Assembly (NCBI RefSeq): GCF_024648885.1
Contig: NZ_JANBBF010000012.1
Coordinates: 186,001 to 250,000 of the forward strand
Direction of reading: 5' to 3'
Length of the DNA: 64,000 nt
From: Prauserella salsuginis
GTDB lineage: Bacteria; Actinomycetota; Actinomycetes; Mycobacteriales; Pseudonocardiaceae
The number at the start of each line of letters is the position of its first letter. Position 1 is the stretch's first letter. The notes below the pieces were generated by a model, which was not told the origin of the DNA, did no database searches, and saw nothing but the letters and a program-made list of their open reading frames with translations. Shown here one piece after another: positions 1-64,000 of the stretch. A program made the translations under genes and the position numbers.

Positions 1-224
1 GCGTGTCTGCCTATCTACGCGGGGTGGGTGCGCTCGACGACGACATCGAGGCGGAGTTCGCCGCCGACGCCGACCGCATGGCCGCCCGGGTTCGAGAGGG
101 GCTCGGCGTTGACGTCGCCCCGGACCCGGATGAGCTGTTCGCGCACGTCTACGCCACCCCGACCCAGCAGCTCGTGCAGCAGCGGGCCGCGCTGCAGGGC
201 GAGTTCGACGTCGAGGAGGCGTGA
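1..224 (+). CDS. bkdA: 2-oxoacid dehydrogenase E1 alpha subunit, C-terminal end only (branched-chain type)
   Basis: Only the last 70 or so codons are in the window; the gene starts upstream and ends at the TGA at 222-224. The tail reads as the C-terminal helical region of a thiamine-diphosphate E1 alpha chain (acidic stretch, then ELFAHVYATPTQQLVQQRAAL). The assignment rests largely on context: the E1 beta gene begins inside the stop codon (TGATG) and E2 follows, the usual alpha-beta-E2 order of 2-oxoacid dehydrogenases. The E1 beta chain resembles the branched-chain (BkdB) type and an amino acid dehydrogenase for branched chains lies downstream, so bkdA is preferred over pdhA. Catalytic residues are outside the window. 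Confidence 0.8.
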   Translation, partial: VSAYLRGVGALDDDIEAEFAADADRMAARVREGLGVDVAPDPDELFAHVYATPTQQLVQQRAALQGEFDVEEA

Positions 225-1210
225 TGACCGCAAAGATGACCATGGCGCAGGCGATCAACAGTGCGTTGCGGGATGCCATGACCGCGGACGAGTCGGTGGT
301 CGTGTTCGGCGAGGATGTCGGTCCGCTGGGTGGTGTCTTCCGCGTGACGGAGGGCCTGACGCGCGACTTCGGTGAGGACCGCTGTTTCGACACTCCGCTT
401 GCCGAGTCGGGCATCGTGGGGATGGCCGCCGGGATGGCCATGAACGGCATGCGTCCGGTTGTCGAGATGCAGTTCGACGCCTTCGCCTACCCGGCGTTCG
501 AACAGATCGTCAGTCACGTAGCGAAGTTCGGCAATCGGACGCGGGGCACGCTCCGACTGCCGATGGTCATCCGGATTCCGTATGCCGGTGGGATCGGCGG
601 TGTCGAGCACCATTGCGACTCGTCGGAGGCCTACTACGCCCATACCGCGGGCCTGACGGTCGTCGCCCCGGCCGACAACACCGATGCCTACGCGCTGCTT
701 CGTGCCGCGATCGAGTGGCCCGACCCGGTCGTGTACCTGGAGCCGAAGCGTCACTACTTCAGCAACGAAGAGGTCGATCTCGCCGCGGCCGATTCGACGA
801 TCGGCCGCGCGGCCGTGGTGCGCAAGGGCCGGGACGCCACGCTGATCGCCTACGGCCCCTCGGTTCCTGTCGCGCTCGCCGCAGCGGAGGAAGCGGCCAC
901 CGAGGGTCGTGACCTCGGCGTCGTGGACCTGCGGTCCATCGTGCCGTTCGACGACGACACCGTGTGCGAGCAGGTCAAGCACACGGGCCGAGCCGTGGTG
1001 GTGGCCGAGGCGCCGGGCTTCGCGTCGGTCGCCTCGGAGATCGCGGCGCGCGTGACGGAGCGCTGCTTCCACTATCTGGAAGCGCCGGTTCGGCGGGTCA
1101 CCGGCTTCGACATTCCCTATCCCGCGCCGAAACTCGAGCATTTTCACCTGCCGGACACCGCACGGATTCTCGATGCGGTCGACGAGCTTCAGTGGGAGGA
1201 GCAGCCGTGA
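224..1210 (+). CDS. bkdB: 2-oxoacid dehydrogenase E1 beta subunit (branched-chain type)
   Basis: About 328 residues, full family length. It pairs with E1 alpha to decarboxylate branched-chain 2-oxoacids and pass the acyl group to E2 lipoate. Visible landmarks are the N-terminal GEDVGPLGGVFRVTEGL segment, the PLAESGIVGMAAGMAMNG helix-loop near residue 60, the metal-binding-type loop PYAGGIGGVEHH around residue 127 and the transketolase C-terminal domain from about residue 195. The ATG at 224 overlaps the E1 alpha stop by one base; a GTG at 221 is a possible alternative. It overlaps the next gene by 4 nt (GTGA), so translational coupling is likely. The HTAGLTVVAP and DPVVYLEPKRHYF segments are those of mycobacterial BkdB-like proteins rather than PDH. 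Confidence 0.9.
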   Translation: MTAKMTMAQAINSALRDAMTADESVVVFGEDVGPLGGVFRVTEGLTRDFGEDRCFDTPLAESGIVGMAAGMAMNGMRPVVEMQFDAFAYPAFEQIVSHVAKFGNRTRGTLRLPMVIRIPYAGGIGGVEHHCDSSEAYYAHTAGLTVVAPADNTDAYALLRAAIEWPDPVVYLEPKRHYFSNEEVDLAAADSTIGRAAVVRKGRDATLIAYGPSVPVALAAAEEAATEGRDLGVVDLRSIVPFDDDTVCEQVKHTGRAVVVAEAPGFASVASEIAARVTERCFHYLEAPVRRVTGFDIPYPAPKLEHFHLPDTARILDAVDELQWEEQP

Positions 1211-2547
1211 GCGAAGAAGTGTTCACCTTGCCCGACCTCGGTGAGGGATTGACCGAGGCGACGTTGCTGCGGTGGCTCGTGACGGTGGGCGACGTCGTCG
1301 CCGTCGACGCCCCGGTGGCGGAGGTCGAGACGGCGAAGGCTTCGGTCGAGGTTCCCTCACCGTTCGAAGGTCGGATCACGCAGCTGCACGGCGACGAGGG
1401 CGTGGCGGTGCAGGTCGGCCAGCCGCTGATCACGGTCGACGTCCCGTCCACCGTCGGCGAAGCCGACTCGGCGGACGCGGACCGGTACGTGGAGGAAGAG
1501 CGCGCCGGGTCGGGCAATGTGCTCATCGGCTACGGCACCGGCAACGGCCCCGGACGACGTCGCCGTACCGCGAAGAAACGTGAACCCGCCCCGCAACCGT
1601 CAGCGCCCGCTGATGCGGGCGCACAGGCGTCAACGGCCGCAGCGGCCCCGCCGCGGCGACCTGTGCAGTCGCCGATCGTGCGCAAGCTTGCTCGCGAGCG
1701 CGGTGTCGATCTGAGCACAGTGGCCGGGAGCGGTCCCGGCGGACTGATCACGCGCAGCGACGTCGAGGCGGCGGGCCGGCCGACCGAACCGGCGGCTTCT
1801 CAGGCAGCGTCGCACGCTGCACGCGTCGATGCGGACACCGACGGCCGGACAGGGCTCCCGATCCATGCGCGAGTGCCGCTGACCGGGCTACGCAAGGCAG
1901 TCGCAGACACGCTGAGCCGGAGCCGCAGCGAGATACCGGAAGCGACCACGTGGGTGGACGTGGACGCCACGGAGCTGCTCGAACTGCGCCGGACACTCGG
2001 CCACCCGGAACCGGCGCCGGGCATCCTCGCCATGGTGGCGCGCTTCGTCGTCGCAGGCCTGACCCGATTCCCGGAACTGAACTCGCGAGTGGACACCGAG
2101 CGCCAGGAGATCACCCACTTCGACGGGATCAATCTCGGGCTGGCCGCACAGACCGACCGCGGACTGATGGTCCCGGCCGTCCGCAACGCGCACCGCCTCG
2201 GCATGCGGGGACTCGACACCGAGATCCGGCGACTCACGACAGCGGCCCGCGACGGGACGGTGCAGCCCGACGAGCTCACAACCAGCTCCTTCACGCTCAA
2301 CAACTACGGCGTGCTCGGCGTGGACGGCAGCGCGGCGATCATCAACCATCCCGAGGTAGCCATCCTCGGGATGGGACGGATCATCCGCCGGCCATGGGTC
2401 GTCGACGACGAGGTGGTACCGCGCAGCATCCTGCAGCTGTCACTCGCTTTCGACCACCGCGTCTGCGACGGCGGCACCGCAGGCGGATTCCTCGGCTTCG
2501 TCGCCGACGCCATCGAATCACCGGTGTCCGCGCTGGCCGAGCTGTGA
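1207..2547 (+). CDS. bkdC: 2-oxoacid dehydrogenase E2, dihydrolipoamide acyltransferase
   Basis: 446 residues from the GTG at 1207, which overlaps the E1 beta stop (GTGA). Domain order: one lipoyl domain (about 1-80) with the lipoylated lysine in ETAKASVE; a basic, Pro/Ala-rich linker; a peripheral subunit-binding domain (about 155-195, SPIVRKLARERGVDLSTVAG); a second linker; then the trimer-forming acyltransferase domain (about 220-446). The catalytic motif DHRVCDGG near the end supplies the His and Asp of the chloramphenicol-acetyltransferase fold. One lipoyl domain fits actinobacterial BkdC better than multi-lipoyl PDH E2. No E3 lipoamide dehydrogenase gene lies nearby, so the complex must borrow one encoded elsewhere. 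Confidence 0.92.
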   Translation: MSEEVFTLPDLGEGLTEATLLRWLVTVGDVVAVDAPVAEVETAKASVEVPSPFEGRITQLHGDEGVAVQVGQPLITVDVPSTVGEADSADADRYVEEERAGSGNVLIGYGTGNGPGRRRRTAKKREPAPQPSAPADAGAQASTAAAAPPRRPVQSPIVRKLARERGVDLSTVAGSGPGGLITRSDVEAAGRPTEPAASQAASHAARVDADTDGRTGLPIHARVPLTGLRKAVADTLSRSRSEIPEATTWVDVDATELLELRRTLGHPEPAPGILAMVARFVVAGLTRFPELNSRVDTERQEITHFDGINLGLAAQTDRGLMVPAVRNAHRLGMRGLDTEIRRLTTAARDGTVQPDELTTSSFTLNNYGVLGVDGSAAIINHPEVAILGMGRIIRRPWVVDDEVVPRSILQLSLAFDHRVCDGGTAGGFLGFVADAIESPVSALAEL

Positions 2548-2754
2548 GTGCTGAATCCGGGGCCGTCATCCGGGGCCATCGGGCCGGTGTGAAGAGTCCG
2601 GTGGCCGGATCCGCACGGTCACCGCAGCGGGTACCGCGCCTTCAGCGTCGAGCCCGCTTCGGTGCTGGTGTGAAACGCGATCGAGTTCCGTCGAGCTGAT
2701 GTCGGACCAGCCGATGAACATCCCGAGAACCGACTACACCGGAGGTGGCAATCC

Positions 2755-3795
2755 ATGACCGGAACGTTGCCGTGGGACGGCGAGATGACCTGTGTGCGCC
2801 ACGATGAGCGCACGGGTGCGAGCTTCGTCATCGCCCTGCACTCGACCACTCTGGGCCCGGCCGCGGGCGGAACGCGTGCCATGGCCTACCCGTCGCTGGA
2901 CGAGGCGGTCACGGATGCGCGCCGGTTGGCTCGCGCGATGTCGTTGAAGATGGCCGCCGCTGATTTGCCGATAGGCGGCGGAAAGTCGGTGATTATGTTG
3001 CCGACACCGCGCGCGCAGCTCGATGACCGCCGCTGGCGGGAAATCCTGTCGGTCCACGCGCACAACCTCGAACTGCTCAACGGTTCCTACTGGACCGGCC
3101 CCGACGTCGGAACCGGTTCGGAGGACATGGACGTGCTGGCGCGTACCACGAGGTTCGCGTTCGGCCGGTCCGTCGCGGCTGGGGGCCCGGGTTCGAGCGC
3201 GGAAGCCACGGCGCAGGGCGTGTTCTCGGCGATCCGGGCGTCCGTCCGGGAGGTGGGAGAGCCGGGACTGGACGGGTTGCGAATTCTCGTTCAGGGGCTC
3301 GGCGCTGTCGGCTCGCGGGTGGCCACCCTGGTCGCAGAGGCCGGTGCACGGTTGCTCGTCACCGACGTCGACGAAGCGAGGTGCGGACCCCATGTGGCGG
3401 CGGGAGCAAGGATCGTTCCGGCTGAAGAAGTCACCCGGACGGAATGCGACGTGTTTGCCCCGTGCGCCACCGGCGGTGTGATCGACACCGACATCGCCAC
3501 GATGCTCCCGGCCCGTGTGGTGGCAGGTGCCGCGAACAACATCCTGGCCACCGACGGGGCCGAAAGGGTGCTGCACGACCGGGGCATCATCGTGGCTCCG
3601 GACTTCGTCGCCAACGGCGGCGGCGCGCTCCACCTGATCGGCCGTGAGGTACTCGGTTGGTCGGAATCCGACGTTCTGGCGCGCACCGTCCTCATCGAAA
3701 AGGCGCTCGACGAGGTATTCACCTCGGCCCGCAAACAGCGAATCACCCCACTGCAGGCGGCGACGGCCGGAGCTGTTGAACGCATTCAGGCTTGA
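2755..3795 (+). CDS. vdh: Glu/Leu/Phe/Val dehydrogenase, probably valine or leucine dehydrogenase
   Basis: 346 residues, the size of monofunctional Leu/Val dehydrogenases and shorter than glutamate dehydrogenases. The reaction is reversible NAD-linked oxidative deamination of a branched-chain amino acid to its 2-oxoacid in the cytoplasm. The catalytic segment MSLKMAAADLPIGGGKS holds the two expected lysines (about 65 and 77). A Rossmann glycine motif (VQGLGAVGSRV) starts near residue 182, and the late motif APDFVANGGG is typical of the family. The ATG at 2755 has GGAGGTGG about 6 nt upstream. It lies 207 nt after the E2 gene on the same strand; together they would deaminate and then decarboxylate Val/Leu/Ile. 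Substrate choice between Val, Leu and Phe cannot be fixed by eye. Confidence 0.87.
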   Translation: MTGTLPWDGEMTCVRHDERTGASFVIALHSTTLGPAAGGTRAMAYPSLDEAVTDARRLARAMSLKMAAADLPIGGGKSVIMLPTPRAQLDDRRWREILSVHAHNLELLNGSYWTGPDVGTGSEDMDVLARTTRFAFGRSVAAGGPGSSAEATAQGVFSAIRASVREVGEPGLDGLRILVQGLGAVGSRVATLVAEAGARLLVTDVDEARCGPHVAAGARIVPAEEVTRTECDVFAPCATGGVIDTDIATMLPARVVAGAANNILATDGAERVLHDRGIIVAPDFVANGGGALHLIGREVLGWSESDVLARTVLIEKALDEVFTSARKQRITPLQAATAGAVERIQA

Positions 3796-3810
3796 CGCGT
3801 GCGATCGGGA

Positions 3811-3831
3811 AGCGGATCGGGCCGATCCGCT
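3811..3831 (+). terminator. Short hairpin between convergent genes
   Basis: AGCGGATCGG and CCGATCCGCT form a near-perfect palindrome 15 nt after the amino acid dehydrogenase stop, followed by GC-rich sequence without a U tract. A small Rho-independent-like terminator is plausible between this operon and the convergent GntR operon. The rest of 3832-4029 shows nothing recognisable. Confidence 0.4.
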
Positions 3832-4029
3832 CGACGCGCCATTCGCAGGCGATCTGTCGACAACCCGTCCGACACATGTCGAGGGCGCCTCGTGGAACTT
3901 GGCTGGTAATGCTTCAGCCGGGCTGTCCCACTGTTGGCCGCAGGTGCAACGCGAGGGAGCGATGAACACGTCCCATGCCGCCGATGCTTCGACCAGGAAT
4001 GACTGGCACGTCTCACCCGGCGTCCCTGA

Positions 4030-4794
4030 TCACAGGCCCTCGGTGAGAATCAGTTCGAATTCGTCTCTGGTGGCGGCCAGATGTCGGGTCATTTCCGCCG
4101 CTGCCCTGTCCGGGTCGCGCTCCCGGATCGCGGCGAGCACGAGCGCGTGTCCCTCTACACAGGACTCCTTGAGGAACTGGAAGCCCAAGAGGTCGACCGG
4201 CGCGAACATCTTGACCCTGGCATCCTCCACGGCCACCGCGAGTTCATGGTTCCCGGAAGCGCGTGCGACAGCGAGGTGGAACGCCGTGTCCGCGTCGCGG
4301 GAGTCGTGCAGTGCCTCCGACGCCTCGAGTTCGGCCTGCGCCTGTTCCATCGCGGCGAGCTCCTCGTCACTGCGCCGTTCGGCGGCGAATCGTGCCGCGG
4401 CGCTGTCGATCACCGCGCGGAATTCGAGGAGCGCCACGATGTCGTCCGCCCGCTCGCGGATGTCCTGGCGGATCCGCCACGCTTCCATCATCGAGGCCTG
4501 CACGAACGCTCCACCGTGGGAACCTCGGCGAATGGTGATCTGTCCACTGCCTTCCAATACCCGCAGCGCCTGCCGCAGCGTGTCCCTCGCGACGCCGAGC
4601 TGGTCGGCCAGCTGCCGCTCCGGGGGAAGGCGATCACCGGGCCGGATCCGTCCCAGCGTCATCTCCCTTCGGAGGTGATCGACGATGGCCTGGTAACCGG
4701 AAATCGCCCGTGGGGGCGCGGACGCGGCCGAGGTCTCCGACGCGGCTGCGCTGCCCGATGTGACGGAGGCGTCACCGGACCGCTTGCTCATCAC
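4030..4794 (-). CDS. GntR-family (FadR/FCD subfamily) transcriptional regulator
   Basis: 254 residues. After a low-complexity Ser/Ala-rich N-terminus there is a winged helix (about 32-100; IRPGDRLPPERQLADQLGV, then RDTLRQALRVLEGSGQI) and an all-helical FCD ligand domain (about 115-245) with the metal-binding pattern of D, H and H residues expected of the fold (for example DTAFHLAVARASGNHELA). It starts 19 nt after the aldehyde dehydrogenase and is the last gene of the minus-strand amine operon, so it is probably its local regulator. The palindrome upstream of the permease (10675-10702) is the candidate operator. Effector unknown; a gamma-glutamylated intermediate or the amine itself would fit. 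Confidence 0.85.
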   Translation of the reverse strand: MMSKRSGDASVTSGSAAASETSAASAPPRAISGYQAIVDHLRREMTLGRIRPGDRLPPERQLADQLGVARDTLRQALRVLEGSGQITIRRGSHGGAFVQASMMEAWRIRQDIRERADDIVALLEFRAVIDSAAARFAAERRSDEELAAMEQAQAELEASEALHDSRDADTAFHLAVARASGNHELAVAVEDARVKMFAPVDLLGFQFLKESCVEGHALVLAAIRERDPDRAAAEMTRHLAATRDEFELILTEGL

Positions 4795-4813
4795 GCTCGC
4801 ACCTCGATCGGAA

Positions 4814-6256
4814 CTAGAGGGGAAGACCGGGCGCGTCGGTTCCCACGATCCTCTTGCCGACGAAGAACTCTAGCAGTTCAGCGTCGCTGTGCCCGCCGAT
4901 GCCGGAGCTGCCGAAGAAGCTCTGTGCCGAGTGCGGCGACATGTCCAGCACGCTCGTGCCGTTGACCTTTACCTCGCCGGCGACGAGCGCGGCGCCGAGC
5001 GAGCTCGCCTCATCGATGTCGTCGGAGAAGACGTATCCGGCGAGCCCCACCTGGCCGGAGTTCGCACGGCGCACCGCATCCTCCACCGCGTCGAAGGCTT
5101 CGACCGAGAGTAGGGGGCCGAAGATCTCCGAGTCCGGCTCGATGTCGTCGCCGACGGCGAGCGTGGGAGGAAAGAAGAAGCCTTCGTCGGGCGTCGTTCC
5201 CACCTCGATGATCGTGGCGCCGCGAGCGGCGAGGCCATCCCGCTGCGTGGTCAGCTCCAGTCGCCGCCCCTCGAAGGCGACCGGTCCGAGCGTCGTCGTG
5301 TCGTCGAGGCTCGAGCCGATTCGCAGGGTGGCGAGCTCGGTGCGCAGCACCTCTACGAGACGATCGTGCACCGTGCTTGCGGCCAGGACCCGCCGCGGCG
5401 CCTCGCACCACTGACCGGAGAGCTTCATGGCGCCGGCCACGAGCGCCCGCGCTGTGGCCTCGATGTCGGCGTCCGGTAACACGATCGCCGGGTTGTTCGA
5501 ACCGAGCTCGAGACGCAGTCTGGCGAAGCGGGGTGCCGCGGCGGCTGCGATCGCACGGCCGGTCGGAGTGGCGCCCGTCATCGAGATCGCGGCGATCCGC
5601 CGGTCTTCGACGAGCTGGGCGCCCGCCTCCGCTCCGCCGAGGACCAGGTTCACGACGCCTTCGGGAAGACCGGCCTCGGCCGCCGCCTCCGCGACGAGTA
5701 GTGCGCTCCACGGCGAGGCCGGTGACGGTTTCATGACGGCGCTCGCACCCGCCGCGAGCGCGAACCCGAGCTTCTTGACGGCCATCGCCGACGGCGCGTT
5801 CCACGGCATCAGCAGGGCGGCGGGCCCCCATGGCACGCGGTGGATGCGCACGTCCCGGTCGTCGGCCGGTACGGCTTCGGCGTCACCGAGCGCGAGTGCA
5901 CGGTCCGCGGCGGAGCGCACGGTGTCGCCGTTGCTGGAGGCGAACAGCCGGGTCACCGAGATCGGCACACCCGAGTTGAGCGCGTCGAGGCGGGCGATCT
6001 CGCCGGCGCGGGCGTCGAGGCCGTCGGCGAGGGCGTGTAGCAACGGCGCGCGTCGCTCGGCGCCGAGCGACGACCAGCGGCCGTCGGCGTGGGCACCGGT
6101 CGCGGCAGCCACGGCCCGGTCGATCTGCTCGCTCGACGACGATCGGCTGGAGGCGAGTTCGGCGCCGGTGTTCGGGTCACGCAGCGAGGCGCCGTCGGCG
6201 ATGTGGCTCTGCTCGGCGCGGCCGTTGATCCAGGTGGACGGTGCGGGAAAGGGCAT
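4814..6256 (-). CDS. NAD(P)-dependent aldehyde dehydrogenase
   Basis: 480 residues using the ATG at 6256, 5 nt after the glutamine synthetase-like gene. An upstream in-frame ATG at 6325 would run into that gene and is disfavoured. Hallmarks in order: PWGPAALLMPWNAPSA and KPSPASPW cofactor-binding segments, the general-base glutamate in LELGSNNP, the nucleophilic cysteine in GQWCEAPRR, and the EIFGPLLSVEAF motif. Length and motifs are those of an intact class 3-type ALDH. In the proposed pathway it oxidises a gamma-glutamyl amino aldehyde to the acid, the step of PuuC. The real substrate is inferred from the neighbours. Confidence 0.88.
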   Translation of the reverse strand: MPFPAPSTWINGRAEQSHIADGASLRDPNTGAELASSRSSSSEQIDRAVAAATGAHADGRWSSLGAERRAPLLHALADGLDARAGEIARLDALNSGVPISVTRLFASSNGDTVRSAADRALALGDAEAVPADDRDVRIHRVPWGPAALLMPWNAPSAMAVKKLGFALAAGASAVMKPSPASPWSALLVAEAAAEAGLPEGVVNLVLGGAEAGAQLVEDRRIAAISMTGATPTGRAIAAAAAPRFARLRLELGSNNPAIVLPDADIEATARALVAGAMKLSGQWCEAPRRVLAASTVHDRLVEVLRTELATLRIGSSLDDTTTLGPVAFEGRRLELTTQRDGLAARGATIIEVGTTPDEGFFFPPTLAVGDDIEPDSEIFGPLLSVEAFDAVEDAVRRANSGQVGLAGYVFSDDIDEASSLGAALVAGEVKVNGTSVLDMSPHSAQSFFGSSGIGGHSDAELLEFFVGKRIVGTDAPGLPL

Positions 6257-6261
6257 GCTCG

Positions 6262-7632
6262 TCAGATCCGATCGAAATAGCGTTGCAGGTCCCATTGCGT
6301 CACCGTGGATTGGTAGACGCGCCACTCGAGCTCGGCGAGGTGGCGGAAATGCGAGGTGCTGTCCTCACCGATGAGCCGACGGACGAAGTCGGACGTCGCA
6401 AACATTCCTGCGGCCTCCGCGAGCTGCGTGGGCATGGCTGCGTCGACGTCGCCGTCGTAGGCGTTGCCCACCGTCATCGCGGGAGGCTTTACCGAACGCT
6501 CGATGCCGTCGCGCGCGGAGGCCAGCACACCGCCCAGCGTCAGGTAGGGGTTGGTGTCGGCGCCGGGTATCCGGTACTCGAAACGCAAGGCGGCCGACGT
6601 GTGCCCGACGATCCGTGCCGAGACCGAGCGGTTCTGTACCGCCCATGTCCGGCCGTAGCCCGCGATCTCCTGCGAATGGGTGCGCCGGTAGGAGTTGATG
6701 GTCGGCGCGTACCAGACCATGAACGCGGGAGTGTGTTCGAGCACCCCGGCGACGGCCGAGCGCAGTGTGTCGCTCATGTGGTGCTCGGCATCCGGGTCCC
6801 AGAAGACGGACTGGCCCGCGTCGTCGCGCAACGACAGGTGCACGTGGCAGGACGAGCCGGGCTGGTCGTTGAGCGGGCGTGCCATGAATGTCACCGACAG
6901 CCCTGCTGCCACCGCGCTGTCGCGCACGGCGAGTTTGTAGAGGGCGTGCCGGTCGGCCATCTCGAGTGGATCCCCGTAGGCGAAGGTCATTTCCCACTGC
7001 CCGGTTCCCCATTCGGACTGCCCTGCCTCCATCTCGATGCCGCTTTCTCGCAGGTTGCGCCGCAGCTTCTGAAAGAAGGGCTCGTAACCGTTTCCCTCGT
7101 GGATGGTGAAATCGCTCGGGGTGAGCGTCGTGGGGTCGAGGTCCTCCCGAAAGCTGCTCTTGCGCAGCGCACGAGGGTTGTTCGCGAACAGGTAGAACTC
7201 CAGCTCCGTACCCGTCTGCGGCGAGTAGCCCATGCTCCGATATCGGGCGAGTTCTTTCTTGAGCATCACGCGCGGTGAGATCTCGAGCGGCTCGCCGGTT
7301 CCGGGCCATACGGGGTCTGCCATGCAGATGGCGACACCGTCGAGCCACGCGGCTCTGCGCAGCGTGCCGACGTCGGGGACGAGCGCCACGTCGGGTGCAC
7401 CGTTGTGCATGCTGCAGACGGCGAGGACGCCTGCTCCGATGAGGTCGAAGGACTGCTCGACGTCCCAGGCCCATGCACAGGTGCAGATCTCGATGCCGCA
7501 CTCGAGGATGCTGGGCAGGCGCTCTGCGGGAATCCGCCGTCCTACCAGGCGGCCCTGTAGGTCCGGGGTCGCGACGATCACCGTGTGGATGCCCGCTCGG
7601 TCGAGCTGGGACGGGTCGAGGAGATACGTCAT
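6262..7632 (-). CDS. Glutamine synthetase-like gamma-glutamyl-amine ligase (PuuA/GlnA3/GlnA4-like)
   Basis: 456 residues from the ATG at 7632, which overlaps the SDR stop (ATGA). It has the glutamine synthetase beta-grasp plus catalytic domains: ESSNCH-like metal/ATP loops replaced by TELEFYLF, then EMEAGQSEWGTGQWEM, GSSCHVHLSL, and the C-terminal EYRIPGADTNPYL. The adenylylation-loop tyrosine region and overall sequence differ from nitrogen-assimilating GlnA. Such paralogues ligate glutamate to an amine with ATP (putrescine, ethanolamine, isopropylamine and similar). The context of permease, hydrolase, aldehyde dehydrogenase and GntR regulator strongly supports amine catabolism rather than ammonia assimilation. 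Substrate is undetermined. Confidence 0.87.
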   Translation of the reverse strand: MTYLLDPSQLDRAGIHTVIVATPDLQGRLVGRRIPAERLPSILECGIEICTCAWAWDVEQSFDLIGAGVLAVCSMHNGAPDVALVPDVGTLRRAAWLDGVAICMADPVWPGTGEPLEISPRVMLKKELARYRSMGYSPQTGTELEFYLFANNPRALRKSSFREDLDPTTLTPSDFTIHEGNGYEPFFQKLRRNLRESGIEMEAGQSEWGTGQWEMTFAYGDPLEMADRHALYKLAVRDSAVAAGLSVTFMARPLNDQPGSSCHVHLSLRDDAGQSVFWDPDAEHHMSDTLRSAVAGVLEHTPAFMVWYAPTINSYRRTHSQEIAGYGRTWAVQNRSVSARIVGHTSAALRFEYRIPGADTNPYLTLGGVLASARDGIERSVKPPAMTVGNAYDGDVDAAMPTQLAEAAGMFATSDFVRRLIGEDSTSHFRHLAELEWRVYQSTVTQWDLQRYFDRI

Positions 7633-8399
7633 CGCGTCAACCACCCGCCGTCCACCGGCAACTCGATGCCGTCGATCCAGGCCGCCTCGTCGGAGAGCAG
7701 CCACGAGACAGCCGACGCCACGTCGGCAGGCGTTCCGACCCGGTTCACGAGGAGGCGCTGTCCCATGAACTCCATGGCCTCGGGGCTCGTGACGTCCTCA
7801 TAGGAGAAGAAGTCCGTCGCGATGGGTCCCGGCGCGACGCAGTTGACGCGGATGTTCTGGGCAGCGAGCTCGACGGCGAGTGCCTTGGTGAGCATGGGTA
7901 CGCCGCCCTTGCTCGCGTTGTAGTGCGGCTGCGCGGTGCTGCCGCTGGTCACGACGACGGAAGCCTCGACGGTGGAGAGGTTGACGATCGCGCCGCCGCC
8001 CGCGGCGCCGAGGCGCGGCGCCAGTTCCTGCGCGACCAGGAACTGGCCCTTGAGGTTGACGTCGAGCACCAGGTCCCAGGCGTCCTCGGTGAGGTCACTC
8101 AATGAGTGTGGCGTTACCAGGCCGGCGTTGTTGACGAGCAGGTTGAGCGAACCCCATGCCTCGACGGCGGCCTCGGCGGCGGCCCGGATGTCGGAGCGCA
8201 CGCGCACGTCGACGATGGCTGAGAGCGCCGTGCCGTCCTTGGCCTCGACGAGGTCGGCGGTCTCCCTTGCAGCATCGCCGTTGACGTCGGTTGCCATGAC
8301 TCGGGCACCCTCGCCCGCCAGGCGGAGTGCGGTCTCTCGGCCGATACCGCCGCCTGCGCCGGTGATGAAAACCGATCGCCCTGCATGTCGTTTGCTCAT
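7629..8399 (-). CDS. Short-chain dehydrogenase/reductase (SDR)
   Basis: 256 residues, classical SDR length, ATG at 8399 overlapping the hydrolase stop by ATGA. The cofactor motif TGAGGGIG lies near residue 12. DVNGDAA after the second beta strand suggests NAD(H) preference. NNAG is near residue 90, then the catalytic Ser in NLSTVEAS and the YNASK dyad, and a C-terminal SDEAAWIDGIELPVDGG stretch. It is embedded by overlaps on both sides between hydrolase and ligase genes, so it must act in the same pathway. In the Puu route this position would be an FAD amine oxidase (PuuB); an SDR suggests that the glutamylated substrate carries an alcohol to be oxidised to the aldehyde. Confidence 0.85.
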   Translation of the reverse strand: MSKRHAGRSVFITGAGGGIGRETALRLAGEGARVMATDVNGDAARETADLVEAKDGTALSAIVDVRVRSDIRAAAEAAVEAWGSLNLLVNNAGLVTPHSLSDLTEDAWDLVLDVNLKGQFLVAQELAPRLGAAGGGAIVNLSTVEASVVVTSGSTAQPHYNASKGGVPMLTKALAVELAAQNIRVNCVAPGPIATDFFSYEDVTSPEAMEFMGQRLLVNRVGTPADVASAVSWLLSDEAAWIDGIELPVDGGWLTR

Positions 8400-9199
8400 C
8401 GTGTGACCTCCTGTGTGTCGTCGTCGCGGGTGGACTGCGCCGTCGCGGCCGCGGTGCGGGCGAGCCAATCGAAAATCGGGTCTCCACCGAAGGTCTCGGG
8501 ATGCCACTGCACCCCGATCGCGGACGTTCCCGCGACCTCGATGGCCTCGGGAGTCCCGTCCGGCGCATGCCCGACGACGGTCACACCGTCGCCGGGGTGC
8601 TCGACCGCCTGGTGATGGAAGGAGTTCACCTTGGTGCGTGTGCCGTAGACAGCCGCGTGCGTGCTGCCCTCGGTGAACTCCACGTCGTGCACCCGATGCG
8701 CACGCGGATAGGCATACGAGCCGTGCGATTCGCCCTCGCCGATTTCGAGATGCTGCTGCAGCGTGCCCCCGAGCGCCACATTGAGAATCTGCTGGCCGCG
8801 GCAGACTCCGAGAACGGGAATGTCCCGCTCCAGCGCCGCGACGACGAGGTCGATCTCGAACTGGTCGCAGGCCGGGTCTACGACCGTCGTGAAAGGACCT
8901 GGCGACTGGCCGTACCGGCGCGGGTCGACGTCGTCCCCGCCGACCAGGACGAGCCCGTCGATGCGCGCGACGAGCGCCCTAGCGTCGCCGTCGAGTGGCA
9001 GGTGCACCGCGAGCGCACCCGCACCCTGCACCGACGTGGCGAACTCGGCGAAGTAGACGTCGATGGGCGCATCGGCGAACCCCTGTGGAGCTGCCATGAT
9101 CGTCGCGCGCTTCCGGCGGCCGGTCAGCCCGATGAGTGGGCTTGCCGCAGTGGGAGCGACGTACCGAGTCAGAGTCATTGGATCGAGTTCCCGTGTCAT
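8396..9199 (-). CDS. Class I glutamine amidotransferase-like gamma-glutamyl hydrolase (PuuD-like, peptidase C26)
   Basis: 267 residues from the ATG at 9199 (a second ATG at 9178 is possible). The nucleophile elbow is GVCRGQQILNVALGG; the partner His and Glu lie in VQWHPETFGG near the C-terminus, completing a Cys-His-Glu triad. LVLVGGDDVDPRRYG and the free-standing domain without a synthetase partner match PuuD-like gamma-glutamyl-GABA hydrolases, which release the amino acid product and glutamate. It sits 8 nt after the permease stop and overlaps the SDR gene by 4 nt. In the inferred pathway it performs the last, deglutamylating step. Confidence 0.85.
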   Translation of the reverse strand: MTRELDPMTLTRYVAPTAASPLIGLTGRRKRATIMAAPQGFADAPIDVYFAEFATSVQGAGALAVHLPLDGDARALVARIDGLVLVGGDDVDPRRYGQSPGPFTTVVDPACDQFEIDLVVAALERDIPVLGVCRGQQILNVALGGTLQQHLEIGEGESHGSYAYPRAHRVHDVEFTEGSTHAAVYGTRTKVNSFHHQAVEHPGDGVTVVGHAPDGTPEAIEVAGTSAIGVQWHPETFGGDPIFDWLARTAAATAQSTRDDDTQEVTR

Positions 9200-9207
9200 T
9201 CGCGTCT

Positions 9208-10656
9208 CTAGTGGTCCAGTTTTTGTGTGATCAGGGTGAAAGCCTCCGGGTTTCGTGACCGCGCCAGTAGGGCCTGCACCATGCCGAGAGCCGGCGCCAG
9301 GATGACGACCGCGAGCAGCACATAGCTCACGGCGCCCCAGGTGGGGTTGCCCGCCGCGTCGACGTCGCCGACGAGTAGCGGGAAGTTGCTGCCGATCAGC
9401 CACGCGGCCACGCCGAGGCCCACCAGTCCGGCGAGCGGCGCCACATACCCCTCCCACGGGTTGGCCGGGATCGCAGTGCGCGCGAAAAAGGTGACGACCG
9501 CGAGGCAAGTGACCGTCATGAGCACGACGATGGAGAGCGTTCCGATCCCGGCAAACCAGGTGAACACCGTTTCGGGTTCCAATCCGGCGACCGTGTCGAG
9601 CACGATCACGACGGTGGCGATACCGATTTGCAGCAGCGAGGCCCGGTGCGGCGAACGGTGCCGGGGATGCACCTCACCGATGCCAGGCGGCAGTAGCCTT
9701 GCGCGGCTCATCGAGTGGAAGTAACGGGTCAGAACGTTGTGCAGCGAGAGAACGGCCGCGAACATGCTGGCGATCAGTAGCGCCCCGACCGCGGCCGAGC
9801 CGACTTGGCCTAGGTAGCGGTCGGTGACCCTGGCAACGAGCGTGGCCGGGTCGGCGCCCACGACCTCCGTCAGTCGGGACTGGCCGACACCCATCACGAT
9901 CGCCCAGGCGGCCAACGCGTAGAAGATGCCGATGACCAGTGCGGAGCCGTAGGTGGCTCGCGGGATCGTGCGGTCGGGGTCGCGTACCTCGCTGCGGTAG
10001 ACGACCGTCGACTCGAAGCCGATGAAACCCGCTATCGCGAACATGAGCGCGAGAGCCGGAGACCCCGAAAGGATGTTCTCGAGCGAGAACGGACTCAAGG
10101 ACAATCCCTCGGCACCGCCCGTCATCATGATCGATGCCGCCAGCGCGAGGACGGTCGCCATCTCGGCGATCAGCGCCACGAGCAGCACGCGTGAGCTCAG
10201 TTCGATGTGCCGGTAGCCGAGCACGGCGACGACGGCAACGCAGGCGAGAGTGACGATCCACCAGGGGACGTCGGGGCCGCCGAGTAACACGATGCTCGAT
10301 CTGACGGTCGCACCGAAGTAGGAGAAGACAGCGACCTGGATGGTTGTGTAGCAGAGCACGGCGAGATAGGCCGCGGCGACTCCCGGAACACGTCCGAGGC
10401 CGTGCGAGATGTAGGTGAAGAATGCGCCCGCGTGCGGCAGGCGCTTGCTCATGGCCATCAGGCCGACTGAGAACAGCAACAGAATGCCGGTGGCCACCAG
10501 GAACATCACCGGCAGACCGGCACCGTTACCGGCCAGGAAGCCGATCGGCATGATGCCGCCGACCACGGTAAGCGGTGCGGCGCACGCGATCACCATGAAG
10601 GTCACTGCGTATGGGCCGAGGGTGCCGCTCAGCCGGTCTTCGCCCTGGACGCTCAT
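9208..10656 (-). CDS. APC-superfamily amino acid/amine permease
   Basis: 482 residues with about 12 hydrophobic segments; the N-terminal SGTLGPYAVTFMVIACAAP region and the GFIGFESTVVYRSE segment in TM6 are typical of APC transporters (GABA/polyamine/ethanolamine-type). A strong GAGGAGG ribosome-binding site lies about 8 nt before the ATG at 10656. As first gene of the six-gene minus-strand operon it should import the amine that is then gamma-glutamylated. The exact cargo cannot be read from the sequence. Confidence 0.88.
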   Translation of the reverse strand: MSVQGEDRLSGTLGPYAVTFMVIACAAPLTVVGGIMPIGFLAGNGAGLPVMFLVATGILLLFSVGLMAMSKRLPHAGAFFTYISHGLGRVPGVAAAYLAVLCYTTIQVAVFSYFGATVRSSIVLLGGPDVPWWIVTLACVAVVAVLGYRHIELSSRVLLVALIAEMATVLALAASIMMTGGAEGLSLSPFSLENILSGSPALALMFAIAGFIGFESTVVYRSEVRDPDRTIPRATYGSALVIGIFYALAAWAIVMGVGQSRLTEVVGADPATLVARVTDRYLGQVGSAAVGALLIASMFAAVLSLHNVLTRYFHSMSRARLLPPGIGEVHPRHRSPHRASLLQIGIATVVIVLDTVAGLEPETVFTWFAGIGTLSIVVLMTVTCLAVVTFFARTAIPANPWEGYVAPLAGLVGLGVAAWLIGSNFPLLVGDVDAAGNPTWGAVSYVLLAVVILAPALGMVQALLARSRNPEAFTLITQKLDH

Positions 10657-10674
10657 CGGCGAACCTCCTCAGGG

Positions 10675-10702
10675 AATGATTTGGCCTAATAACCAGACCA
10701 TT
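10675..10702 (-). promoter_or_regulatory. Imperfect palindrome, candidate GntR operator of the amine operon
   Basis: AATGATTTGG and CCAGACCATT (reverse complement AATGGTCTGG, 8 of 10 matching) flank an 8-bp spacer, ending 18 nt upstream of the permease start. A decamer TTGRCCTAAT occurs here (10681-10690) and again at 10737-10746. The position, between promoter and ribosome-binding site, suits a repressor site; binding by the operon's own GntR protein is an inference. Confidence 0.45.
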
Positions 10703-10746
10703 CGTCCATAGAGAGTGAACACCCACTTGAATGAAGTTGACCTAAT

Positions 10747-10998
10747 CGTTATGTAGTGCCTGCTCGTGATGGCCACCGCTCAGCCGAGGCGCGCCGAACG
10801 TGCAGACAGGGCGGACGAACCGCGGTCACTGACGGCCGGTCGCCGGACCGCGGCGTGGAACTCGAGCGGAGCGTCAACCTGTTCATCCGCGCTATGGCAA
10901 TCGGAGTGATCGTGCGGCCAGCCTTGTGTCGGACGACCAAGCGTGAAACCGGGGAATCGTTCAGGACAAGCGCGTCACCCTCACGCTGGGGGCGTCAT
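10747..10998. other. Intergenic stretch between amine operon promoter and IS3 element
   Basis: No reading frame here has a recognisable family, a convincing start and ribosome-binding site together. The upstream part probably holds the amine operon promoter; the rest is unexplained and ends at the IS3 terminal repeat. Confidence 0.5.
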
Positions 10999-11006
10999 CT
11001 GAACCG

Positions 11007-11340
11007 TCACGGGGAAGGGACCGGCTTCGGTGTTAGACCAGCGCCGGTCGGCGTGGTTGGTGTCAGAGCGTAGTAGGCGCTTTCCTGCTCGGCGGGTGTG
11101 CGGTAGCCGAGGCGGGGAGTGCAGACGGGCGTTGTTGTACCAGTCGGCCCATTCCATCAGGGCGTATTCAACCTCGGCGAGGGTCTTGAACGGGCCGTGT
11201 CGGTTGACGACTTCGGTCTTGAACAACCCGATGATCGACTCCGCCAGGGCGTTGTCGTAAGCGTCGCCGACCGATCCGATCGACGGTCGGATGTCTTCGA
11301 GTTCGAGGTGCTCGGCGAACCGGATCGAGGTGTATTGACT
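11007..11340 (-). pseudogene. IS3 transposase orfB, 3' part (DDE domain end), frameshifted
   Basis: Continues the DDE domain after the IS30 insertion: SQYTSIRFAEHLELEDIRPS, then GSVGDAYDNALAESIIGLFK with the catalytic Glu, and WYNNARLHS. In the C run at 11114-11117 there is one C too many: reading three C instead of four restores the expected ending (HSRLGYRTPAEQESAYYAL) and a stop at 11007-11009 inside the terminal repeat, where IS3 orfB genes usually stop. As written the frame runs on to 10981. The transposase is therefore broken twice. Confidence 0.85.
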
Positions 11341-12837
11341 GGGTTCAATCGGTCGTTGCAACACCGGGCTGTTCGAGGGAGTGTAACTGTTCTTCGAAAA
11401 CCTCTGTAGGGGTCTTCCACCCGAGGACCTTCCGCGGCCGGTTGTTGAGAGCGAGAGCAACGGCTTCGAGGTCTTCGGCTGACCATCGCGATAGGTCAGT
11501 GCCCTTGGGGAAATATTGGCGTAGCAGGCCGTTGGTGTTCTCGTTTGTTGGCCGTTGCCAGGGTGAGTGCGGATCAGCGAAGAACACTCGTGTGCCCGTC
11601 GCAAGAGCGAATGCGGCATGCCCCGACATCTCCTTGCCACGATCCCACGTGATCGTCTCGCGCAACTGCTCTGGCAACGTCGTGATCGAGTCGGCCAGGG
11701 CGTTGTTCATCGCGACAGCTCCGTACCCGCCGAGCGAAGGGCCGTTTTTCACCACCGGCATCTCGCCCCACCCGTCTTGTCTCGGCAGATGAACCAGGAT
11801 GGTCGAGCGACTCGAGCGCTCCACGAGCGTGCCTACCGCGGATCGGTCTGTGCCGATGATCAGATCGCCTTCCCAATGCCCCGGTACCGCGCGGTCATCG
11901 GCTTCCGCGGGACGTTTCGAGAGCACGACATCCTCGGTGACATGCCCATATGGTTTGTTCCGTCCGCGTTCGCGCGGCTTGCGCAACGCTCTGCCGGTGC
12001 GCAAGTAGGTGACGAGTTCGCGCTTGAGTGCGCCGCGAGATTCGATGAACAGCGCTTGGTAGATCGCCTCGTGGCCGATGCGCATGGACTCATCATCGGG
12101 GAAGTCGATCGTCCTCCGATGCGAGATCTGTTCCGGACTCCACGACAACCCCCACCGCCTGTCGGCCCGGTGGGGCTTGTTGAGCTTCGTCCACGGCGGT
12201 GTCTCCGGACCTTCCACGGCGCTCCCATCCGGCCGGCGCACCTTCCCCTCGAGACGCTCCGCGACATACTCGCGCAGAGCGCCGTTCGTCGCCAACTTCG
12301 CCACCTTGGGGCGCTTCGCGGCCTGTTGCGCCTTCCACTGAGCGACCGTGACACGGTACTCCTGTCTACCTGCACGGGTAGCGGCATTACGACGCAACTC
12401 GCGCGAGATCGTCCCGGGATCTCGGCCGATCTGGCGGCCGATCTCTCTGACACCCTTCTCCTGGGCACGAAGGATCGCGATCTCCTCACGCTCGGCGAAC
12501 GACAGATATCGGCCCGAGGGCTCATCCAGCGAGATCGGCGGCATGCCGCCAGCGTGACGAAACCACCGTGTCCCGACCGGCACCGACACACCGACCTGAA
12601 GCGCCGCCTCCGCCGACGTGATACCTGTCGCGATCAGCTGCCAGAACTGTCGCTGGACCGCGCGCGAGGGGTCAGGACGTCCGGGCGAACGCATCGCCGG
12701 CCGAAGCGCCCGATCCGCACGCCACTGCCGCCGCACCCGGTCAGGCGCATCGCTGGTCTTCTTCTTGCCCCAGTCTGTCGTCGCCACCCCTGAACACCTC
12801 CACGATCAAGGTGTTGCGACGACCAGTTGAACTCGCC
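11341..12837 (-). mobile_element. IS30-family insertion sequence
   Basis: About 1.5 kb, bounded by 24-bp imperfect inverted repeats (11341-11364 and 12811-12834, 20 of 24 matching; shared core GGTCGTYGCAACAC). TTGACT occurs directly outside both ends (11335-11340 and 12838-12843). Deleting the element and one TTGACT recreates an uninterrupted IS3 orfB, so this is a 6-bp target duplication. The 3 bp GCC at 12835-12837 sit between the right repeat and the duplication. It carries one transposase gene, apparently intact. Confidence 0.9.
11345..12787 (-). CDS. IS30-family transposase
   Basis: 480 residues from a GTG at 12787; apparently complete. An N-terminal helix-turn-helix region with IS30 signature (SFAEREEIAILRAQEKGVRE, GRDPGTISRELRRNA) is followed by the DDE domain: the first Asp in PGHWEGDLIIG, the second in TWDRGKEMSGH, and the Glu in SPWQRPTNENTNGLLRQYFP. 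The C-terminal NNRPRKVLGWKTPTEVF is characteristic of the family. The stop codon lies inside the left terminal repeat. No frameshift seen, so this copy could be active. Confidence 0.95.
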   Translation of the reverse strand: MATTDWGKKKTSDAPDRVRRQWRADRALRPAMRSPGRPDPSRAVQRQFWQLIATGITSAEAALQVGVSVPVGTRWFRHAGGMPPISLDEPSGRYLSFAEREEIAILRAQEKGVREIGRQIGRDPGTISRELRRNAATRAGRQEYRVTVAQWKAQQAAKRPKVAKLATNGALREYVAERLEGKVRRPDGSAVEGPETPPWTKLNKPHRADRRWGLSWSPEQISHRRTIDFPDDESMRIGHEAIYQALFIESRGALKRELVTYLRTGRALRKPRERGRNKPYGHVTEDVVLSKRPAEADDRAVPGHWEGDLIIGTDRSAVGTLVERSSRSTILVHLPRQDGWGEMPVVKNGPSLGGYGAVAMNNALADSITTLPEQLRETITWDRGKEMSGHAAFALATGTRVFFADPHSPWQRPTNENTNGLLRQYFPKGTDLSRWSAEDLEAVALALNNRPRKVLGWKTPTEVFEEQLHSLEQPGVATTD

Positions 12838-13478
12838 TTGACTGCCGGCATCGGAGTGGTGGATCAGCCCCGGCCCGATCGGATGCCCGTTGTGATCGCG
12901 TCGCCAGACGGCCATGTTGAGTGCTTTGGACATCAACGCGGTTGTCTTCGTACTTGCGGCGGTCCAGCCGACGATCGCGCGCGAGTACGCGTCGATGATG
13001 AAGGCCACGTAGGACCAGCCGGTCCAGGTCGCCACGTAGGTGAAGTCCGCGACCCACACGTGGTTCGGCGCGCAGGCGGTGAAGTCACGATTGAGCTTGT
13101 CTCCGGCTCGTATCCCATCCTTGGCGGTGATTGTCGTGCGCTGCTTGTGCCCCTGCACGACCCCGTTGAGCCCCAGTTCTCGCATGATGCGGTCGACGGT
13201 GCAGAACGCCACCTCGTGGCCCTGACGGCGCAGATAGCGGGTCATCTTGCGCCGCCCGTACATCTCCTCTGGCTTACCCCGCACGTCGCGCAGGGCGTTC
13301 TCTACGTGGGCGTCGGCGACATCTCGCGCCGAGGCAAGCCGATGTCGGGCTTTGCGATAAGTCCTGGGCGCGACCTGCACCCCGTGCGCCGAGAGCGCAC
13401 GGCAGATCGACTCGACGCCGTAGACCTGGCGATACTCGTCGATGAAGGCGACGATCAGCGGTGTCGCGGGTCGAGTTC
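12838..13478 (-). pseudogene. IS3 transposase orfB, 5' part
   Basis: Reads in the -1 frame relative to orfA and is open through the overlap. It has the HTH_21-like region (VYGVESICRALSAHGVQVA), then GRRKMTRYLRRQGHEVA, the first catalytic Asp in WVADFTYVATWTGW, and ends at HHSDAGSQ where the IS30 copy enters. The frame then runs into IS30 DNA. Its continuation is at 11007-11340. Confidence 0.88.
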
Positions 13479-13781
13479 CCGCGCGAAGAAAGCCGAGGCC
13501 AGCTTCAGAATCTCGTTGGCCTGCTTGAGGTCCCGGACCTCCTTGCGCAGCTTCTGCAACTCGTCACGTTCGGCCGCCGACAGCCCCGCACGTTGCTCAT
13601 CGCCGGACTGCGAGCCCGCTGCCAGGGCCTTTTTCACCCACACCCGTAGCGATTCGTGGTGCACATCAACCAGCGGAGCAATCGCCCTCGCCGCGGCATA
13701 CGGGGACTCAAACTCATCCAGCCGTTCCAAGACCAGACGAACGGCCTTCTCACGGACCTCGGGCGGGTAGCGCTTCGACAT
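13455..13781 (-). CDS. IS3-family transposase orfA (helix-turn-helix protein)
   Basis: 108 residues from the ATG at 13781. It has an HTH_Tnp_1-type N-terminus (PPEVREKAVRLVLERLDEF), then a leucine-rich coiled-coil segment (ELQKLRKEVRDLKQANEILK) that normally mediates multimerisation. orfB overlaps its end in the -1 frame with an open reading frame, so a fusion transposase would need -1 frameshifting near GCTTTCTTCGC. Intact by itself but its partner orfB is destroyed. Confidence 0.9.
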   Translation of the reverse strand: MSKRYPPEVREKAVRLVLERLDEFESPYAAARAIAPLVDVHHESLRVWVKKALAAGSQSGDEQRAGLSAAERDELQKLRKEVRDLKQANEILKLASAFFARELDPRHR

Positions 13782-13899
13782 GATGACGACCATCTTCCCT
13801 CAAGACAGGAAGTGGCCCCCAACTCGTGACGGTTCAGTTTGGCGTCGGCGGCGGTGGTAGGTGCATTCGCTTTCAGTGCCACACGAAGCATCTGAGTCG

Positions 13900-14278
13900 T
13901 CACCGGGTCGCCAGCCACGCCCGTCGGTGGCTAGACAGTCGACCGCTCGGCGAGCTGCCAAGGGCCCGCAGGTGCTCGGACATCTGCCGGATCTCGGCGA
14001 GGCCGCGTTGGATTCCTTCGTCGTCAGCGGCGCTGGCGTCCATGGCGCCGACACCGAGGTGTGTCCGCAGCGACTCGACCAGAGCGTTGAGTTCCTCAGC
14101 GCCCATCACCGCGTCGGTATCCAACGTGAACGGCAGATCCGGCGTTGCGCCGACGCGGGCGGCGCGCCAGGTGCGTTGACACGCTTCTGAACAGAAGTCG
14201 GCGTCGACCGACGAGGCGAGACTGCCCGCATTGCTGGCACCCGAGAGTGGCGTCGATCTCGGCCAGGATGTCCGACAC
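13900..14278 (-). pseudogene. Small cysteine-motif protein, frameshifted; family not recognised
   Basis: Starts at GTG 14278 with SDILAEIDATLGCQQCGQS, then the frame breaks. One extra base near 14213-14219 separates it from a continuation reading VDADFCSEACQRTWRAARVG and on to 13900. Repaired, the protein would be about 125 residues with a CxxC...FCSExC pattern suggestive of a small zinc-binding site, then a helical C-terminus (MGAEELNALVESLRTHLG). I do not recognise the family; it may come from a plasmid or phage. A single-base assembly error would make it intact. Confidence 0.5.
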
Positions 14279-14280
14279 GG

Positions 14281-14420
14281 CTACCCCTGCGGAACCTTCT
14301 GCTCGACGACCTCCACCAGCGTGTGTTGGCCATCTTGCGCGCCTTGTCGATGCCGGACTGGATGACCAGTACATAGACGCGGGCGGTATCCGTGACGCCG
14401 ATGGCGACTGTGCAACTGGT
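14281..14420 (-). pseudogene. Remnant of an unrecognised gene ending just before the cysteine-motif gene
   Basis: One frame reads TVAIGVTDTARVYVLVIQSG then IDKARKMANT. After a 2-base offset at AACACACG another reads LVEVVEQKVPQG and stops (TAG, 14281-14283), 2 nt before the GTG of the next gene. The smooth continuation across the offset and the tight spacing suggest a former two-gene operon now carrying two frameshifts. Family unknown. Confidence 0.35.
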
Positions 14421-14693
14421 GGGGCTGGGTAGGGCCGAACTGCGCGGCGTCTGCCTTGCTGAGCAGCGAGCACGGGTCGAGCTCGGCGGATGGTGTACCG
14501 GTGCCAGCTTCGCCTTCGGATGGCGGGGTAGAGGCTTAGGACGACGCGGCCGGCCTGCTCGGTCCGCCGGCAGTCTCCGGAGTACCGCCCTCGCTGTTGC
14601 AACACGAGGTGACGATGGCAGCTCGCCTCGACTTCGCGGTCCACCCCCGCACCCGAGCCCGACGATACCGGCTGCACGGGTTGGACATCGACA

Positions 14694-14811
14694 ACTGACC
14701 GGCTGGCTGATTTGGTCGCCGAAGACATCATGCGCCGGATCGACGCCCGAGAATGGCCACCCGGGGCGTGCTTGCCGGTGCGATCAGCGCTGCGCGGCGA
14801 GTACGTGCACT
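14694..14811 (+). pseudogene. N-terminal fragment of a GntR-type winged-helix regulator
   Basis: LADLVAEDIMRRIDAREWPP followed by GACLP matches the start of GntR DNA-binding domains, but the sequence loses similarity within about 15 residues and no ligand domain follows. It overlaps the end of a 27-codon reading frame at 14615-14698 (MAARLDFAVHPRTRARRYRL and seven more residues) that has GAGGTG 5 nt upstream but no recognisable family. The rest of 14420-14885 shows nothing else convincing. Confidence 0.4.
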
Positions 14812-14885
14812 GCCGAGGCGATCAAGGACGTGCTGATCACGCCGCTACGCCGCCATGTTCGGCACGTTGGAACGGACCCCAGAAA

Positions 14886-14900
14886 TTGAATCGAATTCAA
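14886..14900 (+). promoter_or_regulatory. Operator O1, TetR-type palindrome
   Basis: TTGAATCGAATTCAA: perfect 6-bp arms TTGAAT/ATTCAA around CGA, just upstream of the -35 box. Same arms as the site exactly 60 bp downstream (14946-14960). Confidence 0.75.
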
Positions 14901-14908
14901 GACATCCC

Positions 14909-14938
14909 TTGACGGGGCAGGATGCCGGAATCTAGCCT
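14909..14938 (+). promoter_or_regulatory. Sigma-70-type promoter of the TetR-led lipid operon
   Basis: TTGACG (14909-14914), 18-nt spacer, TAGCCT (14933-14938). It lies between the two palindromes, so a repressor on either or both would block polymerase. Confidence 0.6.
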
Positions 14939-14945
14939 CAAGTTA

Positions 14946-14960
14946 CTGAATCTGATTCAA
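14946..14960 (+). promoter_or_regulatory. Operator O2, TetR-type palindrome
   Basis: CTGAATCTGATTCAA: TGAAT/ATTCA arms around a 3-bp centre, at the expected transcription start and 14 nt before the TetR start codon. Centre-to-centre distance to O1 is 60 bp, close to six helical turns. Confidence 0.75.
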
Positions 14961-14974
14961 GACTTGGAGTGGTG

Positions 14975-15655
14975 ATGGTCGTCAATCGGCGTGGTGAGGC
15001 GTCTCGTTCCGCGCTGCTGGCCGCGGGCAAGACCGCGTTCAGCAGCCGTCGGTACGAAGAGGTCTCGATCGTGGACTTGGCGCGCGAGCTCGGCGTGGCG
15101 GCCGGCTCGATCAGCTACCACTTCGGTGGCAAGCGGGGCTTCTACTTGGCCGTGCTCGAGGCTGCGGCAGACGAGTTCTGGGGCGATCTGCTGGCGATGC
15201 GCGGTCCCGCACTGGACCGGTTGAGTCGCGGTGTCGACAGGTTGCTCGATGAGGCGGTGCAGCAGCCGGCGTCGTTCGAGGCGCTGATCGCTGATGTCGC
15301 CGATGCCGAGGTCCGCCAGATTCGGGAGCGGCATCGGGGCCGGCTGGCCGATGCGTTGGCCGTCGAGATGACCGGTTCGAGTTCGTCGGTGGTACTGCGC
15401 GCGGCGATCAGCGGGTTTCTGTCTTTCGTCGAGGGGTTGGTGTTGCATTGGCTGCACACCGGCGAGATCACTCGTGTCCAGGTCAAGGATCTGATCATGG
15501 GCAACTTCTTCGGTGCCGCGATGAGCGCGTTGCGGGTCGACCCCGATATCGAACTTACCCAGCGAGCCATTGATGCCGCGCTCTCGGATGCGCACGGCTT
15601 TGGCCTGTTTGCGGGTTCCTCAGACGTTTTCCATCGAGCCGAAACACCGGAGTGA
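14975..15655 (+). CDS. TetR-family transcriptional regulator
   Basis: 226 residues from the ATG at 14975 (GGAG 5 nt upstream; GTG at 14969/14972 are weaker options). The N-terminal helix-turn-helix is clear: SRSALLAAGKTAFSSRRYEE then VARELGVAAGSISYHFGGKRGFYLAV-like helices (about residues 10-58). The C-terminal helical domain has no recognised ligand signature. It is the first gene of a seven-gene plus-strand run and is preceded by two palindromes of the same sequence, so it very likely represses its own operon. The inducer may be a fatty acid, ketone or acyl-CoA handled by the enzymes downstream. Confidence 0.88.
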   Translation: MVVNRRGEASRSALLAAGKTAFSSRRYEEVSIVDLARELGVAAGSISYHFGGKRGFYLAVLEAAADEFWGDLLAMRGPALDRLSRGVDRLLDEAVQQPASFEALIADVADAEVRQIRERHRGRLADALAVEMTGSSSSVVLRAAISGFLSFVEGLVLHWLHTGEITRVQVKDLIMGNFFGAAMSALRVDPDIELTQRAIDAALSDAHGFGLFAGSSDVFHRAETPE

Positions 15656-15661
15656 TCACTG

Positions 15662-16645
15662 ATGTCTACAATTCTGCCCACCGGTCCGTCGCGTATCGTC
15701 GGCACACCGGTCGCGCGGGCGCTGGCTTGGCTGATCGGGCCGCGGGGATTGCGCGATCAGGCCACTCTGCGCCGCGAGATACAGGGCAAAGTCGTCGTGA
15801 TCACCGGAGCGTCCTTCGGGGTCGGCGAGGCGACGGCGAAATGGTTTGCCGGTGCCGGTGCACGGGTTGTCCTCGCCGCGCGATCGGTCGATCGGTTGAG
15901 GGAGGTTTCCGACGAGATCGCCGCCGCCGGTGGTGAGGCCTATTCGTATCCGCTCGACCTGACAAGCGAGGATTCGGTGCGCGAATTCGCCGATGCGGTT
16001 CTGTGTGACTTCGGTGGCGTCGACGTACTGATTCACAACGCGGGCAAGTCGCTGCGGCGCTCGATCCACCTGTCCTACGACCGGCCCAAGGACGTCACCG
16101 CCACCACCGGCGCGAACTACCTGGGGCCGATGCGGCTGACTCTGGCACTGCTGCCCGGTATGCGCGAGCGCGGCAGTGGCCATATCGTCAACGTCTCGAC
16201 GGTCGGCATCATGTTCCCCGTCGCGCCGAAGTGGGGTTTCTACCTGTCGTCGAAGCTGGCCTTCGACTGGTGGATGCGAGCGGTAGGCGCCGAAGCCCGT
16301 GCCGACGGCGTCACCTTGACCACCTTCTACGGCGGCCTGCTGCACACCAGGATGAGCGCACCCAGCCGCTGGATGCGGGTGCTGCCGGGGCAGACTTCGC
16401 AGGACGCGGCCAAAGTGCTGGCCAAAGCCGTGGTGAACAAGCCGCGCACGATGACCCCGCTCTACGGCTTCCCGTCGGCGATCCTGGTGACGCTGCTGCG
16501 GCTGCCGCTGGAAGTGCTGGTGGAACGGATCTTCCGCAATCTCGGTGATACTCAGGCCTCGCTGTCGCGGCTGCGACCCGCCGCCGGTTCGCCACCGGTT
16601 GCGTCCGTCGGCGACCAGGCGGAGGTGGCTAGCGGTGCGCGCTGA
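15662..16645 (+). CDS. SDR-family oxidoreductase, acyl/lipid-type
   Basis: 327 residues, 6 nt after the TetR stop, with about 40 extra residues before the Rossmann core. Cofactor motif TGASFGVGEATAKWF, then LAARSVDRL (NADP-type arginine), NAGKSLRRS, the catalytic Ser in NVSTVG and the Tyr/Lys in FYLSSK. A long C-terminal extension with hydrophobic stretch (AILVTLLRLPLEVLVERIF) suggests membrane contact. The shape resembles mycobacterial SDRs associated with fatty-acyl and wax metabolism (SadH/CER-like reductases), so a lipid carbonyl or acyl-CoA is the likely substrate. Overlaps the acyl-CoA ligase start by 11 nt. Confidence 0.8.
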   Translation: MSTILPTGPSRIVGTPVARALAWLIGPRGLRDQATLRREIQGKVVVITGASFGVGEATAKWFAGAGARVVLAARSVDRLREVSDEIAAAGGEAYSYPLDLTSEDSVREFADAVLCDFGGVDVLIHNAGKSLRRSIHLSYDRPKDVTATTGANYLGPMRLTLALLPGMRERGSGHIVNVSTVGIMFPVAPKWGFYLSSKLAFDWWMRAVGAEARADGVTLTTFYGGLLHTRMSAPSRWMRVLPGQTSQDAAKVLAKAVVNKPRTMTPLYGFPSAILVTLLRLPLEVLVERIFRNLGDTQASLSRLRPAAGSPPVASVGDQAEVASGAR

Positions 16646-18287
16646 TCTTCGACACGGCCTCCGGCAGTGGGGTTCGGCACTGTCCGCGATCGCGAAGTCG
16701 GGAATGCTCGCACCGGTCGGTCCGCGCAAGGCGGCGGCCCTGGCCCGCAGCTTCTACCGATACGGGCCGACCCCGGCGATGTTGCTGGCGGCGACGGCGA
16801 TCCGCCACCCGGACAAGGTCGCGATCATCGACGACGCCGGGGAGCTGACGTACCGGCAGCTGCAAGGGCGTGCCGAAGCGATCGCGGCCGCGCTGTTCGC
16901 GGCCACGCCGACGCCCCCTAGATCAGTGGGCATCCTCTGCCGCAACCATCGCGGGTTCGCCGAGGCGCTGGCCGCGGGCGCACAACTCGGCGCGGAACTG
17001 ATCTTCATCAACACCGAACTCCCACCGGCGCAGTTGCACGCGATCCTGGCCAGGCACCAGCCCGACGTTCTGATCTACGACGACGAGTACGCTGCCGCCG
17101 TCGAGGACGCCTACTATCTGGGGTTGCGGGTGCCGGCCTGGCATGAACCCAGCGCCGAAACCTCTGCGCTGCCCAGCCTCGACGACCTCGCCGCGCGCAG
17201 TGGTCCGGCACCGCCGCGGGTGCGTGGCACGGTCAAGCTGACCTTGCTGACCTCGGGAACCACGGGATTGGCCAAGGGAGTGCCGCGCGCGGTCAAGCCC
17301 ACTGCGATCGTGCTGTTGGCCGTGACGGCGATGGCGATCGTGCGACTACGCACGACGGACCGGGTCTTGGTCGCACCGCCGATGTTCCACGGTTTCGGAC
17401 TGCTCGCTCTACTCGGCCCGCTGGCCTTGGGCGCGACCGCGATCTGCCGCCGCCGATTCGACGCGCAGACCGCGCTGGACGATATCGCCCGCCACCGGGT
17501 CACGGTGGTGATGGCGGTGCCGGTCATGTTGCAGCGAATGTTGGCCGTGCCCGGTCTTACCGACAACGCGTCGGCGCGTTCGGCGCTGCGGATCATGGTC
17601 ACCGGCGCCGCACCGATCGCACCGGCAACGGTGTCGGCGCTGATCGAGGAATTCGGGCCGATTCTGGTCAACGGCTACGGCTCGACCGAGGCCGGTCTCG
17701 TCACGATCGCCACGCCCCAGGACCTCCTCGCCGCACCCGACACGATCGGCCGGACCCTGCTCGGGGTGTCGGTGCGAATCCTGCGCGCCGACCGAACCGA
17801 GGCAGCCACCGGCGAGATCGGTGAGATCTTTGTCCGCAGTGGACTGGAGTACGCCGGTTACACCCCCGACGCCGCCGCAACGGTGTCGTCAAAGGAGATC
17901 CTCGACGGCCACGTCAGCACCGGGGACCTGGGGCACTTCGACGCCGAAGGCCATCTGTTCATCGATGGTCGTGCCGACGACATGATCGTCTCCGGCGGAG
18001 AGAACGTCTTCCCCGGCGAGGTCGAATACCGTCTCGTCGAGCACCCCGATATCACGGACGCCGTCGTGATCGGCGTCGCGGACGCCGAGTTCGGTCAGGT
18101 CTTCAACGCGTTCATCGTGCTCGGTTCCGGGGCCGCGACCCCGGCCGATGACGCCCTCAAGCAGCATGTGCGCCAAGCGCTCGAACGCTACAAGGTTCCC
18201 AAACGGTTCATCGTGGTCGACGAGATTCCGCGCAACGCAAGCGGCAAGGTTCTGCGGGCGAAACTGCACGCCCCGACCACGCCCTGA
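16635..18287 (+). CDS. Fatty acyl-CoA synthetase / AMP-dependent ligase (FadD-type)
   Basis: 550 residues from the GTG at 16635. ANL-superfamily motifs in order: P-loop LLTSGTTGLAKGVPRA (about 205), VAPPMFHGFG, NGYGSTEAG (about 345), STGDLGHFD with the ATP-ribose Asp, the hinge GRADDMIVSGGENVFPGEVE, and the catalytic lysine in NASGKVLRAKL near the C-terminus. All key residues are present. It would activate a carboxylic acid, probably medium/long-chain, to acyl-CoA through acyl-AMP. Neighbours (monooxygenase, SDRs, patatin, lipase) place it in a lipid-processing operon reminiscent of the mycobacterial mymA/fadD13 locus. Confidence 0.88.
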   Translation: MRADLRHGLRQWGSALSAIAKSGMLAPVGPRKAAALARSFYRYGPTPAMLLAATAIRHPDKVAIIDDAGELTYRQLQGRAEAIAAALFAATPTPPRSVGILCRNHRGFAEALAAGAQLGAELIFINTELPPAQLHAILARHQPDVLIYDDEYAAAVEDAYYLGLRVPAWHEPSAETSALPSLDDLAARSGPAPPRVRGTVKLTLLTSGTTGLAKGVPRAVKPTAIVLLAVTAMAIVRLRTTDRVLVAPPMFHGFGLLALLGPLALGATAICRRRFDAQTALDDIARHRVTVVMAVPVMLQRMLAVPGLTDNASARSALRIMVTGAAPIAPATVSALIEEFGPILVNGYGSTEAGLVTIATPQDLLAAPDTIGRTLLGVSVRILRADRTEAATGEIGEIFVRSGLEYAGYTPDAAATVSSKEILDGHVSTGDLGHFDAEGHLFIDGRADDMIVSGGENVFPGEVEYRLVEHPDITDAVVIGVADAEFGQVFNAFIVLGSGAATPADDALKQHVRQALERYKVPKRFIVVDEIPRNASGKVLRAKLHAPTTP

Positions 18288-18312
18288 TCGAGCACTTCGG
18301 AAAGGCCGGGCC

Positions 18313-19815
18313 ATGACTACGAAGCCATATCGCGAGCCCTCGATCATCATCATCGGTGCCGGCGTCGCCGGAATCGCCGCCGCGGTGACCTTCAAGAAGG
18401 CCGGGTTCGAGGATTTCGTTATCCTGGAGAAAGGATCCGACGTCGGTGGGGTGTGGTTCTGGAATCGCTATCCGGGACTGACTTGCGATGTGCCCTCGCA
18501 GGTGTACCAGTTCGGGTTCGCCCCGAAGGCGGACTGGAGCCGGATCTGGGCCACCGGAGCCGAAATCCAGCGTTATCACGCCGACGTTGTCGAGAAGTTC
18601 GGATTACGCGAGCACTTGCGCCTGGACAGCGAGGTCACCGACGCGGTATTCGACGGGAACCGCTGGGACGTCACCGTCGCCGATGGCACCCGACACCGCG
18701 CGGACTTCGTCATCGCCGCGACCGGCGTACTGCACCATCCGTTCACCCCCGACATCCCGGGGCTGGACGAATTTGCCGGTGCCACGGTTCACACCGCGCG
18801 CTGGAACGACTCGATTGTCACCGAGGGCAAGCGGATCGCGGTGATCGGCTCCGGCTCGACCGGCGTGCAGGTCGTGTCGGCACTACAGCCGGACGCGGCG
18901 ACACTGACCCAGTTCGCCCGCACTCCGCAGTGGGTGCTGTGGGCGCCGATGGGATTGCGACAGTCCTCGCTGGTGACCAAGGTGCTCTTGGCGTCCCCGG
19001 CTCTGCGCGATCGGGTCTACGGCCTGTCGCTGTGGGCGTCGGGGATTCTCGCCGACGTCGTCCTGCGTCCGACCTGGCGGCGCAGACTGGTCCAGCGATT
19101 CGCGCGCTGGTCGTTGCGCGCGCAGGTCCGCGACCGGAAGCTGCGCGAAACACTGACCCCCGACTATCAGCCACTGTGCAAGCGGCAGGTCGTCTCGGGC
19201 ACCTACTACCAGGCCATCCAGGCAGCCAATGCGGAACTGGTCACCGAAGGGATCACCGAGATCACCCCGGCCGGTATCCGCACCGCCGACGGGCGTGAGC
19301 ACGAGATCGACCTGATCGTGTTCGCGACCGGGTTCCACCCGCACAACTACATGCGCCCGATGAACCTACGTGGCCGCGACGGGCTCACCATCGATCAGGC
19401 GTGGGAGAAAGGCCCACGCGCCTACCGCATGTCCGCGATCCCCGGTTTCCCGAACCTGTTCACGGTGCTCGGGCCGAATTCGCCGACCGGGTCGATCTCG
19501 CTGCAGTACTCCGCCGAACTCACCTCCCGCTACATCACCCGCTGGCTCGAGCGTTTCCGGGCCGGTGAGTTCGACACCGTCGAGGTCACCGAGGATGCCA
19601 CCACCCGGTTCAACGACGCGGTAGCCGAGGCGATGGGCCCGACCGTGTGGAACACCGGCTGCAACTCCTGGTACTTCACCGAGCAGAACACCATCGACCT
19701 GTGGCCCTTCGACCGCAAGACGATGACCGCGATGCTCACAGAACCCGACGACCACGACTTCCTGATCAACCGAAACGCACCCGCGCGCGACTCCGCCGAA
19801 TCATCGACCCGCTGA
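18313..19815 (+). CDS. Flavin monooxygenase, Baeyer-Villiger type
   Basis: 500 residues from the ATG at 18313, 25 nt after the ligase. FAD-binding GAGVAGIAAA at residue 17, then GVWFWNRYPGLTCDVPSQVY, typical of class B monooxygenases. The fingerprint FAGATVHTARWND corresponds to the FxGxxxHxxxW(P/D) signature of type I Baeyer-Villiger enzymes. The second Rossmann motif GSGSTGVQ binds NADPH, and the ATGFHPHNYM segment closes the FAD domain. It would insert oxygen next to a ketone, giving an ester or lactone; the adjacent esterase/lipase-type genes could then hydrolyse the product. Substrate not identifiable by sequence. Confidence 0.87.
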   Translation: MTTKPYREPSIIIIGAGVAGIAAAVTFKKAGFEDFVILEKGSDVGGVWFWNRYPGLTCDVPSQVYQFGFAPKADWSRIWATGAEIQRYHADVVEKFGLREHLRLDSEVTDAVFDGNRWDVTVADGTRHRADFVIAATGVLHHPFTPDIPGLDEFAGATVHTARWNDSIVTEGKRIAVIGSGSTGVQVVSALQPDAATLTQFARTPQWVLWAPMGLRQSSLVTKVLLASPALRDRVYGLSLWASGILADVVLRPTWRRRLVQRFARWSLRAQVRDRKLRETLTPDYQPLCKRQVVSGTYYQAIQAANAELVTEGITEITPAGIRTADGREHEIDLIVFATGFHPHNYMRPMNLRGRDGLTIDQAWEKGPRAYRMSAIPGFPNLFTVLGPNSPTGSISLQYSAELTSRYITRWLERFRAGEFDTVEVTEDATTRFNDAVAEAMGPTVWNTGCNSWYFTEQNTIDLWPFDRKTMTAMLTEPDDHDFLINRNAPARDSAESSTR

Positions 19816-19834
19816 ATCCAGAATGAGGGCACAA

Positions 19835-20743
19835 ATGTCCAGCAAACCCCGAATCGATCTCACCGGCGTCGTCGTCATCATCACCGGCGGCGGCCGCGGA
19901 ATCGGCGCCGCCACCGCGCAAGCGTTCAGCGCGCGCGGTGCGCACCTGTGGATCGGCGACATCGACACCGATATCGCCTGCGCCACCGCATCCTGGATCC
20001 CGCACTGCCGCAGCGCACGCCTGGACGTGACCAGCGCCGAATCCTGGCGCGAATTCCTCGCCGAAGTCATCGAGGAGGAAGGCCGAATCGACATCCTGGT
20101 CAACAACGCCGGGGTCATGCCGCTCGGCGGCTTCATCGAGGAAACCCAGTCCACCACCGATCTCATCCTCGACGTCAACGTGCGCGGTGTCATCAACGGA
20201 ATGCGCGCGGTGCTGCCCAGCATGGCCGAAGCAGGGCGCGGCCACATTATCAATGTGGCGTCGATGGCCGGGATGATCCCGATTCCGGGCATGGTCACCT
20301 ACAACGGCTCCAAGTTCGCCGCGCTGGGGCTGTCGCTGGCCGCGCGCCACGAGTACGCGGGCACCGGTGTCACCGTGACCGCAGTGCTGCCCTGCGCAGT
20401 GCGCACGGAACTGTCCTCGGGCGCGACCCTGGGCAAGGGCATGCCGACGGTCGATCCCGAAGACGTGGCGCGTGCCGTCGTCGACAGCGTGCGGCGCAGG
20501 CCCGAACAGGTCTCGGTCCCAGGCTGGGTAGCGCCCGGCTGGTCACTCGTGCGGGCACTGGTTCCCCGATTCATCGAGAACGCCCTACGCCGCCTCGTCG
20601 ACGACCGGCGTGCACTGAACGGGATCGACCCCGAGGGCCGACGTGCCTACCTCGACCGCATCGAACGTCATGCCCGCGAACACACCGCCACCGCCGAGAC
20701 CACCTCCAAGCGCCCGCTAGCCCGCAAGACCGGCCTTCGATGA
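19835..20743 (+). CDS. Short-chain dehydrogenase (SDR)
   Basis: 302 residues from the ATG at 19835; GAGGG lies 8 nt upstream, and an earlier in-frame ATG at 19823 is less well placed. TGGGRGIGAATAQAF cofactor loop, GDIDTD after strand 2 (NAD-type acid), NNAGVMPLGG, catalytic NVASM Ser and YNGSK dyad. The C-terminal extension is basic and Arg-rich. It overlaps the patatin-like gene by ATGA. It resembles mycobacterial SDRs next to BVMO genes and may oxidise an alcohol to the ketone that feeds the monooxygenase. Confidence 0.83.
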   Translation: MSSKPRIDLTGVVVIITGGGRGIGAATAQAFSARGAHLWIGDIDTDIACATASWIPHCRSARLDVTSAESWREFLAEVIEEEGRIDILVNNAGVMPLGGFIEETQSTTDLILDVNVRGVINGMRAVLPSMAEAGRGHIINVASMAGMIPIPGMVTYNGSKFAALGLSLAARHEYAGTGVTVTAVLPCAVRTELSSGATLGKGMPTVDPEDVARAVVDSVRRRPEQVSVPGWVAPGWSLVRALVPRFIENALRRLVDDRRALNGIDPEGRRAYLDRIERHAREHTATAETTSKRPLARKTGLR

Positions 20744-21666
20744 CCACCCGGGCTCTGGTAATCGGCTGCGGCGGCACGATCGGCAGGGCGTGGACCATCG
20801 CGGCCTTGTACGCGCTGTCCGAACAACTCCAGTGGGATCCGCGCACCGCCGACCTGTTGCAGGGAACCTCTGCAGGCGCCGAACTGGTGACCATGCTCGC
20901 CAGTGGCGTCGCGGTCGACGAACTAGTGGCTATGCAGCAGGGCAACGCCGATGACCCACGGCTGCGCTCCCACCACGCCGACACACCGCCGAGCTTGCCG
21001 CCCCTACCGCTCCCCCGACCGCTCAACCCGCGGCTGCTGCGCTCGCAGCGTGGGCTGGCCGCACTGGCCGGGATCGCTCCGATCGGCCGCGGCGACCCGA
21101 GCTGGCTGGCGCGCCTGGCCGACGGTTTCACCGCGGGCCGGGACTGGCTCGACCACTCTGCCGCTCGAATGGTCGCCTTCGACATCGATTCCGGAGAACG
21201 GGTCGCGTTCGGCGCTCCCGGTGCGCCCGCTGTATCACCGGCGACCGCATTGCAGGCATCCTGGTCGGTCCCGGGCTGGATGCCGCCGGTCACCGCGCAC
21301 GGCCGCACCTACATCGACGGCGGTGCGGCCTCGACCGTCTCGCTCGACCTGCTCGCCGACGACGACTTCGACGAGATCTACCTCATCGCCCCGATGGCCT
21401 CACCGGACCGAGCCCGCATCCCTGGCCTCGGCGGGTTCCTCGAAGACCGCTGTCTGCGCCGGCCGATGACCGGCATCCTCGCCGCCGAGATCGCTACCGT
21501 CACCGCCCGCGGGACACGCGTGATCACGATCTGCCCTGGCATCGCAGACCTGGCGAACCTGCCGCCGAACTTCATGCACCGCAAGCGGCAGCACCAGGCG
21601 TTCACCCACTCGAGCCGCACCGCCCACGACACTGTCGCCGCCGCACTGGCGACCGGTACCGGCTGA
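20740..21666 (+). CDS. Patatin-like phospholipase/acylhydrolase
   Basis: 308 residues, ATG overlapping the SDR stop. Patatin layout: glycine-rich oxyanion segment VIGCGGTIGRAW at the N-terminus, nucleophile motif GTSAG about residue 44, and the dyad Asp in YIDGGAAS about residue 190. The first loop is GCGGTIG rather than the common GGGxxG. It would hydrolyse acyl esters in the cytoplasm or at the membrane. As the sixth of seven co-directional genes behind a TetR regulator it belongs with the Baeyer-Villiger enzyme, whose ester product it could cleave. Confidence 0.83.
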   Translation: MTTRALVIGCGGTIGRAWTIAALYALSEQLQWDPRTADLLQGTSAGAELVTMLASGVAVDELVAMQQGNADDPRLRSHHADTPPSLPPLPLPRPLNPRLLRSQRGLAALAGIAPIGRGDPSWLARLADGFTAGRDWLDHSAARMVAFDIDSGERVAFGAPGAPAVSPATALQASWSVPGWMPPVTAHGRTYIDGGAASTVSLDLLADDDFDEIYLIAPMASPDRARIPGLGGFLEDRCLRRPMTGILAAEIATVTARGTRVITICPGIADLANLPPNFMHRKRQHQAFTHSSRTAHDTVAAALATGTG

Positions 21667-21708
21667 AGCCATCCTTCGACTTCACCTTGATCAGGAACGC
21701 CACACATC

Positions 21709-21728
21709 GGATTCTCAAACAAGAATCC
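21709..21728 (+). promoter_or_regulatory. 20-bp palindrome ahead of the lipase gene
   Basis: GGATTCT and AGAATCC (7-bp perfect arms) around CAAACA, ending a few bases before the AAAGGAGA ribosome-binding site of the lipase. It may be an operator or an mRNA hairpin controlling lipase translation. Its arms differ from the TetR sites at 14886 and 14946. Confidence 0.5.
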
Positions 21729-21744
21729 TTCAAAAGGAGACGAG

Positions 21745-23136
21745 ATGTCGACCGACACCAAGTCGCCGCTGCGGCGCAACCGCGGCGTCCGTGGCCGCAC
21801 ACCACGGACGCTGGCCGTGCTCAGCGTCGCAGTCCTCGCGATCGCCACGACGCTGAGCACCGCCGGCCCCGCAGCATCGGCACCGGACGCCGGGGTGTCA
21901 TCGGTTTCGTCGCCGGACACTGATTTCTACCTGCCGCCCAGCCCGCTGCCCGAAGGAGCTCCCGGGACGATCCTGCGCAGCGAACGCTTTCCCCTCGCTC
22001 TGGCCTTGCCCGGAGTCGACGGACAGGTCCCGGCGAACGCGACGCGGATCATGTACCGCAGCGCCGACACCCACGGCACTCCCACCGCAGTGACCGGCAC
22101 CTACCTCGAACCCACCCTGCCCTGGAACGGCCCCGGCCCTCGCCCGCTCATCGCAGTGGCTCCCGGCACGCAGGGGCAAGGCGACCAATGTGCACCGTCG
22201 AAAGGGTTCGCCGAACTGGTGCACTACAACCCCCCGCTCGACGGGTGGTTCAGCTACGAGACGAGCACCGCCTATTCCCTGCTGGCACGCGGGATGGCCG
22301 TGGTGATGACCGACTATCACGGACTCGGCACCCCCGCGATGCACGACTATGTCAACCGCCTCGCCGAAGCGCACGCGGTACTCGACTCGATCCGCGCCGT
22401 GGAGGCGCTGACCGGAATCACCCGTTCCAGTGCGATCTTCGGCTACTCCCAAGGTGGTGGCGCCGCCGCTGCGGCGGCCGAACTGCAGCGCTCCTACGCT
22501 CCTGAACTCGACGTGCGTGGCACCTACGCCGGTGCCCCACCCGCGGATCTCCGCGCGGCGATGGCCAGCCCAGCGGTCAACGGGGCCGTGCCCGGCGTGA
22601 TCGGTGGCACCGCACCAGGCCTGCTCGGCTACGCACTCAACGGCTTCGCCGCCGACTACCCCGAGGTCAGGCCGGTCATCGACGCGGCCCTCAATCCGGC
22701 AGGCAAGACGATGGCGGCGGACGTGGCGGACACCTGTATCGCCGAGACAGTCAGCCGCACCATGTTCCGTCCGGTCACCTTGTTCACCACCGGCGGCCGC
22801 ACCCCAGCCGAGATCGTCGACAGCTCACCGGAACTGACCGCCGTCGTCGATCAGCAACGCATCGGCCGACTCACCCCCAACGCCCCGGTACTGATCGCCG
22901 GCAGCACCAACGACGACGTCGTGCCATACCCCCAGGTTCGCCAGCTCGCCGCCGACTGGTGCGCGCACGGCGCCACCGTGCAGCTCGAACAAACCACCTG
23001 GCTGCCACCGCTGCTGCCCAGCACCGGCACCGGCCACATCCTGGAATTCCTCGCCGCCACCGCCAGCGCCCACGACTGGCTCGCCCAACGCCTCGCCGGC
23101 AAGCCGGCACCCAGCAACTGCTCCGCACTGCCGTGA
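21745..23136 (+). CDS. Secreted LIP-family lipase
   Basis: 463 residues with a long signal peptide: basic N-terminus (residues 1-21), hydrophobic core LAVLSVAVLAIATTLS, and a probable AXA-type cleavage near PAASA (about 46). The mature part is a LIP secretory lipase: APGTQGQGDQCAPS, the nucleophile elbow GYSQGGGAAAAAA around residue 235, the acid in GSTNDDVVPYPQ and a late His (GTGHILEF). A good AAAGGAGA site precedes the ATG at 21745. It ends the lipid cluster; a secreted lipase releasing fatty acids or alcohols outside the cell would feed the intracellular ligase, SDRs and monooxygenase. Confidence 0.88.
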   Translation: MSTDTKSPLRRNRGVRGRTPRTLAVLSVAVLAIATTLSTAGPAASAPDAGVSSVSSPDTDFYLPPSPLPEGAPGTILRSERFPLALALPGVDGQVPANATRIMYRSADTHGTPTAVTGTYLEPTLPWNGPGPRPLIAVAPGTQGQGDQCAPSKGFAELVHYNPPLDGWFSYETSTAYSLLARGMAVVMTDYHGLGTPAMHDYVNRLAEAHAVLDSIRAVEALTGITRSSAIFGYSQGGGAAAAAAELQRSYAPELDVRGTYAGAPPADLRAAMASPAVNGAVPGVIGGTAPGLLGYALNGFAADYPEVRPVIDAALNPAGKTMAADVADTCIAETVSRTMFRPVTLFTTGGRTPAEIVDSSPELTAVVDQQRIGRLTPNAPVLIAGSTNDDVVPYPQVRQLAADWCAHGATVQLEQTTWLPPLLPSTGTGHILEFLAATASAHDWLAQRLAGKPAPSNCSALP

Positions 23137-23739
23137 AGTCCGGCGGAGACGTCGTATGACCGGCACTTTCCAGACGGTTGAACGAGGTTGAAGCGGTCAT
23201 GGACGTAAGGCCGCTTCGACTATGCCGGCTTTCCGAAATGGTCGTCCGCGGAAGCCCCGCTCACTCTTCGCTGACTGGTACGACGTCGTCTGTGCGGGCC
23301 CATGGGAACAACCTCCTCCGTAGGCCCGCACTCTCCGCGGCAGCCTGCGACTACCTGGTGAGCCGCACAACGGCGAGGTCGGGTTCGCCGTCGTAGTCGG
23401 CCAGCTCGAAGTCGGTCTCCGGGGCTGCCGAGGATCCCGGTGTAGCAAGCCTCGCACCTAGCGTTCACCGCACCGGTGAAACGCCGGCGCGGGAGCATTC
23501 CGGCCGAGCAACGCAGGGTGTGGTCATGCCGTTCGCCGCCACGTTCTTGTCCGGATGCCAGGTGGTCGCAGCGCTGTATTGCGACGAGCCACTGGTCGAC
23601 GCGCGCACTGCCTGTTCCTGCCGGATGCCTTTTCCGTTGCGCCGGTGCGGTATCCAGTACCGCACGGTGGCTGCTGAGACGTCCGGTGCCCGGTCCGGCC
23701 CGCACGTGCTGCGAGCTTGAGGCTCCCGAACAGCAACAC
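23137..23739. other. Intergenic stretch without a supported gene
   Basis: About 600 bp between the lipase and the IclR operator. Several overlapping open frames exist on both strands, as expected at this GC content, but none has a recognisable domain plus start site. Minus-strand fragments such as ETDFELADYDGEPDLAVVRL (about 23350-23420) look protein-like but are very short. Possibly decayed coding DNA. Confidence 0.5.
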
Positions 23740-23762
23740 GTGGAGAATCTAGTATTCTCCAC
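23740..23762 (+). promoter_or_regulatory. 23-bp palindrome, candidate IclR operator
   Basis: Perfect 9-bp arms GTGGAGAAT and ATTCTCCAC around CTAGT, 27 nt before the IclR start codon. Strong, isolated and correctly placed for autoregulation by the IclR protein at 23790. Confidence 0.7.
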
Positions 23763-23789
23763 GCCAGAATCAGTACGCTGGGAGGTTCG

Positions 23790-24587
23790 ATGGCGACGGA
23801 GATGAAACAGCCCCCGCCTTACGCCATCGCCAGTGTTGATCACGCGTTGAGGCTTGCGACGATCCTCCAGCTCGAAGGAAGCCTGAGCGTGGCCGACGCG
23901 GCTGCCCGCCTGGGTGTCGCGCGATCGACCGCCCACCGGCTGCTCGCGATGCTCGTTTACCGGGACTTCGCAGTGCAGGACGACACGAAGGTCTATCGTG
24001 CGGGTCCTGTCCTGGAACTCGGCTCGCATTCGCACTCGACGGTGTCGCTGTTGCGGCGGGCGGCGTTGCCGCAGCTGCGCGAGCTGGTCGACAGGCTGGG
24101 GGAGTCGGTGAACCTGACGGTGCGCACCGGTGACACCGCTCGGTTCATCGCCTGCGTCGAGTGCCAGCAGGCCCTGAGGGTGGGTTCCCGGGAGGGCATG
24201 GTTTTCCCCGCGCACCAGACCACCGCGGGACTGCTGCTGCTCGCCGAGCTCACCGACGAGGAACTCGATTCCGTCTACGCCGGAGCGGGGCACGGCGAGG
24301 TACCCGCGATGGACGAGCTGCGCCGGGAGCTGGCAAAGGTCCGCCGCAACGGATTTGCGCTCAACCAGGGCCGTTCGGAGCGCGGAGTCGTCGCCGTCGG
24401 CGTGCCCGTTCGCTCTCCGGACGGCGCAGCGCTCGCGGGGGTGTCGGTGTCGATGCCGAGCGTGCGGTACGACCGGCGGCGGTTGCGCGCGATCGTCGCG
24501 GACCTCTCCTCGGCCGTGCGTGCGCTGGAAGCGGACCTGCACGAGCAGCTACGGGTACAACGCCAGGAGTCGGCGCATCGTCAGTGA
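23790..24587 (+). CDS. IclR-family transcriptional regulator
   Basis: 265 residues, ATG at 23790 with GGGAGG upstream. Winged helix at about 14-80 (LEGSLSVADAAARLGVARST, then AHRLLAMLVYRDFAVQDD) and the effector domain at about 90-255 with LVDRLGESVNLTVRTGD and the conserved FALNQGRSERGVVAVGVPVR segment. It lies between a 23-bp palindrome and the flavin hydroxylase gene on the same strand. IclR proteins commonly control aromatic catabolism, which fits an effector such as the substrate of that hydroxylase. Confidence 0.9.
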   Translation: MATEMKQPPPYAIASVDHALRLATILQLEGSLSVADAAARLGVARSTAHRLLAMLVYRDFAVQDDTKVYRAGPVLELGSHSHSTVSLLRRAALPQLRELVDRLGESVNLTVRTGDTARFIACVECQQALRVGSREGMVFPAHQTTAGLLLLAELTDEELDSVYAGAGHGEVPAMDELRRELAKVRRNGFALNQGRSERGVVAVGVPVRSPDGAALAGVSVSMPSVRYDRRRLRAIVADLSSAVRALEADLHEQLRVQRQESAHRQ

Positions 24588-24625
24588 GGCGTCGGGTCGG
24601 TTCAGCGTTCGCAGGCCCTCGTGGT

Positions 24626-24644
24626 AGTTCTTTACAGCAGAACT
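24626..24644 (+). promoter_or_regulatory. Inverted repeat upstream of the flavin hydroxylase
   Basis: AGTTCT and AGAACT, perfect 6-bp arms, 7-bp spacer, about 120 nt before the hydroxylase start. It could be a second regulator site or part of a promoter; its arms do not match the palindrome at 23740. Confidence 0.3.
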
Positions 24645-24765
24645 CTCTGTTCCTCAGTGCGTAACCGCCGGAGGATGGACCGAGCCATCCGGTAGTTCGT
24701 AGGCAGCACTGCGGCCCCTTCACTCGGGGTTCCGCGGGGTTGGATGCCAGGAGGAGTTCAGTCCA

Positions 24766-26727
24766 GTGCAGTTCTATCTTGACGGCTACAAGCCGGGGGA
24801 TCCGTTCGTCGAGGAGCCCCATCCGTCGGTGGCCAAGCGCCTGTCGGGCCTGCCGGAGGAAGCTGATGTGGTGATCATCGGCTGTGGTCCTGCCGGGTTG
24901 GTGCTGGCGGCTCAACTGGCCCAGTTCCCCGAGCTGCGCACGGTGATCGTCGACCGACGGGACGGACCGCTCGAGGTGGGCCAAGCGGACGGGGTCGCCT
25001 GCCGCACGGTGGAGATGTTCGAGGCGTTCGGGCTGGCCGACCGGTTGGTCCACGAGGGGTACCAGGTCAACGAGGTGACGTTCTGGCGGCCGGACCCCGA
25101 GCGCAGCGGGTCGATCGTGCGCACCGGCCGGGTCGACGACGTGGAGGAGGGCATCTCCGAGATGCCGCACATGATCGTCAACCAGGCTCGGATGCTGGCC
25201 TACCTGCGTGAGCACATGCGCCGGTCGGCTGCCCGCGCCGAGCCGTTCTACGGGCTGCACGTGACCGACGTGCGTGTCGACACCGCCGACGCCGATGAGC
25301 ACCCGGTCACAGTCGAGCTGCAGCACGTCGAGAATCTCGAGCCGACCGGTGAGACGTCGACGATCCGCGCGAAATACGTGGTCGGTTGTGACGGTTCGCG
25401 CAGCGGGACCCGGGAAGCCATCGGGCGCCGCCTCGAGGGCGATGCCACCGACAGCTCCTGGGGTGTGCTGGACGTCCTCGCCGTGACCGATTTCCCCGAT
25501 ATCCGGCTCAAGTCGGCCATCCACTCCGAGCAGGGCAGCATCCTGATCATTCCGCGAGAAGGTGGGTACCTGGTCCGGCTCTACATCGAGCTCGACAACG
25601 ACCGCGACGGCGAGATGCTGCGCAATCGCAGCGCGACGCCGGAGAAACTCGCCGCGGTCGCCAACCGGATCCTGCACCCGTACTCGATCGACGTGAAGCA
25701 CGTCGGCTGGTGTGCGGTCTACGAGATCGGCCAGCGACTCTGCGACCGGTTCGACGACGTCCCCGACGGCGAATCCGACACCCGTCTGCCGCGGGTGTTC
25801 ATCGCCGGCGACGCCTGCCACACGCACAGTGCGAAGGCAGGGCAGGGCATGAACGTGTCGATGGCCGACGCCTGGAACCTCGGGTGGAAGCTGGGGACGG
25901 TGCTGCGCGGGACGTCACCCGCCGAGGTGTTGCGCACCTACTCCGAGGAGCGGCAGCGGGTTGCTCAGCAGCTCATCGATTTCGACCGAGAGTTCGCGGC
26001 GTTGTTCAGCGCCCACTCGGATGACGGCGAGGGCGGAGCGGACCCGGAGCGTTTCCAGCGCTATTTCCGAGAGCAGGGCCGGTTCACCGCCGGGGTCGCG
26101 GTGCGCTACGGGCCGTCCATCCTCACCGCGGCATCACCTCACCAGAGCTTGGCGGACGGGTTCTCGCTGGGAATGCGGTTCCACTCGGCGCCGGTCATCC
26201 GGCTGGCCGACGCCAAGCCCGTGCACCTCGGGCACGCGGCCCGTGCCGACGGTGCGTGGCGCCTCTACGTGTTCGCCGACCGGGCACACCCGGCCAGCTC
26301 CGACTCACGGCTGCGGGATGTAGCCGGGTTCTTGGCCTCGGCGAAATCGCCGATCACCCGGTTCACGCCGCCCGGCGCCGACCCCGACTCGGTGATCGAT
26401 GTCCGTGCCGTGCTGCAGCAAGGGCATCGCGACGTCACCGTCGACGATCTGCCGCCGGTTTTCCTGCCCCGCAAGGGGCCGTTCGAGCTCGTCGACTACG
26501 AGAAGGTCTTCTGCGCCGATTCGGCCGACGACATCTTCGACCTGCGCGGCCTGGACCGGGATCGCGGAGCCCTCGTCGTCGTTCGGCCGGATCAGTACGT
26601 CGCCAACGTCCTGCCTCTCGACGCACACGACGAACTCATCGAGTTCCTCCGCTCCGCGCTGGTCGAGGTCGCAACGCCGATGGCTCCGTCCGGCCAGGAC
26701 GAGCTCGACGCAGTGACAACGTCTTGA
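24766..26727 (+). CDS. FAD-dependent aromatic hydroxylase, phenol hydroxylase / 3-hydroxybenzoate 4-monooxygenase type
   Basis: 653 residues from a GTG at 24766 with AGGAGG about 11 nt upstream. Group A flavoprotein monooxygenase: FAD motif VVIIGCGPAGLVLAAQLAQF at about 35, the DG motif YVVGCDGSRSGTREAIG around 205, and the GD motif RVFIAGDACHTHSAKAGQGM around 345. A C-terminal thioredoxin-like domain (about 460-640) gives the length typical of phenol hydroxylase and MobA rather than the 400-residue p-hydroxybenzoate enzymes. It would ortho-hydroxylate a phenolic ring with NADPH and O2. Ring-cleavage genes are not in the window, but vanAB 6 kb away also makes a catecholic acid. Confidence 0.87.
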   Translation: MQFYLDGYKPGDPFVEEPHPSVAKRLSGLPEEADVVIIGCGPAGLVLAAQLAQFPELRTVIVDRRDGPLEVGQADGVACRTVEMFEAFGLADRLVHEGYQVNEVTFWRPDPERSGSIVRTGRVDDVEEGISEMPHMIVNQARMLAYLREHMRRSAARAEPFYGLHVTDVRVDTADADEHPVTVELQHVENLEPTGETSTIRAKYVVGCDGSRSGTREAIGRRLEGDATDSSWGVLDVLAVTDFPDIRLKSAIHSEQGSILIIPREGGYLVRLYIELDNDRDGEMLRNRSATPEKLAAVANRILHPYSIDVKHVGWCAVYEIGQRLCDRFDDVPDGESDTRLPRVFIAGDACHTHSAKAGQGMNVSMADAWNLGWKLGTVLRGTSPAEVLRTYSEERQRVAQQLIDFDREFAALFSAHSDDGEGGADPERFQRYFREQGRFTAGVAVRYGPSILTAASPHQSLADGFSLGMRFHSAPVIRLADAKPVHLGHAARADGAWRLYVFADRAHPASSDSRLRDVAGFLASAKSPITRFTPPGADPDSVIDVRAVLQQGHRDVTVDDLPPVFLPRKGPFELVDYEKVFCADSADDIFDLRGLDRDRGALVVVRPDQYVANVLPLDAHDELIEFLRSALVEVATPMAPSGQDELDAVTTS

Positions 26728-26832
26728 CGGCCAGGTCGGCGGTGTCGTTTCTTGCGGAGGCGACGACGTGGGGATCGCGGGAGGGCGTGCCGGATGTGGA
26801 TCGTCGAGGAGTTTCCGGGTGTGCTCGGTGAG

Positions 26833-27039
26833 TCACGCGACGCGGAGTTCGGTGTCGTCGACGGTGACGATGTCGCCGCGCACGAGTTGTCTGCCGCGGC
26901 GGTGTTCGGTTTCGCCGTTGACGTGGATGCGGCCGTCCTCGAGTAGTGATCGCACGTCGGAACCGATGTCGATCAGGCCTGCGAGTTTCAGGAACTGGCC
27001 GAGTCGGATGGAGTCGGTGCTGACCGGAACGTCTTCCAT
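26833..27039 (-). CDS. Small S4-domain RNA-binding protein
   Basis: 68 residues from the ATG at 27039. Nearly all of it is one S4 fold: IRLGQFLKLAGLIDIGSDVR, then EDGRIHVNGETEHRRGRQLV and GDIVTVDD. Stand-alone S4 proteins of this size (YbcJ/YaaA-like) bind structured RNA, often linked to ribosome or DNA-replication genes. Here it is an isolated gene surrounded by fragments, convergent with the flavin hydroxylase. Role not deducible from context. Confidence 0.8.
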   Translation of the reverse strand: MEDVPVSTDSIRLGQFLKLAGLIDIGSDVRSLLEDGRIHVNGETEHRRGRQLVRGDIVTVDDTELRVA

Positions 27040-27084
27040 TCGGTCATCATCTCGCGCACCTGGTGCCGGTTCTCGGCAGGGCCC

Positions 27085-27194
27085 AGTCCGTGCGCCGTGA
27101 GGGTGTTTTCGGCTGTGGGTTTGAGAACCGTCGTGCAACCGGCCGACAGCGCGGGGGCGATCTCGCCCGGGATCACGTCGATCACAGCACTCAC
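27085..27194 (-). pseudogene. Aldehyde dehydrogenase fragment
   Basis: VIPGEIAPALSAGCTTVLKP followed by TAENTLTAHGLG matches the cofactor-binding stretch of ALDHs (APALAAGCTVVLKPSE-type). No other part of an ALDH is present on either side; the sequence upstream already belongs to a plus-strand transporter remnant. A truncated relic. Confidence 0.55.
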
Positions 27195-27224
27195 CCAAGC
27201 TGCCGTCTATCGCGTCGCCCCGAC

Positions 27225-27530
27225 AGGGCCGGAATCGCCTCGGCGATCCTCAACTCTGCGCAGCACATCGGGGTTGCACTTGGCCTTCCTGTCCTGGCCG
27301 GTGTCGCCGCGACCGTCACCGCGCAGCCGCGGAACGAAGCTCTCGACACCGCGAACGCGCTCGTCGCCGGTTACGGAACGGCCCTGCTCGTCGCCGCCGG
27401 CATACTCCTGGCCGCCGAGGCGTTTGCACTGCTGATCCTCAGCTCACCGGGAAACACCGATGGTGAGCCAGAGGGTGCCGTCCGGCTCGTTGACACAGGC
27501 TGTGAGTGCGCGTGCTGTGCTGGACGGTGA
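27225..27530 (+). pseudogene. C-terminal fragment of an MFS (DHA2-type) exporter
   Basis: AGIASAILNSAQHIGVALGL then PVLAGVAATVTAQP, and after a spacer ALVAGYGTALLVAAGILLAA: this is the last two-helix hairpin pair of 14-TM EmrB/QacA-like transporters. The preceding 12 helices are absent; the frame upstream is unrelated DNA. A deletion remnant abutting the ALDH fragment. Confidence 0.6.
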
Positions 27531-27811
27531 TGAGTGGTGGGTTCGCCTGGACCAGTCACGGTCGGCGTGAACCACCACGCCGGCGTCTCGTCGGCGCCGC
27601 GGTAGAACTTGCGGGCGGCTCGCAACACCGTCGGTGCAAGTCTGATCCGGTCCACCCTTGTGAACTGCCGCGTTCGCACGATCGCCCCGGTACGGACCAC
27701 TCCTGCGTGGTGGCTCGGTCGGAGTATCTGCCGCCCGAGGGATAGCGCTTTCAGCGATGATCCCGTTACGCTGGCGGCGTTCTCAAGAATCCCAATGGAG
27801 GGAGGCGCACC
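27531..27811. other. Region upstream of pqqA
   Basis: No supported gene. A minus-strand frame spanning about 27531-27760 contains protein-like text (RIRLAPTVLRAARKFYRGAD) but no recognisable domain or start. The pqq promoter must lie near its right end, before the GGAGGGAGG ribosome-binding site. Confidence 0.45.
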
Positions 27812-27910
27812 ATGGTCGAGTCGGGCGAGCTTCAGGTCTGGACCACTCCGGACTTCCAGGAGTACGAGACCTCGCCGGAGGTCACGGCATACTTCGGCCG
27901 TATGGAGTGA
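27812..27910 (+). CDS. pqqA: PqqA, pyrroloquinoline quinone precursor peptide
   Basis: 32 codons, ATG 27812 to TGA 27908-27910, behind a strong GGAGGGAGG site. The peptide ends with EYETSPEVTAYFGRME. The PEVTAY core supplies the Glu-x3-Tyr pair that PqqE crosslinks to make PQQ, and the sequence W-T-x-P-x-F before it matches the usual PqqA N-terminal part (KPxF-type). It is slightly longer than the 23-residue enterobacterial peptide. It is directly followed by a hairpin and then by pqqC, D, E and B. Confidence 0.92.
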   Translation: MVESGELQVWTTPDFQEYETSPEVTAYFGRME

Positions 27911-27920
27911 CGAGTGTTTT

Positions 27921-27967
27921 GGCGTGGCCGACAGGAAAGCGCTTACAAGTTTCCCGTCGGCCACGCC
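27921..27967 (+). terminator. Hairpin between pqqA and pqqC (attenuator-like)
   Basis: A 12-bp perfect stem (27921-27932 with 27956-27967, GGCGTGGCCGAC/GTCGGCCACGCC) continues after one A-C mismatch as 5 more pairs (GGAAA/TTTCC), with an 11-nt loop. No T tract follows. It starts 10 nt after the pqqA stop. Such a structure would protect or partly terminate the pqqA message so that the precursor peptide is made in excess over the enzymes. Confidence 0.75.
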
Positions 27968-27989
27968 TCACCGACCCGGAAGGACGGCA

Positions 27990-28697
27990 GTGCGGCCGAT
28001 GGAGCCGAAGTCACCGATGACCGAGCAGGCCTTCGTCGCGGAGCTCAAGGAACTCTCGCACCGCTACTGGGGCGCCCATCCGTTCCATCACCGGATGCAC
28101 GCCGGTGAGCTGACCGAGAACGAGCTGCGGATCTGGGCCGCCAACCGCTGGTACTACCAGCGCATGCTGCCGCAGAAGGACGCGGCGATCATCAGCAACT
28201 GCCCGCTGCCGGAGGTGCGCAGGCAGTGGCTCGACCGAATCGTCTACCACGACGGCCGCGCCGAGGGCGAGGGCGGAGCCGAGCGCTGGCTGCGCCTGTG
28301 CTCGGCGGTCGGCCTCGACCGTGGGGAGGTGCTGGACGAGCGCCACGTCGCGGCGGGCGTGCGGTTCGCCGTCGACGCGTACGTGAACTTCGCGCGCACC
28401 AAGCCATGGGTCGAGGCCGTCGCCTCCGGGCTCACGGAGATGTTCTCCGGGCACCTCATGCGCCGCCGGGTCGGCGACATGCTGGCGTGTTACGAGTGGA
28501 TCCGCAGCGAGGACCTGGCCTACTTCACGAACCGGATCGACGCCGTGAGCGGCGAGGGCGAGGAGACACTCGCGATCGTCGTGGCCCACTGCGTCACCCG
28601 CGAACAGCAGGAGGCTGCCGTGGCGGCACTGTCGTTCAAGTGCGATGTGCTGTGGTCGATGCTCACCGCCATCGAGCACGCGGCGGGGAAAGCGTGA
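27990..28697 (+). CDS. pqqC: PqqC, pyrroloquinoline-quinone synthase
   Basis: 235 residues from the GTG at 27990 (AAGGA 5 nt upstream); ATG at 27999 or 28017 are alternatives. All-helical PqqC/TENA-like oxidase that carries out the final ring closure and eight-electron oxidation with O2. Conserved segments: YWGAHPFHHRMHAGELTENE, the WAANRWYYQRMLPQKDAAII helix, SAVGLDRGEV, and HCVTREQQEAAVAALSFKCD near the end. Length is close to that of studied PqqC proteins. It overlaps pqqD by GTGA. Confidence 0.93.
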   Translation: MRPMEPKSPMTEQAFVAELKELSHRYWGAHPFHHRMHAGELTENELRIWAANRWYYQRMLPQKDAAIISNCPLPEVRRQWLDRIVYHDGRAEGEGGAERWLRLCSAVGLDRGEVLDERHVAAGVRFAVDAYVNFARTKPWVEAVASGLTEMFSGHLMRRRVGDMLACYEWIRSEDLAYFTNRIDAVSGEGEETLAIVVAHCVTREQQEAAVAALSFKCDVLWSMLTAIEHAAGKA

Positions 28698-28945
28698 CGC
28701 CCCGCCTGTGCCGCGGCGTGCGGCTGACCTACGACCACACCAGGCAGACCCACGTGCTGTTGTTCCCCGAGGGGGTGCTGATGCCCAACGCGACCGCGGC
28801 CGCCGTACTCGAACTGTGCGACGGCGAGCGGACGGTGCCCGACATCGCCGCGGCGCTCGGCGAGCGCTACGCGGAGGTGCGCGAAGACGACGTCGGCGAC
28901 GTGCTCGCCAGGCTCGTCGATCGGCGGGTGGTCGAATGGGCGTGA
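28694..28945 (+). CDS. pqqD: PqqD, PqqA chaperone (RiPP recognition element)
   Basis: 83 residues, GTG at 28694 overlapping the pqqC stop. PqqD fold: RLCRGVRLTYDHTRQTHVLL, then a turn FPEGVLMPNATAAAVLELCD and the winged-helix-like GERTVPDIAAALGERY. It binds the precursor peptide and delivers it to PqqE. It overlaps pqqE by 10 nt; tight coupling of D and E is common and they are fused in some organisms. Confidence 0.92.
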   Translation: MTPRLCRGVRLTYDHTRQTHVLLFPEGVLMPNATAAAVLELCDGERTVPDIAAALGERYAEVREDDVGDVLARLVDRRVVEWA

Positions 28946-30021
28946 CCGAAGGGGTGCAGCCGCCGCTGGGCATGCTCGCCGAGCTGACCCACCGCTGCCC
29001 GCTGCACTGTCCGTACTGCTCGAACCCCGTCGAACTGGTCACGCGCGAACGGGAACTGGGCACCGACGAGTGGTGCTCGGTGCTCGATCAGGCCCGCGAC
29101 CTCGGCGTCCTGCAGGTGCACCTGTCCGGCGGCGAGCCACTGGCCAGGCCCGATCTGCCCGAGCTGGTCACCCGCGCGTCCGACCTCGGCTGCTACGTCA
29201 ACCTCGTGACCAGCGGGCTCGGACTCACCGAGGCACGCCTCGCCGACCTCGTGGACCGGGGACTCGCGCACGTCCAGCTGTCCGTGCAGGGCGCCGACGC
29301 CGAGCGGGCGAACCTGCTCTCGGGTGCGAAGGCCCACGACCACAAGCTCACCGCCGCGGAACTGGTGAAGCGGTTCGAGCTGCCGCTGAGCGTCAACGTC
29401 GTACTGCACCGGGCCAACCACGACCAGCTGGAGGGCATGATCGCGCTCGCCGAGCGCATGGGCGCCGACCGGCTCGAACTGGCAAACACGCAGTTCTACG
29501 GCTGGGCCCTGCGCAACCGCGACGCGCTACTGCCGACCCGTGAGCAGCTCGCGGCTGCGGAGCCGGTGGTGCGGGCCGCGACCGAGCGGCTCCGAGGCTC
29601 GATGCAGGTCGTCTATGTGCTCTCCGACTACTACGAGCAGTACCCCAAGCCGTGCATGTCCGGCTGGGGCGCGCAGCAGCTGACCGTCGCTCCGGACGGC
29701 ACCGTGCTGCCCTGCCCCGCGGCCACGACCATCACGACGTTGTCGCTGGAGAACGTGCGGGAGCGGCCGCTGGCGGAGATCTGGTACGACTCGGAGTCCT
29801 TCAACGCCTATCGGGGTGAGGACTGGATGCGCGAACCGTGCCGAACGTGCGAGCGGCGCACCATCGATTTCGGTGGCTGCCGCTGCCAGGCGTTCCAGCT
29901 CACCGGCGACGCGGCGGCGGCCGACCCGGTGTGCCGCCGCTCGCCCGACCGCGGACTGGTGGACGCGCTGCTGGAGGCGCCGCACGGCTCCAACGAGTTC
30001 GTGATGCGGGGTATGCGGTGA
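28936..30021 (+). CDS. pqqE: PqqE, radical SAM/SPASM PqqA crosslinking enzyme
   Basis: 361 residues from the ATG at 28936 (a GTG at 28942 is possible). The radical SAM cluster motif is C21-x3-C25-x2-C28 (RCPLHCPYCSNP), followed by the SAM-binding VHLSGGEPLARPDL. The C-terminal SPASM domain provides cysteines for auxiliary clusters: KPCMSGWG, LPCPAATT, EPCRTCERR and GGCRCQ. It makes the Glu-Tyr carbon-carbon bond in PqqA. The RCPLHCPYCSNPVEL context separates PqqE from the related mycofactocin maturase. Confidence 0.95.
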   Translation: MGVTEGVQPPLGMLAELTHRCPLHCPYCSNPVELVTRERELGTDEWCSVLDQARDLGVLQVHLSGGEPLARPDLPELVTRASDLGCYVNLVTSGLGLTEARLADLVDRGLAHVQLSVQGADAERANLLSGAKAHDHKLTAAELVKRFELPLSVNVVLHRANHDQLEGMIALAERMGADRLELANTQFYGWALRNRDALLPTREQLAAAEPVVRAATERLRGSMQVVYVLSDYYEQYPKPCMSGWGAQQLTVAPDGTVLPCPAATTITTLSLENVRERPLAEIWYDSESFNAYRGEDWMREPCRTCERRTIDFGGCRCQAFQLTGDAAAADPVCRRSPDRGLVDALLEAPHGSNEFVMRGMR

Positions 30022-30899
30022 GAGCGGTCCTGCTCGGCACGGCCGCGGGCGGCGGGGTCCCCCAATGGAACTGCGCGTGCGCGAACTGCGAGGCCGTGCG
30101 CGACGGGAGTGCCCCGGCCCGCACGCAGGACTGTCTCGCGGTCAGCGCCGACGGCCGAGCCTGGTACCTGCTGAACGCGTCGCAGGACATCCGCACGCAG
30201 CTGACCTCCTGCGCGGCCTTCCGGCCGGGGCCGGGGCCGAGGGAGACGCCGCTGCGGGGAGTGTTGCTCACCGACGGCGAGCTCGACCACACGCTGGGAC
30301 TGTTCCAGCTCAAGGAAGCCGCCGGCCTCCGCGTGTGGGCCCCCGACGCGGTAGCGGCGACCGTGCCGGCGAGGGAGATCGTGGCTCGCTACCACGGCTG
30401 GGAATGGCCTCGGCTGGAGGAGAAGTTCGAACTCGACGGGCTGGTGGTCACGGTGCTGCCGGTGAGCGACAAACGCCCGAAGTACGCCGGGGAATCGACC
30501 CTCGACGGTCCGTGGGTCGTGGCGTACCGGATCGAGGACCCGGCGACCGGTGGCTCGCTCGTGTACGCGCCGTGCGTGGCGCAGTGGCCCGCCGGGTTCG
30601 ACGACTTCTGTGCGGGGGCGAGCTGTGTGCTGCTGGACGGTTCTTTCTTCGCCCCGGACGAGATGGCGGGCGCGACGGCCGGGGGCGTCGGCTCCGGCGC
30701 CCAGCTCGCGATGGGTCACCTGCCGATGGCGGGCGAGCACGGCAGCCTCGCACGCATCCGGCGTTCGCGGGGCACCCGTTGGCTGTACACGCACCTCAAC
30801 AACACGAATCCGGTGCTGAACCCGGCGTCGCCGGAGCACGCGGCCCTTGTCGAAGCAGGCGCCGAGCTGCCACCGGACGGCACGGAACTGGTCCTCTGA
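30018..30899 (+). CDS. pqqB: PqqB, metallo-beta-lactamase-fold oxygenase of PQQ synthesis
   Basis: 293 residues, GTG at 30018 overlapping the pqqE stop. N-terminus VLLGTAAGGGVPQWNCACAN with the zinc-ribbon-like cysteines CACANC, the active-site region LLTDGELDHTLGLFQL, and a late HLPMAGEHGSL and YTHLNNTNPVL. PqqB hydroxylates the crosslinked Glu-Tyr intermediate. It is placed last here, whereas most bacteria have it second. No pqqF/G protease follows, so processing of PqqA must use a protease elsewhere. Confidence 0.93.
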   Translation: MRAVLLGTAAGGGVPQWNCACANCEAVRDGSAPARTQDCLAVSADGRAWYLLNASQDIRTQLTSCAAFRPGPGPRETPLRGVLLTDGELDHTLGLFQLKEAAGLRVWAPDAVAATVPAREIVARYHGWEWPRLEEKFELDGLVVTVLPVSDKRPKYAGESTLDGPWVVAYRIEDPATGGSLVYAPCVAQWPAGFDDFCAGASCVLLDGSFFAPDEMAGATAGGVGSGAQLAMGHLPMAGEHGSLARIRRSRGTRWLYTHLNNTNPVLNPASPEHAALVEAGAELPPDGTELVL

Positions 30900-31061
30900 C
30901 CGCAATACCCCTCGGCTGTCGGAGCCGCCGACTAGTCGCCCGGTGCCGGACCCGTCCGATCGCGCCCGCCGTTGAGCCGGGTGCCTCCCGCCGCCGCTCG
31001 CTGTTCCACGCGCGGCGGTCCGGCAGACGCGCACCGGCGTCGACGAACACGGGAACCTCGT

Positions 31062-31107
31062 CCGGTGAGGTGCCTCGGACCGCGTTCGGCCCGAGGCACC
31101 TCACCGG
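31062..31107. terminator. Bidirectional terminator between pqqB and vanK
   Basis: Perfect 17-bp stem (31062-31078 with 31091-31107) and a 12-nt loop, between two convergent operons. Very GC-rich, no T tract, as is usual for actinobacterial terminators. The rest of 30900-31143 shows no gene. Confidence 0.8.
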
Positions 31108-31143
31108 CGGTATCAGAGGTGACGTTCCGCCGGTCGCCGGAAC

Positions 31144-32478
31144 TCAGACCGCATCGCGTTCCTTCATCGCCGGCGCGGACTCCGGGTCGTGGCGGCGTAG
31201 CCCGACCAGGACGATGGCGCAGATCGCAACCACGGCGGCGGCACCGACGTAGAGCTGGGTCGCCGAGGCGCCCGCGTCGTTGAGCATCCCCGCGACGGTC
31301 GGCGACAGGATGGCGCCGATCCGGCCCATGCCGAGCGCCCAGCCCATGCCGACGCTGCGGAGGTGTGCCGGATACAGCGGCGGTCCGACGGTGTAGGCAC
31401 CGGCGATGCAGCCGTTGATGAGTGCACCGACGAGTACGCCGATTCCGAACCCGAGCCACAGGACCGAGGTGCTCAAGATGAAGACGACCATCATCGCGGC
31501 GGCGAGCAGCGAGAACCCGATCAGGACGACCCGTGGCGTACGTATCCGGGCGGCGACGCCGTAGAGCACCGAGCCGACGGTGCCGCCGATCGAGATCGCC
31601 ATCCCGGCGGTGACCGCGGCGCTTTCCGAAAGCCCGTCCTCGACCAGCAGGGTGGGAGTCCAGCTGTTGACGAAGTAGAAGCCGAACATGATCGTGATGA
31701 AGACGGCCCAGAGCAGGATCGTCGGGGTGAGCAACTGCTTGAGCCACCCCGAGCCGGTCCGCCCGGCGGTCTCCCGCGCCGAGGCGGCCTCGTCGAGTTC
31801 GGCCCAGCTGACGGAACCCATCTTCATCCGTGCCAGCGTCCGGTTGATGCGTTCCAGAGCGCCCTGTGGGCGACGCTGCTCGAGGTAGGCGACCGATTCG
31901 GGCAGGAGGAGTGCGATCACCACGAGAGCGAGCAGGGTGGCGAACCCGCCTGCGTAGAAGACGATCCGCCAGTCACCGCCCACTGCCGCCTTCGCGACCA
32001 CGCTCGCCACGGTGGCGCCGATGCCGTAGCCGGCGGTGAAGATGCCGATGGCGAGCCCGCGATTCTTCGTGTTCGAGAACTCGCTGGTCATCACGTTGGA
32101 GCTGGCCAGAATACCGCCGACGCCGATACCGGTGACCAGGCGGAACACGCCCATCACCGGCATGGACGGGGCCATGGCGGCACCGAACATGCCGATCGTG
32201 CCGAGGGCGAGGCTGATCAGGATGAGCGGGCGACGGCCGATCAGGTCGGCGAAGGGCGCGAGCAGCATCGAACCCAGTGCCATACCGATCAGCCCGACCG
32301 AGACCAGCAGCCCGAACTCCGAACCGCTCAGGCCGAACTCGTCGGTTACCGAGGGACCCGTGAAGGCGACAGCCATGACGTCGAAGCCGTCGAGACAGTT
32401 CATGAAGGTGCAGAGCGCGACGATCAGCCATTGATAGCCGGACATCGGCGCCGCGCCGATACGTTCAGTGATGTTCAT
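31144..32478 (-). CDS. vanK: MFS aromatic acid:H+ symporter (AAHS family), VanK-like
   Basis: 444 residues from the ATG at 32478, 12 predicted helices. TM1 carries the AAHS aspartate motif NCLDGFDVMAVAFTGPSV; the loop 2-3 signature is GPFADLIGRRPL-like (LAPFADLIGRRPLILI); and LPESVAYLEQRRPQGALERI in the central loop is typical. It is third in a vanA-vanB-transporter run, the arrangement of the Corynebacterium glutamicum vanABK operon, so vanillate or a similar methoxy/hydroxybenzoate is the likely cargo. Confidence 0.85.
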   Translation of the reverse strand: MNITERIGAAPMSGYQWLIVALCTFMNCLDGFDVMAVAFTGPSVTDEFGLSGSEFGLLVSVGLIGMALGSMLLAPFADLIGRRPLILISLALGTIGMFGAAMAPSMPVMGVFRLVTGIGVGGILASSNVMTSEFSNTKNRGLAIGIFTAGYGIGATVASVVAKAAVGGDWRIVFYAGGFATLLALVVIALLLPESVAYLEQRRPQGALERINRTLARMKMGSVSWAELDEAASARETAGRTGSGWLKQLLTPTILLWAVFITIMFGFYFVNSWTPTLLVEDGLSESAAVTAGMAISIGGTVGSVLYGVAARIRTPRVVLIGFSLLAAAMMVVFILSTSVLWLGFGIGVLVGALINGCIAGAYTVGPPLYPAHLRSVGMGWALGMGRIGAILSPTVAGMLNDAGASATQLYVGAAAVVAICAIVLVGLRRHDPESAPAMKERDAV

Positions 32479-32513
32479 GCAGGCGTCCAGATGTGAGGGA
32501 CCGGTGAGCCGGT

Positions 32514-33509
32514 TCAGGTGAGGTGGAGGGTGACGGTGGCACGGTCGGCGTTGTCGCCGGCCACCGCGCGGGAGACGCAGAGGCACAGGTTGGCGCAGTT
32601 TTCCTTCTGCGTTTCACTGAGGAAGACGTCGCGGTGATCGATGGTCCCGTCCACTTCGACGACCTTGGCCAGGCAGAGCCCGCATTCGCCCTTACGGCAG
32701 TCCGAGAGCGTGTCGATCCCGGCCGCGTTCAGGGCGTCCAGGATCGAGGTGTCGGGCGCGATGACGACCTCGCGGTCGAACTGGGGAAGACGCACCCGGA
32801 ACTCCTCGGCGCCGAACCGGCCGCTGGAGCCGAAGGTTTCGAACCGCAGGTTGGTCTCCGGCAGCGAGTGCTCGTGCCAACTCGACCTGATCGCGTCCAT
32901 CAGCCCGATCGGACCGCACATGTAGAGCTCGGCCGTCTTCGGCGCTGCCGCGGTGTCGCCGACCAGATCGGGAACCGACAGGGGCGTGCCTTCGTCGTCG
33001 ACGTGAACTCGGACCCGATCGCCGTGCTCGGCGCAGAGTTCGTCGAGGTAGGCCATGAGGCGGCGGCTGCGGCCGACGAGTACGAGTTCGTAGTCGGCGC
33101 CGCGGCGGCGCAGCGAGGTGGCCATGGCGACCAGTGCCGTGACGCCGATGCCGCCGGCGACGAGGACGTAACGACCGGCGCCGACCGCGAGCGGGAAGTT
33201 CTGCAGCGGGCCGGTGACGGTCAGCTCGTCACCGACGGCGAGCGTGTGCATCGCCTTCGAACCGCCGCGCGAGGTGGGGGAGAGCTGCACGCTGAGCGTG
33301 AGCAGGCGGCCGCCGTCCTCGGATCGGACGATGGAGTAGGAACGGGTCAGTCGCCCGTCAGGGGTAGGCAGAGCGACATCGAGGTGCGTACCGGGGGCCG
33401 CAGCTTCGGGGTGCTCGACCTCCAGCACGATCCGGCGGACGCCGTCGGCGACGTCGTCGGCCTCGACGACCCGTGCCTGCTGCCAGCGGGACTGGGCCTG
33501 GACCGCCAT
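32514..33509 (-). CDS. vanB: Vanillate O-demethylase reductase subunit (FNR-ferredoxin type)
   Basis: 331 residues, ATG at 33509 sharing one base with the vanA stop (TGATG). Ferredoxin-NADP reductase-like domain at the N-terminus with FMN/FAD motif RSYSIVRSEDGG, the NAD-binding LVAGGIGVTALVAM and MCGPIGLMDAI. A plant-type [2Fe-2S] domain at the C-terminus has cysteines in SDCRKGECGLCLAKV and a fourth in the NCANLCLCVS region. It passes electrons from NAD(P)H to the Rieske oxygenase. Confidence 0.9.
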   Translation of the reverse strand: MAVQAQSRWQQARVVEADDVADGVRRIVLEVEHPEAAAPGTHLDVALPTPDGRLTRSYSIVRSEDGGRLLTLSVQLSPTSRGGSKAMHTLAVGDELTVTGPLQNFPLAVGAGRYVLVAGGIGVTALVAMATSLRRRGADYELVLVGRSRRLMAYLDELCAEHGDRVRVHVDDEGTPLSVPDLVGDTAAAPKTAELYMCGPIGLMDAIRSSWHEHSLPETNLRFETFGSSGRFGAEEFRVRLPQFDREVVIAPDTSILDALNAAGIDTLSDCRKGECGLCLAKVVEVDGTIDHRDVFLSETQKENCANLCLCVSRAVAGDNADRATVTLHLT

Positions 33510-34642
33510 CAGGCCCCCTTCCCTGCAGCGGGAGCCGTCGAGGGCCGCCCTTCGGCTGCCAGCATCCGCTCGAGGATCTGGCGTACCCACATCCCGCCGG
33601 CGTCGATGTTGAGGCTGTAGAACTCGTGCTCGGGGTTGGCGTCGATCGCACGTTGTTGGGCGCGCAGCATGTCCTCGTCCTCGCCGAAGACGCCGTGCAC
33701 GGCCTGGCGCAGCTGGGTGGTGATGGTCTGGCTGTCCAGGCAGTAGTTGCGCATGAACGCCCAGAAGTAGTGGCAGGTGCGGTCGGTCTCGGGCGTGATC
33801 GTGTTCATCACGTACCCGTTGACCCCCTGGCTGCGGTCGCCCTCGGGGGCACCGGTGCCGGCCTTGGCGACACCCACGTCGATGCAGATCGTGCCCGGCG
33901 CCTGGAACCTGATGATCTGCCAGCGGTCGACCTTGCCCTCGAAGCCGGGGAACTTGTCGCGCAGGTTCTTCAGCCAGAACGGTGGAGCATCGATGTCGCG
34001 CATCCAGCGTGTGACGGTGACCGTGTCGCCCTCGTGTGTCACGTCGAACTCGGCCTCGGAGAGCTCGTCCTGGCCGATGCTCGAGGAGTGCACGAACTCC
34101 TCGTGGGTGAGGTCCATCAGGTTGTCGAGGACGAGTTGGTAGTTGCAGTCGGCGTGAATCGTCTCGCCGTCGCCTGCCCATGACGGGTCGTCCATCTGGT
34201 GCATGTCGGGCACGGTCGTCGGATCGGCCAGGTCGGGATCGCCCACCCATACCCAGACGTATCGGTAGCGCTCGACGACGGGGTACGAGGGCACGACCGC
34301 GCTCGGATTGAGGGTCTCCTGCGCAGGCATGGCGGTGCAGCGACCGGTCGAGTTGTAGCGCAGACCGTGGTAGGGGCACTGCAGCTCGTCGCCGAGGATC
34401 TTGCCCTGCGACAAAGGTGCCAGTCGGTGCCAGCAGGCGTCGGCGAGTGCGACGGCGCGGCCCTCGCTGTTGCGCCACAGCGCTAGCGGAACGCCTGCGA
34501 CGGTGCGTGCCAGCGGTTGCTTGCCGGTGACCTCGTGGTCCCAGGCTGCGACATACCAGGCGTTGCGGGGGTGGTTGAAGATCTTGGCTGCGGCTGTGGT
34601 CGGTGCTGCGGCCGCTGTCGGCGGCGGAGAAGTGAGCGTCAT
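33509..34642 (-). CDS. vanA: Vanillate O-demethylase oxygenase subunit (Rieske non-haem iron)
   Basis: 377 residues, ATG at 34642 with GGGAG upstream. Rieske ligands C70-x-H72 (ACWHRLAPLS) and C89-x2-H92 (LQCPYHGLRYN); the catalytic-domain iron ligands are in DNLMDLTHEEFVHSS (DxxHxxxxH type). The overall pattern is that of VanA-type demethylases that convert vanillate to protocatechuate plus formaldehyde. Related enzymes act on other methoxybenzoates or dicamba-like compounds, so the substrate is inferred from the vanB-vanK-PadR context. First gene of the operon, divergent from the PadR gene. Confidence 0.88.
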   Translation of the reverse strand: MTLTSPPPTAAAAPTTAAAKIFNHPRNAWYVAAWDHEVTGKQPLARTVAGVPLALWRNSEGRAVALADACWHRLAPLSQGKILGDELQCPYHGLRYNSTGRCTAMPAQETLNPSAVVPSYPVVERYRYVWVWVGDPDLADPTTVPDMHQMDDPSWAGDGETIHADCNYQLVLDNLMDLTHEEFVHSSSIGQDELSEAEFDVTHEGDTVTVTRWMRDIDAPPFWLKNLRDKFPGFEGKVDRWQIIRFQAPGTICIDVGVAKAGTGAPEGDRSQGVNGYVMNTITPETDRTCHYFWAFMRNYCLDSQTITTQLRQAVHGVFGEDEDMLRAQQRAIDANPEHEFYSLNIDAGGMWVRQILERMLAAEGRPSTAPAAGKGA

Positions 34643-34752
34643 TGGTCAACTCCCTATGGATATAGGTATCTGTTGCGCGAGCCACAAAGTATCTATCTAT
34701 ATAGTGAGTTGGCAAGAGTGGATAGCGTGACTGACTCGGAGAGGAGGGGACC
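34643..34752. promoter_or_regulatory. vanR-vanA divergent promoter region with candidate PadR operators
   Basis: AT-rich patch in a GC-rich genome. GATATAGGTATC (34659-34670) is a partial palindrome. 16 nt further on, AAGTATCTATCTATATAG (34687-34704) has tandem ATCT repeats and the palindrome CTATATAG (34697-34704). Both contain GTATCT. They sit between the two start codons, where a PadR-type VanR repressor would control vanABK and itself. Confidence 0.55.
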
Positions 34753-35334
34753 TTGTCGCTGCGGTGGGCGCTGATCGCGCTGCTGACGGGTCGTCCGATG
34801 ACCGGTTACGACATCTCGAAGAGCTTCAGTACGTCGGTCGCGCACGTGTGGCACGCTCCGGACTCGCAGATCTACCCCGAGCTCAACCGGATGGAGCGAG
34901 ACGGACTGCTCACCTCGGTCGAGGTTCCCTGGGGGAAGAAGGGCACCAAGAAGGAGTACCACGTCACCGACGAGGGGCTCGCCGAGTTCCGGGAGTGGAT
35001 GGAATCGCCCCTGGTGCCGCAGCGCCAGCGAGACCCGGCCTATCTGAAGGCCGCCTACTTCGACTTCGCCGACCCGGCGGCGGTGCGCGAGCAACTGCGG
35101 CAGCAACAGGCGTACTGGGAGGACCACCTGGCGATGCTCGAGCGCACCCGGGCGAGCCTCGTCGACCGCAGCCATCCCACGCTGGCGGCGAGAATCGAGA
35201 AGCTGAACGAGCGCGAGGCCGAACTCGCGGTCCGCTGCAAGATCTACGCGTACGACGGGTTGATCGCTCGCGCGCGCGCCGAGCTGGCGTGGATCGACGA
35301 CGGCTTCACACTGGTCGACGAGCTGTACGGCTGA
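34753..35334 (+). CDS. vanR: PadR-family transcriptional regulator (VanR-like)
   Basis: 193 residues from a TTG at 34753 behind GAGGAGGGG. PadR winged helix at 1-85 (ALIALLTGRPMTGYDISKSF, WHAPDSQIYPELNRMERDGL, GTKKEYHVTDEGLAEFREWM), then the helical dimerisation domain of the Vir-like subgroup. It is divergent from vanA with 110 nt between. In Corynebacterium a PadR-type VanR represses vanABK until vanillate is present, and the same layout here makes that the best reading. Confidence 0.87.
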   Translation: MSLRWALIALLTGRPMTGYDISKSFSTSVAHVWHAPDSQIYPELNRMERDGLLTSVEVPWGKKGTKKEYHVTDEGLAEFREWMESPLVPQRQRDPAYLKAAYFDFADPAAVREQLRQQQAYWEDHLAMLERTRASLVDRSHPTLAARIEKLNEREAELAVRCKIYAYDGLIARARAELAWIDDGFTLVDELYG

Positions 35335-35674
35335 GCACAGGCCGCCGCGGGAGTCGCGTGGGTTGTTGCCTCCTCGGTGCGGGCCGAACGGATGTCGAAG
35401 GCCCTGTCGCAGCCGTCGTCGAGCAGTCGGGTGCTGCACGACACCGACGTCCGCAAGCTGTGCGTCCACACGGGACGGCTGTGCGCACGGCTGGGAGCGG
35501 AGAAACCGCGACTTGTGGCGCCTGGCCGATCCCTCGGCTTCGGCTGCGACCGACGGAGCGGCGCGCCGGTGACGATCGCATCCGGTCGCTGCAGGGTTGC
35601 TGTGCATTCGACCGTCCGAGTGATATCTCTACGATGTGCGGCGACGATGCCGGAATCGAAAGGGTGGGGTGCCG
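35335..35674. other. Intergenic stretch, no supported gene
   Basis: 340 bp between vanR and the DUF574 methyltransferase. Open frames occur on both strands but match no family I recognise and lack ribosome-binding sites. It presumably holds the methyltransferase promoter. Confidence 0.5.
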
Positions 35675-36499
35675 GTGACAGCGGGCGGGAGCGACGCTGA
35701 CAGGTTCGCGGGTAAGGATCTCGAGCTGGACAAGCCGAATCCTGCGCGGATGTACGACTACGTCCTGGGCGGCGAGCTCAACTACGCGATGGACCGCAGG
35801 CTCGTGGACGAGGTCCTGGCCGCCATGCCACGCGCGCGCGATACGGCTGTGCTGAATCGCTACTGGCTGCGCCGTGCCGTGCGCTACGGTGCGCGGCAGG
35901 GGATCCGGCAGTTCCTCGACCTGGGCTCGGGCATGCCGACCGTGGGACAGGTGCACGAGATCGCGCAGCAGGTCGCCCCCGAGTCGAACGTGGTCTACGT
36001 CGACAACGAGCGCATCGCCGTGGCGCACAGTGAGATCGCGCTGGAAGGCAACGACCGAGCCGAGATGATCGGCGCCGACGCCGAGCGGGTCGACGAGGTC
36101 CTGGCCCACCCGACGACGAAGCGGCTGCTGGATTTCGACCGGCCGGTGATGGTGCTCATGTCGGCGCTCGTGCACTACTTCTCCCCGGACGAGCGGGATG
36201 CCGGCAGTATGATCGCCCGCTACCGCGACGCGCTCGCTCCCGGCAGTTACCTCGCGCTGTCGAGCTTCACCGACGAGCAGCAGGACGAGGAGATGTTCCG
36301 GGCGGTCGAGCTGAGCAAGGACACGAGCGAACCCATCCACCTGCGAAGTCGCGACGACGTCCACGAACTGATGGCCGGATTCGAGATCGTCGAGCCCGGA
36401 ATCGTGTTCACCCCGGAATGGCACCCGGACTCCCCGGAGGACGTCGGCGAGACACCCGAACTCTCCGGTGTGCTCGCCGTGGTCGGCTACACGTCGTGA
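35675..36499 (+). CDS. SAM-dependent methyltransferase of the actinobacterial DUF574 family
   Basis: 274 residues if the GTG at 35675 is the start (GGTGGGG just upstream; GTG 35669 or ATG 35636 are alternatives). Family hallmarks: KPNPARMYDYVLGGELNYAMDR near the start (broken here as two segments, PARMYDYVLGG and NYAMDR), the SAM-binding QFLDLGSGMPT, NVVYVDNERIAVAHSE, and VLMSALVHYFSP. These proteins are abundant in actinomycetes; substrates are mostly unknown. Stand-alone here, co-directional with the lactate monooxygenase remnant. Confidence 0.85.
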   Translation: MTAGGSDADRFAGKDLELDKPNPARMYDYVLGGELNYAMDRRLVDEVLAAMPRARDTAVLNRYWLRRAVRYGARQGIRQFLDLGSGMPTVGQVHEIAQQVAPESNVVYVDNERIAVAHSEIALEGNDRAEMIGADAERVDEVLAHPTTKRLLDFDRPVMVLMSALVHYFSPDERDAGSMIARYRDALAPGSYLALSSFTDEQQDEEMFRAVELSKDTSEPIHLRSRDDVHELMAGFEIVEPGIVFTPEWHPDSPEDVGETPELSGVLAVVGYTS

Positions 36500-36699
36500 C
36501 GCCGGCACCGCGCCCGTGGTGCACAGGCGCACGTGCCCGGAGTCCGTGGGGCGCGATCGCGGCGATGCCGGAGACCGGGCCGAGCGGTTGCGGTTGACGG
36601 GTGGCACCGCACCGGCGATCTTGGGGACACCGCGCGGCCATGCGCGTAGGACGGTTCGTTCGCCCGCGATCGTGGGCGGTGTGCTCGGGAGGTCGGGTC

Positions 36700-37868
36700 A
36701 TGTCCCCGCGTTACGGCGACTACCAGCTGGAGATCTACCTGAACGGGATGCGGGGTCTGCAGCCCCGGTATCCGGCCGACGCAGCGACGATGGAACGACG
36801 CGCGGCCGAGGCGCTGCCGCCCTGGGTGTTGTCGTACGTGAAATCGGGTGCCGGGGACGAGGGTACGCAGCGCGCCAACGTCGAGGCCTTCGCCAAGTGG
36901 GGTCTGGTTCCGCGGATGATGGAGGGCGCCTACGAACGGGATCTGTCGACGACCCTGTTCGGTATCGAGCTGGAGCACCCGTTGTTCCTGTGCCCGATCG
37001 GCGTGCTGGGGATCTGCTCGCAGGATTTCCACGGTGACCTGGCCACCGCCCGCGCCGCCGCGCGCACGGGGGTTCCCATGGTCGCCTCGACGCTGTCGCA
37101 GGATCCGATGGAGGACATCGCGGCCGAGCTCGGTGACACGCCGGGGTTTTTCCAGCTGTACCCGCCCAACGACCGGGACCTGGCGATCAGTCTGATTCAG
37201 CGGGCCGAGCGCGCGGGGTTCTCGGCCCTCGTGGTCACGCTGGACACGTGGGTCACCGGCTGGCGCCCCGCGACCTGAACACGGCGAACTTCCCGCAACT
37301 GCGCGGATACTGCCTGGCCAACTACGTGACCGACGAGCACTTCCGTTCCCGGCTCGGTAATGATCCCGACGCCGATCCGCTGGCCACGGCGGCGTTGTGG
37401 GCCAGCGTGTTCGGCTACGCGACGTCCTGGTCCGACCTCGACTGGATCCGGGAGGCCACGTCGCTGCCGATCGTGCTCAAGGGCATCAGTCATCCCGACG
37501 ATGTGCGCAAGGCCAGGGACCTGGGGGTCGACGGCGTCTACTGCTCCAACCACGGTGGCCGTCAGGCCAACGGCGGACTTCCCGCGTTGCAGACCCTGCC
37601 CAAGGTGGTCGAGGCCGCCGCCGACGAGATCCCGGTGCTGTTCGACTCGGGCGTGCGGAGCGGTTCGGACATGGTGAAGGCGTTGGCGATGGGGGCGACG
37701 GCGGTAGGCACGGGACGGCCGTACGTGCACGCGCTCGCGGTCGGCGGGGAGGACGGTGTGGTGCATCATCTCCGTTCGTTCCTGGCCGAGGCCGATCTGC
37801 TGATGGCCATCGACGGCTACCCGACGCTGGACAGGCTCCGCGCGGCGGGCTTGGAACGCTTGCACTGA
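36700..37868 (+). pseudogene. Lactate 2-monooxygenase (FMN alpha-hydroxyacid oxidase family), frameshifted
   Basis: Starts at ATG 36700 after GGGAGG. Frame 1 covers residues 1-190 up to DTWVTGWRP, where the CCCC run at 37266-37269 lacks one C. The frame shifts, and the protein continues in another frame as RDLNTANFPQLRGYCLANYV to the stop at 37868. Joined, it is about 390 residues, the size of mycobacterial lactate monooxygenase. FMN and substrate motifs are present: PMVASTLSQDPMEDIA, the catalytic His in CSNHGGRQANGG, DSGVRSGSDMVKALAMGA and VGTGRPYVHAL. Either a recent pseudogene or a homopolymer sequencing error. Confidence 0.85.
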
Positions 37869-38126
37869 CGGTAACGGGACTCGGAAACCCGATCCCGCGA
37901 TAGCGCGGACCCCACCGGTGGCCGTCGGCAGTCGGACCTCGGGCGCACTCGGTGTCCGGCGCGCTGACGTCGACGATCGTGGCGCATCGTGGCTTGTAGA
38001 TCCTACGAGGTTCGGCCCCGTGAGTTCTCGTTCTCACCAGTTTCGCGGGTGGCTACCGGTGGTTACCGTCATCCGCGAGCGAGGCAGGCCGATGGAGGTT
38101 TCGCCGGTGAGGCCAGGACGGTTCGG

Positions 38127-38678
38127 ATGACGTTGTCGGGTGGTTGCGCCGTCACCGGCGCGTCGGTGCTCGCAGCACGACGGACGACCCCGGGTCAGAC
38201 CACGCTGGGACTGATCGGCAGGCTGGCCGCGGCCGCCGTCGCCGATGCGGGGCTGGAACCGGCCGAGGTCGATGACGTGTTGTCACCTGAGCTGACGGCG
38301 ACACCGCTGGCTGCGGCCATCTCGGACGTTTGCGATATGTCGGGCACATCGGTCGGTGACATCGACCTGTTCGCGCTCTACGACTGCTACTCGATCATGC
38401 CCGCACTCACGTTCGAGGACGCCGGGTTGTGCGCGAAGGGCGAGGTCGGGCCGTGGCTGTTGGAGCAGGACTTCTCCCACACCGGCAACGTGCCGACCAA
38501 CACGCACGGCGGGCAGGCCGACCTGGCCGGAGGGATGAGCCACCTCGTGGAGGCCGTGCGACAGTTGCGTGGCGAAGGTGGCCCGCGGCAGGTGCCGGAC
38601 GCGGAACTGGCGCTGGTCACCGGAAACGGCGCGACGCTCGGCGAAGAGGTGGCGCTGGTGATGGGAGCGGAGCGATGA
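38127..38678 (+). pseudogene. Thiolase-like protein with a large internal deletion
   Basis: 183 residues in one open frame, but thiolases of this type have about 380. The N-terminal part (TPGQTTLGLIGRLAAAAVAD, AGLEPAEVDDVL) is joined after SPELTATPLAAAI to the C-terminal half (FALYDCYSIMPALTFEDAGL, then FSHTGNVPTNTHGG and ALVTGNGATLG). The middle part with the nucleophilic cysteine is gone, in frame. The thiolase is therefore probably inactive. It overlaps the DUF35 gene by ATGA, the normal thiolase-DUF35 pairing of steroid and aromatic side-chain catabolism. Confidence 0.8.
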
Positions 38679-39094
38679 ACGAGGCAGTGCCACGGCCCGG
38701 CAGATTGTCGACCCCGGTGACGGCCGAGTACTGGCGAGCCGCGGCCGAGGGCAGGTTACTCCTCCGGACGTGCCGGACCTGCGGTCACCGGCAGCTCTAC
38801 CCGCGTTCGATGTGCGTGCGCTGCTGGTCGGAAGACCTCGGGTGGCACGAGGCCGCGGGTGCCGGAACGGTGTGGGCATTCACGGTGATCGAGGTTCCGG
38901 GCCACCCGGCGTGGCGGTCGATGACGCCGTACGCCGTGGTGATCGTCGAACTCGACGAGTGCCCGCGACTACTCAGCGGACTGCTGGAACAGCGCGCCTA
39001 CGACGTCCGTATCGGCCAACGCGTGCGCGCGGTCACCGAGGCCAACGGCGACCCGACGGGCCCGATTCCCTACTTCGTCCCCGCCGAGTCATGA
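38675..39094 (+). CDS. DUF35 OB-fold protein with zinc ribbon
   Basis: 139 residues. After TAEYWRAAAEGRLLLRTCRT comes the rubredoxin-like zinc ribbon C-x2-C...C-x2-C (CRTCGH and CVRCWSED), then the OB fold (GTVWAFTVIEVPGHPAW, RVRAVTEANGD). DUF35 proteins bind acyl-CoA and form complexes with thiolases or retro-aldolases, for example in steroid side-chain cleavage. It overlaps both neighbours by ATGA. Its natural partner, the upstream thiolase, is truncated, so it may be an orphan. Confidence 0.85.
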   Translation: MNEAVPRPGRLSTPVTAEYWRAAAEGRLLLRTCRTCGHRQLYPRSMCVRCWSEDLGWHEAAGAGTVWAFTVIEVPGHPAWRSMTPYAVVIVELDECPRLLSGLLEQRAYDVRIGQRVRAVTEANGDPTGPIPYFVPAES

Positions 39095-40287
39095 CGCCGC
39101 TGCAGCGCAGGATCGCGATCGCGGCCGTGCAGGTGCTCGGCCTGGCGGTCTGGTTCTCCATGTCGGCGGTGGTGCCCACGCTCCGGGGCGAGTGGGGCAT
39201 CTCGGCCGCCGCGGCGGTGTGGCTGACGGCATCCGTGCAGATCGGGTTCGTCGTGGGCGCGGTCGGGTCGGCCGCGCTGAACCTCGCCGATCGGGTGCGG
39301 CCGCATCTGCTTCTCGCGGCTAGTGCGGCGTTGGCGGCGCTCTGCACGCTGGTGTTGGCACTGCTGGCCGGCGGCATGGCGGCCGCGCTCCCGTTGCGGT
39401 TCTTGACCGGTGTCTTCCTGGCGGGTGTCTACCCGGTGGGCATGAAGCTGATGGTGTCCTGGTCGGGGCAGTCCGGCAGGGGCATGTCGATGGGGATGCT
39501 GATCGCCGCGCTGACCGTCGGCTCGTCCGTGCCCCACCTGATCGCGGGATTCGGCTCGCTGCCGTGGCGCTCGGTGCTGCTGGCCGCAGCGGCGCTCGGC
39601 GGTCTCGGCGCGCTCGTCGCGATCACGATCGTGCGGCCGGGGCCGCATCTCGGTGCCGGAAGCCCGCTCCCGAATCCGCGCTACGCCCTCACGATGTTCA
39701 CCGAACGCGGGCCGCGGCTGGCCAACCTCGGCTACTTCGGCCACATGTGGGAGCTGTACGCACTGTGGACCTGGATCCCGACCTTCCTCTTGGCACGCGA
39801 CGCGGCGGACGCGCCACAGGTGGTCGAGCTCGTGGTGTTCGCGACCATGGGTGTCGCGGGTGCGGCCGGCTGCTTTCTCGGTGGCTGGATATCCGACCGG
39901 TTCGGCCGGTCCCCGGCCGCGGTGTCGGCGCTGGCCGTGAGTGGCGCGTGCTGCCTGCTCTCGCCCCTGGCGCTCGCCGCGCCGTCGGCGGTGCTGGTGG
40001 CGTTCTGCGCCGTGTGGGGTGCTGCCGTCATCGCCGACTCGGGAGTGTTCTCGGTGTCGTTGAGCGAAACAGCCGACTCCCGCTACGTCGGGACGGCGCT
40101 GACCGCCCAGACCGCGATCGGCTTCGCGCTGACCGTGGTCAGTATCCAGGTGGTGCCGTTGGCGGCAGCCGTGGTCGGTTGGCAGTTCGCGTTCCTCGCC
40201 CTGGTGCCCGGGCCGGTGATCGGTGTGCTGGCCATGCGTTCCTACGGTTCCCGAACCCGCCCCACGATTCTATCCACAAAGGAGTGA
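39091..40287 (+). CDS. MFS transporter
   Basis: 398 residues, 12 hydrophobic segments, ATG at 39091 overlapping the DUF35 stop. TM1 AVQVLGLAVWFSMSAVVPTL, then GISAAAAVWLTASVQIGFVV; loop 8-9 GGWISDRFGRSPAAV is the MFS consensus. It resembles the nitrate/cyanate-like or CynX branch but no substrate signature stands out. By position it may import the aromatic or steroid acid handled by the decayed thiolase cluster. Confidence 0.82.
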   Translation: MTPLQRRIAIAAVQVLGLAVWFSMSAVVPTLRGEWGISAAAAVWLTASVQIGFVVGAVGSAALNLADRVRPHLLLAASAALAALCTLVLALLAGGMAAALPLRFLTGVFLAGVYPVGMKLMVSWSGQSGRGMSMGMLIAALTVGSSVPHLIAGFGSLPWRSVLLAAAALGGLGALVAITIVRPGPHLGAGSPLPNPRYALTMFTERGPRLANLGYFGHMWELYALWTWIPTFLLARDAADAPQVVELVVFATMGVAGAAGCFLGGWISDRFGRSPAAVSALAVSGACCLLSPLALAAPSAVLVAFCAVWGAAVIADSGVFSVSLSETADSRYVGTALTAQTAIGFALTVVSIQVVPLAAAVVGWQFAFLALVPGPVIGVLAMRSYGSRTRPTILSTKE

Positions 40288-40288
40288 C

Positions 40289-40738
40289 ATGTCCGCTGTG
40301 TGGCCGAACGGCAAGCCAGAGGTGGGTTCCAGCGCGGAGCTGTCCCGTCGGGTGAGTCCGAACGACATCCCCCTGTTCACCGAGCTGAGCGGCGATCGCA
40401 ACCCGCTGCATTACGACGAGGCCGCTGCCGAGTCGTCCCGTTTCGGCGAGATCGTGGTGCAGGGCGGGATCACCAGTGCCGTCCTCAACGCGGTGGTCGC
40501 CGAGAAACTGCCCGGCCCGGGGACGGTCTTTCTGAGCGTATCGTGGAACTTCACGGCCCCGGTCCGGCCGGGCGACACGATCACGGGCCGCGTCGAGGTG
40601 ACCGAGGTCAGGGATGACAAGCCGATCACGAAGCTGGTCACGCAGGTGACCCGCGACGACGGGACCACGGCACTGGAAGGCACCGCCGTGTGCTGGACGA
40701 TGGCGATGCCGGAGTGGCGAGGCGGTGATGATGTCTGA
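40289..40738 (+). CDS. MaoC-like (R)-specific enoyl-CoA hydratase
   Basis: 149 residues, ATG at 40289, AAGGAG 5 nt upstream. The hot-dog-fold hydratase motif is LFTELSGDRNPLHYDEAAAE, containing the catalytic Asp and His (D-x-N-x-x-H). This is followed by FGEIVVQGGI and SWNFTAPVRPGDTI. It would hydrate an enoyl-CoA in a beta-oxidation-like pathway. The next gene is a thiolase relic, and an internally deleted thiolase lies 2 kb upstream, so it belongs to a CoA-thioester pathway that has lost its thiolases. Confidence 0.86.
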   Translation: MSAVWPNGKPEVGSSAELSRRVSPNDIPLFTELSGDRNPLHYDEAAAESSRFGEIVVQGGITSAVLNAVVAEKLPGPGTVFLSVSWNFTAPVRPGDTITGRVEVTEVRDDKPITKLVTQVTRDDGTTALEGTAVCWTMAMPEWRGGDDV

Positions 40739-40930
40739 TCGGCGAGTGGTGCTGCTCTCGGCGGCGCGCACGCCGGTCGGCCGGTTCGGGGGAGGCTGCG
40801 TTCGATCGACGCCACAGACCGCGCGGGAAACCTTGTGCCCGACCAGATCGTGCTCGGCATGAAGAACGACCGCTGGTCGGGGGGACCCTGTGAGTTCGGC
40901 AAGAAGCGGCGGCTCGTTTCCCCGCACTGA
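40731..40930 (+). pseudogene. N-terminal thiolase fragment fused to unrecognised sequence
   Basis: ATG 40731 begins SDRRVVLLSAARTPVGRFGG, an unmistakable thiolase N-terminus, overlapping the MaoC stop. The frame then breaks near 40795; a shifted frame reads LRSIDATDRAGNLVPDQIVL and stops at 40930. The second part does not look like thiolase and I do not recognise it. Over 300 residues of thiolase are missing. The following 40931-41175 has no supported gene. Confidence 0.65.
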
Positions 40931-41175
40931 CACGCTCATCCACCGCCCCTAGGTTCGTTGGTGTCCGTCGCGGAGGCCAATGAGGCCAGCCGGAGGCGCA
41001 TGTCGACGCGAATCCTGTGTGGGTGCCCGACGCGGAGGCTGTGGCGCGATGCCGGTGTCAGGTTCCGAGAGCGTGTCGGCATCCAGCTGCCGATGTGCGT
41101 GAGGCCGTGGTCGCATCTCTGGGTGCGCGAAGATCGCGGCTGTCGCCGTGCTGGCGATCGGGTGAGGAGGCGTTG

Positions 41176-42564
41176 TTGAATACCCCCATGAACGTCAGCG
41201 TGGTCGATCTGTTCAGCATCGGCATCGGGCCTTCCAGTTCGCACACGGTGGGCCCGATGCGGGCCGCCGGACGGTTCGTCACGGCGTTGGCCGACGACGG
41301 TCTGCTCACCCGGACGGCTCGCGTACAGGTCGAGCTCTTCGGTTCACTGGCCGCGACCGGGCTCGGCCACAGCACCGACCGGGCGGTACTGCTCGGCCTG
41401 GCCGGCCAGGATCCCGAGACGGTCGAGCCGGACCGGGCCGCCGCGGTGGTGACCCTGGTGCGCCAGCAGGGACAACTCGACCTGCTCGGCACCGAACGGA
41501 TCGGCTTCGAGATCGACCGTGACCTGGTCATGCTCGCCCGCGAGACGTTGCCGCGGCATCCCAACGGCATGCGGTTCACCGCATACACCGCAGGCGGGGA
41601 CGCGGTGCACGAGGCGACGATGTACTCCGTCGGCGGCGGTTTCGTGGTGGAGGGCGGCTCCGAGGACGACGCCGGTGGGGATTCCGCCGAGGCCGACGCG
41701 CCGCCCTACCCCTTCGCCTCCGGGGGTGAACTGCTCGGGTGGTGCGCTACCCAGCAGCTGCCGATGAGCGCGGTGATGCTGGCCAACGAGTGCGCCCTTC
41801 GCTCGGAGGCCGACGTGCTCGCTCACCTCGACCGGGTCTGGTCGGTGATGCAGGACTGCGTCGATGCCGGCTGCGCGACGGAGGGAACCCTCCCCGGCGG
41901 GCTGGCCGTACGCCGGCGGGCGCCGCAGCTGTACCGGCGGCTCACCGACGAGGGCGCGGACCGTGATCCGCTACGCGTCGTGGACTGGATCAACCTGTTC
42001 GCTCTCGCCGTCAACGAGGAGAACGCCGGGGGCGGGCGGGTCGTGACCGCACCGACCAACGGCGCGGCCGGCATCATTCCCGCGGTGCTGCACTACTACG
42101 TGCGGTTCTGCGACGGTGCGGACGCCGGCGGCGTACGCCGATTCCTGCTTGCCGCCGGCGCGGTCGGCAGCCTCTACAAGCGCAACGCGTCGATATCCGG
42201 TGCCGAGGTCGGTTGTCAGGGTGAGGTCGGCTCGGCCTCGTCGATGGCGGCGGCCGGGCTGTGCGAGGTGCTCGGCGGTACCCCGCGCCAGGTCGAGAAC
42301 GCGGCCGAGATCGCGATGGAACACAACCTCGGGTTGACCTGCGACCCGGTGGCAGGTCTGGTTCAGGTCCCGTGCATCGAGCGCAACGCGATGGCCGCGG
42401 TCAAGGCCGTCAACGCCGCCCGGCTCGCCCTCAACGGCGACGGTGAACACCGGGTCTCCTTGGACCAGGTCATCGCCACCATGCGCCAGACCGGTGCCGA
42501 CATGGCCTCGCAGTACAAGGAGACCTCGCTCGGCGGCCTCGCCGTCAACGTCATCGAGTGCTGA
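41176..42564 (+). CDS. sdaA: L-serine ammonia-lyase (iron-sulfur, single-chain)
   Basis: 462 residues from a TTG at 41176, 5 nt after GAGGAGG; ATG 41188 is the alternative but lies too far from the site. It deaminates serine to pyruvate in the cytoplasm. N-terminal beta-domain: [41 protein letters not shown]-terminal alpha-domain: [39 protein letters not shown] with a cluster cysteine, [22 protein letters not shown] supplied in pieces with two more cysteines. Length is normal. No cofactor or transporter gene adjoins it. Confidence 0.93.
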
Positions 42565-42910
42565 CGGCCGGCGAACCTTGCGCTGCGGCGAACCCGTCGC
42601 CACGTCGTCGACACCGTGCGGTGCGGCCTCATCCGCGGCCTCTTTCCGCGGTTTTCCCGCCGAATCCCAGCCGGCAGGGACGAACGATGCCGCGGCCCGC
42701 GGAAAGATCCCTCCTCCGAGCCGAGTTCGGCGTGCCGGAGCAGATAAACGCTCATGGGCCGGGGCCTGCCCGCTCGGGCAGGTCGGGGCGACCGTTCGGT
42801 CGGTTACGACATCCGCCGCGCCGATTAACGTTCACAGTTGCCGCGTGTCACAAGCCCGGCACGGGGAGGAATCACGGACATCGGACGTCACCGAGACCGG
42901 AGGAGCCGCC
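42565..42910. other. Intergenic stretch, no supported gene
   Basis: 346 bp between sdaA and the DUF4242 gene. No frame has both coding character and a start site. An ATTAACGTTCAC patch near 42826 may belong to the promoter of the following gene; nothing else stands out. Confidence 0.45.
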
Positions 42911-43183
42911 ATGGGTCGCTACGTTGTGGAGCGGACACTGCCCGGAGCGGGAAAACTGACCGACCAGGAGCTGCGTGACGTCTCGGCGAAGTCGAACGAG
43001 GTGCTCGCCGAGATGGGAGAGGACGTGAGCTGGGTCGAGTCGTACGTGACCGACGACAAGCTCTACTGCGTCTACGACGCGACTGATCCCGAACTGATCG
43101 AAGAACACGCCAGGCGCGGCGGTTTTCCCTGCGACCAGGTCGCTCCGGTACGCGGGGTCATCAACCCGGGAACCGGATCCTGA
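42911..43183 (+). CDS. DUF4242 small protein
   Basis: 90 residues, ATG at 42911 with GGAGCC upstream. The sequence GRYVVERTLPGAGKLTDQEL, then VSWVESYVTDDKLYCVYDAT and ELIEEHARRGGFPCDQV is the DUF4242 pattern: a ferredoxin-like dimeric alpha-beta barrel fold of about 85 residues found widely in actinomycetes, sometimes annotated as nickel-binding. Biochemical role unknown. Stand-alone gene ending before a strong terminator. Confidence 0.8.
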   Translation: MGRYVVERTLPGAGKLTDQELRDVSAKSNEVLAEMGEDVSWVESYVTDDKLYCVYDATDPELIEEHARRGGFPCDQVAPVRGVINPGTGS

Positions 43184-43284
43184 GGCAGCGCCCGGGTTTC
43201 CCCGCCGCGGCGCGTGTCACCGGCATGCCGCGCCCGGTCTCACGATGGGTGGTGCGGTTGCCGTGGTGGTGACTGCCGTTCGAG

Positions 43285-43306
43285 GCGGCCGGGTCCTCCC
43301 GGCCGC
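43285..43306. terminator. Hairpin with tetraloop
   Basis: GCGGCCGGG and CCCGGCCGC form a 9-bp perfect stem with loop TCCT, about 100 nt after the DUF4242 stop. Probably a secondary terminator of that gene. Confidence 0.5.
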
Positions 43307-43411
43307 GTTCGGTGAACGGGGTCGTACGGGGAGACGATCAGCCCTAGCCGGGTCCGCCGAACGGACCGTCGAGCGATCAGCGATACCGGCGGTCGGTCCT
43401 CCCGGGACAAC

Positions 43412-43452
43412 TCGGCGATCCCGGGAGAACCGAGCCCTCCCGGGATCGCCGA
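43412..43452. terminator. Bidirectional terminator between DUF4242 and MFS genes
   Basis: Perfect 16-bp stem (43412-43427 with 43437-43452) and a 9-nt loop, 47 nt beyond the MFS stop on the opposite strand. The remainder of 43184-43499 contains no gene that I can support. Confidence 0.75.
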
Positions 43453-43499
43453 CGCACGCAGTCTTCCACCGCCGGATTCCTCGCGGAATCAGCCGTCCC

Positions 43500-44885
43500 T
43501 CACCGCGTACCGGCGTGAGCGGGCACGGCCGACTTGCGTCGACCGTGGGCACCGACGTCGTCGCTGCTCAGGTCGATGCCGCGGGTCTCGGGAAGGGTGA
43601 ACAGCACCAGGATGGTGATCACCATCAGTCCCATCGCGTAGAACAGGAACAGCGAAGGGTTTCCGAGGTCGGCGAACAGCGTCTGCAGATAAGGCGCGGT
43701 GCCGCCGAAGGCCGCCACCGCGATCGCGTACGGGAGCCCCAGGCCTACCGCCCGGATCCTGGTCGGGAACATCTCGGCGTAGATCGCCGGTGCGATCGAC
43801 GAGAACCCGCCCATCAGCAGCAGCGCGATCGACATGGCCAGGAACAGTTGCCAGGCTTGGTCGCCGAGCAGCGCATCCAGCGGAATCGAGGTGACCAGCA
43901 GCCCGCCGGACGCGATGAACAGCACCGGCTTGCGGCCGATCCGGTCCGAGAGCATGCCCCACAACGGCAGGGAGATCAGGAAGAGGACCTGGGCGCCCAC
44001 TCCGGCCCAGAGCGCGCTGGTCGGATCGATGCCGTGCACCGAAATCGCGTAGGACGGCGCGGAGATCGCCCACACGTAGTAGAGAACGGTGGCGCCGACG
44101 GTCATCCCGATCACCTGGAACAGCAGTTTCGGGTGCTGTTTGATGGTGTCCCACATCCGGCCCTTGGGCTCCGCCGAGTTTTCCTCGTCGTTCTCGGCGA
44201 GGAATACCTCGGTCTCCCGCATCCGCAGCCGCACGTAGAGCGAGTAGAGCCCGAAGACACCGCCGAGGATGAACGGCACCCGCCAGCCGTAGCTGTACAT
44301 CTGCTCCTGTGTGAGCACCCCGGAGAGCAGCGCTCCGAGCAGGGTTCCGGCGAGCACGCCGCACGTGCCGGAGAAGTAGATCAGGCTCGACCAGAGGCCG
44401 CGGCGCTTCCGGGGCGCGACCTCGGCGATGTAGGTCTGCGCCGCCGGCAGTTCACCGCCGTGCGCGAGGCCCTGGCCCAGTCGCGCGAGCAGTAGCAGTG
44501 CCGAGGCGCCGAGCCCGATCTGCTCGTACGTCGGCGACAGTCCGATCACCAGGCTGCCGCCTGCCGCCAACGCCAGGCACAGCGCCATCGAGACCTGGCG
44601 GCCCTTGCGGTCGGCGATCCAGCCGAACACGAAGCCGCCGAGCGGGCGGGCTGCGAAGCCGACCGCGAAGACGGCCAGCGTGCTCAACAGCGCCGAGACC
44701 GAGTCCTCGTTGTTGAAGAACTGCCCGGCGAAGAACGAGGCGAAGGTGGCGTAGACGGTCCAGTCGAACCATTCCATGGCGTTGCCTGCGCCGAGGCCGA
44801 ACAGGGTACGGGCGCGGTCGGGCACGGTGTCGTCGTCGGTTTCGGTGACGTGTCCGCCGGTGGGGGAGACGGGGGAGTCGGTCAT
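43500..44885 (-). CDS. MFS metabolite:H+ symporter (MHS family)
   Basis: 461 residues from the ATG at 44885, overlapping the M20 hydrolase stop by ATGA. MHS features: GAGNAMEWFDWTVYATFASF in TM1, VGFAARPLGGFVFGWIADRK and GRQVSMALCLALA around loop 2-3, LLARLGQGLAHGGELPAAQT, and the central RMRETEVFLAEN. Twelve helices. This family carries carboxylates and substituted amino acids. Co-transcribed with an M20 amidohydrolase, it probably imports the N-acyl amino acid or related amide that the hydrolase cleaves. A longer open frame upstream is noncoding. Confidence 0.87.
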   Translation of the reverse strand: MTDSPVSPTGGHVTETDDDTVPDRARTLFGLGAGNAMEWFDWTVYATFASFFAGQFFNNEDSVSALLSTLAVFAVGFAARPLGGFVFGWIADRKGRQVSMALCLALAAGGSLVIGLSPTYEQIGLGASALLLLARLGQGLAHGGELPAAQTYIAEVAPRKRRGLWSSLIYFSGTCGVLAGTLLGALLSGVLTQEQMYSYGWRVPFILGGVFGLYSLYVRLRMRETEVFLAENDEENSAEPKGRMWDTIKQHPKLLFQVIGMTVGATVLYYVWAISAPSYAISVHGIDPTSALWAGVGAQVLFLISLPLWGMLSDRIGRKPVLFIASGGLLVTSIPLDALLGDQAWQLFLAMSIALLLMGGFSSIAPAIYAEMFPTRIRAVGLGLPYAIAVAAFGGTAPYLQTLFADLGNPSLFLFYAMGLMVITILVLFTLPETRGIDLSSDDVGAHGRRKSAVPAHAGTR

Positions 44886-46108
44886 CGCGGTGCTCCTTCG
44901 GTGAAGCGGTCCAGCCGGCGGATCGCGAGCTCGGCGTAGACGGTGGCCGCGCGGGAGAGCGTGGCCGGGTCGAATGTTGCGTGTGGACTGTGGTTGTTCG
45001 GGGCGTCGGCCGGGTCGAGGCCGGGCATGGTGGCGCCGAGACCGAGGAACGCGCCGGGAACTTCGTCGAGCACTCGGGAGAAGTCCTCCGACCCGGCCAC
45101 CGGGGTCGGCAACTCGGTGTAGTGCACCTCGCCGATCGCCTCGCGGATCACGCCTGCGGCGAAGCCGGCCTCGTCGGCGTCGTTGACGGTCACCGGGTAC
45201 TCGGCGTCGAACCGGATGTCGGCGGTGACGCCGTGGGAGCGGGCAACGCCGCCGAGGGTCTCGTTGATCATCTCGTCGAGCCGGGCGATCGTCTCGGTGG
45301 AGAAGCACCGCACGGTCGCCTCGAACTCGGCGTGGTCGGGGATGACGTTGCGGGCGGTCCCGGCGCGGAGCACCCCGACGGAGATGACGACCGGATCGAA
45401 GATGTCGAAGCGCCGGGTCACCATGGTCTGCAGGGCGCCGACCATGTCGGCCGCAGCCGTCACCGGGTCCTGGGCGCGGTGCGGCATGGAACCGTGCCCG
45501 CCCGCGCCGTGGACCACGACGCGCAGCCGGTTCGACGCCGACAGGATCGGGCCGGGGCGGCCGGCCAACTGGCCGCTCGGCAGCGTCGAGGAGAACACGT
45601 GGAGGGCGTACGCCGCGTCGGCCCGGCGGCCTGCGGAGTCCAGGACGCCTTCGTCGATCATCACCGCGGCGCCGTCGTAGCCTTCCTCGCCGGGCTGGAA
45701 CATCAGCACCACGTCGCCGTCGATCCGGTCGCGGTGGCTGTGGAGCAGCCGCGCGGCACCGACCAACGAGGTGGTGTGCAGATCGTGCCCGCAGGCATGC
45801 ATTGCGCCGTTGCGGGAGGCGAACTCCAGGTCGGTTGCTTCTGCCACGGGCAAGGCGTCCATGTCGGCGCGCAGCAGCACCGTCCTCGGGTCAGCCGCGT
45901 CCCGGCGCGGACCCGTGCCGCGCAGCACCGCGGTGACCGAGGTGGTCTTGTCCCCTGTGGTGACCTCGAGGCCGAGGCCGTCCAGCTCGCTGAGCACCTT
46001 CTCCTGGGTGCGGGGCAGGTCGAGCCCGACCTCGGGTTCGCGGTGCAGTTCGCGGCGAAGGCGTTCGAGCTCGTCTTGCTGGCCTCGTGCGTCGTCGTGG
46101 AGATCCAC
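44882..46108 (-). CDS. M20-family amidohydrolase (N-acyl-L-amino acid/IAA-amino acid hydrolase type)
   Basis: 408 residues, ATG at 46108. Metal ligands and catalytic residues of the M20D group: LRADMDALPV, HACGHDLHTTSL with Cys/His, the glutamates in MFQPGEEGYDGA, YALHVFSS, the lid domain about 190-300 with HGSMPHRAQDP, and the final His in NNHSPHATFD. It would release a carboxylic acid and an amino acid from an N-acyl amino acid. It forms a two-gene operon with the MHS symporter, and an Lrp/AsnC-like regulator is divergent with 115 nt between. Confidence 0.87.
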   Translation of the reverse strand: MDLHDDARGQQDELERLRRELHREPEVGLDLPRTQEKVLSELDGLGLEVTTGDKTTSVTAVLRGTGPRRDAADPRTVLLRADMDALPVAEATDLEFASRNGAMHACGHDLHTTSLVGAARLLHSHRDRIDGDVVLMFQPGEEGYDGAAVMIDEGVLDSAGRRADAAYALHVFSSTLPSGQLAGRPGPILSASNRLRVVVHGAGGHGSMPHRAQDPVTAAADMVGALQTMVTRRFDIFDPVVISVGVLRAGTARNVIPDHAEFEATVRCFSTETIARLDEMINETLGGVARSHGVTADIRFDAEYPVTVNDADEAGFAAGVIREAIGEVHYTELPTPVAGSEDFSRVLDEVPGAFLGLGATMPGLDPADAPNNHSPHATFDPATLSRAATVYAELAIRRLDRFTEGAPR

Positions 46109-46223
46109 GGTGTCGCGCTCCTCGTTCGTCGGTGGACGGGGTGCCCTCGAGTGTGAGAATCCACGTCGTAAGGAACGTAAAATCGATGGATCCGCTCACT
46201 GATGGAGAGGTTTGGGAGAGAAA

Positions 46224-47270
46224 GTGGACGCGCATCTCGATGAAGAGGACTTTTCGCTCATCCACGCTCTCCAGGTGCGGCCGCGGGCCACCTGGACCCA
46301 GCTCGGATCCGTGTTGGACGTCGCGCCGGTGACACTGGCGCGTCGGTGGGAGCGGCTGCGCAACGACGGCAGCGCGTGGGTGACCGCCTATCCGCGGGTG
46401 AGCGTGTACTACGAGCTCCGCGTCGCCTACGTGGAGCTGCGGTGCGCCAGCGGGCAGGTGCGACAGCTGGTCGAGGAACTCGTCCGATGGCCGGCGGTCA
46501 TGACCATCGAGGAGTCTTCTCGGGAATACAGCCTGGTGCTCACCCTCTTCGGGCGCGGGATGGCCGAGCTCTCCGCACTGCTGCTCGACCAACTCCCCAG
46601 CCTTCCCGGGGTCCTCAACACCCGTTCCCATCTGGCCGCGCGTATGCATCTGGAGGGGAGTAGCTGGCGGGTGGGTGCGCTGGACAAGGCGCGCGTCCAG
46701 GCACTGACGACCCTTCCGGCCTCCGGCGGGGGCCAGGGCGGAGCGGATCGACCGGCGAGCGTGACGCCCTGGGAGCGGCCGTACGCCGACCTAGCCGAGG
46801 CCTTGGGAATGGACGGGCGCCGGAACGCGGCACAGCTGGCCCGGCTTGTCGGGCGTCCGGTCGCGACCGTGCGGCGCCAGCTCGGCCGGCTCCTCGCCGC
46901 CGACGCGACCACGTTCCGATGCGAGATCGCTCAGGGACACACCCCATCGCCGATCGTGCACAACTGGTGGTGCCGGGTGCCGGTCGGGCACGTCCCCGGA
47001 TGCGTCAACCAGCTCCGGACGCTGTCGACGGTGCGGCAGATCGTCAGCCTGCCCGGTCCGGCCAACCTGTTGGTGACCACCTGGATGCGCTCGATCGAGG
47101 AGTCGATGCAGATGCAGGAGTACCTGGAGCAGGACCTGGCGCCGTTGACGGTGGTGGAATCGGCGCTCGTGTTGCGTACGCCGAAGCGGCTCGGCTGGGT
47201 GCTGGACGAGCACGGCCGTGCGAAGTCGTACGTCGCGCCGTTCGTCCGGCCGGAGCCCGGCGGTGGCTGA
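46224..47270 (+). CDS. Lrp/AsnC-family transcriptional regulator with duplicated architecture
   Basis: 348 residues from the GTG at 46224 (GGGAGAG just upstream; TTG 46212 is too close to its site). It is about twice the length of Lrp: HTH 1 at about 6-55 (DFSLIHALQVRPRATWTQLG), RAM-like sensor 1 to about 140, then HTH 2 (ADLAEALGMDGRRNAAQLAR, about 185-230) and sensor 2 to the end. Both halves look intact. Divergent from the M20-symporter operon, it probably senses the liberated amino acid and controls that operon. Confidence 0.85.
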   Translation: MDAHLDEEDFSLIHALQVRPRATWTQLGSVLDVAPVTLARRWERLRNDGSAWVTAYPRVSVYYELRVAYVELRCASGQVRQLVEELVRWPAVMTIEESSREYSLVLTLFGRGMAELSALLLDQLPSLPGVLNTRSHLAARMHLEGSSWRVGALDKARVQALTTLPASGGGQGGADRPASVTPWERPYADLAEALGMDGRRNAAQLARLVGRPVATVRRQLGRLLAADATTFRCEIAQGHTPSPIVHNWWCRVPVGHVPGCVNQLRTLSTVRQIVSLPGPANLLVTTWMRSIEESMQMQEYLEQDLAPLTVVESALVLRTPKRLGWVLDEHGRAKSYVAPFVRPEPGGG

Positions 47271-47301
47271 CGCGACCGGGAGTGCGCGGGGGTCCTCATT
47301 G

Positions 47302-47322
47302 CGTGGAGCCGATACCTCCACG
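47302..47322. terminator. Small hairpin between convergent genes
   Basis: CGTGGAG and CTCCACG with a 7-nt loop, between the Lrp-like gene and the convergent HMG-CoA lyase-like gene. Weak compared with the other terminators in this window. Confidence 0.4.
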
Positions 47323-47373
47323 TGCGGTCACGTCTGCGGATATCTGACAACGACAGTGGATTCGGCGGTCATG

Positions 47374-48297
47374 TCATGTGGCACCCACGCCGCGCAACGG
47401 CCGGGGCACGGGTGCCGCGGGTACGGCCGCCAGGGCCGAGTCGAGTTCGCGGCCGACCGCCGTGCGTAGCTGCGTTCGAGCTTCGGTGAGTGCAGCCGGG
47501 TCGATTCCGGTGTCGACGCCGTCGTGGTGGAACAGGTTGACCAGGTCGTCGGTGGCGATGTTGCCCGCTGCGCCGGGAGCGAACGGGCAGCCGCCGATCC
47601 CGCCGACGGCGGCGTCGAACCTGCGGATGCCCGCTCGGTGGGCTTCACGGGCGTTCACCAGTGCCATGCCGTAGGTGTTGTGCAGGTGCAAGCCCAGCTC
47701 CAGCTCGGGGTAGGCGTCCTGGACCGTGGCGATCGTGCGGCAGACCTGGGCCGGGTGCGCGGCGCCGATGGTGTCGGCCAGGTGGATCCGCTCGGCCCCC
47801 ATCTCGAGGAGCTCGCCGACCACGTGTGACACCCGCGCAGGGTCGGTATCGCCGTCGAACGGGCACACGAATGCGGTCGCGACGGCTGCTTCCACCCGGA
47901 CACCGGCGGTGGTGAGCGTCCTCGCGCACCGCTCCAACCGTTCCAGCGCCCGTGCCGTGGCGGCGCCGGTGTTGGCCTGGCTGTGCCCGTCACTGGCCGA
48001 GACGGTGAGTCTCACGCTGTCCACTCCACACGCCACCGCTCGCTCGGCACCGGCCGAGTTGAAGGCCAGAGCGTGCAGCGCCACACCGGGAACGGCGCCG
48101 AGAGCGGTGACGACCTCGTCGGTGTCGGCCATCGACGGGACCCGGTCGGGGCGCACGAAGGCGCCGATCTCGAGCGAGGTGAACCCGGCCTCCACCAGCA
48201 GCCGGGCGAGTTGCACCTTGGTGGACGTCGGCACGATCCCGGGTTCGTTCTGCAACCCGTCGCGCAGCGCCGTCTCGGTGATGAGTACATCGGCCAC
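47374..48297 (-). CDS. HMG-CoA lyase-family enzyme (DRE-TIM metallolyase)
   Basis: 307 residues, ATG at 48297. DRE-TIM motif TETALRDGLQNEPGIVPT with catalytic Arg and metal Asp, LEIGAFVRPDRVPSMADTDE, the metal histidines in LGLHLHNTYGMALVN, and the signature GGIGGCPFAPGAAGNIATDD with the active-site cysteine. It cleaves 3-hydroxy-3-methylglutaryl-CoA or a similar tertiary 3-hydroxyacyl-CoA (citramalyl-CoA lyases belong here too). It follows a class III CoA-transferase by 1 nt, which suggests the free acid is first turned into its CoA ester and then split. Confidence 0.88.
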   Translation of the reverse strand: MADVLITETALRDGLQNEPGIVPTSTKVQLARLLVEAGFTSLEIGAFVRPDRVPSMADTDEVVTALGAVPGVALHALAFNSAGAERAVACGVDSVRLTVSASDGHSQANTGAATARALERLERCARTLTTAGVRVEAAVATAFVCPFDGDTDPARVSHVVGELLEMGAERIHLADTIGAAHPAQVCRTIATVQDAYPELELGLHLHNTYGMALVNAREAHRAGIRRFDAAVGGIGGCPFAPGAAGNIATDDLVNLFHHDGVDTGIDPAALTEARTQLRTAVGRELDSALAAVPAAPVPRPLRGVGAT

Positions 48298-48298
48298 G

Positions 48299-49534
48299 TC
48301 AGATCACTCCCGCCGCACGAAGTTCGTCCTGTTCGGACTCCTCGATGCCGATTCCCGCCAGGATTTCGGCGGTGTGACGGCCGAGTTCGGGGCCGAGCCA
48401 CCGGGTTCCACCCGGCGTCCCCGCGAGCTTCGGCACGACACCGGGTACCGAGATGTCGGTGCTGTGCTCGTCGTCGATGGGTACGGTGTGCTGTTCGTGC
48501 ATGCCCCGCGCCGTGTAATGGGGGTCGTTCACGATCTCCTGTGCGGTGTAGATGGGTCCACAAGGGACTGACGCGGAGCGGAGCTCGTCGAGTGCGCCCG
48601 CCAGGTCGCGCTGCCCGGTCCACGCCGCGATGGCGTCGTCGACCTCCTCGACGTGGGCCACCCTCCCGCGGTTGTCCTGCAGTCGTGGATCGTCGGCCAG
48701 GTCCGGCCGTTCGATCAGGTGCATGAGGCGATGGAAGATGCCGTCGTTGTTGCCGCCGATCACGATGTGCTTCCCGTCGGAGCAGAGATAACTGTTCGAC
48801 GGGACCACCCCGGGAATGGTGCTGCCGGACGGGCCGCGTTCCACGCCGAAGGCCTCGAACTCCGGTACCAGCGATTCGGTCAGGCTGTAGACGGCCTCGT
48901 AGAGCGCGACGTCGACGATCTCCGCACCGGAGCCGCCGCGATGGCGCCGCAACAGTGTCATCAGGGTGCCGATGACGGCGTAGAGCCCGGCGACGGAGTC
49001 GGCCAGGCTCACTCCCACCCGTACCGGTGGCATGCCCGGATAGCCGGTGAGGTGGCGCAGGCCGCCCACGGCTTCGGCGACACCGCCGAAGCCGGGTTGA
49101 TCCCGGTACGGTCCGGTTTGGCCGTACCCCGACACCCTGGTCACCACCAGCTCCGGATTGATCTCGTGCAGCCGGTCGGGGCCGAGGCCCCACTGTTCCA
49201 GGGTTCCCGGCCGGAAGTTCTCCAACAGAACGTCGGACCGCCGGGCCAGTCGCAGCGCGATGTCGCGGCCCTGTTCGGTACGCAGGTCGAGGGTCACGGA
49301 CTTCTTGTTCCTGCCCAGAACCCGGAACAACAGGGACGTGTCCGCCCCGTGCTGCCGCCAACTGCGCAGTTCGTCGCCGGTACCCGGGCGTTCGATCTTG
49401 ATCACCTCGGCGCCGAAATCGGCGAGCAACCGACCGGCCGACGGTGCGGCGATGAAGTTGCCCATCTCCAGCACGGTGATACCGGCGAGCGGACCCGACC
49501 GGGAATCGGATTGCGACGTTGCGGAGTCGTCCAT
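48299..49534 (-). CDS. Class III (CaiB/BaiF) CoA-transferase
   Basis: 411 residues, ATG at 49534. N-terminal GPLAGITVLEMGNFIAAPSA, then AEVIKIERPGTGD, SLLFRVLGRNKKSVTLDLRT and VLLENFRPGTLEQWGLG; the catalytic Asp is D179 in GVSLADSVAGLYA. A second domain (about 225-330) makes the interlocked dimer. It moves CoA from a donor such as succinyl-CoA to a carboxylic acid. Paired with the HMG-CoA lyase-type gene and an IclR regulator, it may act on 3-hydroxy-3-methylglutarate, citramalate or a close analogue. Confidence 0.88.
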   Translation of the reverse strand: MDDSATSQSDSRSGPLAGITVLEMGNFIAAPSAGRLLADFGAEVIKIERPGTGDELRSWRQHGADTSLLFRVLGRNKKSVTLDLRTEQGRDIALRLARRSDVLLENFRPGTLEQWGLGPDRLHEINPELVVTRVSGYGQTGPYRDQPGFGGVAEAVGGLRHLTGYPGMPPVRVGVSLADSVAGLYAVIGTLMTLLRRHRGGSGAEIVDVALYEAVYSLTESLVPEFEAFGVERGPSGSTIPGVVPSNSYLCSDGKHIVIGGNNDGIFHRLMHLIERPDLADDPRLQDNRGRVAHVEEVDDAIAAWTGQRDLAGALDELRSASVPCGPIYTAQEIVNDPHYTARGMHEQHTVPIDDEHSTDISVPGVVPKLAGTPGGTRWLGPELGRHTAEILAGIGIEESEQDELRAAGVI

Positions 49535-49559
49535 CGGACCACCCTTCCGAGCGTCGTGC

Positions 49560-49571
49560 TCACAATGTGGG
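49560..49571 (+). promoter_or_regulatory. Motif copy 1 (CCRCAWTGYGG) near the CoA-transferase start
   Basis: TCACAATGTGGG, 26 nt upstream of the CoA-transferase ATG. It is one of three related near-palindromes around the IclR gene (others at 49644-49655 and 50515-50526). Confidence 0.6.
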
Positions 49572-49643
49572 TTGTTGAATTAGAATGCAGGTTGCTTCTG
49601 GGTGTCAATGGGAGTGGGCGACGTCGTCGTTCGTCATGGCAAT

Positions 49644-49655
49644 CCCACATTGCGG
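49644..49655 (-). promoter_or_regulatory. Motif copy 2 (CCRCAWTGYGG) near the IclR start
   Basis: CCCACATTGCGG (minus-strand reading CCGCAATGTGGG), 36 nt before the IclR GTG. Copies 1 and 2 lie 84 bp apart in the divergent promoter region. Confidence 0.6.
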
Positions 49656-49691
49656 TACGGTCGGCACCGCAGCCCATGGGGAGGAGAGTCC

Positions 49692-50513
49692 GTGACCGAC
49701 GCCGCGAACGCGCCCGAGGACCCCGGCGGGACGGACTCCGGCGGAACGGAGACCTCCGCAGGCTCGGCGCGCCCGATCCTGGTGCTGCAGAAGCTTCGAC
49801 GGATCTTCGAATGCTTCACGCTCGACGAACCCGAGCTCGGACTGCGCGAGATCGTCAACCGCACCGGGCTGCCGCCGAGCACGTGTCAGCGGCTGGTCCA
49901 GAACCTCGTCAGTGAGGGCTTTCTGAGCAAGGACGGCGATGTCTACCGCATCGGGCTCGGGATGGTGCGCTGGGCCGCGCCCGGCACATACGGGCTGGAC
50001 CTCGTCAAGCTCGCCGGTCCGGTTCTGGAGGAGCTGCGCGATGCCGCCGGTGAGACCTCTTTCCTGCAGGTGCGCGACGGCCCCCATCGCACCATCGTGT
50101 CGCTCTCGGAGGTCCGGAACGTGGTGATCCGGCGGTTCATGGTCGGGATGGTCATGCCGCTGCACGTCGGCTCGGCGGGCAAGGTGTTTCTCGCGCACGA
50201 CCCGGACGCGTGGCGCGACGCCATCGACAGCGGGCTGCGGAGTCCCGAGGACAACCGGGTCGTGTCGCTGGAAGACCTGCAGCGTGAAGTGGCCGAGGTT
50301 CGCGAAGCCGGCTACTCGGCGACGTTCGAGGAGCGCGCCGCCGGCGCCGGTTCGCTGAGCGCTCCGGTCTTCGACATGGCGGGCACCATCGCCGCGGCTG
50401 TCGGAATCGGTGCACCGATCCAACGTTTCACCGAGGCCGACGCCGAACGGATCGCACCACTGGTGATCAGCGCAGCGAAGCGGCTGTCGGCGAGCATCGG
50501 CTATCGCGAGTAG
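49692..50513 (+). CDS. IclR-family transcriptional regulator
   Basis: 273 residues from the GTG at 49692 with GGGGAGGAGAG upstream. An acidic, Gly/Ser-rich N-terminal tail (about 30 residues) precedes the winged helix (LRRIFECFTLDEPELGLREI, VNRTGLPPSTCQRLVQNLVS) and the effector domain (VLEELRDAAGETSFLQVRDG, MVMPLHVGSAGKVFLAHDP, FEERAAGAGSLSAPVFD). It sits between the divergent CoA-transferase operon and the symporter pair, and three copies of one palindromic motif flank it, so it likely regulates both sides. Confidence 0.9.
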   Translation: MTDAANAPEDPGGTDSGGTETSAGSARPILVLQKLRRIFECFTLDEPELGLREIVNRTGLPPSTCQRLVQNLVSEGFLSKDGDVYRIGLGMVRWAAPGTYGLDLVKLAGPVLEELRDAAGETSFLQVRDGPHRTIVSLSEVRNVVIRRFMVGMVMPLHVGSAGKVFLAHDPDAWRDAIDSGLRSPEDNRVVSLEDLQREVAEVREAGYSATFEERAAGAGSLSAPVFDMAGTIAAAVGIGAPIQRFTEADAERIAPLVISAAKRLSASIGYRE

Positions 50514-50514
50514 T

Positions 50515-50526
50515 CCCGCATTGTGG
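50515..50526 (-). promoter_or_regulatory. Motif copy 3 (CCRCAWTGYGG) upstream of the symporter pair
   Basis: CCCGCATTGTGG (minus-strand reading CCACAATGCGGG) directly after the IclR stop codon and about 230 nt before the DUF3311 gene. It extends the IclR motif set to the transporter side. Confidence 0.55.
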
Positions 50527-50755
50527 ACGCGGCCGTCGACGTTGCGAGAAGATTGCGCCTTGACTACAGGTCCCGATCGCCGCATGCTAACCCCCTACAT
50601 CATGGAGTGCTAGCTCACATCGCGGGCTAGTCGTCGGCAGTAACGCGGTGGCGTCGGTTGCGAGGTCACGTTCGACGTTCCGCGTGACCCGTAGTGCAGG
50701 ACTGTGATGGATCCGCCCGCCGGACAGCGTCAGTCCGAGCAGGAGAGGAGTCCTT

Positions 50756-51046
50756 GTGTCTCAATCGGCCCCATCGCGGCGGAGGGAGCCGATCCGTAAT
50801 CCGTGGATCTGGATCGGCCTCCTCGCGATCGTTCTGGTGGGCATCCCGTGGTATCTACCGCCGGGAACGCTGCACCCGCTCGTGTTCGGGTTGCCCGTGT
50901 GGACGCTGGTCGCGGTGGCGTCGTCGATCGGGGTGTGCGGCTTCCTGCACTGGGCCCTGTCCAAGCACTGGAACCTGGTGGAAGACGCCGAGGAAGCCGA
51001 CACCGCGGAGGCATCGACGGACGGGAGCGAGTCGTGGAGAACCTGA
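50756..51046 (+). CDS. DUF3311 small membrane protein, symporter companion
   Basis: 96 residues from the GTG at 50756, AGGAGAGGAG upstream. Two hydrophobic helices: NPWIWIGLLAIVLVGIPWYL and LVFGLPVWTLVAVASSIGVC, then a charged, acidic tail. Small proteins of this type are commonly encoded directly before sodium:solute symporters and are thought to act as accessory subunits. It overlaps the symporter gene by 13 nt, a strong sign of coupled synthesis. Confidence 0.82.
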   Translation: MSQSAPSRRREPIRNPWIWIGLLAIVLVGIPWYLPPGTLHPLVFGLPVWTLVAVASSIGVCGFLHWALSKHWNLVEDAEEADTAEASTDGSESWRT

Positions 51047-52533
51047 CCTTCGGCGGCTGGACGGGGATCGGCGTCCTGCTGGGTTTCGCCGTTCTCATGT
51101 TGCTCATCGGCTACTTCTCCGGCCGTCGCCAGCCGAATATGCGGCACAGCATGAAGAATTACTACCTGGCCGGGGGCAATCTCGGCGTCCTGGTGTTGTT
51201 CTTCACGCTCTACGCCACGCAGTACAGCGGGAACACGGTCATCGGCTACGCGCCCCAGGCCTACCGAGTGGGATTCCCCTGGTGGCAGTCGGTCACGTTC
51301 TTCACCGTGGTGATGGCCGGATACCTGTTGTTCGCGCCGCGCCTGTACGCGGTGGCGAAGAAGCACTCCTTCATCACGCCGACCGATTGGGTTCGGCACC
51401 GGTTCTCGTCCCCCGCGGTCGCGTTGCTCGCCACCGTGCTCATGCTGTGGGGACTGGCCAGCTACCTGCTCGAACAGCTCATCGCCATGGGTCAGGCGAT
51501 CTCGGGCCTGACCGGTGACACCGTGCCGTACCAGGTCGGTGTACTGGTGTTCGTCTTCGTGATGCTGATCTACTCGTGGATGGGCGGAATGCGGGCGGTG
51601 GCGCTGACCGACGTGATGCAGGGGATCGCCCTGCTGGTCGGTATCGTCGCCCTGCTGATCGGCGGCTTCGTGCTCGCGGGCGGATCCTGGTCCGAGACCA
51701 CGCAGTATCTGGTGGAGCAGCGGCCGGATGCGGTCGCCGTTCCGCCACTGGAAGAGTCGGTGAACTGGTTCTCGATGATTCTGCTCGTGGGCATCGGTAT
51801 CGCGATGTATCCGCACGCGATCCAGCGGATCTACTCGGCGCGCAGCGAACGGACCCTCAAACGTTCGTTGAAGCGGATGGTCTGGATGCCGCTGATCACC
51901 GCCGGTGCGGTCTTCTGCGTCGGACTGCTGTCCACGCAGATCTTCCCCGGGCTGTCCGACGACGAGTCGGAGCAACTCGTCGGCAGGCTCACCAATGCGG
52001 TGGCCGGTATCAACCCGGTGTTCTACGTCGTGATGCTGCTGTTCGTCGGTGGCATTGTCGCGGCCATCGTGTCGACATCGGATTCGGCGTTGCTGAGCTT
52101 CTCGTCCCTCGTGTCCAAGGACCTCTACGCCCGGTATGCCAAACGAGAGATCGGTGAGCATCGGCAGGTGATCATCGGCAAGGGTGTCGGGGTCGTGGTG
52201 GTGTTCGCTCTCCTCCTGCTCGCCTGGAACCCGCCCGCCACCCTCGTCGAGATCTTCGTGCTCAAGATCGAGCTGCTCGTGCAGCTGGCTCCGGCTTTCG
52301 TTCTGGGGCTGTACTGGCGACGGCTCGCCTCCGGCCCGGTGTTCTGGGGGATGGCAGCCGGCGCCGTCCTCGCGAGCACGATGACGCTCACCGGAGTGGA
52401 AACGCTCTACGGGGTGCACGGTGGACTCATCGGCCTGGTGCTCAACCTGGCGATCTGCGTGGTCGGCAGTCTGCTCGTCCGTCAGTCGCCCAGTGAGGCG
52501 AAGGCCGGCGAGTCCGTCGCGGAAGCGGTGTAG
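51034..52533 (+). CDS. Sodium:solute symporter (SSS family)
   Basis: 499 residues from the GTG at 51034 (GGGAGCGA upstream), about 13 helices. SSS features: NYYLAGGNLGVLVLFFTLYA, TQYSGNTVIGYAPQAYRVGF, the YSWMGGMRAVALTDVMQGIA signature segment, AMYPHAIQRIYSARSERTLK, and VSTSDSALLSFSSLVSKDLY with the sodium-site serines. The pairing with a DUF3311 protein is typical of monocarboxylate/panthothenate-like branches. By context it should import the carboxylic acid used by the CoA-transferase and lyase across the IclR gene. Confidence 0.9.
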   Translation: MENLTFGGWTGIGVLLGFAVLMLLIGYFSGRRQPNMRHSMKNYYLAGGNLGVLVLFFTLYATQYSGNTVIGYAPQAYRVGFPWWQSVTFFTVVMAGYLLFAPRLYAVAKKHSFITPTDWVRHRFSSPAVALLATVLMLWGLASYLLEQLIAMGQAISGLTGDTVPYQVGVLVFVFVMLIYSWMGGMRAVALTDVMQGIALLVGIVALLIGGFVLAGGSWSETTQYLVEQRPDAVAVPPLEESVNWFSMILLVGIGIAMYPHAIQRIYSARSERTLKRSLKRMVWMPLITAGAVFCVGLLSTQIFPGLSDDESEQLVGRLTNAVAGINPVFYVVMLLFVGGIVAAIVSTSDSALLSFSSLVSKDLYARYAKREIGEHRQVIIGKGVGVVVVFALLLLAWNPPATLVEIFVLKIELLVQLAPAFVLGLYWRRLASGPVFWGMAAGAVLASTMTLTGVETLYGVHGGLIGLVLNLAICVVGSLLVRQSPSEAKAGESVAEAV

Positions 52534-52554
52534 ACCGAGCCGACAGACCGCGTC

Positions 52555-52653
52555 TCGCCGGCCCGTGAGGGAACCGTTCGCTCATGGGCCGGCGACATGT
52601 CGCTCCGGTCGGGACACCGCAGCCGGCCGGCGACCATCGCCGGCCGGCTGCGG
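52555..52653 (+). terminator. Two tandem hairpins after the symporter gene
   Basis: Hairpin 1: 52555-52569 with 52581-52595, 14 of 15 pairs, 11-nt loop. Hairpin 2: CCGCAGCCGGCCGG (52617-52630) with its complement at 52640-52653, perfect, 9-nt loop. They follow the symporter stop by 22 nt and should end the transcript before the SpoU gene. Confidence 0.7.
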
Positions 52654-52771
52654 CGACCGTCTGCCGATGGCGCTCGTCCGGGGTCCGCAACTCCGGAGCG
52701 AGCCCCTGCAGCCCAAGGGTGTCGACGACGCCGGAGAGTCCGGGGCAGCGGCCTGCTAGCGTTCCTGTGCC

Positions 52772-53419
52772 GTGAGTACTCCCGGACAGCCCGACACGCA
52801 CGATCATCCCAGCGCTCCTGCACGGCTCGGCACCCCGGCGGAGGCGCCCGACACGTCCACCCAGCATGACTCCCGTGGCGGGGTCGGCGCCGCGGACCCG
52901 TGCGGCACCTCCGGTGAACACCATGAACGCCGCATCGTCGTGGTCGCGCACAACCTGCGCTCGGCGCACAACGTCGGTTCGTTGCTGCGGACCGGGGAGG
53001 TCTTCGCCGTGGACACGGTGCACATCACCGGGTTCACCCCGTACCCGCAGCATCCGGGCGACGAACGAGACCCCGTGGTGGCGGCACGGCAGACGCGCAG
53101 GCTCGCCAAGGCCGCCGCGGGCGCGGAACGGACCATGCCGCTGCAGCGGCACGACGACGTCCACACCCTGCTCGACTCGCTGCGCGGTGAGGGTTACACG
53201 ATCGCCGGCCTGGAGATCGACCCGAACGCCGTGATCCTGGGCGACTACTCGCCCGGGGCGAAGGTCGCCCTGGTGCTGGGGGACGAGGTGCGCGGCATCG
53301 ACCCGGACCTCCGGTCCCGGTGCGACCTGCTGCTGCAGATCCCCATGTACGGGCAGAAGAGCTCGCTCAACGTGAGTGTTGCGGCAGGAATCGCGTTGTA
53401 CGCACTGCGCGCGACGTGA
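52772..53419 (+). CDS. SpoU/TrmH-family RNA 2'-O-methyltransferase
   Basis: 215 residues from the GTG at 52772. A disordered N-terminus of about 50 residues precedes the SPOUT domain with its three motifs: NLRSAHNVGSLLRTGEVF (motif 1), KVALVLGDEVRGID (motif 2) and IPMYGQKSSLNVSVAAGIAL (motif 3), which form the SAM-binding trefoil knot. It methylates a ribose in tRNA or rRNA; the exact site is not predictable. The stop codon lies inside the stem of a bidirectional terminator. Confidence 0.9.
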   Translation: MSTPGQPDTHDHPSAPARLGTPAEAPDTSTQHDSRGGVGAADPCGTSGEHHERRIVVVAHNLRSAHNVGSLLRTGEVFAVDTVHITGFTPYPQHPGDERDPVVAARQTRRLAKAAAGAERTMPLQRHDDVHTLLDSLRGEGYTIAGLEIDPNAVILGDYSPGAKVALVLGDEVRGIDPDLRSRCDLLLQIPMYGQKSSLNVSVAAGIALYALRAT

Positions 53420-53464
53420 CCGTGCGAACGGCCGCCCCCTGCCCGGCCGTTCGCACGGTCACGT
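53414..53464. terminator. Bidirectional terminator overlapping both stop codons
   Basis: Perfect 21-bp stem (53414-53434 with 53444-53464), 9-nt loop. The SpoU gene's TGA (53417-53419) lies inside the left arm and the response regulator's stop (53464-53466) begins at the last base of the right arm, so the whole convergent intergenic space is this hairpin. Confidence 0.85.
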
Positions 53465-54069
53465 CAGATCCACCCCCGATCGCGGGCAAGCCGCGCCGCG
53501 GCGTAGCGGTTCTCCGCCTCGGTCTTACCGATGGCCGAGGAGAGGTGGTTGCGCACCGTACCGGGGGACAGGTGCAGCTGCGCGGCGACGGTGCGCACCG
53601 ACGCACCGTCGGCGGCTGCACGCAGCACCTCCCGTTCGCGGTCGGTGAGGGGGTCGATGCCTCCCGCGAGGGAATCGGCCGCCAGCGCGGGATCGACCAC
53701 TCGCTCCCCGCCGGCCACGCGGCGCACGACCTGCGCGAGCTGGTCCGCGGGGGTGTCCTTGACGACGAACCCGGCTGCCCCGGCCTCCATGGCCCTGCGC
53801 AGGTATCCCGGCCTGCCGAAGGTGGTCACGATCAGGCACCGGCAGGGCGATCCCGACGCGGTCACCGCCGCGGTCGCATCGATCCCGTCGCCGCCCGCCA
53901 TCTCGATGTCGATCAGCGCGACATCGGGTTCGTGCTCGGTCACCGCGCGCAGCACCTGGTCGCCGCGCCCGACCTCCGCGACGACGTCGAGGTCGCGCTC
54001 CAACGACAGCAGAGCGGCCAGACCGCCGCGGACCAGATCCTGGTCGTCGGCGAGAAGCAGTCGAATCAC
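53464..54069 (-). CDS. NarL/LuxR-family response regulator
   Basis: 201 residues, ATG at 54069 overlapping the kinase stop. Receiver domain with acidic pocket LLADDQDLVRGG and phosphoacceptor D54 (VALIDIEMAGGDG), the conserved Thr in LIVTTFG and Lys in FVVKDTPADQL. The C-terminal LuxR helix-turn-helix is at 135-195 (PLTDREREVLRAAADGASVR). DesR-like. It is the final gene of an ABC exporter-kinase-regulator operon and probably controls that operon. Confidence 0.92.
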   Translation of the reverse strand: MIRLLLADDQDLVRGGLAALLSLERDLDVVAEVGRGDQVLRAVTEHEPDVALIDIEMAGGDGIDATAAVTASGSPCRCLIVTTFGRPGYLRRAMEAGAAGFVVKDTPADQLAQVVRRVAGGERVVDPALAADSLAGGIDPLTDREREVLRAAADGASVRTVAAQLHLSPGTVRNHLSSAIGKTEAENRYAAARLARDRGWI

Positions 54070-55133
54070 GCGCGGCCCACCTCCAACACCGTTCCGGGGC
54101 GCTCGTCATCGTCACAGCGCGACGACAGGGTCAGCCACGCCCCGGCCGTCGACGCCCGTTCCCGCAGTCCGCGGAGCCCCGAGCCGCCGCCGCGGGGTTC
54201 GTCGCCGGTGCCGACGCCGTCGTCCTCGACCCGCAACCGTCCCGGCCGGACGCTGACGCGGCAGGTCGAGGCCTGCGAATGACGGACCACGTTGGTCACC
54301 GCTTCCCGCAGTGCCCAGGCGAAGAGCTCCGCGTCCGCCCCCTCGACGGCGTGCACGTCGACGTCGGCCGTGATCCCGGCGGCCGCCAGCACCTCCCGCG
54401 CCGTCTCCGCCTCCGAGGCCAGCAACGGCGTGCGCAGCCGCGCCACGGTCGAGCGCACCTGCCCGAGCGATTCGCGGGCCAGCGAGTCGATGCGGTCGAT
54501 CTCCTCCCGTGCCCGCTCCGGGTCGATGTCGATCATCCTCCTGGCCAGCTGCGCGCGGATGGACAGCACGGTCAGCGAATGCCCGAGCACGTCGTGGACG
54601 TCACGGGCGATGGCGTCGCGCTGAGCGGCATGGCGCAACTCCTCCTCGGTGTCGAGCTGCCGGTGTTCGTGGTGGTCCGCCAGGCGGATGACCACGATGA
54701 ACACCACACCGAGCCCCGTGCCGAAGGTGGGCCACCACGTGTCGGCGAACGGCAGCGCGATCACGCAGGCGGCCGCCCACACCGCGACGCCGCTGACCAG
54801 CCCGGACCGCAGCGGGAGGCTGAACACCAACGCCGCGGTGAGGAAGGTGGCGAACGTGACCGCCGTGTACCCGGCTGCGGGCACGGTTGCGGCGGCCAGG
54901 ATCGCCAGTACGACGATTCGGACGATGATCCGGCGTCGCACCTGCGCGGCGTTGCCGTCCTCGGCGTCGTGCCAGAACACCCCCAGATAGACCACGACGA
55001 AGCACGCCGTGGCGGCGAGCGCGAGCAGCCGCAGGCCCCCCGTGGCCTCCGACGTGGCGATGGAGGTCACGGGGATGGCGAGGAACACCAGCCATACCCC
55101 TGCGTACAACAACCGGAAGATGCGCATCCCCAT
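54066..55133 (-). CDS. DesK-type sensor histidine kinase
   Basis: 355 residues. An N-terminal membrane sensor of about five helices (residues 5-150) without an extracellular domain, then a HisKA_3 dimerisation domain with the phosphoacceptor H180 in IARDVHDVLGHSLTVLSI. A compact HATPase with the N-box ALREAVTNVVRHSQAS and G-box DDGVGTGDEPRGGGSGLRGL follows. Intramembrane-sensing kinases of this kind respond to membrane state or to lipid-targeting compounds, in keeping with the adjacent ABC exporter. 36 nt after the permease. Confidence 0.92.
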   Translation of the reverse strand: MGMRIFRLLYAGVWLVFLAIPVTSIATSEATGGLRLLALAATACFVVVYLGVFWHDAEDGNAAQVRRRIIVRIVVLAILAAATVPAAGYTAVTFATFLTAALVFSLPLRSGLVSGVAVWAAACVIALPFADTWWPTFGTGLGVVFIVVIRLADHHEHRQLDTEEELRHAAQRDAIARDVHDVLGHSLTVLSIRAQLARRMIDIDPERAREEIDRIDSLARESLGQVRSTVARLRTPLLASEAETAREVLAAAGITADVDVHAVEGADAELFAWALREAVTNVVRHSQASTCRVSVRPGRLRVEDDGVGTGDEPRGGGSGLRGLRERASTAGAWLTLSSRCDDDERPGTVLEVGRA

Positions 55134-55169
55134 GACCCCGATCCTGCCCGATGCCCGTCGCGTCCGGTA

Positions 55170-55973
55170 TCAGTGCCGGGTGGTTCGCCGGCGCTGCAGC
55201 AACAGGCACGCGACGGCGAACACGACGGTCCACGTGGCGACGTTCGCCAGCACCATCCACAGTGGATCGCTGCCGGACGTTCCGCCCATGGAGACGAGGT
55301 CGCCCCCGGTGAGCGGATAGCGGGCCAGTGCGACGATCCCGTACATCGGGGTGAATCGGCCGATGTCGAGCAGCACCCCGTCCAGTGGTGTGAACGCGTT
55401 GCCCAGAAAACTGAAGATCACCAGCAACCCGGTCGCCGCTCCGACGGCGGCGTCGGACCGGAAGCTCAACCCGACCGCCAGGCCGTAGAAGGCGAACGGG
55501 AGCGATCCGGCGATCGTCAGCCCGACGGTGGCCAGCCAGACGCCCGGTGGCATGTCGGCCACCGTGAAGATCCCGGCCAGGTTGAGGACCAGCACCGGCA
55601 GCGCCGCGATCGCCACGGCGATCGCGGCCTTGGCGACGATGAAAGCCCCGTGCGGCATGGCCGTCAGCGCGAGCTGCCTGCCCCAGCCCTGCTGGATCTC
55701 GAGCGCCGCCGATCCGGCCATCGACGTCGTGGCCATGGCCGCGCCGTACGAGGCGATGGCGATCATGGTCCAGGCGCTGACGTTGCCCACGCCCACCGGT
55801 TCGCCGGACCAGTCCATCGAAGCGCCGAAGAACAGGAACAGCGCGGTGGGCAGGACGATCACGAAGAAGCTGTTGCCGATGTTGCGCAGGTTCCGCCAGA
55901 AGTCCATGGCGATGTACCTGCCCAGGCTGTAGCCGCCCCGGACGTGGTTGTGCGGGCTTGTCGCGGTCGTCAT
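55170..55973 (-). CDS. ABC-2-type transporter permease
   Basis: 267 residues, six hydrophobic segments, ATG at 55973 overlapping the ATPase stop by ATGA. Typical ABC-2 start (SLGRYIAMDFWRNLRNIGNS) and segments AMATTSMAGSAALEIQQGWG and LSFRSDAAVGAATGLLVIFS. It forms the membrane half of an exporter with the upstream ATPase. Cargo could be a lipid, peptide or drug. Confidence 0.88.
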   Translation of the reverse strand: MTTATSPHNHVRGGYSLGRYIAMDFWRNLRNIGNSFFVIVLPTALFLFFGASMDWSGEPVGVGNVSAWTMIAIASYGAAMATTSMAGSAALEIQQGWGRQLALTAMPHGAFIVAKAAIAVAIAALPVLVLNLAGIFTVADMPPGVWLATVGLTIAGSLPFAFYGLAVGLSFRSDAAVGAATGLLVIFSFLGNAFTPLDGVLLDIGRFTPMYGIVALARYPLTGGDLVSMGGTSGSDPLWMVLANVATWTVVFAVACLLLQRRRTTRH

Positions 55974-56926
55974 GCCGAGACCTCCTCGGGGGCGGCGGTC
56001 GCCGGGCGTTCGGTGTCGCCCGTGTCGGTGGATTCCTCGGTGAGCAGGCGGAACGCCTCCTCGAGACTGGCCGGCCGCACGGTGAGACCGTGTGCGTCCG
56101 TGCTCGTGAGCAGATGCCGGGCGAGTTCATCGGGCCGTTCGGTGCGGAAGGTGATCCGGGCCCCCTCCCGGGTCGTTCGGATCACGAACGGCAGCCGCTC
56201 GAGCTCGTCGGCCGCCGGGTCCCAGGTCACCGTCACGTACGCGGCACCTGCTCGGGCCCGCACCTCGTCGGTGGGTCCGTCGGCGAGCACACGGCCGCTG
56301 TTCATCAGCACCGTCCGGCGTGCGAACTGCTCTGCCTCCTCCAGGTAGTGGGTGGCGAAGATGACCGTGATGCCCTCGTCCGCCTGTGCTCGCATCCGGT
56401 CCCAGAACTCGTGCCGCGCGGAGACGTCCATTCCCGCCGTGGGCTCGTCGAGCACGATGATTTCCGGGCGGGGAAGCAGCGCGAGCGCGAAGCGCAGTCG
56501 CTGCTGCTGGCCGCCCGAGCACTTGCCGACCTGCCGTGAGGCGAACGGCCGTACGCCCGCGATGTCGATGACCTCGTCGACGTCGGCCGGATCGGCGTGC
56601 AGCGCGGCGATCATCCGCACCGTTTCGGCTGCGGTCAGATCGGGCAGCAGCCCTCCGGTCTGGAGCAGCGCGGAGAGCCTGCCGGTCTGCACGGCGGCCC
56701 GCGGCGGCTGGCCACCGACGCTGACGTCGCCGGATCGGGCGGTGGTGAGTCCCAGCAGGATGTCGAGCAGCGTCGTCTTGCCTGCTCCGTTGGGGCCCAG
56801 CAGGGCGAGTACTTCTCCGCGCGCTACCTCGAGGTCGACCCCGTCGACGGCGCGGATGTGGCCGCCGGTGCCGTCGGGGAACGACATGTGCACGTTCCGG
56901 GCGGAGATGACGGATTCCTGAACCAT
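55970..56926 (-). CDS. ABC transporter ATPase (drug/lipid exporter type)
   Basis: 318 residues, ATG at 56926. Walker A LGPNGAGKTTLLDILLG, Q-loop LLQTGGLLPDLTAAE, signature GKCSGGQQQRLRFALALLPR (Cys in place of the usual Leu/Ser just before SGGQ), Walker B EIIVLDEPTAGMD and H-loop FATHYLEEAEQF. A C-terminal domain of about 90 residues resembles the DrrA-like regulatory extension. First gene of the exporter and two-component operon. Confidence 0.92.
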   Translation of the reverse strand: MVQESVISARNVHMSFPDGTGGHIRAVDGVDLEVARGEVLALLGPNGAGKTTLLDILLGLTTARSGDVSVGGQPPRAAVQTGRLSALLQTGGLLPDLTAAETVRMIAALHADPADVDEVIDIAGVRPFASRQVGKCSGGQQQRLRFALALLPRPEIIVLDEPTAGMDVSARHEFWDRMRAQADEGITVIFATHYLEEAEQFARRTVLMNSGRVLADGPTDEVRARAGAAYVTVTWDPAADELERLPFVIRTTREGARITFRTERPDELARHLLTSTDAHGLTVRPASLEEAFRLLTEESTDTGDTERPATAAPEEVSA

Positions 56927-57003
56927 GCTCCGCAGTCTTGCCGGTGCCGCGGCGGTGGTCCTAGGGCCGGCGTCATCGATGCCCCGTGACAGATGTCAGG
57001 GGG

Positions 57004-57882
57004 TCACGTCGTGCGTTCGGGAGAACGGTTGTCCGTCCTGTCGAGCTCGCCGTCGGCTCCGTCGTTCCGGCCGCTCGCGTCGCGTTCGGTGCGTGCCTGC
57101 TGCGGGACGTCCGCGCCGTGCCCGCGGTTGCCCGTGGACTTGCTGTCGAGGAACTGAAGCAGTTCGACGGGGAAGGGCAACACGAGCGTGGAGTTCTTCT
57201 CCGCCGCGACCTCCACCACGGTCTCCAGCAGGCGCAGTTGCAGGGCCGCGGGAGTGTCGGCCATTCGTTCGGCCGCCTCGGCCAACTTCTCCGAGGCCTG
57301 CAGCTCGCCTTCGGCGGCGATCACTCGGCCCCGGCGTTCGCGCTCGGCCTCCGCCTGCCGTGACATGGCGCGTTTCATCGTCTCGGGCAGTGCGACGTCC
57401 TTGATCTCCACGCGATCGATGTGGATGCCCCAGCCCAGAGCCGGGCTGTCGATCATCAGCTCGAGCCCTTCGTTGAGCCGTTGCCGGTTGGACAACAGGT
57501 CGTCGAGACTGCTCTCCCCGATGATCCTGCGCAGGCTCGCCTGCGCGACCTGCAGCATCGCGAACCGGTAATTCTCGACGCCGACGATCGCCTGTACCGG
57601 ATCGACCACCTTGAAGTAGACGACGGCATCGACGCGCACGGTCACGTTGTCGCGGGTGATGCCGTCCTGACCCGGTACGGGCAGCGTCACGATCTGCATG
57701 TTGACCTTGGTCATACGATCGACGCCGGGTACGAGCAGCCTGATACCGGGCTCGGTGGGTGCGCGGAGCACCCTGCCGAAGCGGAAGACGAGCCCACGCT
57801 CGTACTGCCGTACGATCCGGACGCTCGCCGCGAGTCCGACGGCGCCGACGATTCCTATCGCGCTCAGGATCTCGATCCACAT
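57004..57882 (-). CDS. Slipin/stomatin-family SPFH membrane protein
   Basis: 292 residues from the ATG at 57882. One N-terminal membrane segment (IEILSAIGIVGAVGLAASV), then an SPFH band-7 domain: RQYERGLVFRFGRVLRAPTE, PGIRLLVPGVDRMTKVNMQI, TVRVDAVVYFKVVDPVQAIV, LRRIIGESSLDDLLSNRQRL, and a coiled-coil (RQAEAERERRGRVIAAEGEL). The tail is highly charged and probably disordered. Slipins scaffold membrane microdomains; they usually lie next to an NfeD protein, which is not seen here. Function otherwise unclear. Confidence 0.88.
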   Translation of the reverse strand: MWIEILSAIGIVGAVGLAASVRIVRQYERGLVFRFGRVLRAPTEPGIRLLVPGVDRMTKVNMQIVTLPVPGQDGITRDNVTVRVDAVVYFKVVDPVQAIVGVENYRFAMLQVAQASLRRIIGESSLDDLLSNRQRLNEGLELMIDSPALGWGIHIDRVEIKDVALPETMKRAMSRQAEAERERRGRVIAAEGELQASEKLAEAAERMADTPAALQLRLLETVVEVAAEKNSTLVLPFPVELLQFLDSKSTGNRGHGADVPQQARTERDASGRNDGADGELDRTDNRSPERTT

Positions 57883-58012
57883 GGCGGCTCCCCGGTCGGT
57901 GAACCCCTGTCGGTCGATGATACGCCCGTTGTGCAAGGAGACGCTGCCCGCGCGATGCGCCGGGACCGGCCGACGTTGCGAACCGCCGGTCCGACGCCGA
58001 TCTCGGACCGTG

Positions 58013-58786
58013 TCACCCCTTCCGAGCGGCGACGACGTCGTGCATCGTCGCCGTGGCCACCCCGTGCTGCTCGAACCGTGCACGGATCGCCCTGGCGATG
58101 TCGGGGGAGTTCGGACGATCGCCGTGCAGGCAGATCGTGTCGGCGTCGACGTCGATCGCCTTGCCGTTGACCGAGGTGACACCGCCGCGCAGGACGTCGA
58201 TGGCCTGCTGGGCGCAGACGTCGGGGTCCTTGGCCTCCGGAACGGGTTCGATGATGATGTGCCCGTTGTCGTCGTAGTCGAGGTCGGCGAAGGCCTCGCG
58301 GGCGACCGGATAGCCGTCGGCGAGCACCCGCTGTGCGGTGGGCCCGGCCAGCAGGACGAGCAGGACGTTCGGATCGGCCTTCGTGACGGATTCGGCTACG
58401 GCGGCGGCCACGTCCGGGTCACGCAATGTCAGCCCGTAGAGCGCGCCGTGCGGTTTGACGTGGGCGATGGGGACGCCTGCTTCGTCGGCGAAGGCGCGCA
58501 GCGCACCGTACTGGTACAGGCAGGCGTCGGCGGCTTCGGCGGGGCTCAGCGCCATGGCACGGCGGCCGAATCCGGCGAGGTCGGGGAAGCCGGGGTGCGC
58601 ACCGAGTGCGACACCGTTGGACACGGCCAGTTCCACCGACCGGCGCATGGTCCCCGGATCGCCCGCGTGCCAGCCGCAGGCGACGTTGACGGAACTGACC
58701 TGGGGAAGCAGCGCGGCGTCGTTCCCGAGTTTCCATCGGCCGAAGCTCTCGCCTGCGTCCGCGTTGAGGTCGATGACTGTCTTCAT
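58013..58786 (-). CDS. pxpA: LamB/YcsF-family protein, 5-oxoprolinase subunit A
   Basis: 257 residues, ATG at 58786. Family motifs: TVIDLNADAGESFGRWKLGN, SSVNVACGWHAGDPGTMRRS, GALGAHPGFPDLAGFGRR-type loop (VALGAHPGFPDLAG), IAHVKPHGALYGL and ICLHGDRPNSPDIA with the metal-binding His/Asp residues. PxpA works with PxpB and PxpC to hydrolyse 5-oxoproline to glutamate with ATP. It is separated from pxpBC by the PucR regulator and points the other way, preceded by a 25-bp palindrome. Confidence 0.9.
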   Translation of the reverse strand: MKTVIDLNADAGESFGRWKLGNDAALLPQVSSVNVACGWHAGDPGTMRRSVELAVSNGVALGAHPGFPDLAGFGRRAMALSPAEAADACLYQYGALRAFADEAGVPIAHVKPHGALYGLTLRDPDVAAAVAESVTKADPNVLLVLLAGPTAQRVLADGYPVAREAFADLDYDDNGHIIIEPVPEAKDPDVCAQQAIDVLRGGVTSVNGKAIDVDADTICLHGDRPNSPDIARAIRARFEQHGVATATMHDVVAARKG

Positions 58787-58860
58787 GGCCTGTCCTTTCA
58801 CGTCGGGAACGGGCAACGGTAGGTCTTCCGCGGCCGGTGTGGGAATGGACGTTCTGGCCA

Positions 58861-58885
58861 ATTGTCGCTGTGCTGACGCGACAAT
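58861..58885 (-). promoter_or_regulatory. 25-bp palindrome upstream of pxpA
   Basis: ATTGTCGC and GCGACAAT, perfect 8-bp arms around 9 bp, 75 nt before the pxpA start. A good operator candidate for the PucR protein encoded just upstream, though no second perfect copy was seen in the divergent pucR-pxpB region. Confidence 0.55.
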
Positions 58886-58932
58886 GCGCGGCGCGAGATG
58901 CAGCACCGCCCGCGGAACCGGCAGGTCGCGGT

Positions 58933-58964
58933 GGCCTCCGCACCGGCGCGCAGGTGCGGAGGCC
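58933..58964 (-). terminator. Terminator after the PucR gene
   Basis: GGCCTCCGCACC with GGTGCGGAGGCC, perfect 12-bp stem, 8-nt loop, 58 nt past the PucR stop. It separates pucR from pxpA on the minus strand, so pxpA likely has its own promoter near the palindrome at 58861. Confidence 0.65.
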
Positions 58965-59021
58965 GCGCCACCGTTCCGGGCTACTTCGCCGCCGCCGACG
59001 CGGCACCGGACCGCCCCGCCG

Positions 59022-60464
59022 TTAGGCCACGAGCCGGATGGCCAGCCAGAGCTGTGCGCGGACGTCGGGTGAGTCCACATTGCAGTCCAGCAGTGCGGCC
59101 ACCTTGCTCATCCGGTGCCGGAGCGTGTGGCGGTGCACGCCGAGTTCCGCCGCAGCGGGGTCCCAGTGGCCGTGGTGGGCGAGCCAGCTGCGCAGCGACC
59201 GCACCAGCTCACCGCGCTGCCCGGCGTCGTGGTCGTACAACGGGCGCAGCATCGCCTCGGCGCGGGTGACGACGCCCTGGTCGGCGACGTCACGCAGCAG
59301 CCCGACGCCGAGGTCGTCGAACCGGACCACCGCCGTGCCGCGGCGGGTGGCCTCGGAGAGGGCCTGCCTGGCCTGCCGGTAGGCGGCCGACAGCCCGTCC
59401 AACCCGGTCGGCGGCGACACGCCCAGGTGGCGTGCGGACGGCAACTGTTGCGACGCGGACGCCACGGCGATCAGCTCGCCGTCGAGCTCCCCGGCCAGCA
59501 GGTCCGATGAGGCGCCGCCGTCCACCAGGGTGGGGGAGTGACCCGATCCGGCGAGAACCACGACGGGTTCGTCGGGCAGTCTCATGCCGAGCGGGTCGGC
59601 GAGTTCGTCGAAGGCTGTGCGGTGTCCCGTGAGCAGCAGTTTCAACGCCGTGGTGCGCAAGCGTGTATCGGCAGTGGTCCGGGTCCGGATCAAGGCGATG
59701 GACAGCAACGAGGCGGCTGCGTGCGTGATGTGGTGATCGGTCGAGCCGAAGGCGTGTTCCCTGCCGACGACGAGGAAACCCGCCAGCTTGTGCCCGCCGC
59801 CCAGGGAATGAGCGGCGACGTGTCCGCCGTCGGCGGACAACCCGATGCTGGAGGGCAGGCGTGCGGCGCGCAGCCGGTCGAGGTCGGGGGCCAGGGCCGG
59901 TACGTGCTCGGCGGCAGCCGCGGGCTCCGCCTGCGTCACGGTTCCGTCGGGGCTCAGGAGCACCGCCCAGCAGGCGAGTTCGGTGGCCAGCCTGCCGATC
60001 AGCCCGCCCAGGTCCTCGCCGTGCACGGCCGCGGTCGTGAGCGCGTTGCGAGCCGTCTCGAAGCGCCGCGCCTCGGCGCTGCGGGTGTCCGCCAGCGCTT
60101 GCGAGACGGCTTTGCTGATCTCGATGAACGGCGTGTGGTGCGGGACCTCGAGTACCGGCAGGTGGGCCGCCTCGGCCGCCGCCAGCAGCGGTTTCGGGAT
60201 CTCGTCGTGTCCGAGTTGGATCCCGAAACCGAGCCCCGACAGCCCGGCCGCGGCGAGCCTGCCGACGTAGGCGGCCTGCCCGTCCTCGGTCTCCGGCAGT
60301 GCGATGCCGGTGGTCAGCAGCAGTTCGCTGCCGGAAAGGAACTGGGTGGGATCGGTGAGCTCGCTGGCGTGGACCCACGAGATGGGGCGGTCCGCACCGG
60401 CGCTGCCCGCGCGGAGCGTGAGTCCGAGCTGTGGATTGCCGGTCAGATCGCTCGCCGTGGGCAT
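59022..60464 (-). CDS. PucR/CdaR-family transcriptional regulator
   Basis: 480 residues from the ATG at 60464; a longer frame to 60569 crosses the divergent promoter and is rejected. An N-terminal PucR ligand domain (about 1-130; WVHASELTDPTQFLSGSELLL), a central GGDEF-like CdaR domain (about 280-400), and a C-terminal HTH_30 (HWDPAAAELGVHRHTLRHRM, SKVAALLDCNVDSPDVRAQL). Regulators of this type respond to nitrogen-rich metabolites such as purine breakdown products. Located between pxpA and pxpB, it should control the oxoprolinase genes on both sides. Confidence 0.9.
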   Translation of the reverse strand: MPTASDLTGNPQLGLTLRAGSAGADRPISWVHASELTDPTQFLSGSELLLTTGIALPETEDGQAAYVGRLAAAGLSGLGFGIQLGHDEIPKPLLAAAEAAHLPVLEVPHHTPFIEISKAVSQALADTRSAEARRFETARNALTTAAVHGEDLGGLIGRLATELACWAVLLSPDGTVTQAEPAAAAEHVPALAPDLDRLRAARLPSSIGLSADGGHVAAHSLGGGHKLAGFLVVGREHAFGSTDHHITHAAASLLSIALIRTRTTADTRLRTTALKLLLTGHRTAFDELADPLGMRLPDEPVVVLAGSGHSPTLVDGGASSDLLAGELDGELIAVASASQQLPSARHLGVSPPTGLDGLSAAYRQARQALSEATRRGTAVVRFDDLGVGLLRDVADQGVVTRAEAMLRPLYDHDAGQRGELVRSLRSWLAHHGHWDPAAAELGVHRHTLRHRMSKVAALLDCNVDSPDVRAQLWLAIRLVA

Positions 60465-60585
60465 AACCAGCGGTTTTACACATTCTGTCCAGTGCCGCGG
60501 AGCCGTTTTGTACAGAGTTTCACTGGCGGAGGGTGGCCACAGCGGGCACAGTGTTGTGATCGCCGACACATTGGGAGGCGTGGTG
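60465..60585. promoter_or_regulatory. Divergent pucR-pxpB promoter region
   Basis: 121 bp between the two start codons, with several TGT/ACA-rich words (ACACATTCTGT, TTTTGTACAGA, GGCACAGTGTTGTGAT). No perfect palindrome longer than 6 bp arms was found. GGGAGG (60573-60578) is the pxpB ribosome-binding site. Confidence 0.45.
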
Positions 60586-61485
60586 ATGACCGAGAAGATC
60601 CAACTGCCACCTGCGCGTTACGAGTACGGCGGGGACGAGTTCGTGTTCGTCGAGCTGGACCAGGCGATGAGCCTGGAGGCGAACTTCGCGGGGATGGCCG
60701 TGACCAATGCGCTGCGCGAGGAGGCCATCGAAGGGGTTGTCGACATCTGCCCGTCGAATGCCTCCTACATGGTTCAGGTCGACCCCGACCGCCTCGACCC
60801 GCGTGAACTGGTCGAGGAGTTGCGCCGGCTCGAGTCCACGGTCGGGACGCTGCCCGACGACTACGTGCTCAAGACCCGGGTGGTGGACGTCCCGGTCCTG
60901 TTCAACGACCCGTGGACACACGAGACGCTCATGCGGTTCCGGGACCGGCACCAGGACCCCGAGGCCACCGACCTGGAATACGCGGCGCGCATCAACGGCT
61001 TCGACAGCGTGCAGGGCGTGATCGACGCGATGACGAGTGCGCCGTGGATCGTCACGATGCTGGGCTTCGTGCCGGGACTGCCGTTCTGCTACCAGCTGGT
61101 GCCGAGGGACCGGCAGATCCAGGTACCGAAATACGTCCGGCCCCGCACCGACACCCCGGAACGCACGTTCGGGTTCGGCGGTGCCTTCGCGGTGGTCTAC
61201 CCGGTGCGTGGCGCAGGCGGCTACCAGATGTTCGGCATGGCGCCCGCTCCGGTGTTCGACCTGTCGCAGAGCCTTCCCGACTTCGCCGACGACATCAGCT
61301 TCCCCAACGCGAACGACGTGCTGCGCTACCGGGCGATCGACATGGCCGAGTTCGAGTCGACCCGTTCCGAGGTGGAGAGCGGCACGTTCCGCTACCGCAT
61401 TCGTGAGGTCGAGTTCGAGCCGGCCTCGCTGCTGGCCGACCCCGACGCGGTCAATCGCGAGCTGCTGGAGGTGCTGTACCGATGA
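60586..61485 (+). CDS. pxpB: 5-oxoprolinase subunit B / carboxyltransferase domain 1 (KipI-like, AHS1)
   Basis: 299 residues, ATG at 60586 with GGGAGG 7 nt upstream. AHS1/KipI domain: LVELDQAM-like (FVFVELDQAMSLEANF), VDVPVLFNDPWTHETLMRF-type central strand, MLGFVPGLPFCYQLVPRDRQ, and GGYQMFGMAPAPVFDLSQ (the GW/GY-QL motif of the family). It is somewhat longer than KipI (about 240), with an extended N-terminus. Same fold as the first carboxyltransferase half of urea carboxylase. Overlaps pxpC by ATGA. Confidence 0.88.
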   Translation: MTEKIQLPPARYEYGGDEFVFVELDQAMSLEANFAGMAVTNALREEAIEGVVDICPSNASYMVQVDPDRLDPRELVEELRRLESTVGTLPDDYVLKTRVVDVPVLFNDPWTHETLMRFRDRHQDPEATDLEYAARINGFDSVQGVIDAMTSAPWIVTMLGFVPGLPFCYQLVPRDRQIQVPKYVRPRTDTPERTFGFGGAFAVVYPVRGAGGYQMFGMAPAPVFDLSQSLPDFADDISFPNANDVLRYRAIDMAEFESTRSEVESGTFRYRIREVEFEPASLLADPDAVNRELLEVLYR

Positions 61486-62459
61486 GCGAGCTGCTGGTGC
61501 GAGCCGGTGGCCTGTACACGACGGTGCAGGACACGGGCAGGTTCGGCTATTACCACATGGGGATGCCGCCCTCCGGTGCGATGGACGTCTACTCGGCGGT
61601 CGTGGCCAACATGCTGGTGGGCAACCCGGACGGTGCCGGGGTGCTGGAAGGCACCTACGTGGGCCCGACGCTGGAGTTCACCGACGACCGAGTGGTGGCC
61701 GTGACCGGTGCCGACGTGCCGGTGACGGTCAACGACGAACCCGTCGAGCCGTGGACGGCGATCCGCGTCGGACCCGGTGACGTGCTGGGGTTCGCCATGA
61801 TCCGCGCGGGCTGCCGGGTGTACGTCGCCGTGAGTGGAGGCATCGACGTGCCGGTGTACCTGGGTTCGCGGTCGACGTACACGTTGACCGGGATCGGCGG
61901 GCACCAGGGCCGCAAGCTCGTCGACGACGAGACGCTGCCGCTGGGATCGGGCGACGGATCGGCCCGCCCCGGCGCAGTCGTGCCCGAGGAGCTCCGTCCC
62001 GAGCTGGCCGGCCCGGCGGAACTGCGCACGGTCATCGGGCTGTGCTCCTACCGGTTGACCGAGGACGCGCTGGCCTCGTTCCTCGGTACCGACTGGAAGG
62101 TCACCAAGGACGCCGACCGTGTGGGGTACCGGTTGCGGGGCGGCAAGCTCGACTTCACCGACCGCGAGCAGCCGTTCGGTGCGGGCAGCGACCCGGCCAA
62201 CGTCGTCGACCTCGGCTACCCGGTCGGTTCGATCCAGGTACCGGGCGGTGACGAGCCGATCGTCCTGCTGAACGACGCCGTGACCGGCGGCGGCTACGCG
62301 ACCATCGGGACGGTGATCTCGGTCGACCGGGACCGCATCGCGCAGACGAAGACCGGTGACGTCGTGCGGTTCACCTCGGTGGACCTGGACACGGCGTTGG
62401 CGGCCAGGCGGGACCGCCGCGAGCGGATCGAACGGGTCCGCCGCGAGATCGCACGCTAG
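61482..62459 (+). CDS. pxpC: 5-oxoprolinase subunit C / carboxyltransferase domain 2 (KipA-like, AHS2)
   Basis: 325 residues. AHS2/KipA landmarks: LYTTVQDTGRFGYYHMGMPP, SGAMDVYSAVVANMLVGNPD, GVLEGTYVGPTLEF, RVYVAVSGGIDVPVYLGSRS, DADRVGYRLRGGKLDF and the late GGYATIGTVISVDRDRIAQT. It pairs with PxpB to form the catalytic heterodimer. The equivalent domain in urea carboxylase accepts carboxybiotin, and here the next two genes encode BCCP and biotin carboxylase. Confidence 0.9.
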   Translation: MSELLVRAGGLYTTVQDTGRFGYYHMGMPPSGAMDVYSAVVANMLVGNPDGAGVLEGTYVGPTLEFTDDRVVAVTGADVPVTVNDEPVEPWTAIRVGPGDVLGFAMIRAGCRVYVAVSGGIDVPVYLGSRSTYTLTGIGGHQGRKLVDDETLPLGSGDGSARPGAVVPEELRPELAGPAELRTVIGLCSYRLTEDALASFLGTDWKVTKDADRVGYRLRGGKLDFTDREQPFGAGSDPANVVDLGYPVGSIQVPGGDEPIVLLNDAVTGGGYATIGTVISVDRDRIAQTKTGDVVRFTSVDLDTALAARRDRRERIERVRREIAR

Positions 62460-62474
62460 GGAGGCAGCGACACG

Positions 62475-62714
62475 ATGACGACGATCAAAGCTCAGATGCC
62501 GGGCGTGTTCTACCGGCGGCCCGCGCCGGAGAAGCCCGTCTACGTCGACGACGGCGAGGAGATCAGCCAGGGACAGACCATCGCCCTGATCGAGGTGATG
62601 AAGACGTTCAACGAGGTCAAGGCCGACGAATCGGGAACGGTGGCCGAGTTCCTCGTGGAGGACGGCGACGAGGTCGACGTGGGGCAGGACATCGTGCGGC
62701 TGGGTGAGGTATGA
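62475..62714 (+). CDS. Biotin carboxyl carrier protein (short form)
   Basis: 79 residues, ATG at 62475 with GGGAGGCAG upstream. Single biotinyl domain with the biotinylation site EVMKTFNEV (Lys about residue 44) and the hammerhead strands KAQMPGVFYRRPAPEKPVYV and GTVAEFLVEDGDEVDVGQDI. It has no N-terminal extension, unlike AccB of fatty acid synthesis. It overlaps the biotin carboxylase gene by ATGA and follows pxpC by 15 nt. Confidence 0.92.
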   Translation: MTTIKAQMPGVFYRRPAPEKPVYVDDGEEISQGQTIALIEVMKTFNEVKADESGTVAEFLVEDGDEVDVGQDIVRLGEV

Positions 62715-64000
62715 GGCGCGTCCTGGTGGCCAACCGGGGTGAGATCGCGGTCCGCATCATCCGGGCCGCGCACGCCGCCGGTCTGGAGACCGTCGCCGTC
62801 TACTCCGATGCGGATGCGCAGGGCCGGTGGGTGCAGTTGGCCGACACCGCCGTGCACATCGGCAAATCGGCCGCGGCGAAGTCGTATCTGAACTCGGCGG
62901 CCCTCGTCGAGGCGGCCGTGTCGACCGGTGCGGACGCGGTGCACCCCGGGTACGGGTTCCTGTCCGAACGTCCGGGTGCCGCCAAGGAGTTCGCCGATGC
63001 AGGTCTGACGTTCGTCGGTCCCGCGGTGTCGACGATCGAGATGATGGGCGACAAGGCTGCGGCACGGGACGCGGCCAAGCGGGCCGGGGTGCCGGTCGTG
63101 CCCGGCAGCGGCGCGGTCGGCGATGTCGACGAGGCACTCGCGGCGGCCGAGGACGTCGGTTATCCGGTGCTCGTCAAGGCGGCAGCCGGTGGCGGAGGCC
63201 GGGGCATCCGGCCCGTGGCGTCTCGCGACGAGCTGGCCGAAGTGCTGCCCGCCGCGCAGGCCGAGGCCCGGTCGGCGTTCAGCGACGACACCGTCTACCT
63301 GGAACGGGCCATCGACGGCGCCCGCCACATCGAGGTCCAGATCCTCGCCGACCACGCGGGCAACGTGGTGCACACGTTCGAACGGGACTGTTCGGTGCAG
63401 CGGCGCCGGCAGAAGCTCATCGAGGAAGCCCCGGCCCCCGGGCTGGCGGCCGAAACGCGCGCGAGCATCAACGACGCGGCGGTGCGGCTGGCGCGCCAGG
63501 TCGGCTACGTGGGTGCGGGAACCGTCGAGTTCCTGCTGACACCGTCTGGGGAGTTCTTCTTCATCGAAATGAACACCCGCATCCAGGTGGAACATCCCAT
63601 CAGCGAGGCCATCACCGGGGTCGATCTGGTGAGCGAGCAGCTGCGCATCGCGGCGGGGGAGCCGGTCTCCTTCTCCCAGGACGAGGTGCAGATCCGCGGT
63701 GCCGCGGTGGAGCTGCGCATCAACGCCGAGGATCCGGACAACCGGTTCCAGCCCACGCCGGGCGATCTGTCCAGGTTGGATCTGCCGGGAGGGCCCGGGG
63801 TTCGGGTGGACACCGGTTTCGTCGCAGGCGATCGGATCAGCCCGTTCTACGACTCGATGATCGCCAAGCTGATCTGTTCCGGTCCCGACCGGGACACCGC
63901 CTTTGCGCGCGGCCGCCAGGCGCTCGCCGAACTGCGGGTGGAGGGTGTCCCCACGACGGTGTCGATGCACCGGCGGCTCCTCGACGAGCCCGACCTCCGT
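62711..64000 (+). CDS. Biotin carboxylase subunit, truncated by the window end
   Basis: 430 residues are visible from the ATG at 62711; the full protein should have about 450. RVLVANRGEIAVRIIRAAHA at the N-terminus, GYGFLSERPGAAKEFADAGL, the glycine-rich lid KAAAGGGGRGIRPV, the catalytic EMNTRIQVEHPISEAITGVD and ELRINAEDPDNRFQPTPGDL all match AccC-type carboxylases. It would carboxylate the BCCP encoded just before it with ATP and bicarbonate. No separate acetyl/propionyl carboxyltransferase adjoins; PxpBC is the only carboxyltransferase-like partner. Confidence 0.92.
   Translation, partial: MRRVLVANRGEIAVRIIRAAHAAGLETVAVYSDADAQGRWVQLADTAVHIGKSAAAKSYLNSAALVEAAVSTGADAVHPGYGFLSERPGAAKEFADAGLTFVGPAVSTIEMMGDKAAARDAAKRAGVPVVPGSGAVGDVDEALAAAEDVGYPVLVKAAAGGGGRGIRPVASRDELAEVLPAAQAEARSAFSDDTVYLERAIDGARHIEVQILADHAGNVVHTFERDCSVQRRRQKLIEEAPAPGLAAETRASINDAAVRLARQVGYVGAGTVEFLLTPSGEFFFIEMNTRIQVEHPISEAITGVDLVSEQLRIAAGEPVSFSQDEVQIRGAAVELRINAEDPDNRFQPTPGDLSRLDLPGGPGVRVDTGFVAGDRISPFYDSMIAKLICSGPDRDTAFARGRQALAELRVEGVPTTVSMHRRLLDEPDLR

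Follow-up and report, generated by a model that had tools for sequence, protein, structure and literature searches.

When homologues of PxpA, PxpB and PxpC are encoded together with a biotin carboxyl carrier protein (BCCP) and a biotin carboxylase (BC), the question arises whether the five proteins form one enzyme and what it would act upon. Such a set lies at positions 58013 to 64000 of the window, the 64,000-nucleotide stretch of Prauserella salsuginis DNA that was analysed (Table 1). The tight operon of PxpB-like, PxpC-like, BCCP and BC genes, accompanied by PxpA-like and PucR genes, which the initial annotation had described, is confirmed from sequence and Pfam. ATGA overlaps join PxpB2 to PxpC2 and BCCP2 to BC2, a 15-nt gap separates PxpC2 from BCCP2, and LamB_YcsF (280.5 bits), PucR and HTH_30, CT_C_D (128.7 bits), CT_A_B (292.9 bits), Biotin_lipoyl (70.4 bits) and three BC domains all score above their gathering scores. 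The described strands hold insofar as the pxpB operon (+) is divergent from pxpA and pucR, but these two genes share one strand (-). An alternative in-frame GTG start of pucR is possible upstream at 60569, and close relatives (L074-L080 and L099) likewise carry a PucR gene flanked by pxpA2 and pxpB2. BC2 extends 54 nt past the window and is complete, with 447 aa, in L003:5712-7055.

Table 1 Features of the pxp-type locus (positions in the window)
Feature	Positions	Strand	Evidence
PxpA-like, LamB/YcsF family, 257 aa; proposed hydrolase of activated ring	58013..58786	-	PF03746, 280.5 bits
PucR-type regulator	59022..60464	-	PF07905, PF13556; divergent from pxpB2 operon
121-bp divergent intergenic region, putative promoter/operator	60465..60585	.	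sequence only
PxpB2, 299 aa, urea-carboxylase-like carboxyltransferase subdomains C and D	60586..61485	+	Pfam, TIGR02712, fold
PxpB2 Lys182 codon AAA	61129..61131	+	alignment with KlUA K1605
PxpC2, 325 aa, carboxyltransferase subdomains A and B	61482..62459	+	Pfam, profile, fold
BCCP2, 79 aa, IEVMKTFNEV motif, biotin carboxyl carrier protein	62475..62714	+	PRK07051, 106.7 bits
BCCP2 Lys43 codon AAG, predicted biotinylation site	62601..62603	+	MK motif
BC2, biotin carboxylase, clipped by window end	62711..64000	+	Pfam; complete copy in L003

For the comparison with relatives, the best 80 named loci of at least 473 confirmed ones were kept. Within these best 80, PxpC2 is encoded in 80, PxpA and BCCP in 79 each and BC in 69, so that a PxpB2/PxpC2 pair is nearly always accompanied by BCCP and mostly by BC. 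As 67 of the 80 encode the complete set of five, in several gene orders, the neighbourhood is not due to chance. The set is present in actinobacteria, Bacillales, Pseudomonadota and haloarchaea. BC was not found by tblastn in 11 of the best 80, some of which stop at a contig end; seven Bacillales loci and one of Actinomadura (L097) encode BCCP but lack BC despite a full flank.

The urea-carboxylase carboxyltransferase is, by profile and predicted fold, the nearest characterised relative of PxpB2. PxpB2 scores 112.5 bits with the urea carboxylase model TIGR02712 versus 64 bits with the PxpB equivalog TIGR00370, whose cut-off of 145.55 is passed by PxpB1 of the same genome (148.2) and by the PxpB of L154 (213.8). 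The top fold match of its AF2 model (pLDDT 89.5) is the urea amidolyase of Kluyveromyces lactis (TMq 0.81). Lys182 of PxpB2 matches, in the alignment, K1605 of this urea amidolyase (KlUA), the residue proposed as general base in urea carboxylase. Lys182 is kept in all 80 best named relatives, whereas canonical PxpB carries Arg at this position in 26 of 26 cases of an unselected sample, which comprised every CT_C_D place (40) in 149 genomes of the source phylum. In the fetched flanks of this sample (about 8–9 kb per side where the contig allowed), BCCP was encoded near 7/7 split Lys-type pairs versus 4/26 Arg-type ones (Fisher p 7.7e-5, kinship ignored). Four loci, all of one family (L154-L157), encode an Arg-type canonical PxpB next to BCCP and BC.

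PxpC2 is about equally distant from urea carboxylase and from canonical E. coli YbgK. A profile search placed YbgK first (234 bits versus 221 for urea carboxylase), and a fold search with the AF2 model (pLDDT 84.8) placed the K. lactis urea amidolyase marginally first (TMq 0.89). In the tree, PxpC2 forms its own family beside urea carboxylase and canonical PxpC, with the sides separated at 100/99. With 202.1 bits PxpC2 stays under the cut-off of 500 of the PxpC equivalog NF045499, as does the canonical PxpC1 of the same genome (204.6). In the printed alignments, PxpC2 shares with urea carboxylase the motif PPSG and an insertion in the region of GAGSDPANVVD, neither of which is seen in YbgK or in MSMEG_0435 of Mycobacterium smegmatis.

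BCCP2 and BC2 score far higher on acetyl-CoA-carboxylase models than on urea carboxylase. BCCP2 passes the cut-off of PRK07051 (87 bits) and carries the biotin motif as VMKTF, and MK recurs in every one of the 79 BCCPs that were found among the best 80 named loci. Aligned with E. coli AccC (1bnc, residues 3-442), BC2 keeps MNTRIQVEHP, RINAEDP and the Lys of RRxQK, which we take to be active-site segments of biotin carboxylases; the His preceding QK in the last segment is replaced by Arg. The cut-off of TIGR02712 (1303.85) is reached by none of the proteins, the partial scores being 498.8 for the window-clipped BC, 236 for PxpC2, 112.5 for PxpB2 and 31.8 for BCCP. The BC genes of these loci do not form one clade (p-AU 0.0003), which suggests that BC entered such sets repeatedly. 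The tree also sets BC2 apart from the BC of urea carboxylase: p-AU was 0.038 when actinobacterial BC2 and 0.002 when all BC2 were constrained to join urea carboxylase, for groupings that were picked after the tree had been seen. A BioY gene lies near the set in L057, L063 and L065, and in six of the best 80 named loci; bioB is found nearby in Acidiphilium.

The constituents of a biotin-dependent carboxylase thus appear to be present: BC active-site segments, a carrier with the MK lysine and a carboxyltransferase of known kind. The interpretation in the initial annotation is partly supported. That PxpBC serves as carboxyltransferase of a biotin-dependent carboxylase is favoured by the profile, fold and Lys182 of PxpB2 and by the co-encoded BCCP and BC, and carboxylation of a lactam with participation of PxpA is plausible from gene context. 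The description as a disassembled urea carboxylase lacks support in that wording, since PxpC2 forms its own family, BC and BCCP are of acetyl-CoA-carboxylase type and the BC tree separates BC2 from urea carboxylase.

The adjoining genes past the window end were examined for a separate carboxyltransferase, as considered in the initial annotation, and none was seen: BC2 is followed by a gene for a CoxL-type molybdenum hydroxylase, and the five genes after BC2 match models of CoxL, HpaB, flavin reductase, a TcuA-type FAD protein and asparaginase. Among the best 80 named loci, a CoxL-like hydroxylase is encoded in 44 and was not seen in 36, and full CoxMSL in 12; Cox subunits were found in none of 32 control loci. 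At the window locus only the large subunit adjoins. Class-III aminotransferases occur in 22 of the best 80 named loci (two being the query loci) versus 0/32 control loci. The GABA transaminase model was passed by four of eight neighbouring aminotransferases tested (L055, L122, L126, L143; not L133, L152, L103, L063) and the succinate-semialdehyde dehydrogenase model by one of four aldehyde dehydrogenases (L055), with two others narrowly under; the window locus itself yielded neither a gabT nor a gabD relative. Due to the recurrent molybdenum hydroxylase, the aminotransferases and the GABA transaminase in four loci, the context suggests a route from a lactam to an omega-amino acid; if one substrate and one product had to be named, they would perhaps be 2-pyrrolidinone and GABA.

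From the gene set, its conservation, homology and conserved residues, we infer that the five genes probably encode a multi-subunit enzyme, a biotin-dependent complex that N-carboxylates and opens a cyclic amide. BC2 would carboxylate the biotin of BCCP2 at the expense of ATP, with bicarbonate as CO2 donor, and PxpB2-PxpC2, as a carboxyltransferase of urea-carboxylase type with Lys182 as general base, would pass the CO2 to the substrate nitrogen. The PxpA-like protein, whose LamB/YcsF family is lactam-hydrolysing according to the 5-oxoprolinase literature, would then hydrolyse the activated N-carboxylated lactam, whereupon the N-carboxy group would leave as CO2 and an omega-amino acid would remain. 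In many relatives the lactam may arise in a preceding step from a cyclic imine or N-heterocycle through the neighbouring molybdenum hydroxylase, and in a few relatives GABA transaminase and succinate-semialdehyde dehydrogenase may consume the product.

Other substrates have to be weighed. The set could be a variant 5-oxoprolinase that has acquired or retained a dependence on biotin and opens 5-oxoproline to glutamate as canonical PxpABC does, using CO2-biotin instead of a direct phosphorylation. The PxpA-like protein passes the PxpA subfamily model NF003814 (288.6 bits, cut-off 226) and is related to the structures 1v6t, 2dfa, 2xu2 and 1xw8, and canonical Arg-type PxpBC is accompanied by BCCP and BC in the one family named above. 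In the consulted text of PMC13274462, PxpABC acts on 5-oxoproline. However, the same genome encodes separate canonical PxpB1/PxpC1 and another PxpA, PxpB2 fails the PxpB model that PxpB1 passes, and neither the recurrent molybdenum hydroxylases nor the omega-aminotransferases are needed for glutamate, which makes this variant rather unlikely. The genes for PxpB1/PxpC1 adjoin, as read by eye, a gene for an Nramp-type transporter. A carboxylase of an acyclic amide, urea or a guanidine-like compound, with the PxpA-like protein as counterpart of allophanate hydrolase, would agree with the nearest characterised relative of PxpB2 and with amidase-family genes near some loci (eight of the best 80 named loci; L059), but the lactam-hydrolysing LamB/YcsF family is encoded in 79 of these 80 versus 0/7 urea-carboxylase-like control loci and PxpC2 falls outside the urea carboxylase clade, so that we consider it unlikely. 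That BCCP and BC make up a surplus module of acetyl-CoA carboxylase that lies in the operon by chance, in line with their database names ('acetyl-CoA carboxylase') and sequences, while PxpB2, PxpC2 and PxpA phosphorylate via ATP without biotin, is very unlikely given the tight gene overlaps, the persistence of the set across four taxa in changing order, the scattered BC genes, the conserved carboxyltransferase Lys and an acyl-CoA carboxyltransferase not being found among the neighbours scanned at the window locus.

Returning to the opening of a cyclic amide, we consider it almost as likely as not that these loci encode a widespread biotin-dependent lactamase, in which CO2 on the lactam nitrogen solely activates the ring for hydrolysis and then leaves. 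In our literature search we found no description of a biotin-powered ring opening of a cyclic amide. If true, biotin would have a catabolic use in activating cyclic amides, many BCCP and BC genes named 'acetyl-CoA carboxylase' would belong to another enzyme, and a conserved module would be tied to a pathway from N-heterocycles via lactams to omega-amino acids. In a bolder form, canonical PxpBC would be of the same descent and would borrow the BC-BCCP of acyl-CoA carboxylases; the biotin-independent 5-oxoprolinase, as now understood, would then need revision.

To our knowledge, the two-component caprolactamase CapAB and the hydantoinases work without biotin. They resemble the proposed enzyme in ATP-driven lactam hydrolysis and, in the consulted text, are not similar to PxpABC (PMC8453981). 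Urea carboxylase and urea amidolyase (K. lactis KlUC 3va7, KlUA 5i8i; TIGR02712) share the predicted carboxyltransferase fold and the Lys matched by PxpB2 K182, but are one chain instead of five polypeptides; here BC2 and BCCP2 are of acetyl-CoA-carboxylase type, LamB/YcsF adjoins and PxpC2 lies outside their clade. Canonical PxpABC (E. coli YbgJK 5dud, M. smegmatis MSMEG_0435-0436 3mml) has a PxpA homologue, split PxpB/PxpC and the same folds, but Arg in place of Lys182 and, in 22 of the 26 unselected cases, no BCCP. According to its title, PDB entry 9yx5 (2025), for which our literature search found no paper, holds a long-chain acyl-CoA carboxylase of M. smegmatis with MSMEG_0435-MSMEG_0436, the PxpC and PxpB homologues, bound. 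Going by this title and the chain list of the entry, a PxpB/PxpC pair sits physically on a complex with the BC-BCCP subunit AccA3, which the consulted text of PMC11001197 describes as common to other carboxylases too, but the pair is of Arg type and PxpB2 of Lys type. Because of this Arg-type pair and the Arg-type loci with BCCP and BC, the Lys/Arg contrast alone cannot decide on biotin dependence. Together, the contrast and 9yx5 make the role of PxpB/PxpC pairs as carboxyltransferases a directly testable question, which bears on the PxpABC 5-oxoprolinase as well.

The genes assigned by the initial annotation to a PxpA-like protein (LamB/YcsF), PxpB2, PxpC2, BCCP2, the biotin carboxylase BC2 and a PucR regulator were all recovered by sequence reading and by Pfam and NCBI profile scans, together with the overlaps claimed between them. 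BC2 extends 54 nt beyond the window end on a contig of 531 kb (genome 5.64 Mb), and its complete protein has 447 aa. The next gene, 101 bp downstream on the same strand, encodes the large subunit of a CoxL-type molybdenum hydroxylase (787 aa). On the opposite strand beyond CoxL, profiles matched HpaB, a flavin reductase, a TcuA-type FAD protein and an asparaginase-family protein, among which an AraC-type gene, assigned by eye, is interspersed. A separate carboxyltransferase (CT) just past the window had been named as the finding that would speak against a biotin-dependent system; none was present among the five scanned genes after BC2 (0/5), and this objection therefore does not arise at the window locus. 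HpaB was found in only three of the 80 best named loci (of at least 473 relatives), all from Prauserella (L074-L076), and was therefore dropped as a system component. Among the matches listed, Prauserella alba is the nearest named genome, with a PxpB2 98% identical to that of the window.

Coordinates of the features discussed (L-numbers denote fetched loci; L003 is the window locus, L004 and L005 are other loci of the same genome)
Feature	Location	Remark
Five-gene set with PucR gene	window 58013-64000	
HpaB-type monooxygenase and flavin reductase	L003:9727-11938	convergent with the Mo hydroxylase
Canonical PxpB/PxpC	L004:7820-11734	
Better-scoring PxpA of the window genome	L005:1498-2247	

The window genome carries a second CT_C_D gene on a different contig, followed by PxpC and preceded by an Nramp-type transporter recognized by eye; its other PxpA gene lies on yet another contig, the third. 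No PxpA was found near this canonical pair (PxpB1/PxpC1) within the fetched stretch. PxpABC is reportedly the subject of the study by Niehaus et al. in 2017. PxpB1 passes the NCBI PxpB equivalog model with 148.2 bits (cut-off 145.55), whereas PxpB2 stays below it with 64 bits and reaches 112.5 bits against the urea carboxylase model. Since PxpB2 thus fails the PxpB model and scores higher as a urea carboxylase, the window set is, as judged by these profiles, a paralogous system alongside the canonical one. Biotin_carb_C occurs at seven places in the window genome.

The composition of the set is well conserved. One genome per species was scanned and the best 80 of at least 473 confirmed relatives were kept; because these named loci were chosen for likeness to PxpB2, they are not a random sample. 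Within flanks of up to 10 kb on each side, tblastn detected PxpC2 at all 80, PxpA and BCCP at 79 each and BC at 69. The full five-gene set, in many gene orders, was present at 67 and a CoxL-like hydroxylase at 44. The hosts among these 80 are Pseudonocardiaceae, other actinobacteria, Rubrobacteraceae, Bacillales and one haloarchaeon. Matches at E 1e-10 or better were also obtained in 324 plasmid records of unsorted types, mostly from Rhizobium and Pantoea. All eight plasmid regions inspected (8 of 40 listed, of the 324) carry the set, namely those of Rhodococcus, Acidiphilium, Shinella, Diaphorobacter, Halomarina, Rubrobacter, Azospirillum and Thioclava, and on the Rhodococcus jostii RHA1 plasmid it is dispersed across about 10 kb. 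Biotin supply genes at such loci comprise BioY in 6 of the 80 best named loci and bioB at the Acidiphilium plasmid locus. Seven Bacillales loci (L106, L109, L123, L129, L130, L136, L140) and Actinomadura L097 keep BCCP2 with no BC found in the flank, and possibly use a BC encoded elsewhere; L062 runs to the contig end, which makes the absence of BC there uninformative.

Canonical loci were compared by means of an unselected sample from one phylum, in which every CT_C_D place of 149 genomes (40 in total) was taken. The stretches measured 19 kb at loci whose split PxpB2 has Lys at position 182 (K-type), while the remaining 32 were covered by stretches of about 16.6 kb. BCCP lay nearby in 7/7 split K-type PxpB2 versus 4/26 canonical PxpB (Fisher p 7.7e-5, uncorrected for kinship), a value that overstates the independent evidence because all four Arg-type BCCP loci come from a single family (f27), as do six of the seven K-type loci (f19). 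The corresponding counts were 6/7 versus 5/26 for BC and 5/7 versus 0/26 for CoxL. Missing BCCP or BC says little at the Arg-type loci L162 and L177, which are short contigs of 8.5 and 3.1 kb, and at L173 a nearby 713-aa BC protein was scored as BC, not as BCCP.

One study of K. lactis urea amidolyase (PMC5770610) assigns to K1605, as the most likely candidate, the role of essential general base in CT catalysis and reports strong inhibition by the K1605A mutation. In HMMER alignments Lys182 of PxpB2 (QVPKYVRPRT) stands opposite K1605. This Lys is present in PxpB2 of all 80 best named loci (of at least 473 relatives) and, in the unselected sample, in 7/7 split PxpB2 and 6/7 fused urea-carboxylase-like proteins, while 26/26 canonical PxpB have Arg; the exception, L185, is urea-carboxylase-like, yet carries Arg. 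A clean rule in which Lys marks biotin dependence and Arg its absence is nevertheless broken twice. At L154-L157 (family f27) a canonical Arg-type PxpB/PxpC lies beside BCCP and BC, and the canonical 5-oxoprolinase may, from this gene order, be biotin-linked in some lineages. The second case is PDB 9yx5 (released 2025-11-26), by its title a Mycobacterium smegmatis long chain acyl-CoA carboxylase complex with MSMEG_0435-MSMEG_0436 bound. These are homologues of PxpC and PxpB, respectively. The entry also contains the BC-BCCP subunit AccA3, and its title and chain list show that binding of an Arg-type PxpB/PxpC pair to a complex with biotin carboxylase is possible. The paper behind 9yx5 was not found in the open-licence literature. 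PMC11001197 (PII/AccA3) was considered as a link between AccA3 and MSMEG_0435; in the part available, the sole mention of MSMEG_0435 is in a table that lists changed genes, and it is not named as a partner.

Further arrangements of the CT were encountered. In ten Bacillales loci (L106, L107, L109, L118, L120, L141, L147, L148, L150, L151) the first set is followed downstream by a second PxpB/PxpC pair of Lys type, 36-44% (PxpB) and 41-46% (PxpC) identical to that of the window. The loci L085, L087, L096 and L097 (Saccharopolyspora, Prauserella flavalba, Actinomadura) contain, just upstream of the set, an additional split pair that resembles urea carboxylase (PKYNPTR or PKYNPAR) and is accompanied by a PucR gene. 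L179, L180 and L182 encode CT_A_B and CT_C_D fused in one frame of 640-793 aa, Lys type and within the urea carboxylase clade. Neither BC nor BCCP was found in their fetched stretches, and these proteins may rely on the BC-BCCP that serves a different carboxylase.

The neighbouring genes offer hints at the substrate. Complete CoxM/CoxS/CoxL sets occur at 12 of the 80 best named loci, and no Cox subunits were found in the 32 control loci from the unselected sample. A class-III aminotransferase is present at 22/80 versus 0/32, an aldehyde dehydrogenase at 9/80 versus 2/32 and both together at 7/80 versus 0/32; the queries were drawn from L133 and L143, which therefore match by construction and are included in the 22, 9 and 7. 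L143 (Candidatus Pseudogracilibacillus) carries CoxG-CoxS-CoxL-CoxM-XdhC-MocA ahead of PxpB2 and, after PxpA and past a divergent regulator, a GABA transaminase (620 bits, cut-off 507) and a succinate-semialdehyde dehydrogenase (SSADH) just below its cut-off (644 versus 646 bits). Four of eight scanned aminotransferases pass the GABA transaminase model (L143, L055, L122, L126, but not L133, L152, L103, L063). Of four aldehyde dehydrogenases, only that of L055 reaches the cut-off of the SSADH model; those of L143 and L126 narrowly miss it, and that of L133 is no match. The simplest reading of these neighbours is that the molybdenum hydroxylase would yield a lactam, which would be N-carboxylated and then hydrolysed by PxpA, and that the resulting omega-amino acid would be removed. 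If the product is GABA, the substrate would therefore be 2-pyrrolidinone. No class-III aminotransferase of this kind was found in the 19 kb searched at the window locus, and different lineages may use different substrates.

Among the papers listed by searches of the open-licence literature, none gave an account of a biotin-dependent lactamase or of the function of the five-gene set. Split urea-carboxylase-CT genes were noted as frequently adjacent and unstudied as of 2011 (PMC3199775, section 8). For Lactiplantibacillus pentosus, the accessible text of PMC12427679 gives pxpB/pxpC and an extra BCCP/BC pair as two separate findings, and the portions available of papers on S. aureus and on metformin contained no connection between biotin and PxpBC.

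That the BCCP and BC genes are a stray acetyl-CoA carboxylase was considered and set aside. The initial annotation's description as a disassembled urea carboxylase, taken strictly, finds no support in the trees of PxpC and BC, and for the window BC and BCCP the highest scores came from acetyl-CoA-carboxylase models. In the PxpC tree (75 rows, unrooted), PxpC2 and the second Bacillales pair form one side (100/99), urea carboxylase and the second actinobacterial pair another (100/99) and canonical PxpC a third (98/95). PxpC2 alone received 92/92 including one artefact row, since the shadow reading frame L094_2nd was retained and lies inside the PxpC2 side; second hits of L099 were excluded. Because the tree is unrooted, Lys may be the older state. 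The BC tree (32 rows) comprised 14 of 69 named BC2, five more BC2 and that of the window, leaving out the window-genome BCs L010, L012 and L013. BC2 did not form one clade: a forced single clade was rejected (p-AU 0.0003), as was placing all BC2 with urea carboxylase BC (p-AU 0.002). Given this rejection, BC genes apparently joined this CT more than once, which would be easiest to understand if the CT needs a BC partner.

We propose that the system is better described, from these sequence relationships, as a urea-carboxylase-type CT with BC and BCCP of acetyl-CoA-carboxylase type than as a urea carboxylase taken apart. Among PDB entries, PxpB2 matched K. lactis urea carboxylase best in the profile search and urea amidolyase best in the fold search (predicted model, pLDDT 89.5, TMq 0.81). 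For PxpC2 the predicted model (pLDDT 84.8, TMq 0.89) places urea amidolyase first with E 1.4e-27 versus 2.4e-27 for YbgK, and the profile search places YbgK first with 234 versus 221 bits for urea amidolyase/carboxylase, which is nearly a tie. In the printed alignments, PxpC2 and urea carboxylase have two features in common, the motif PPSG and an inserted segment around GAGSDPANVVD, both of which are missing in YbgK and MSMEG_0435.
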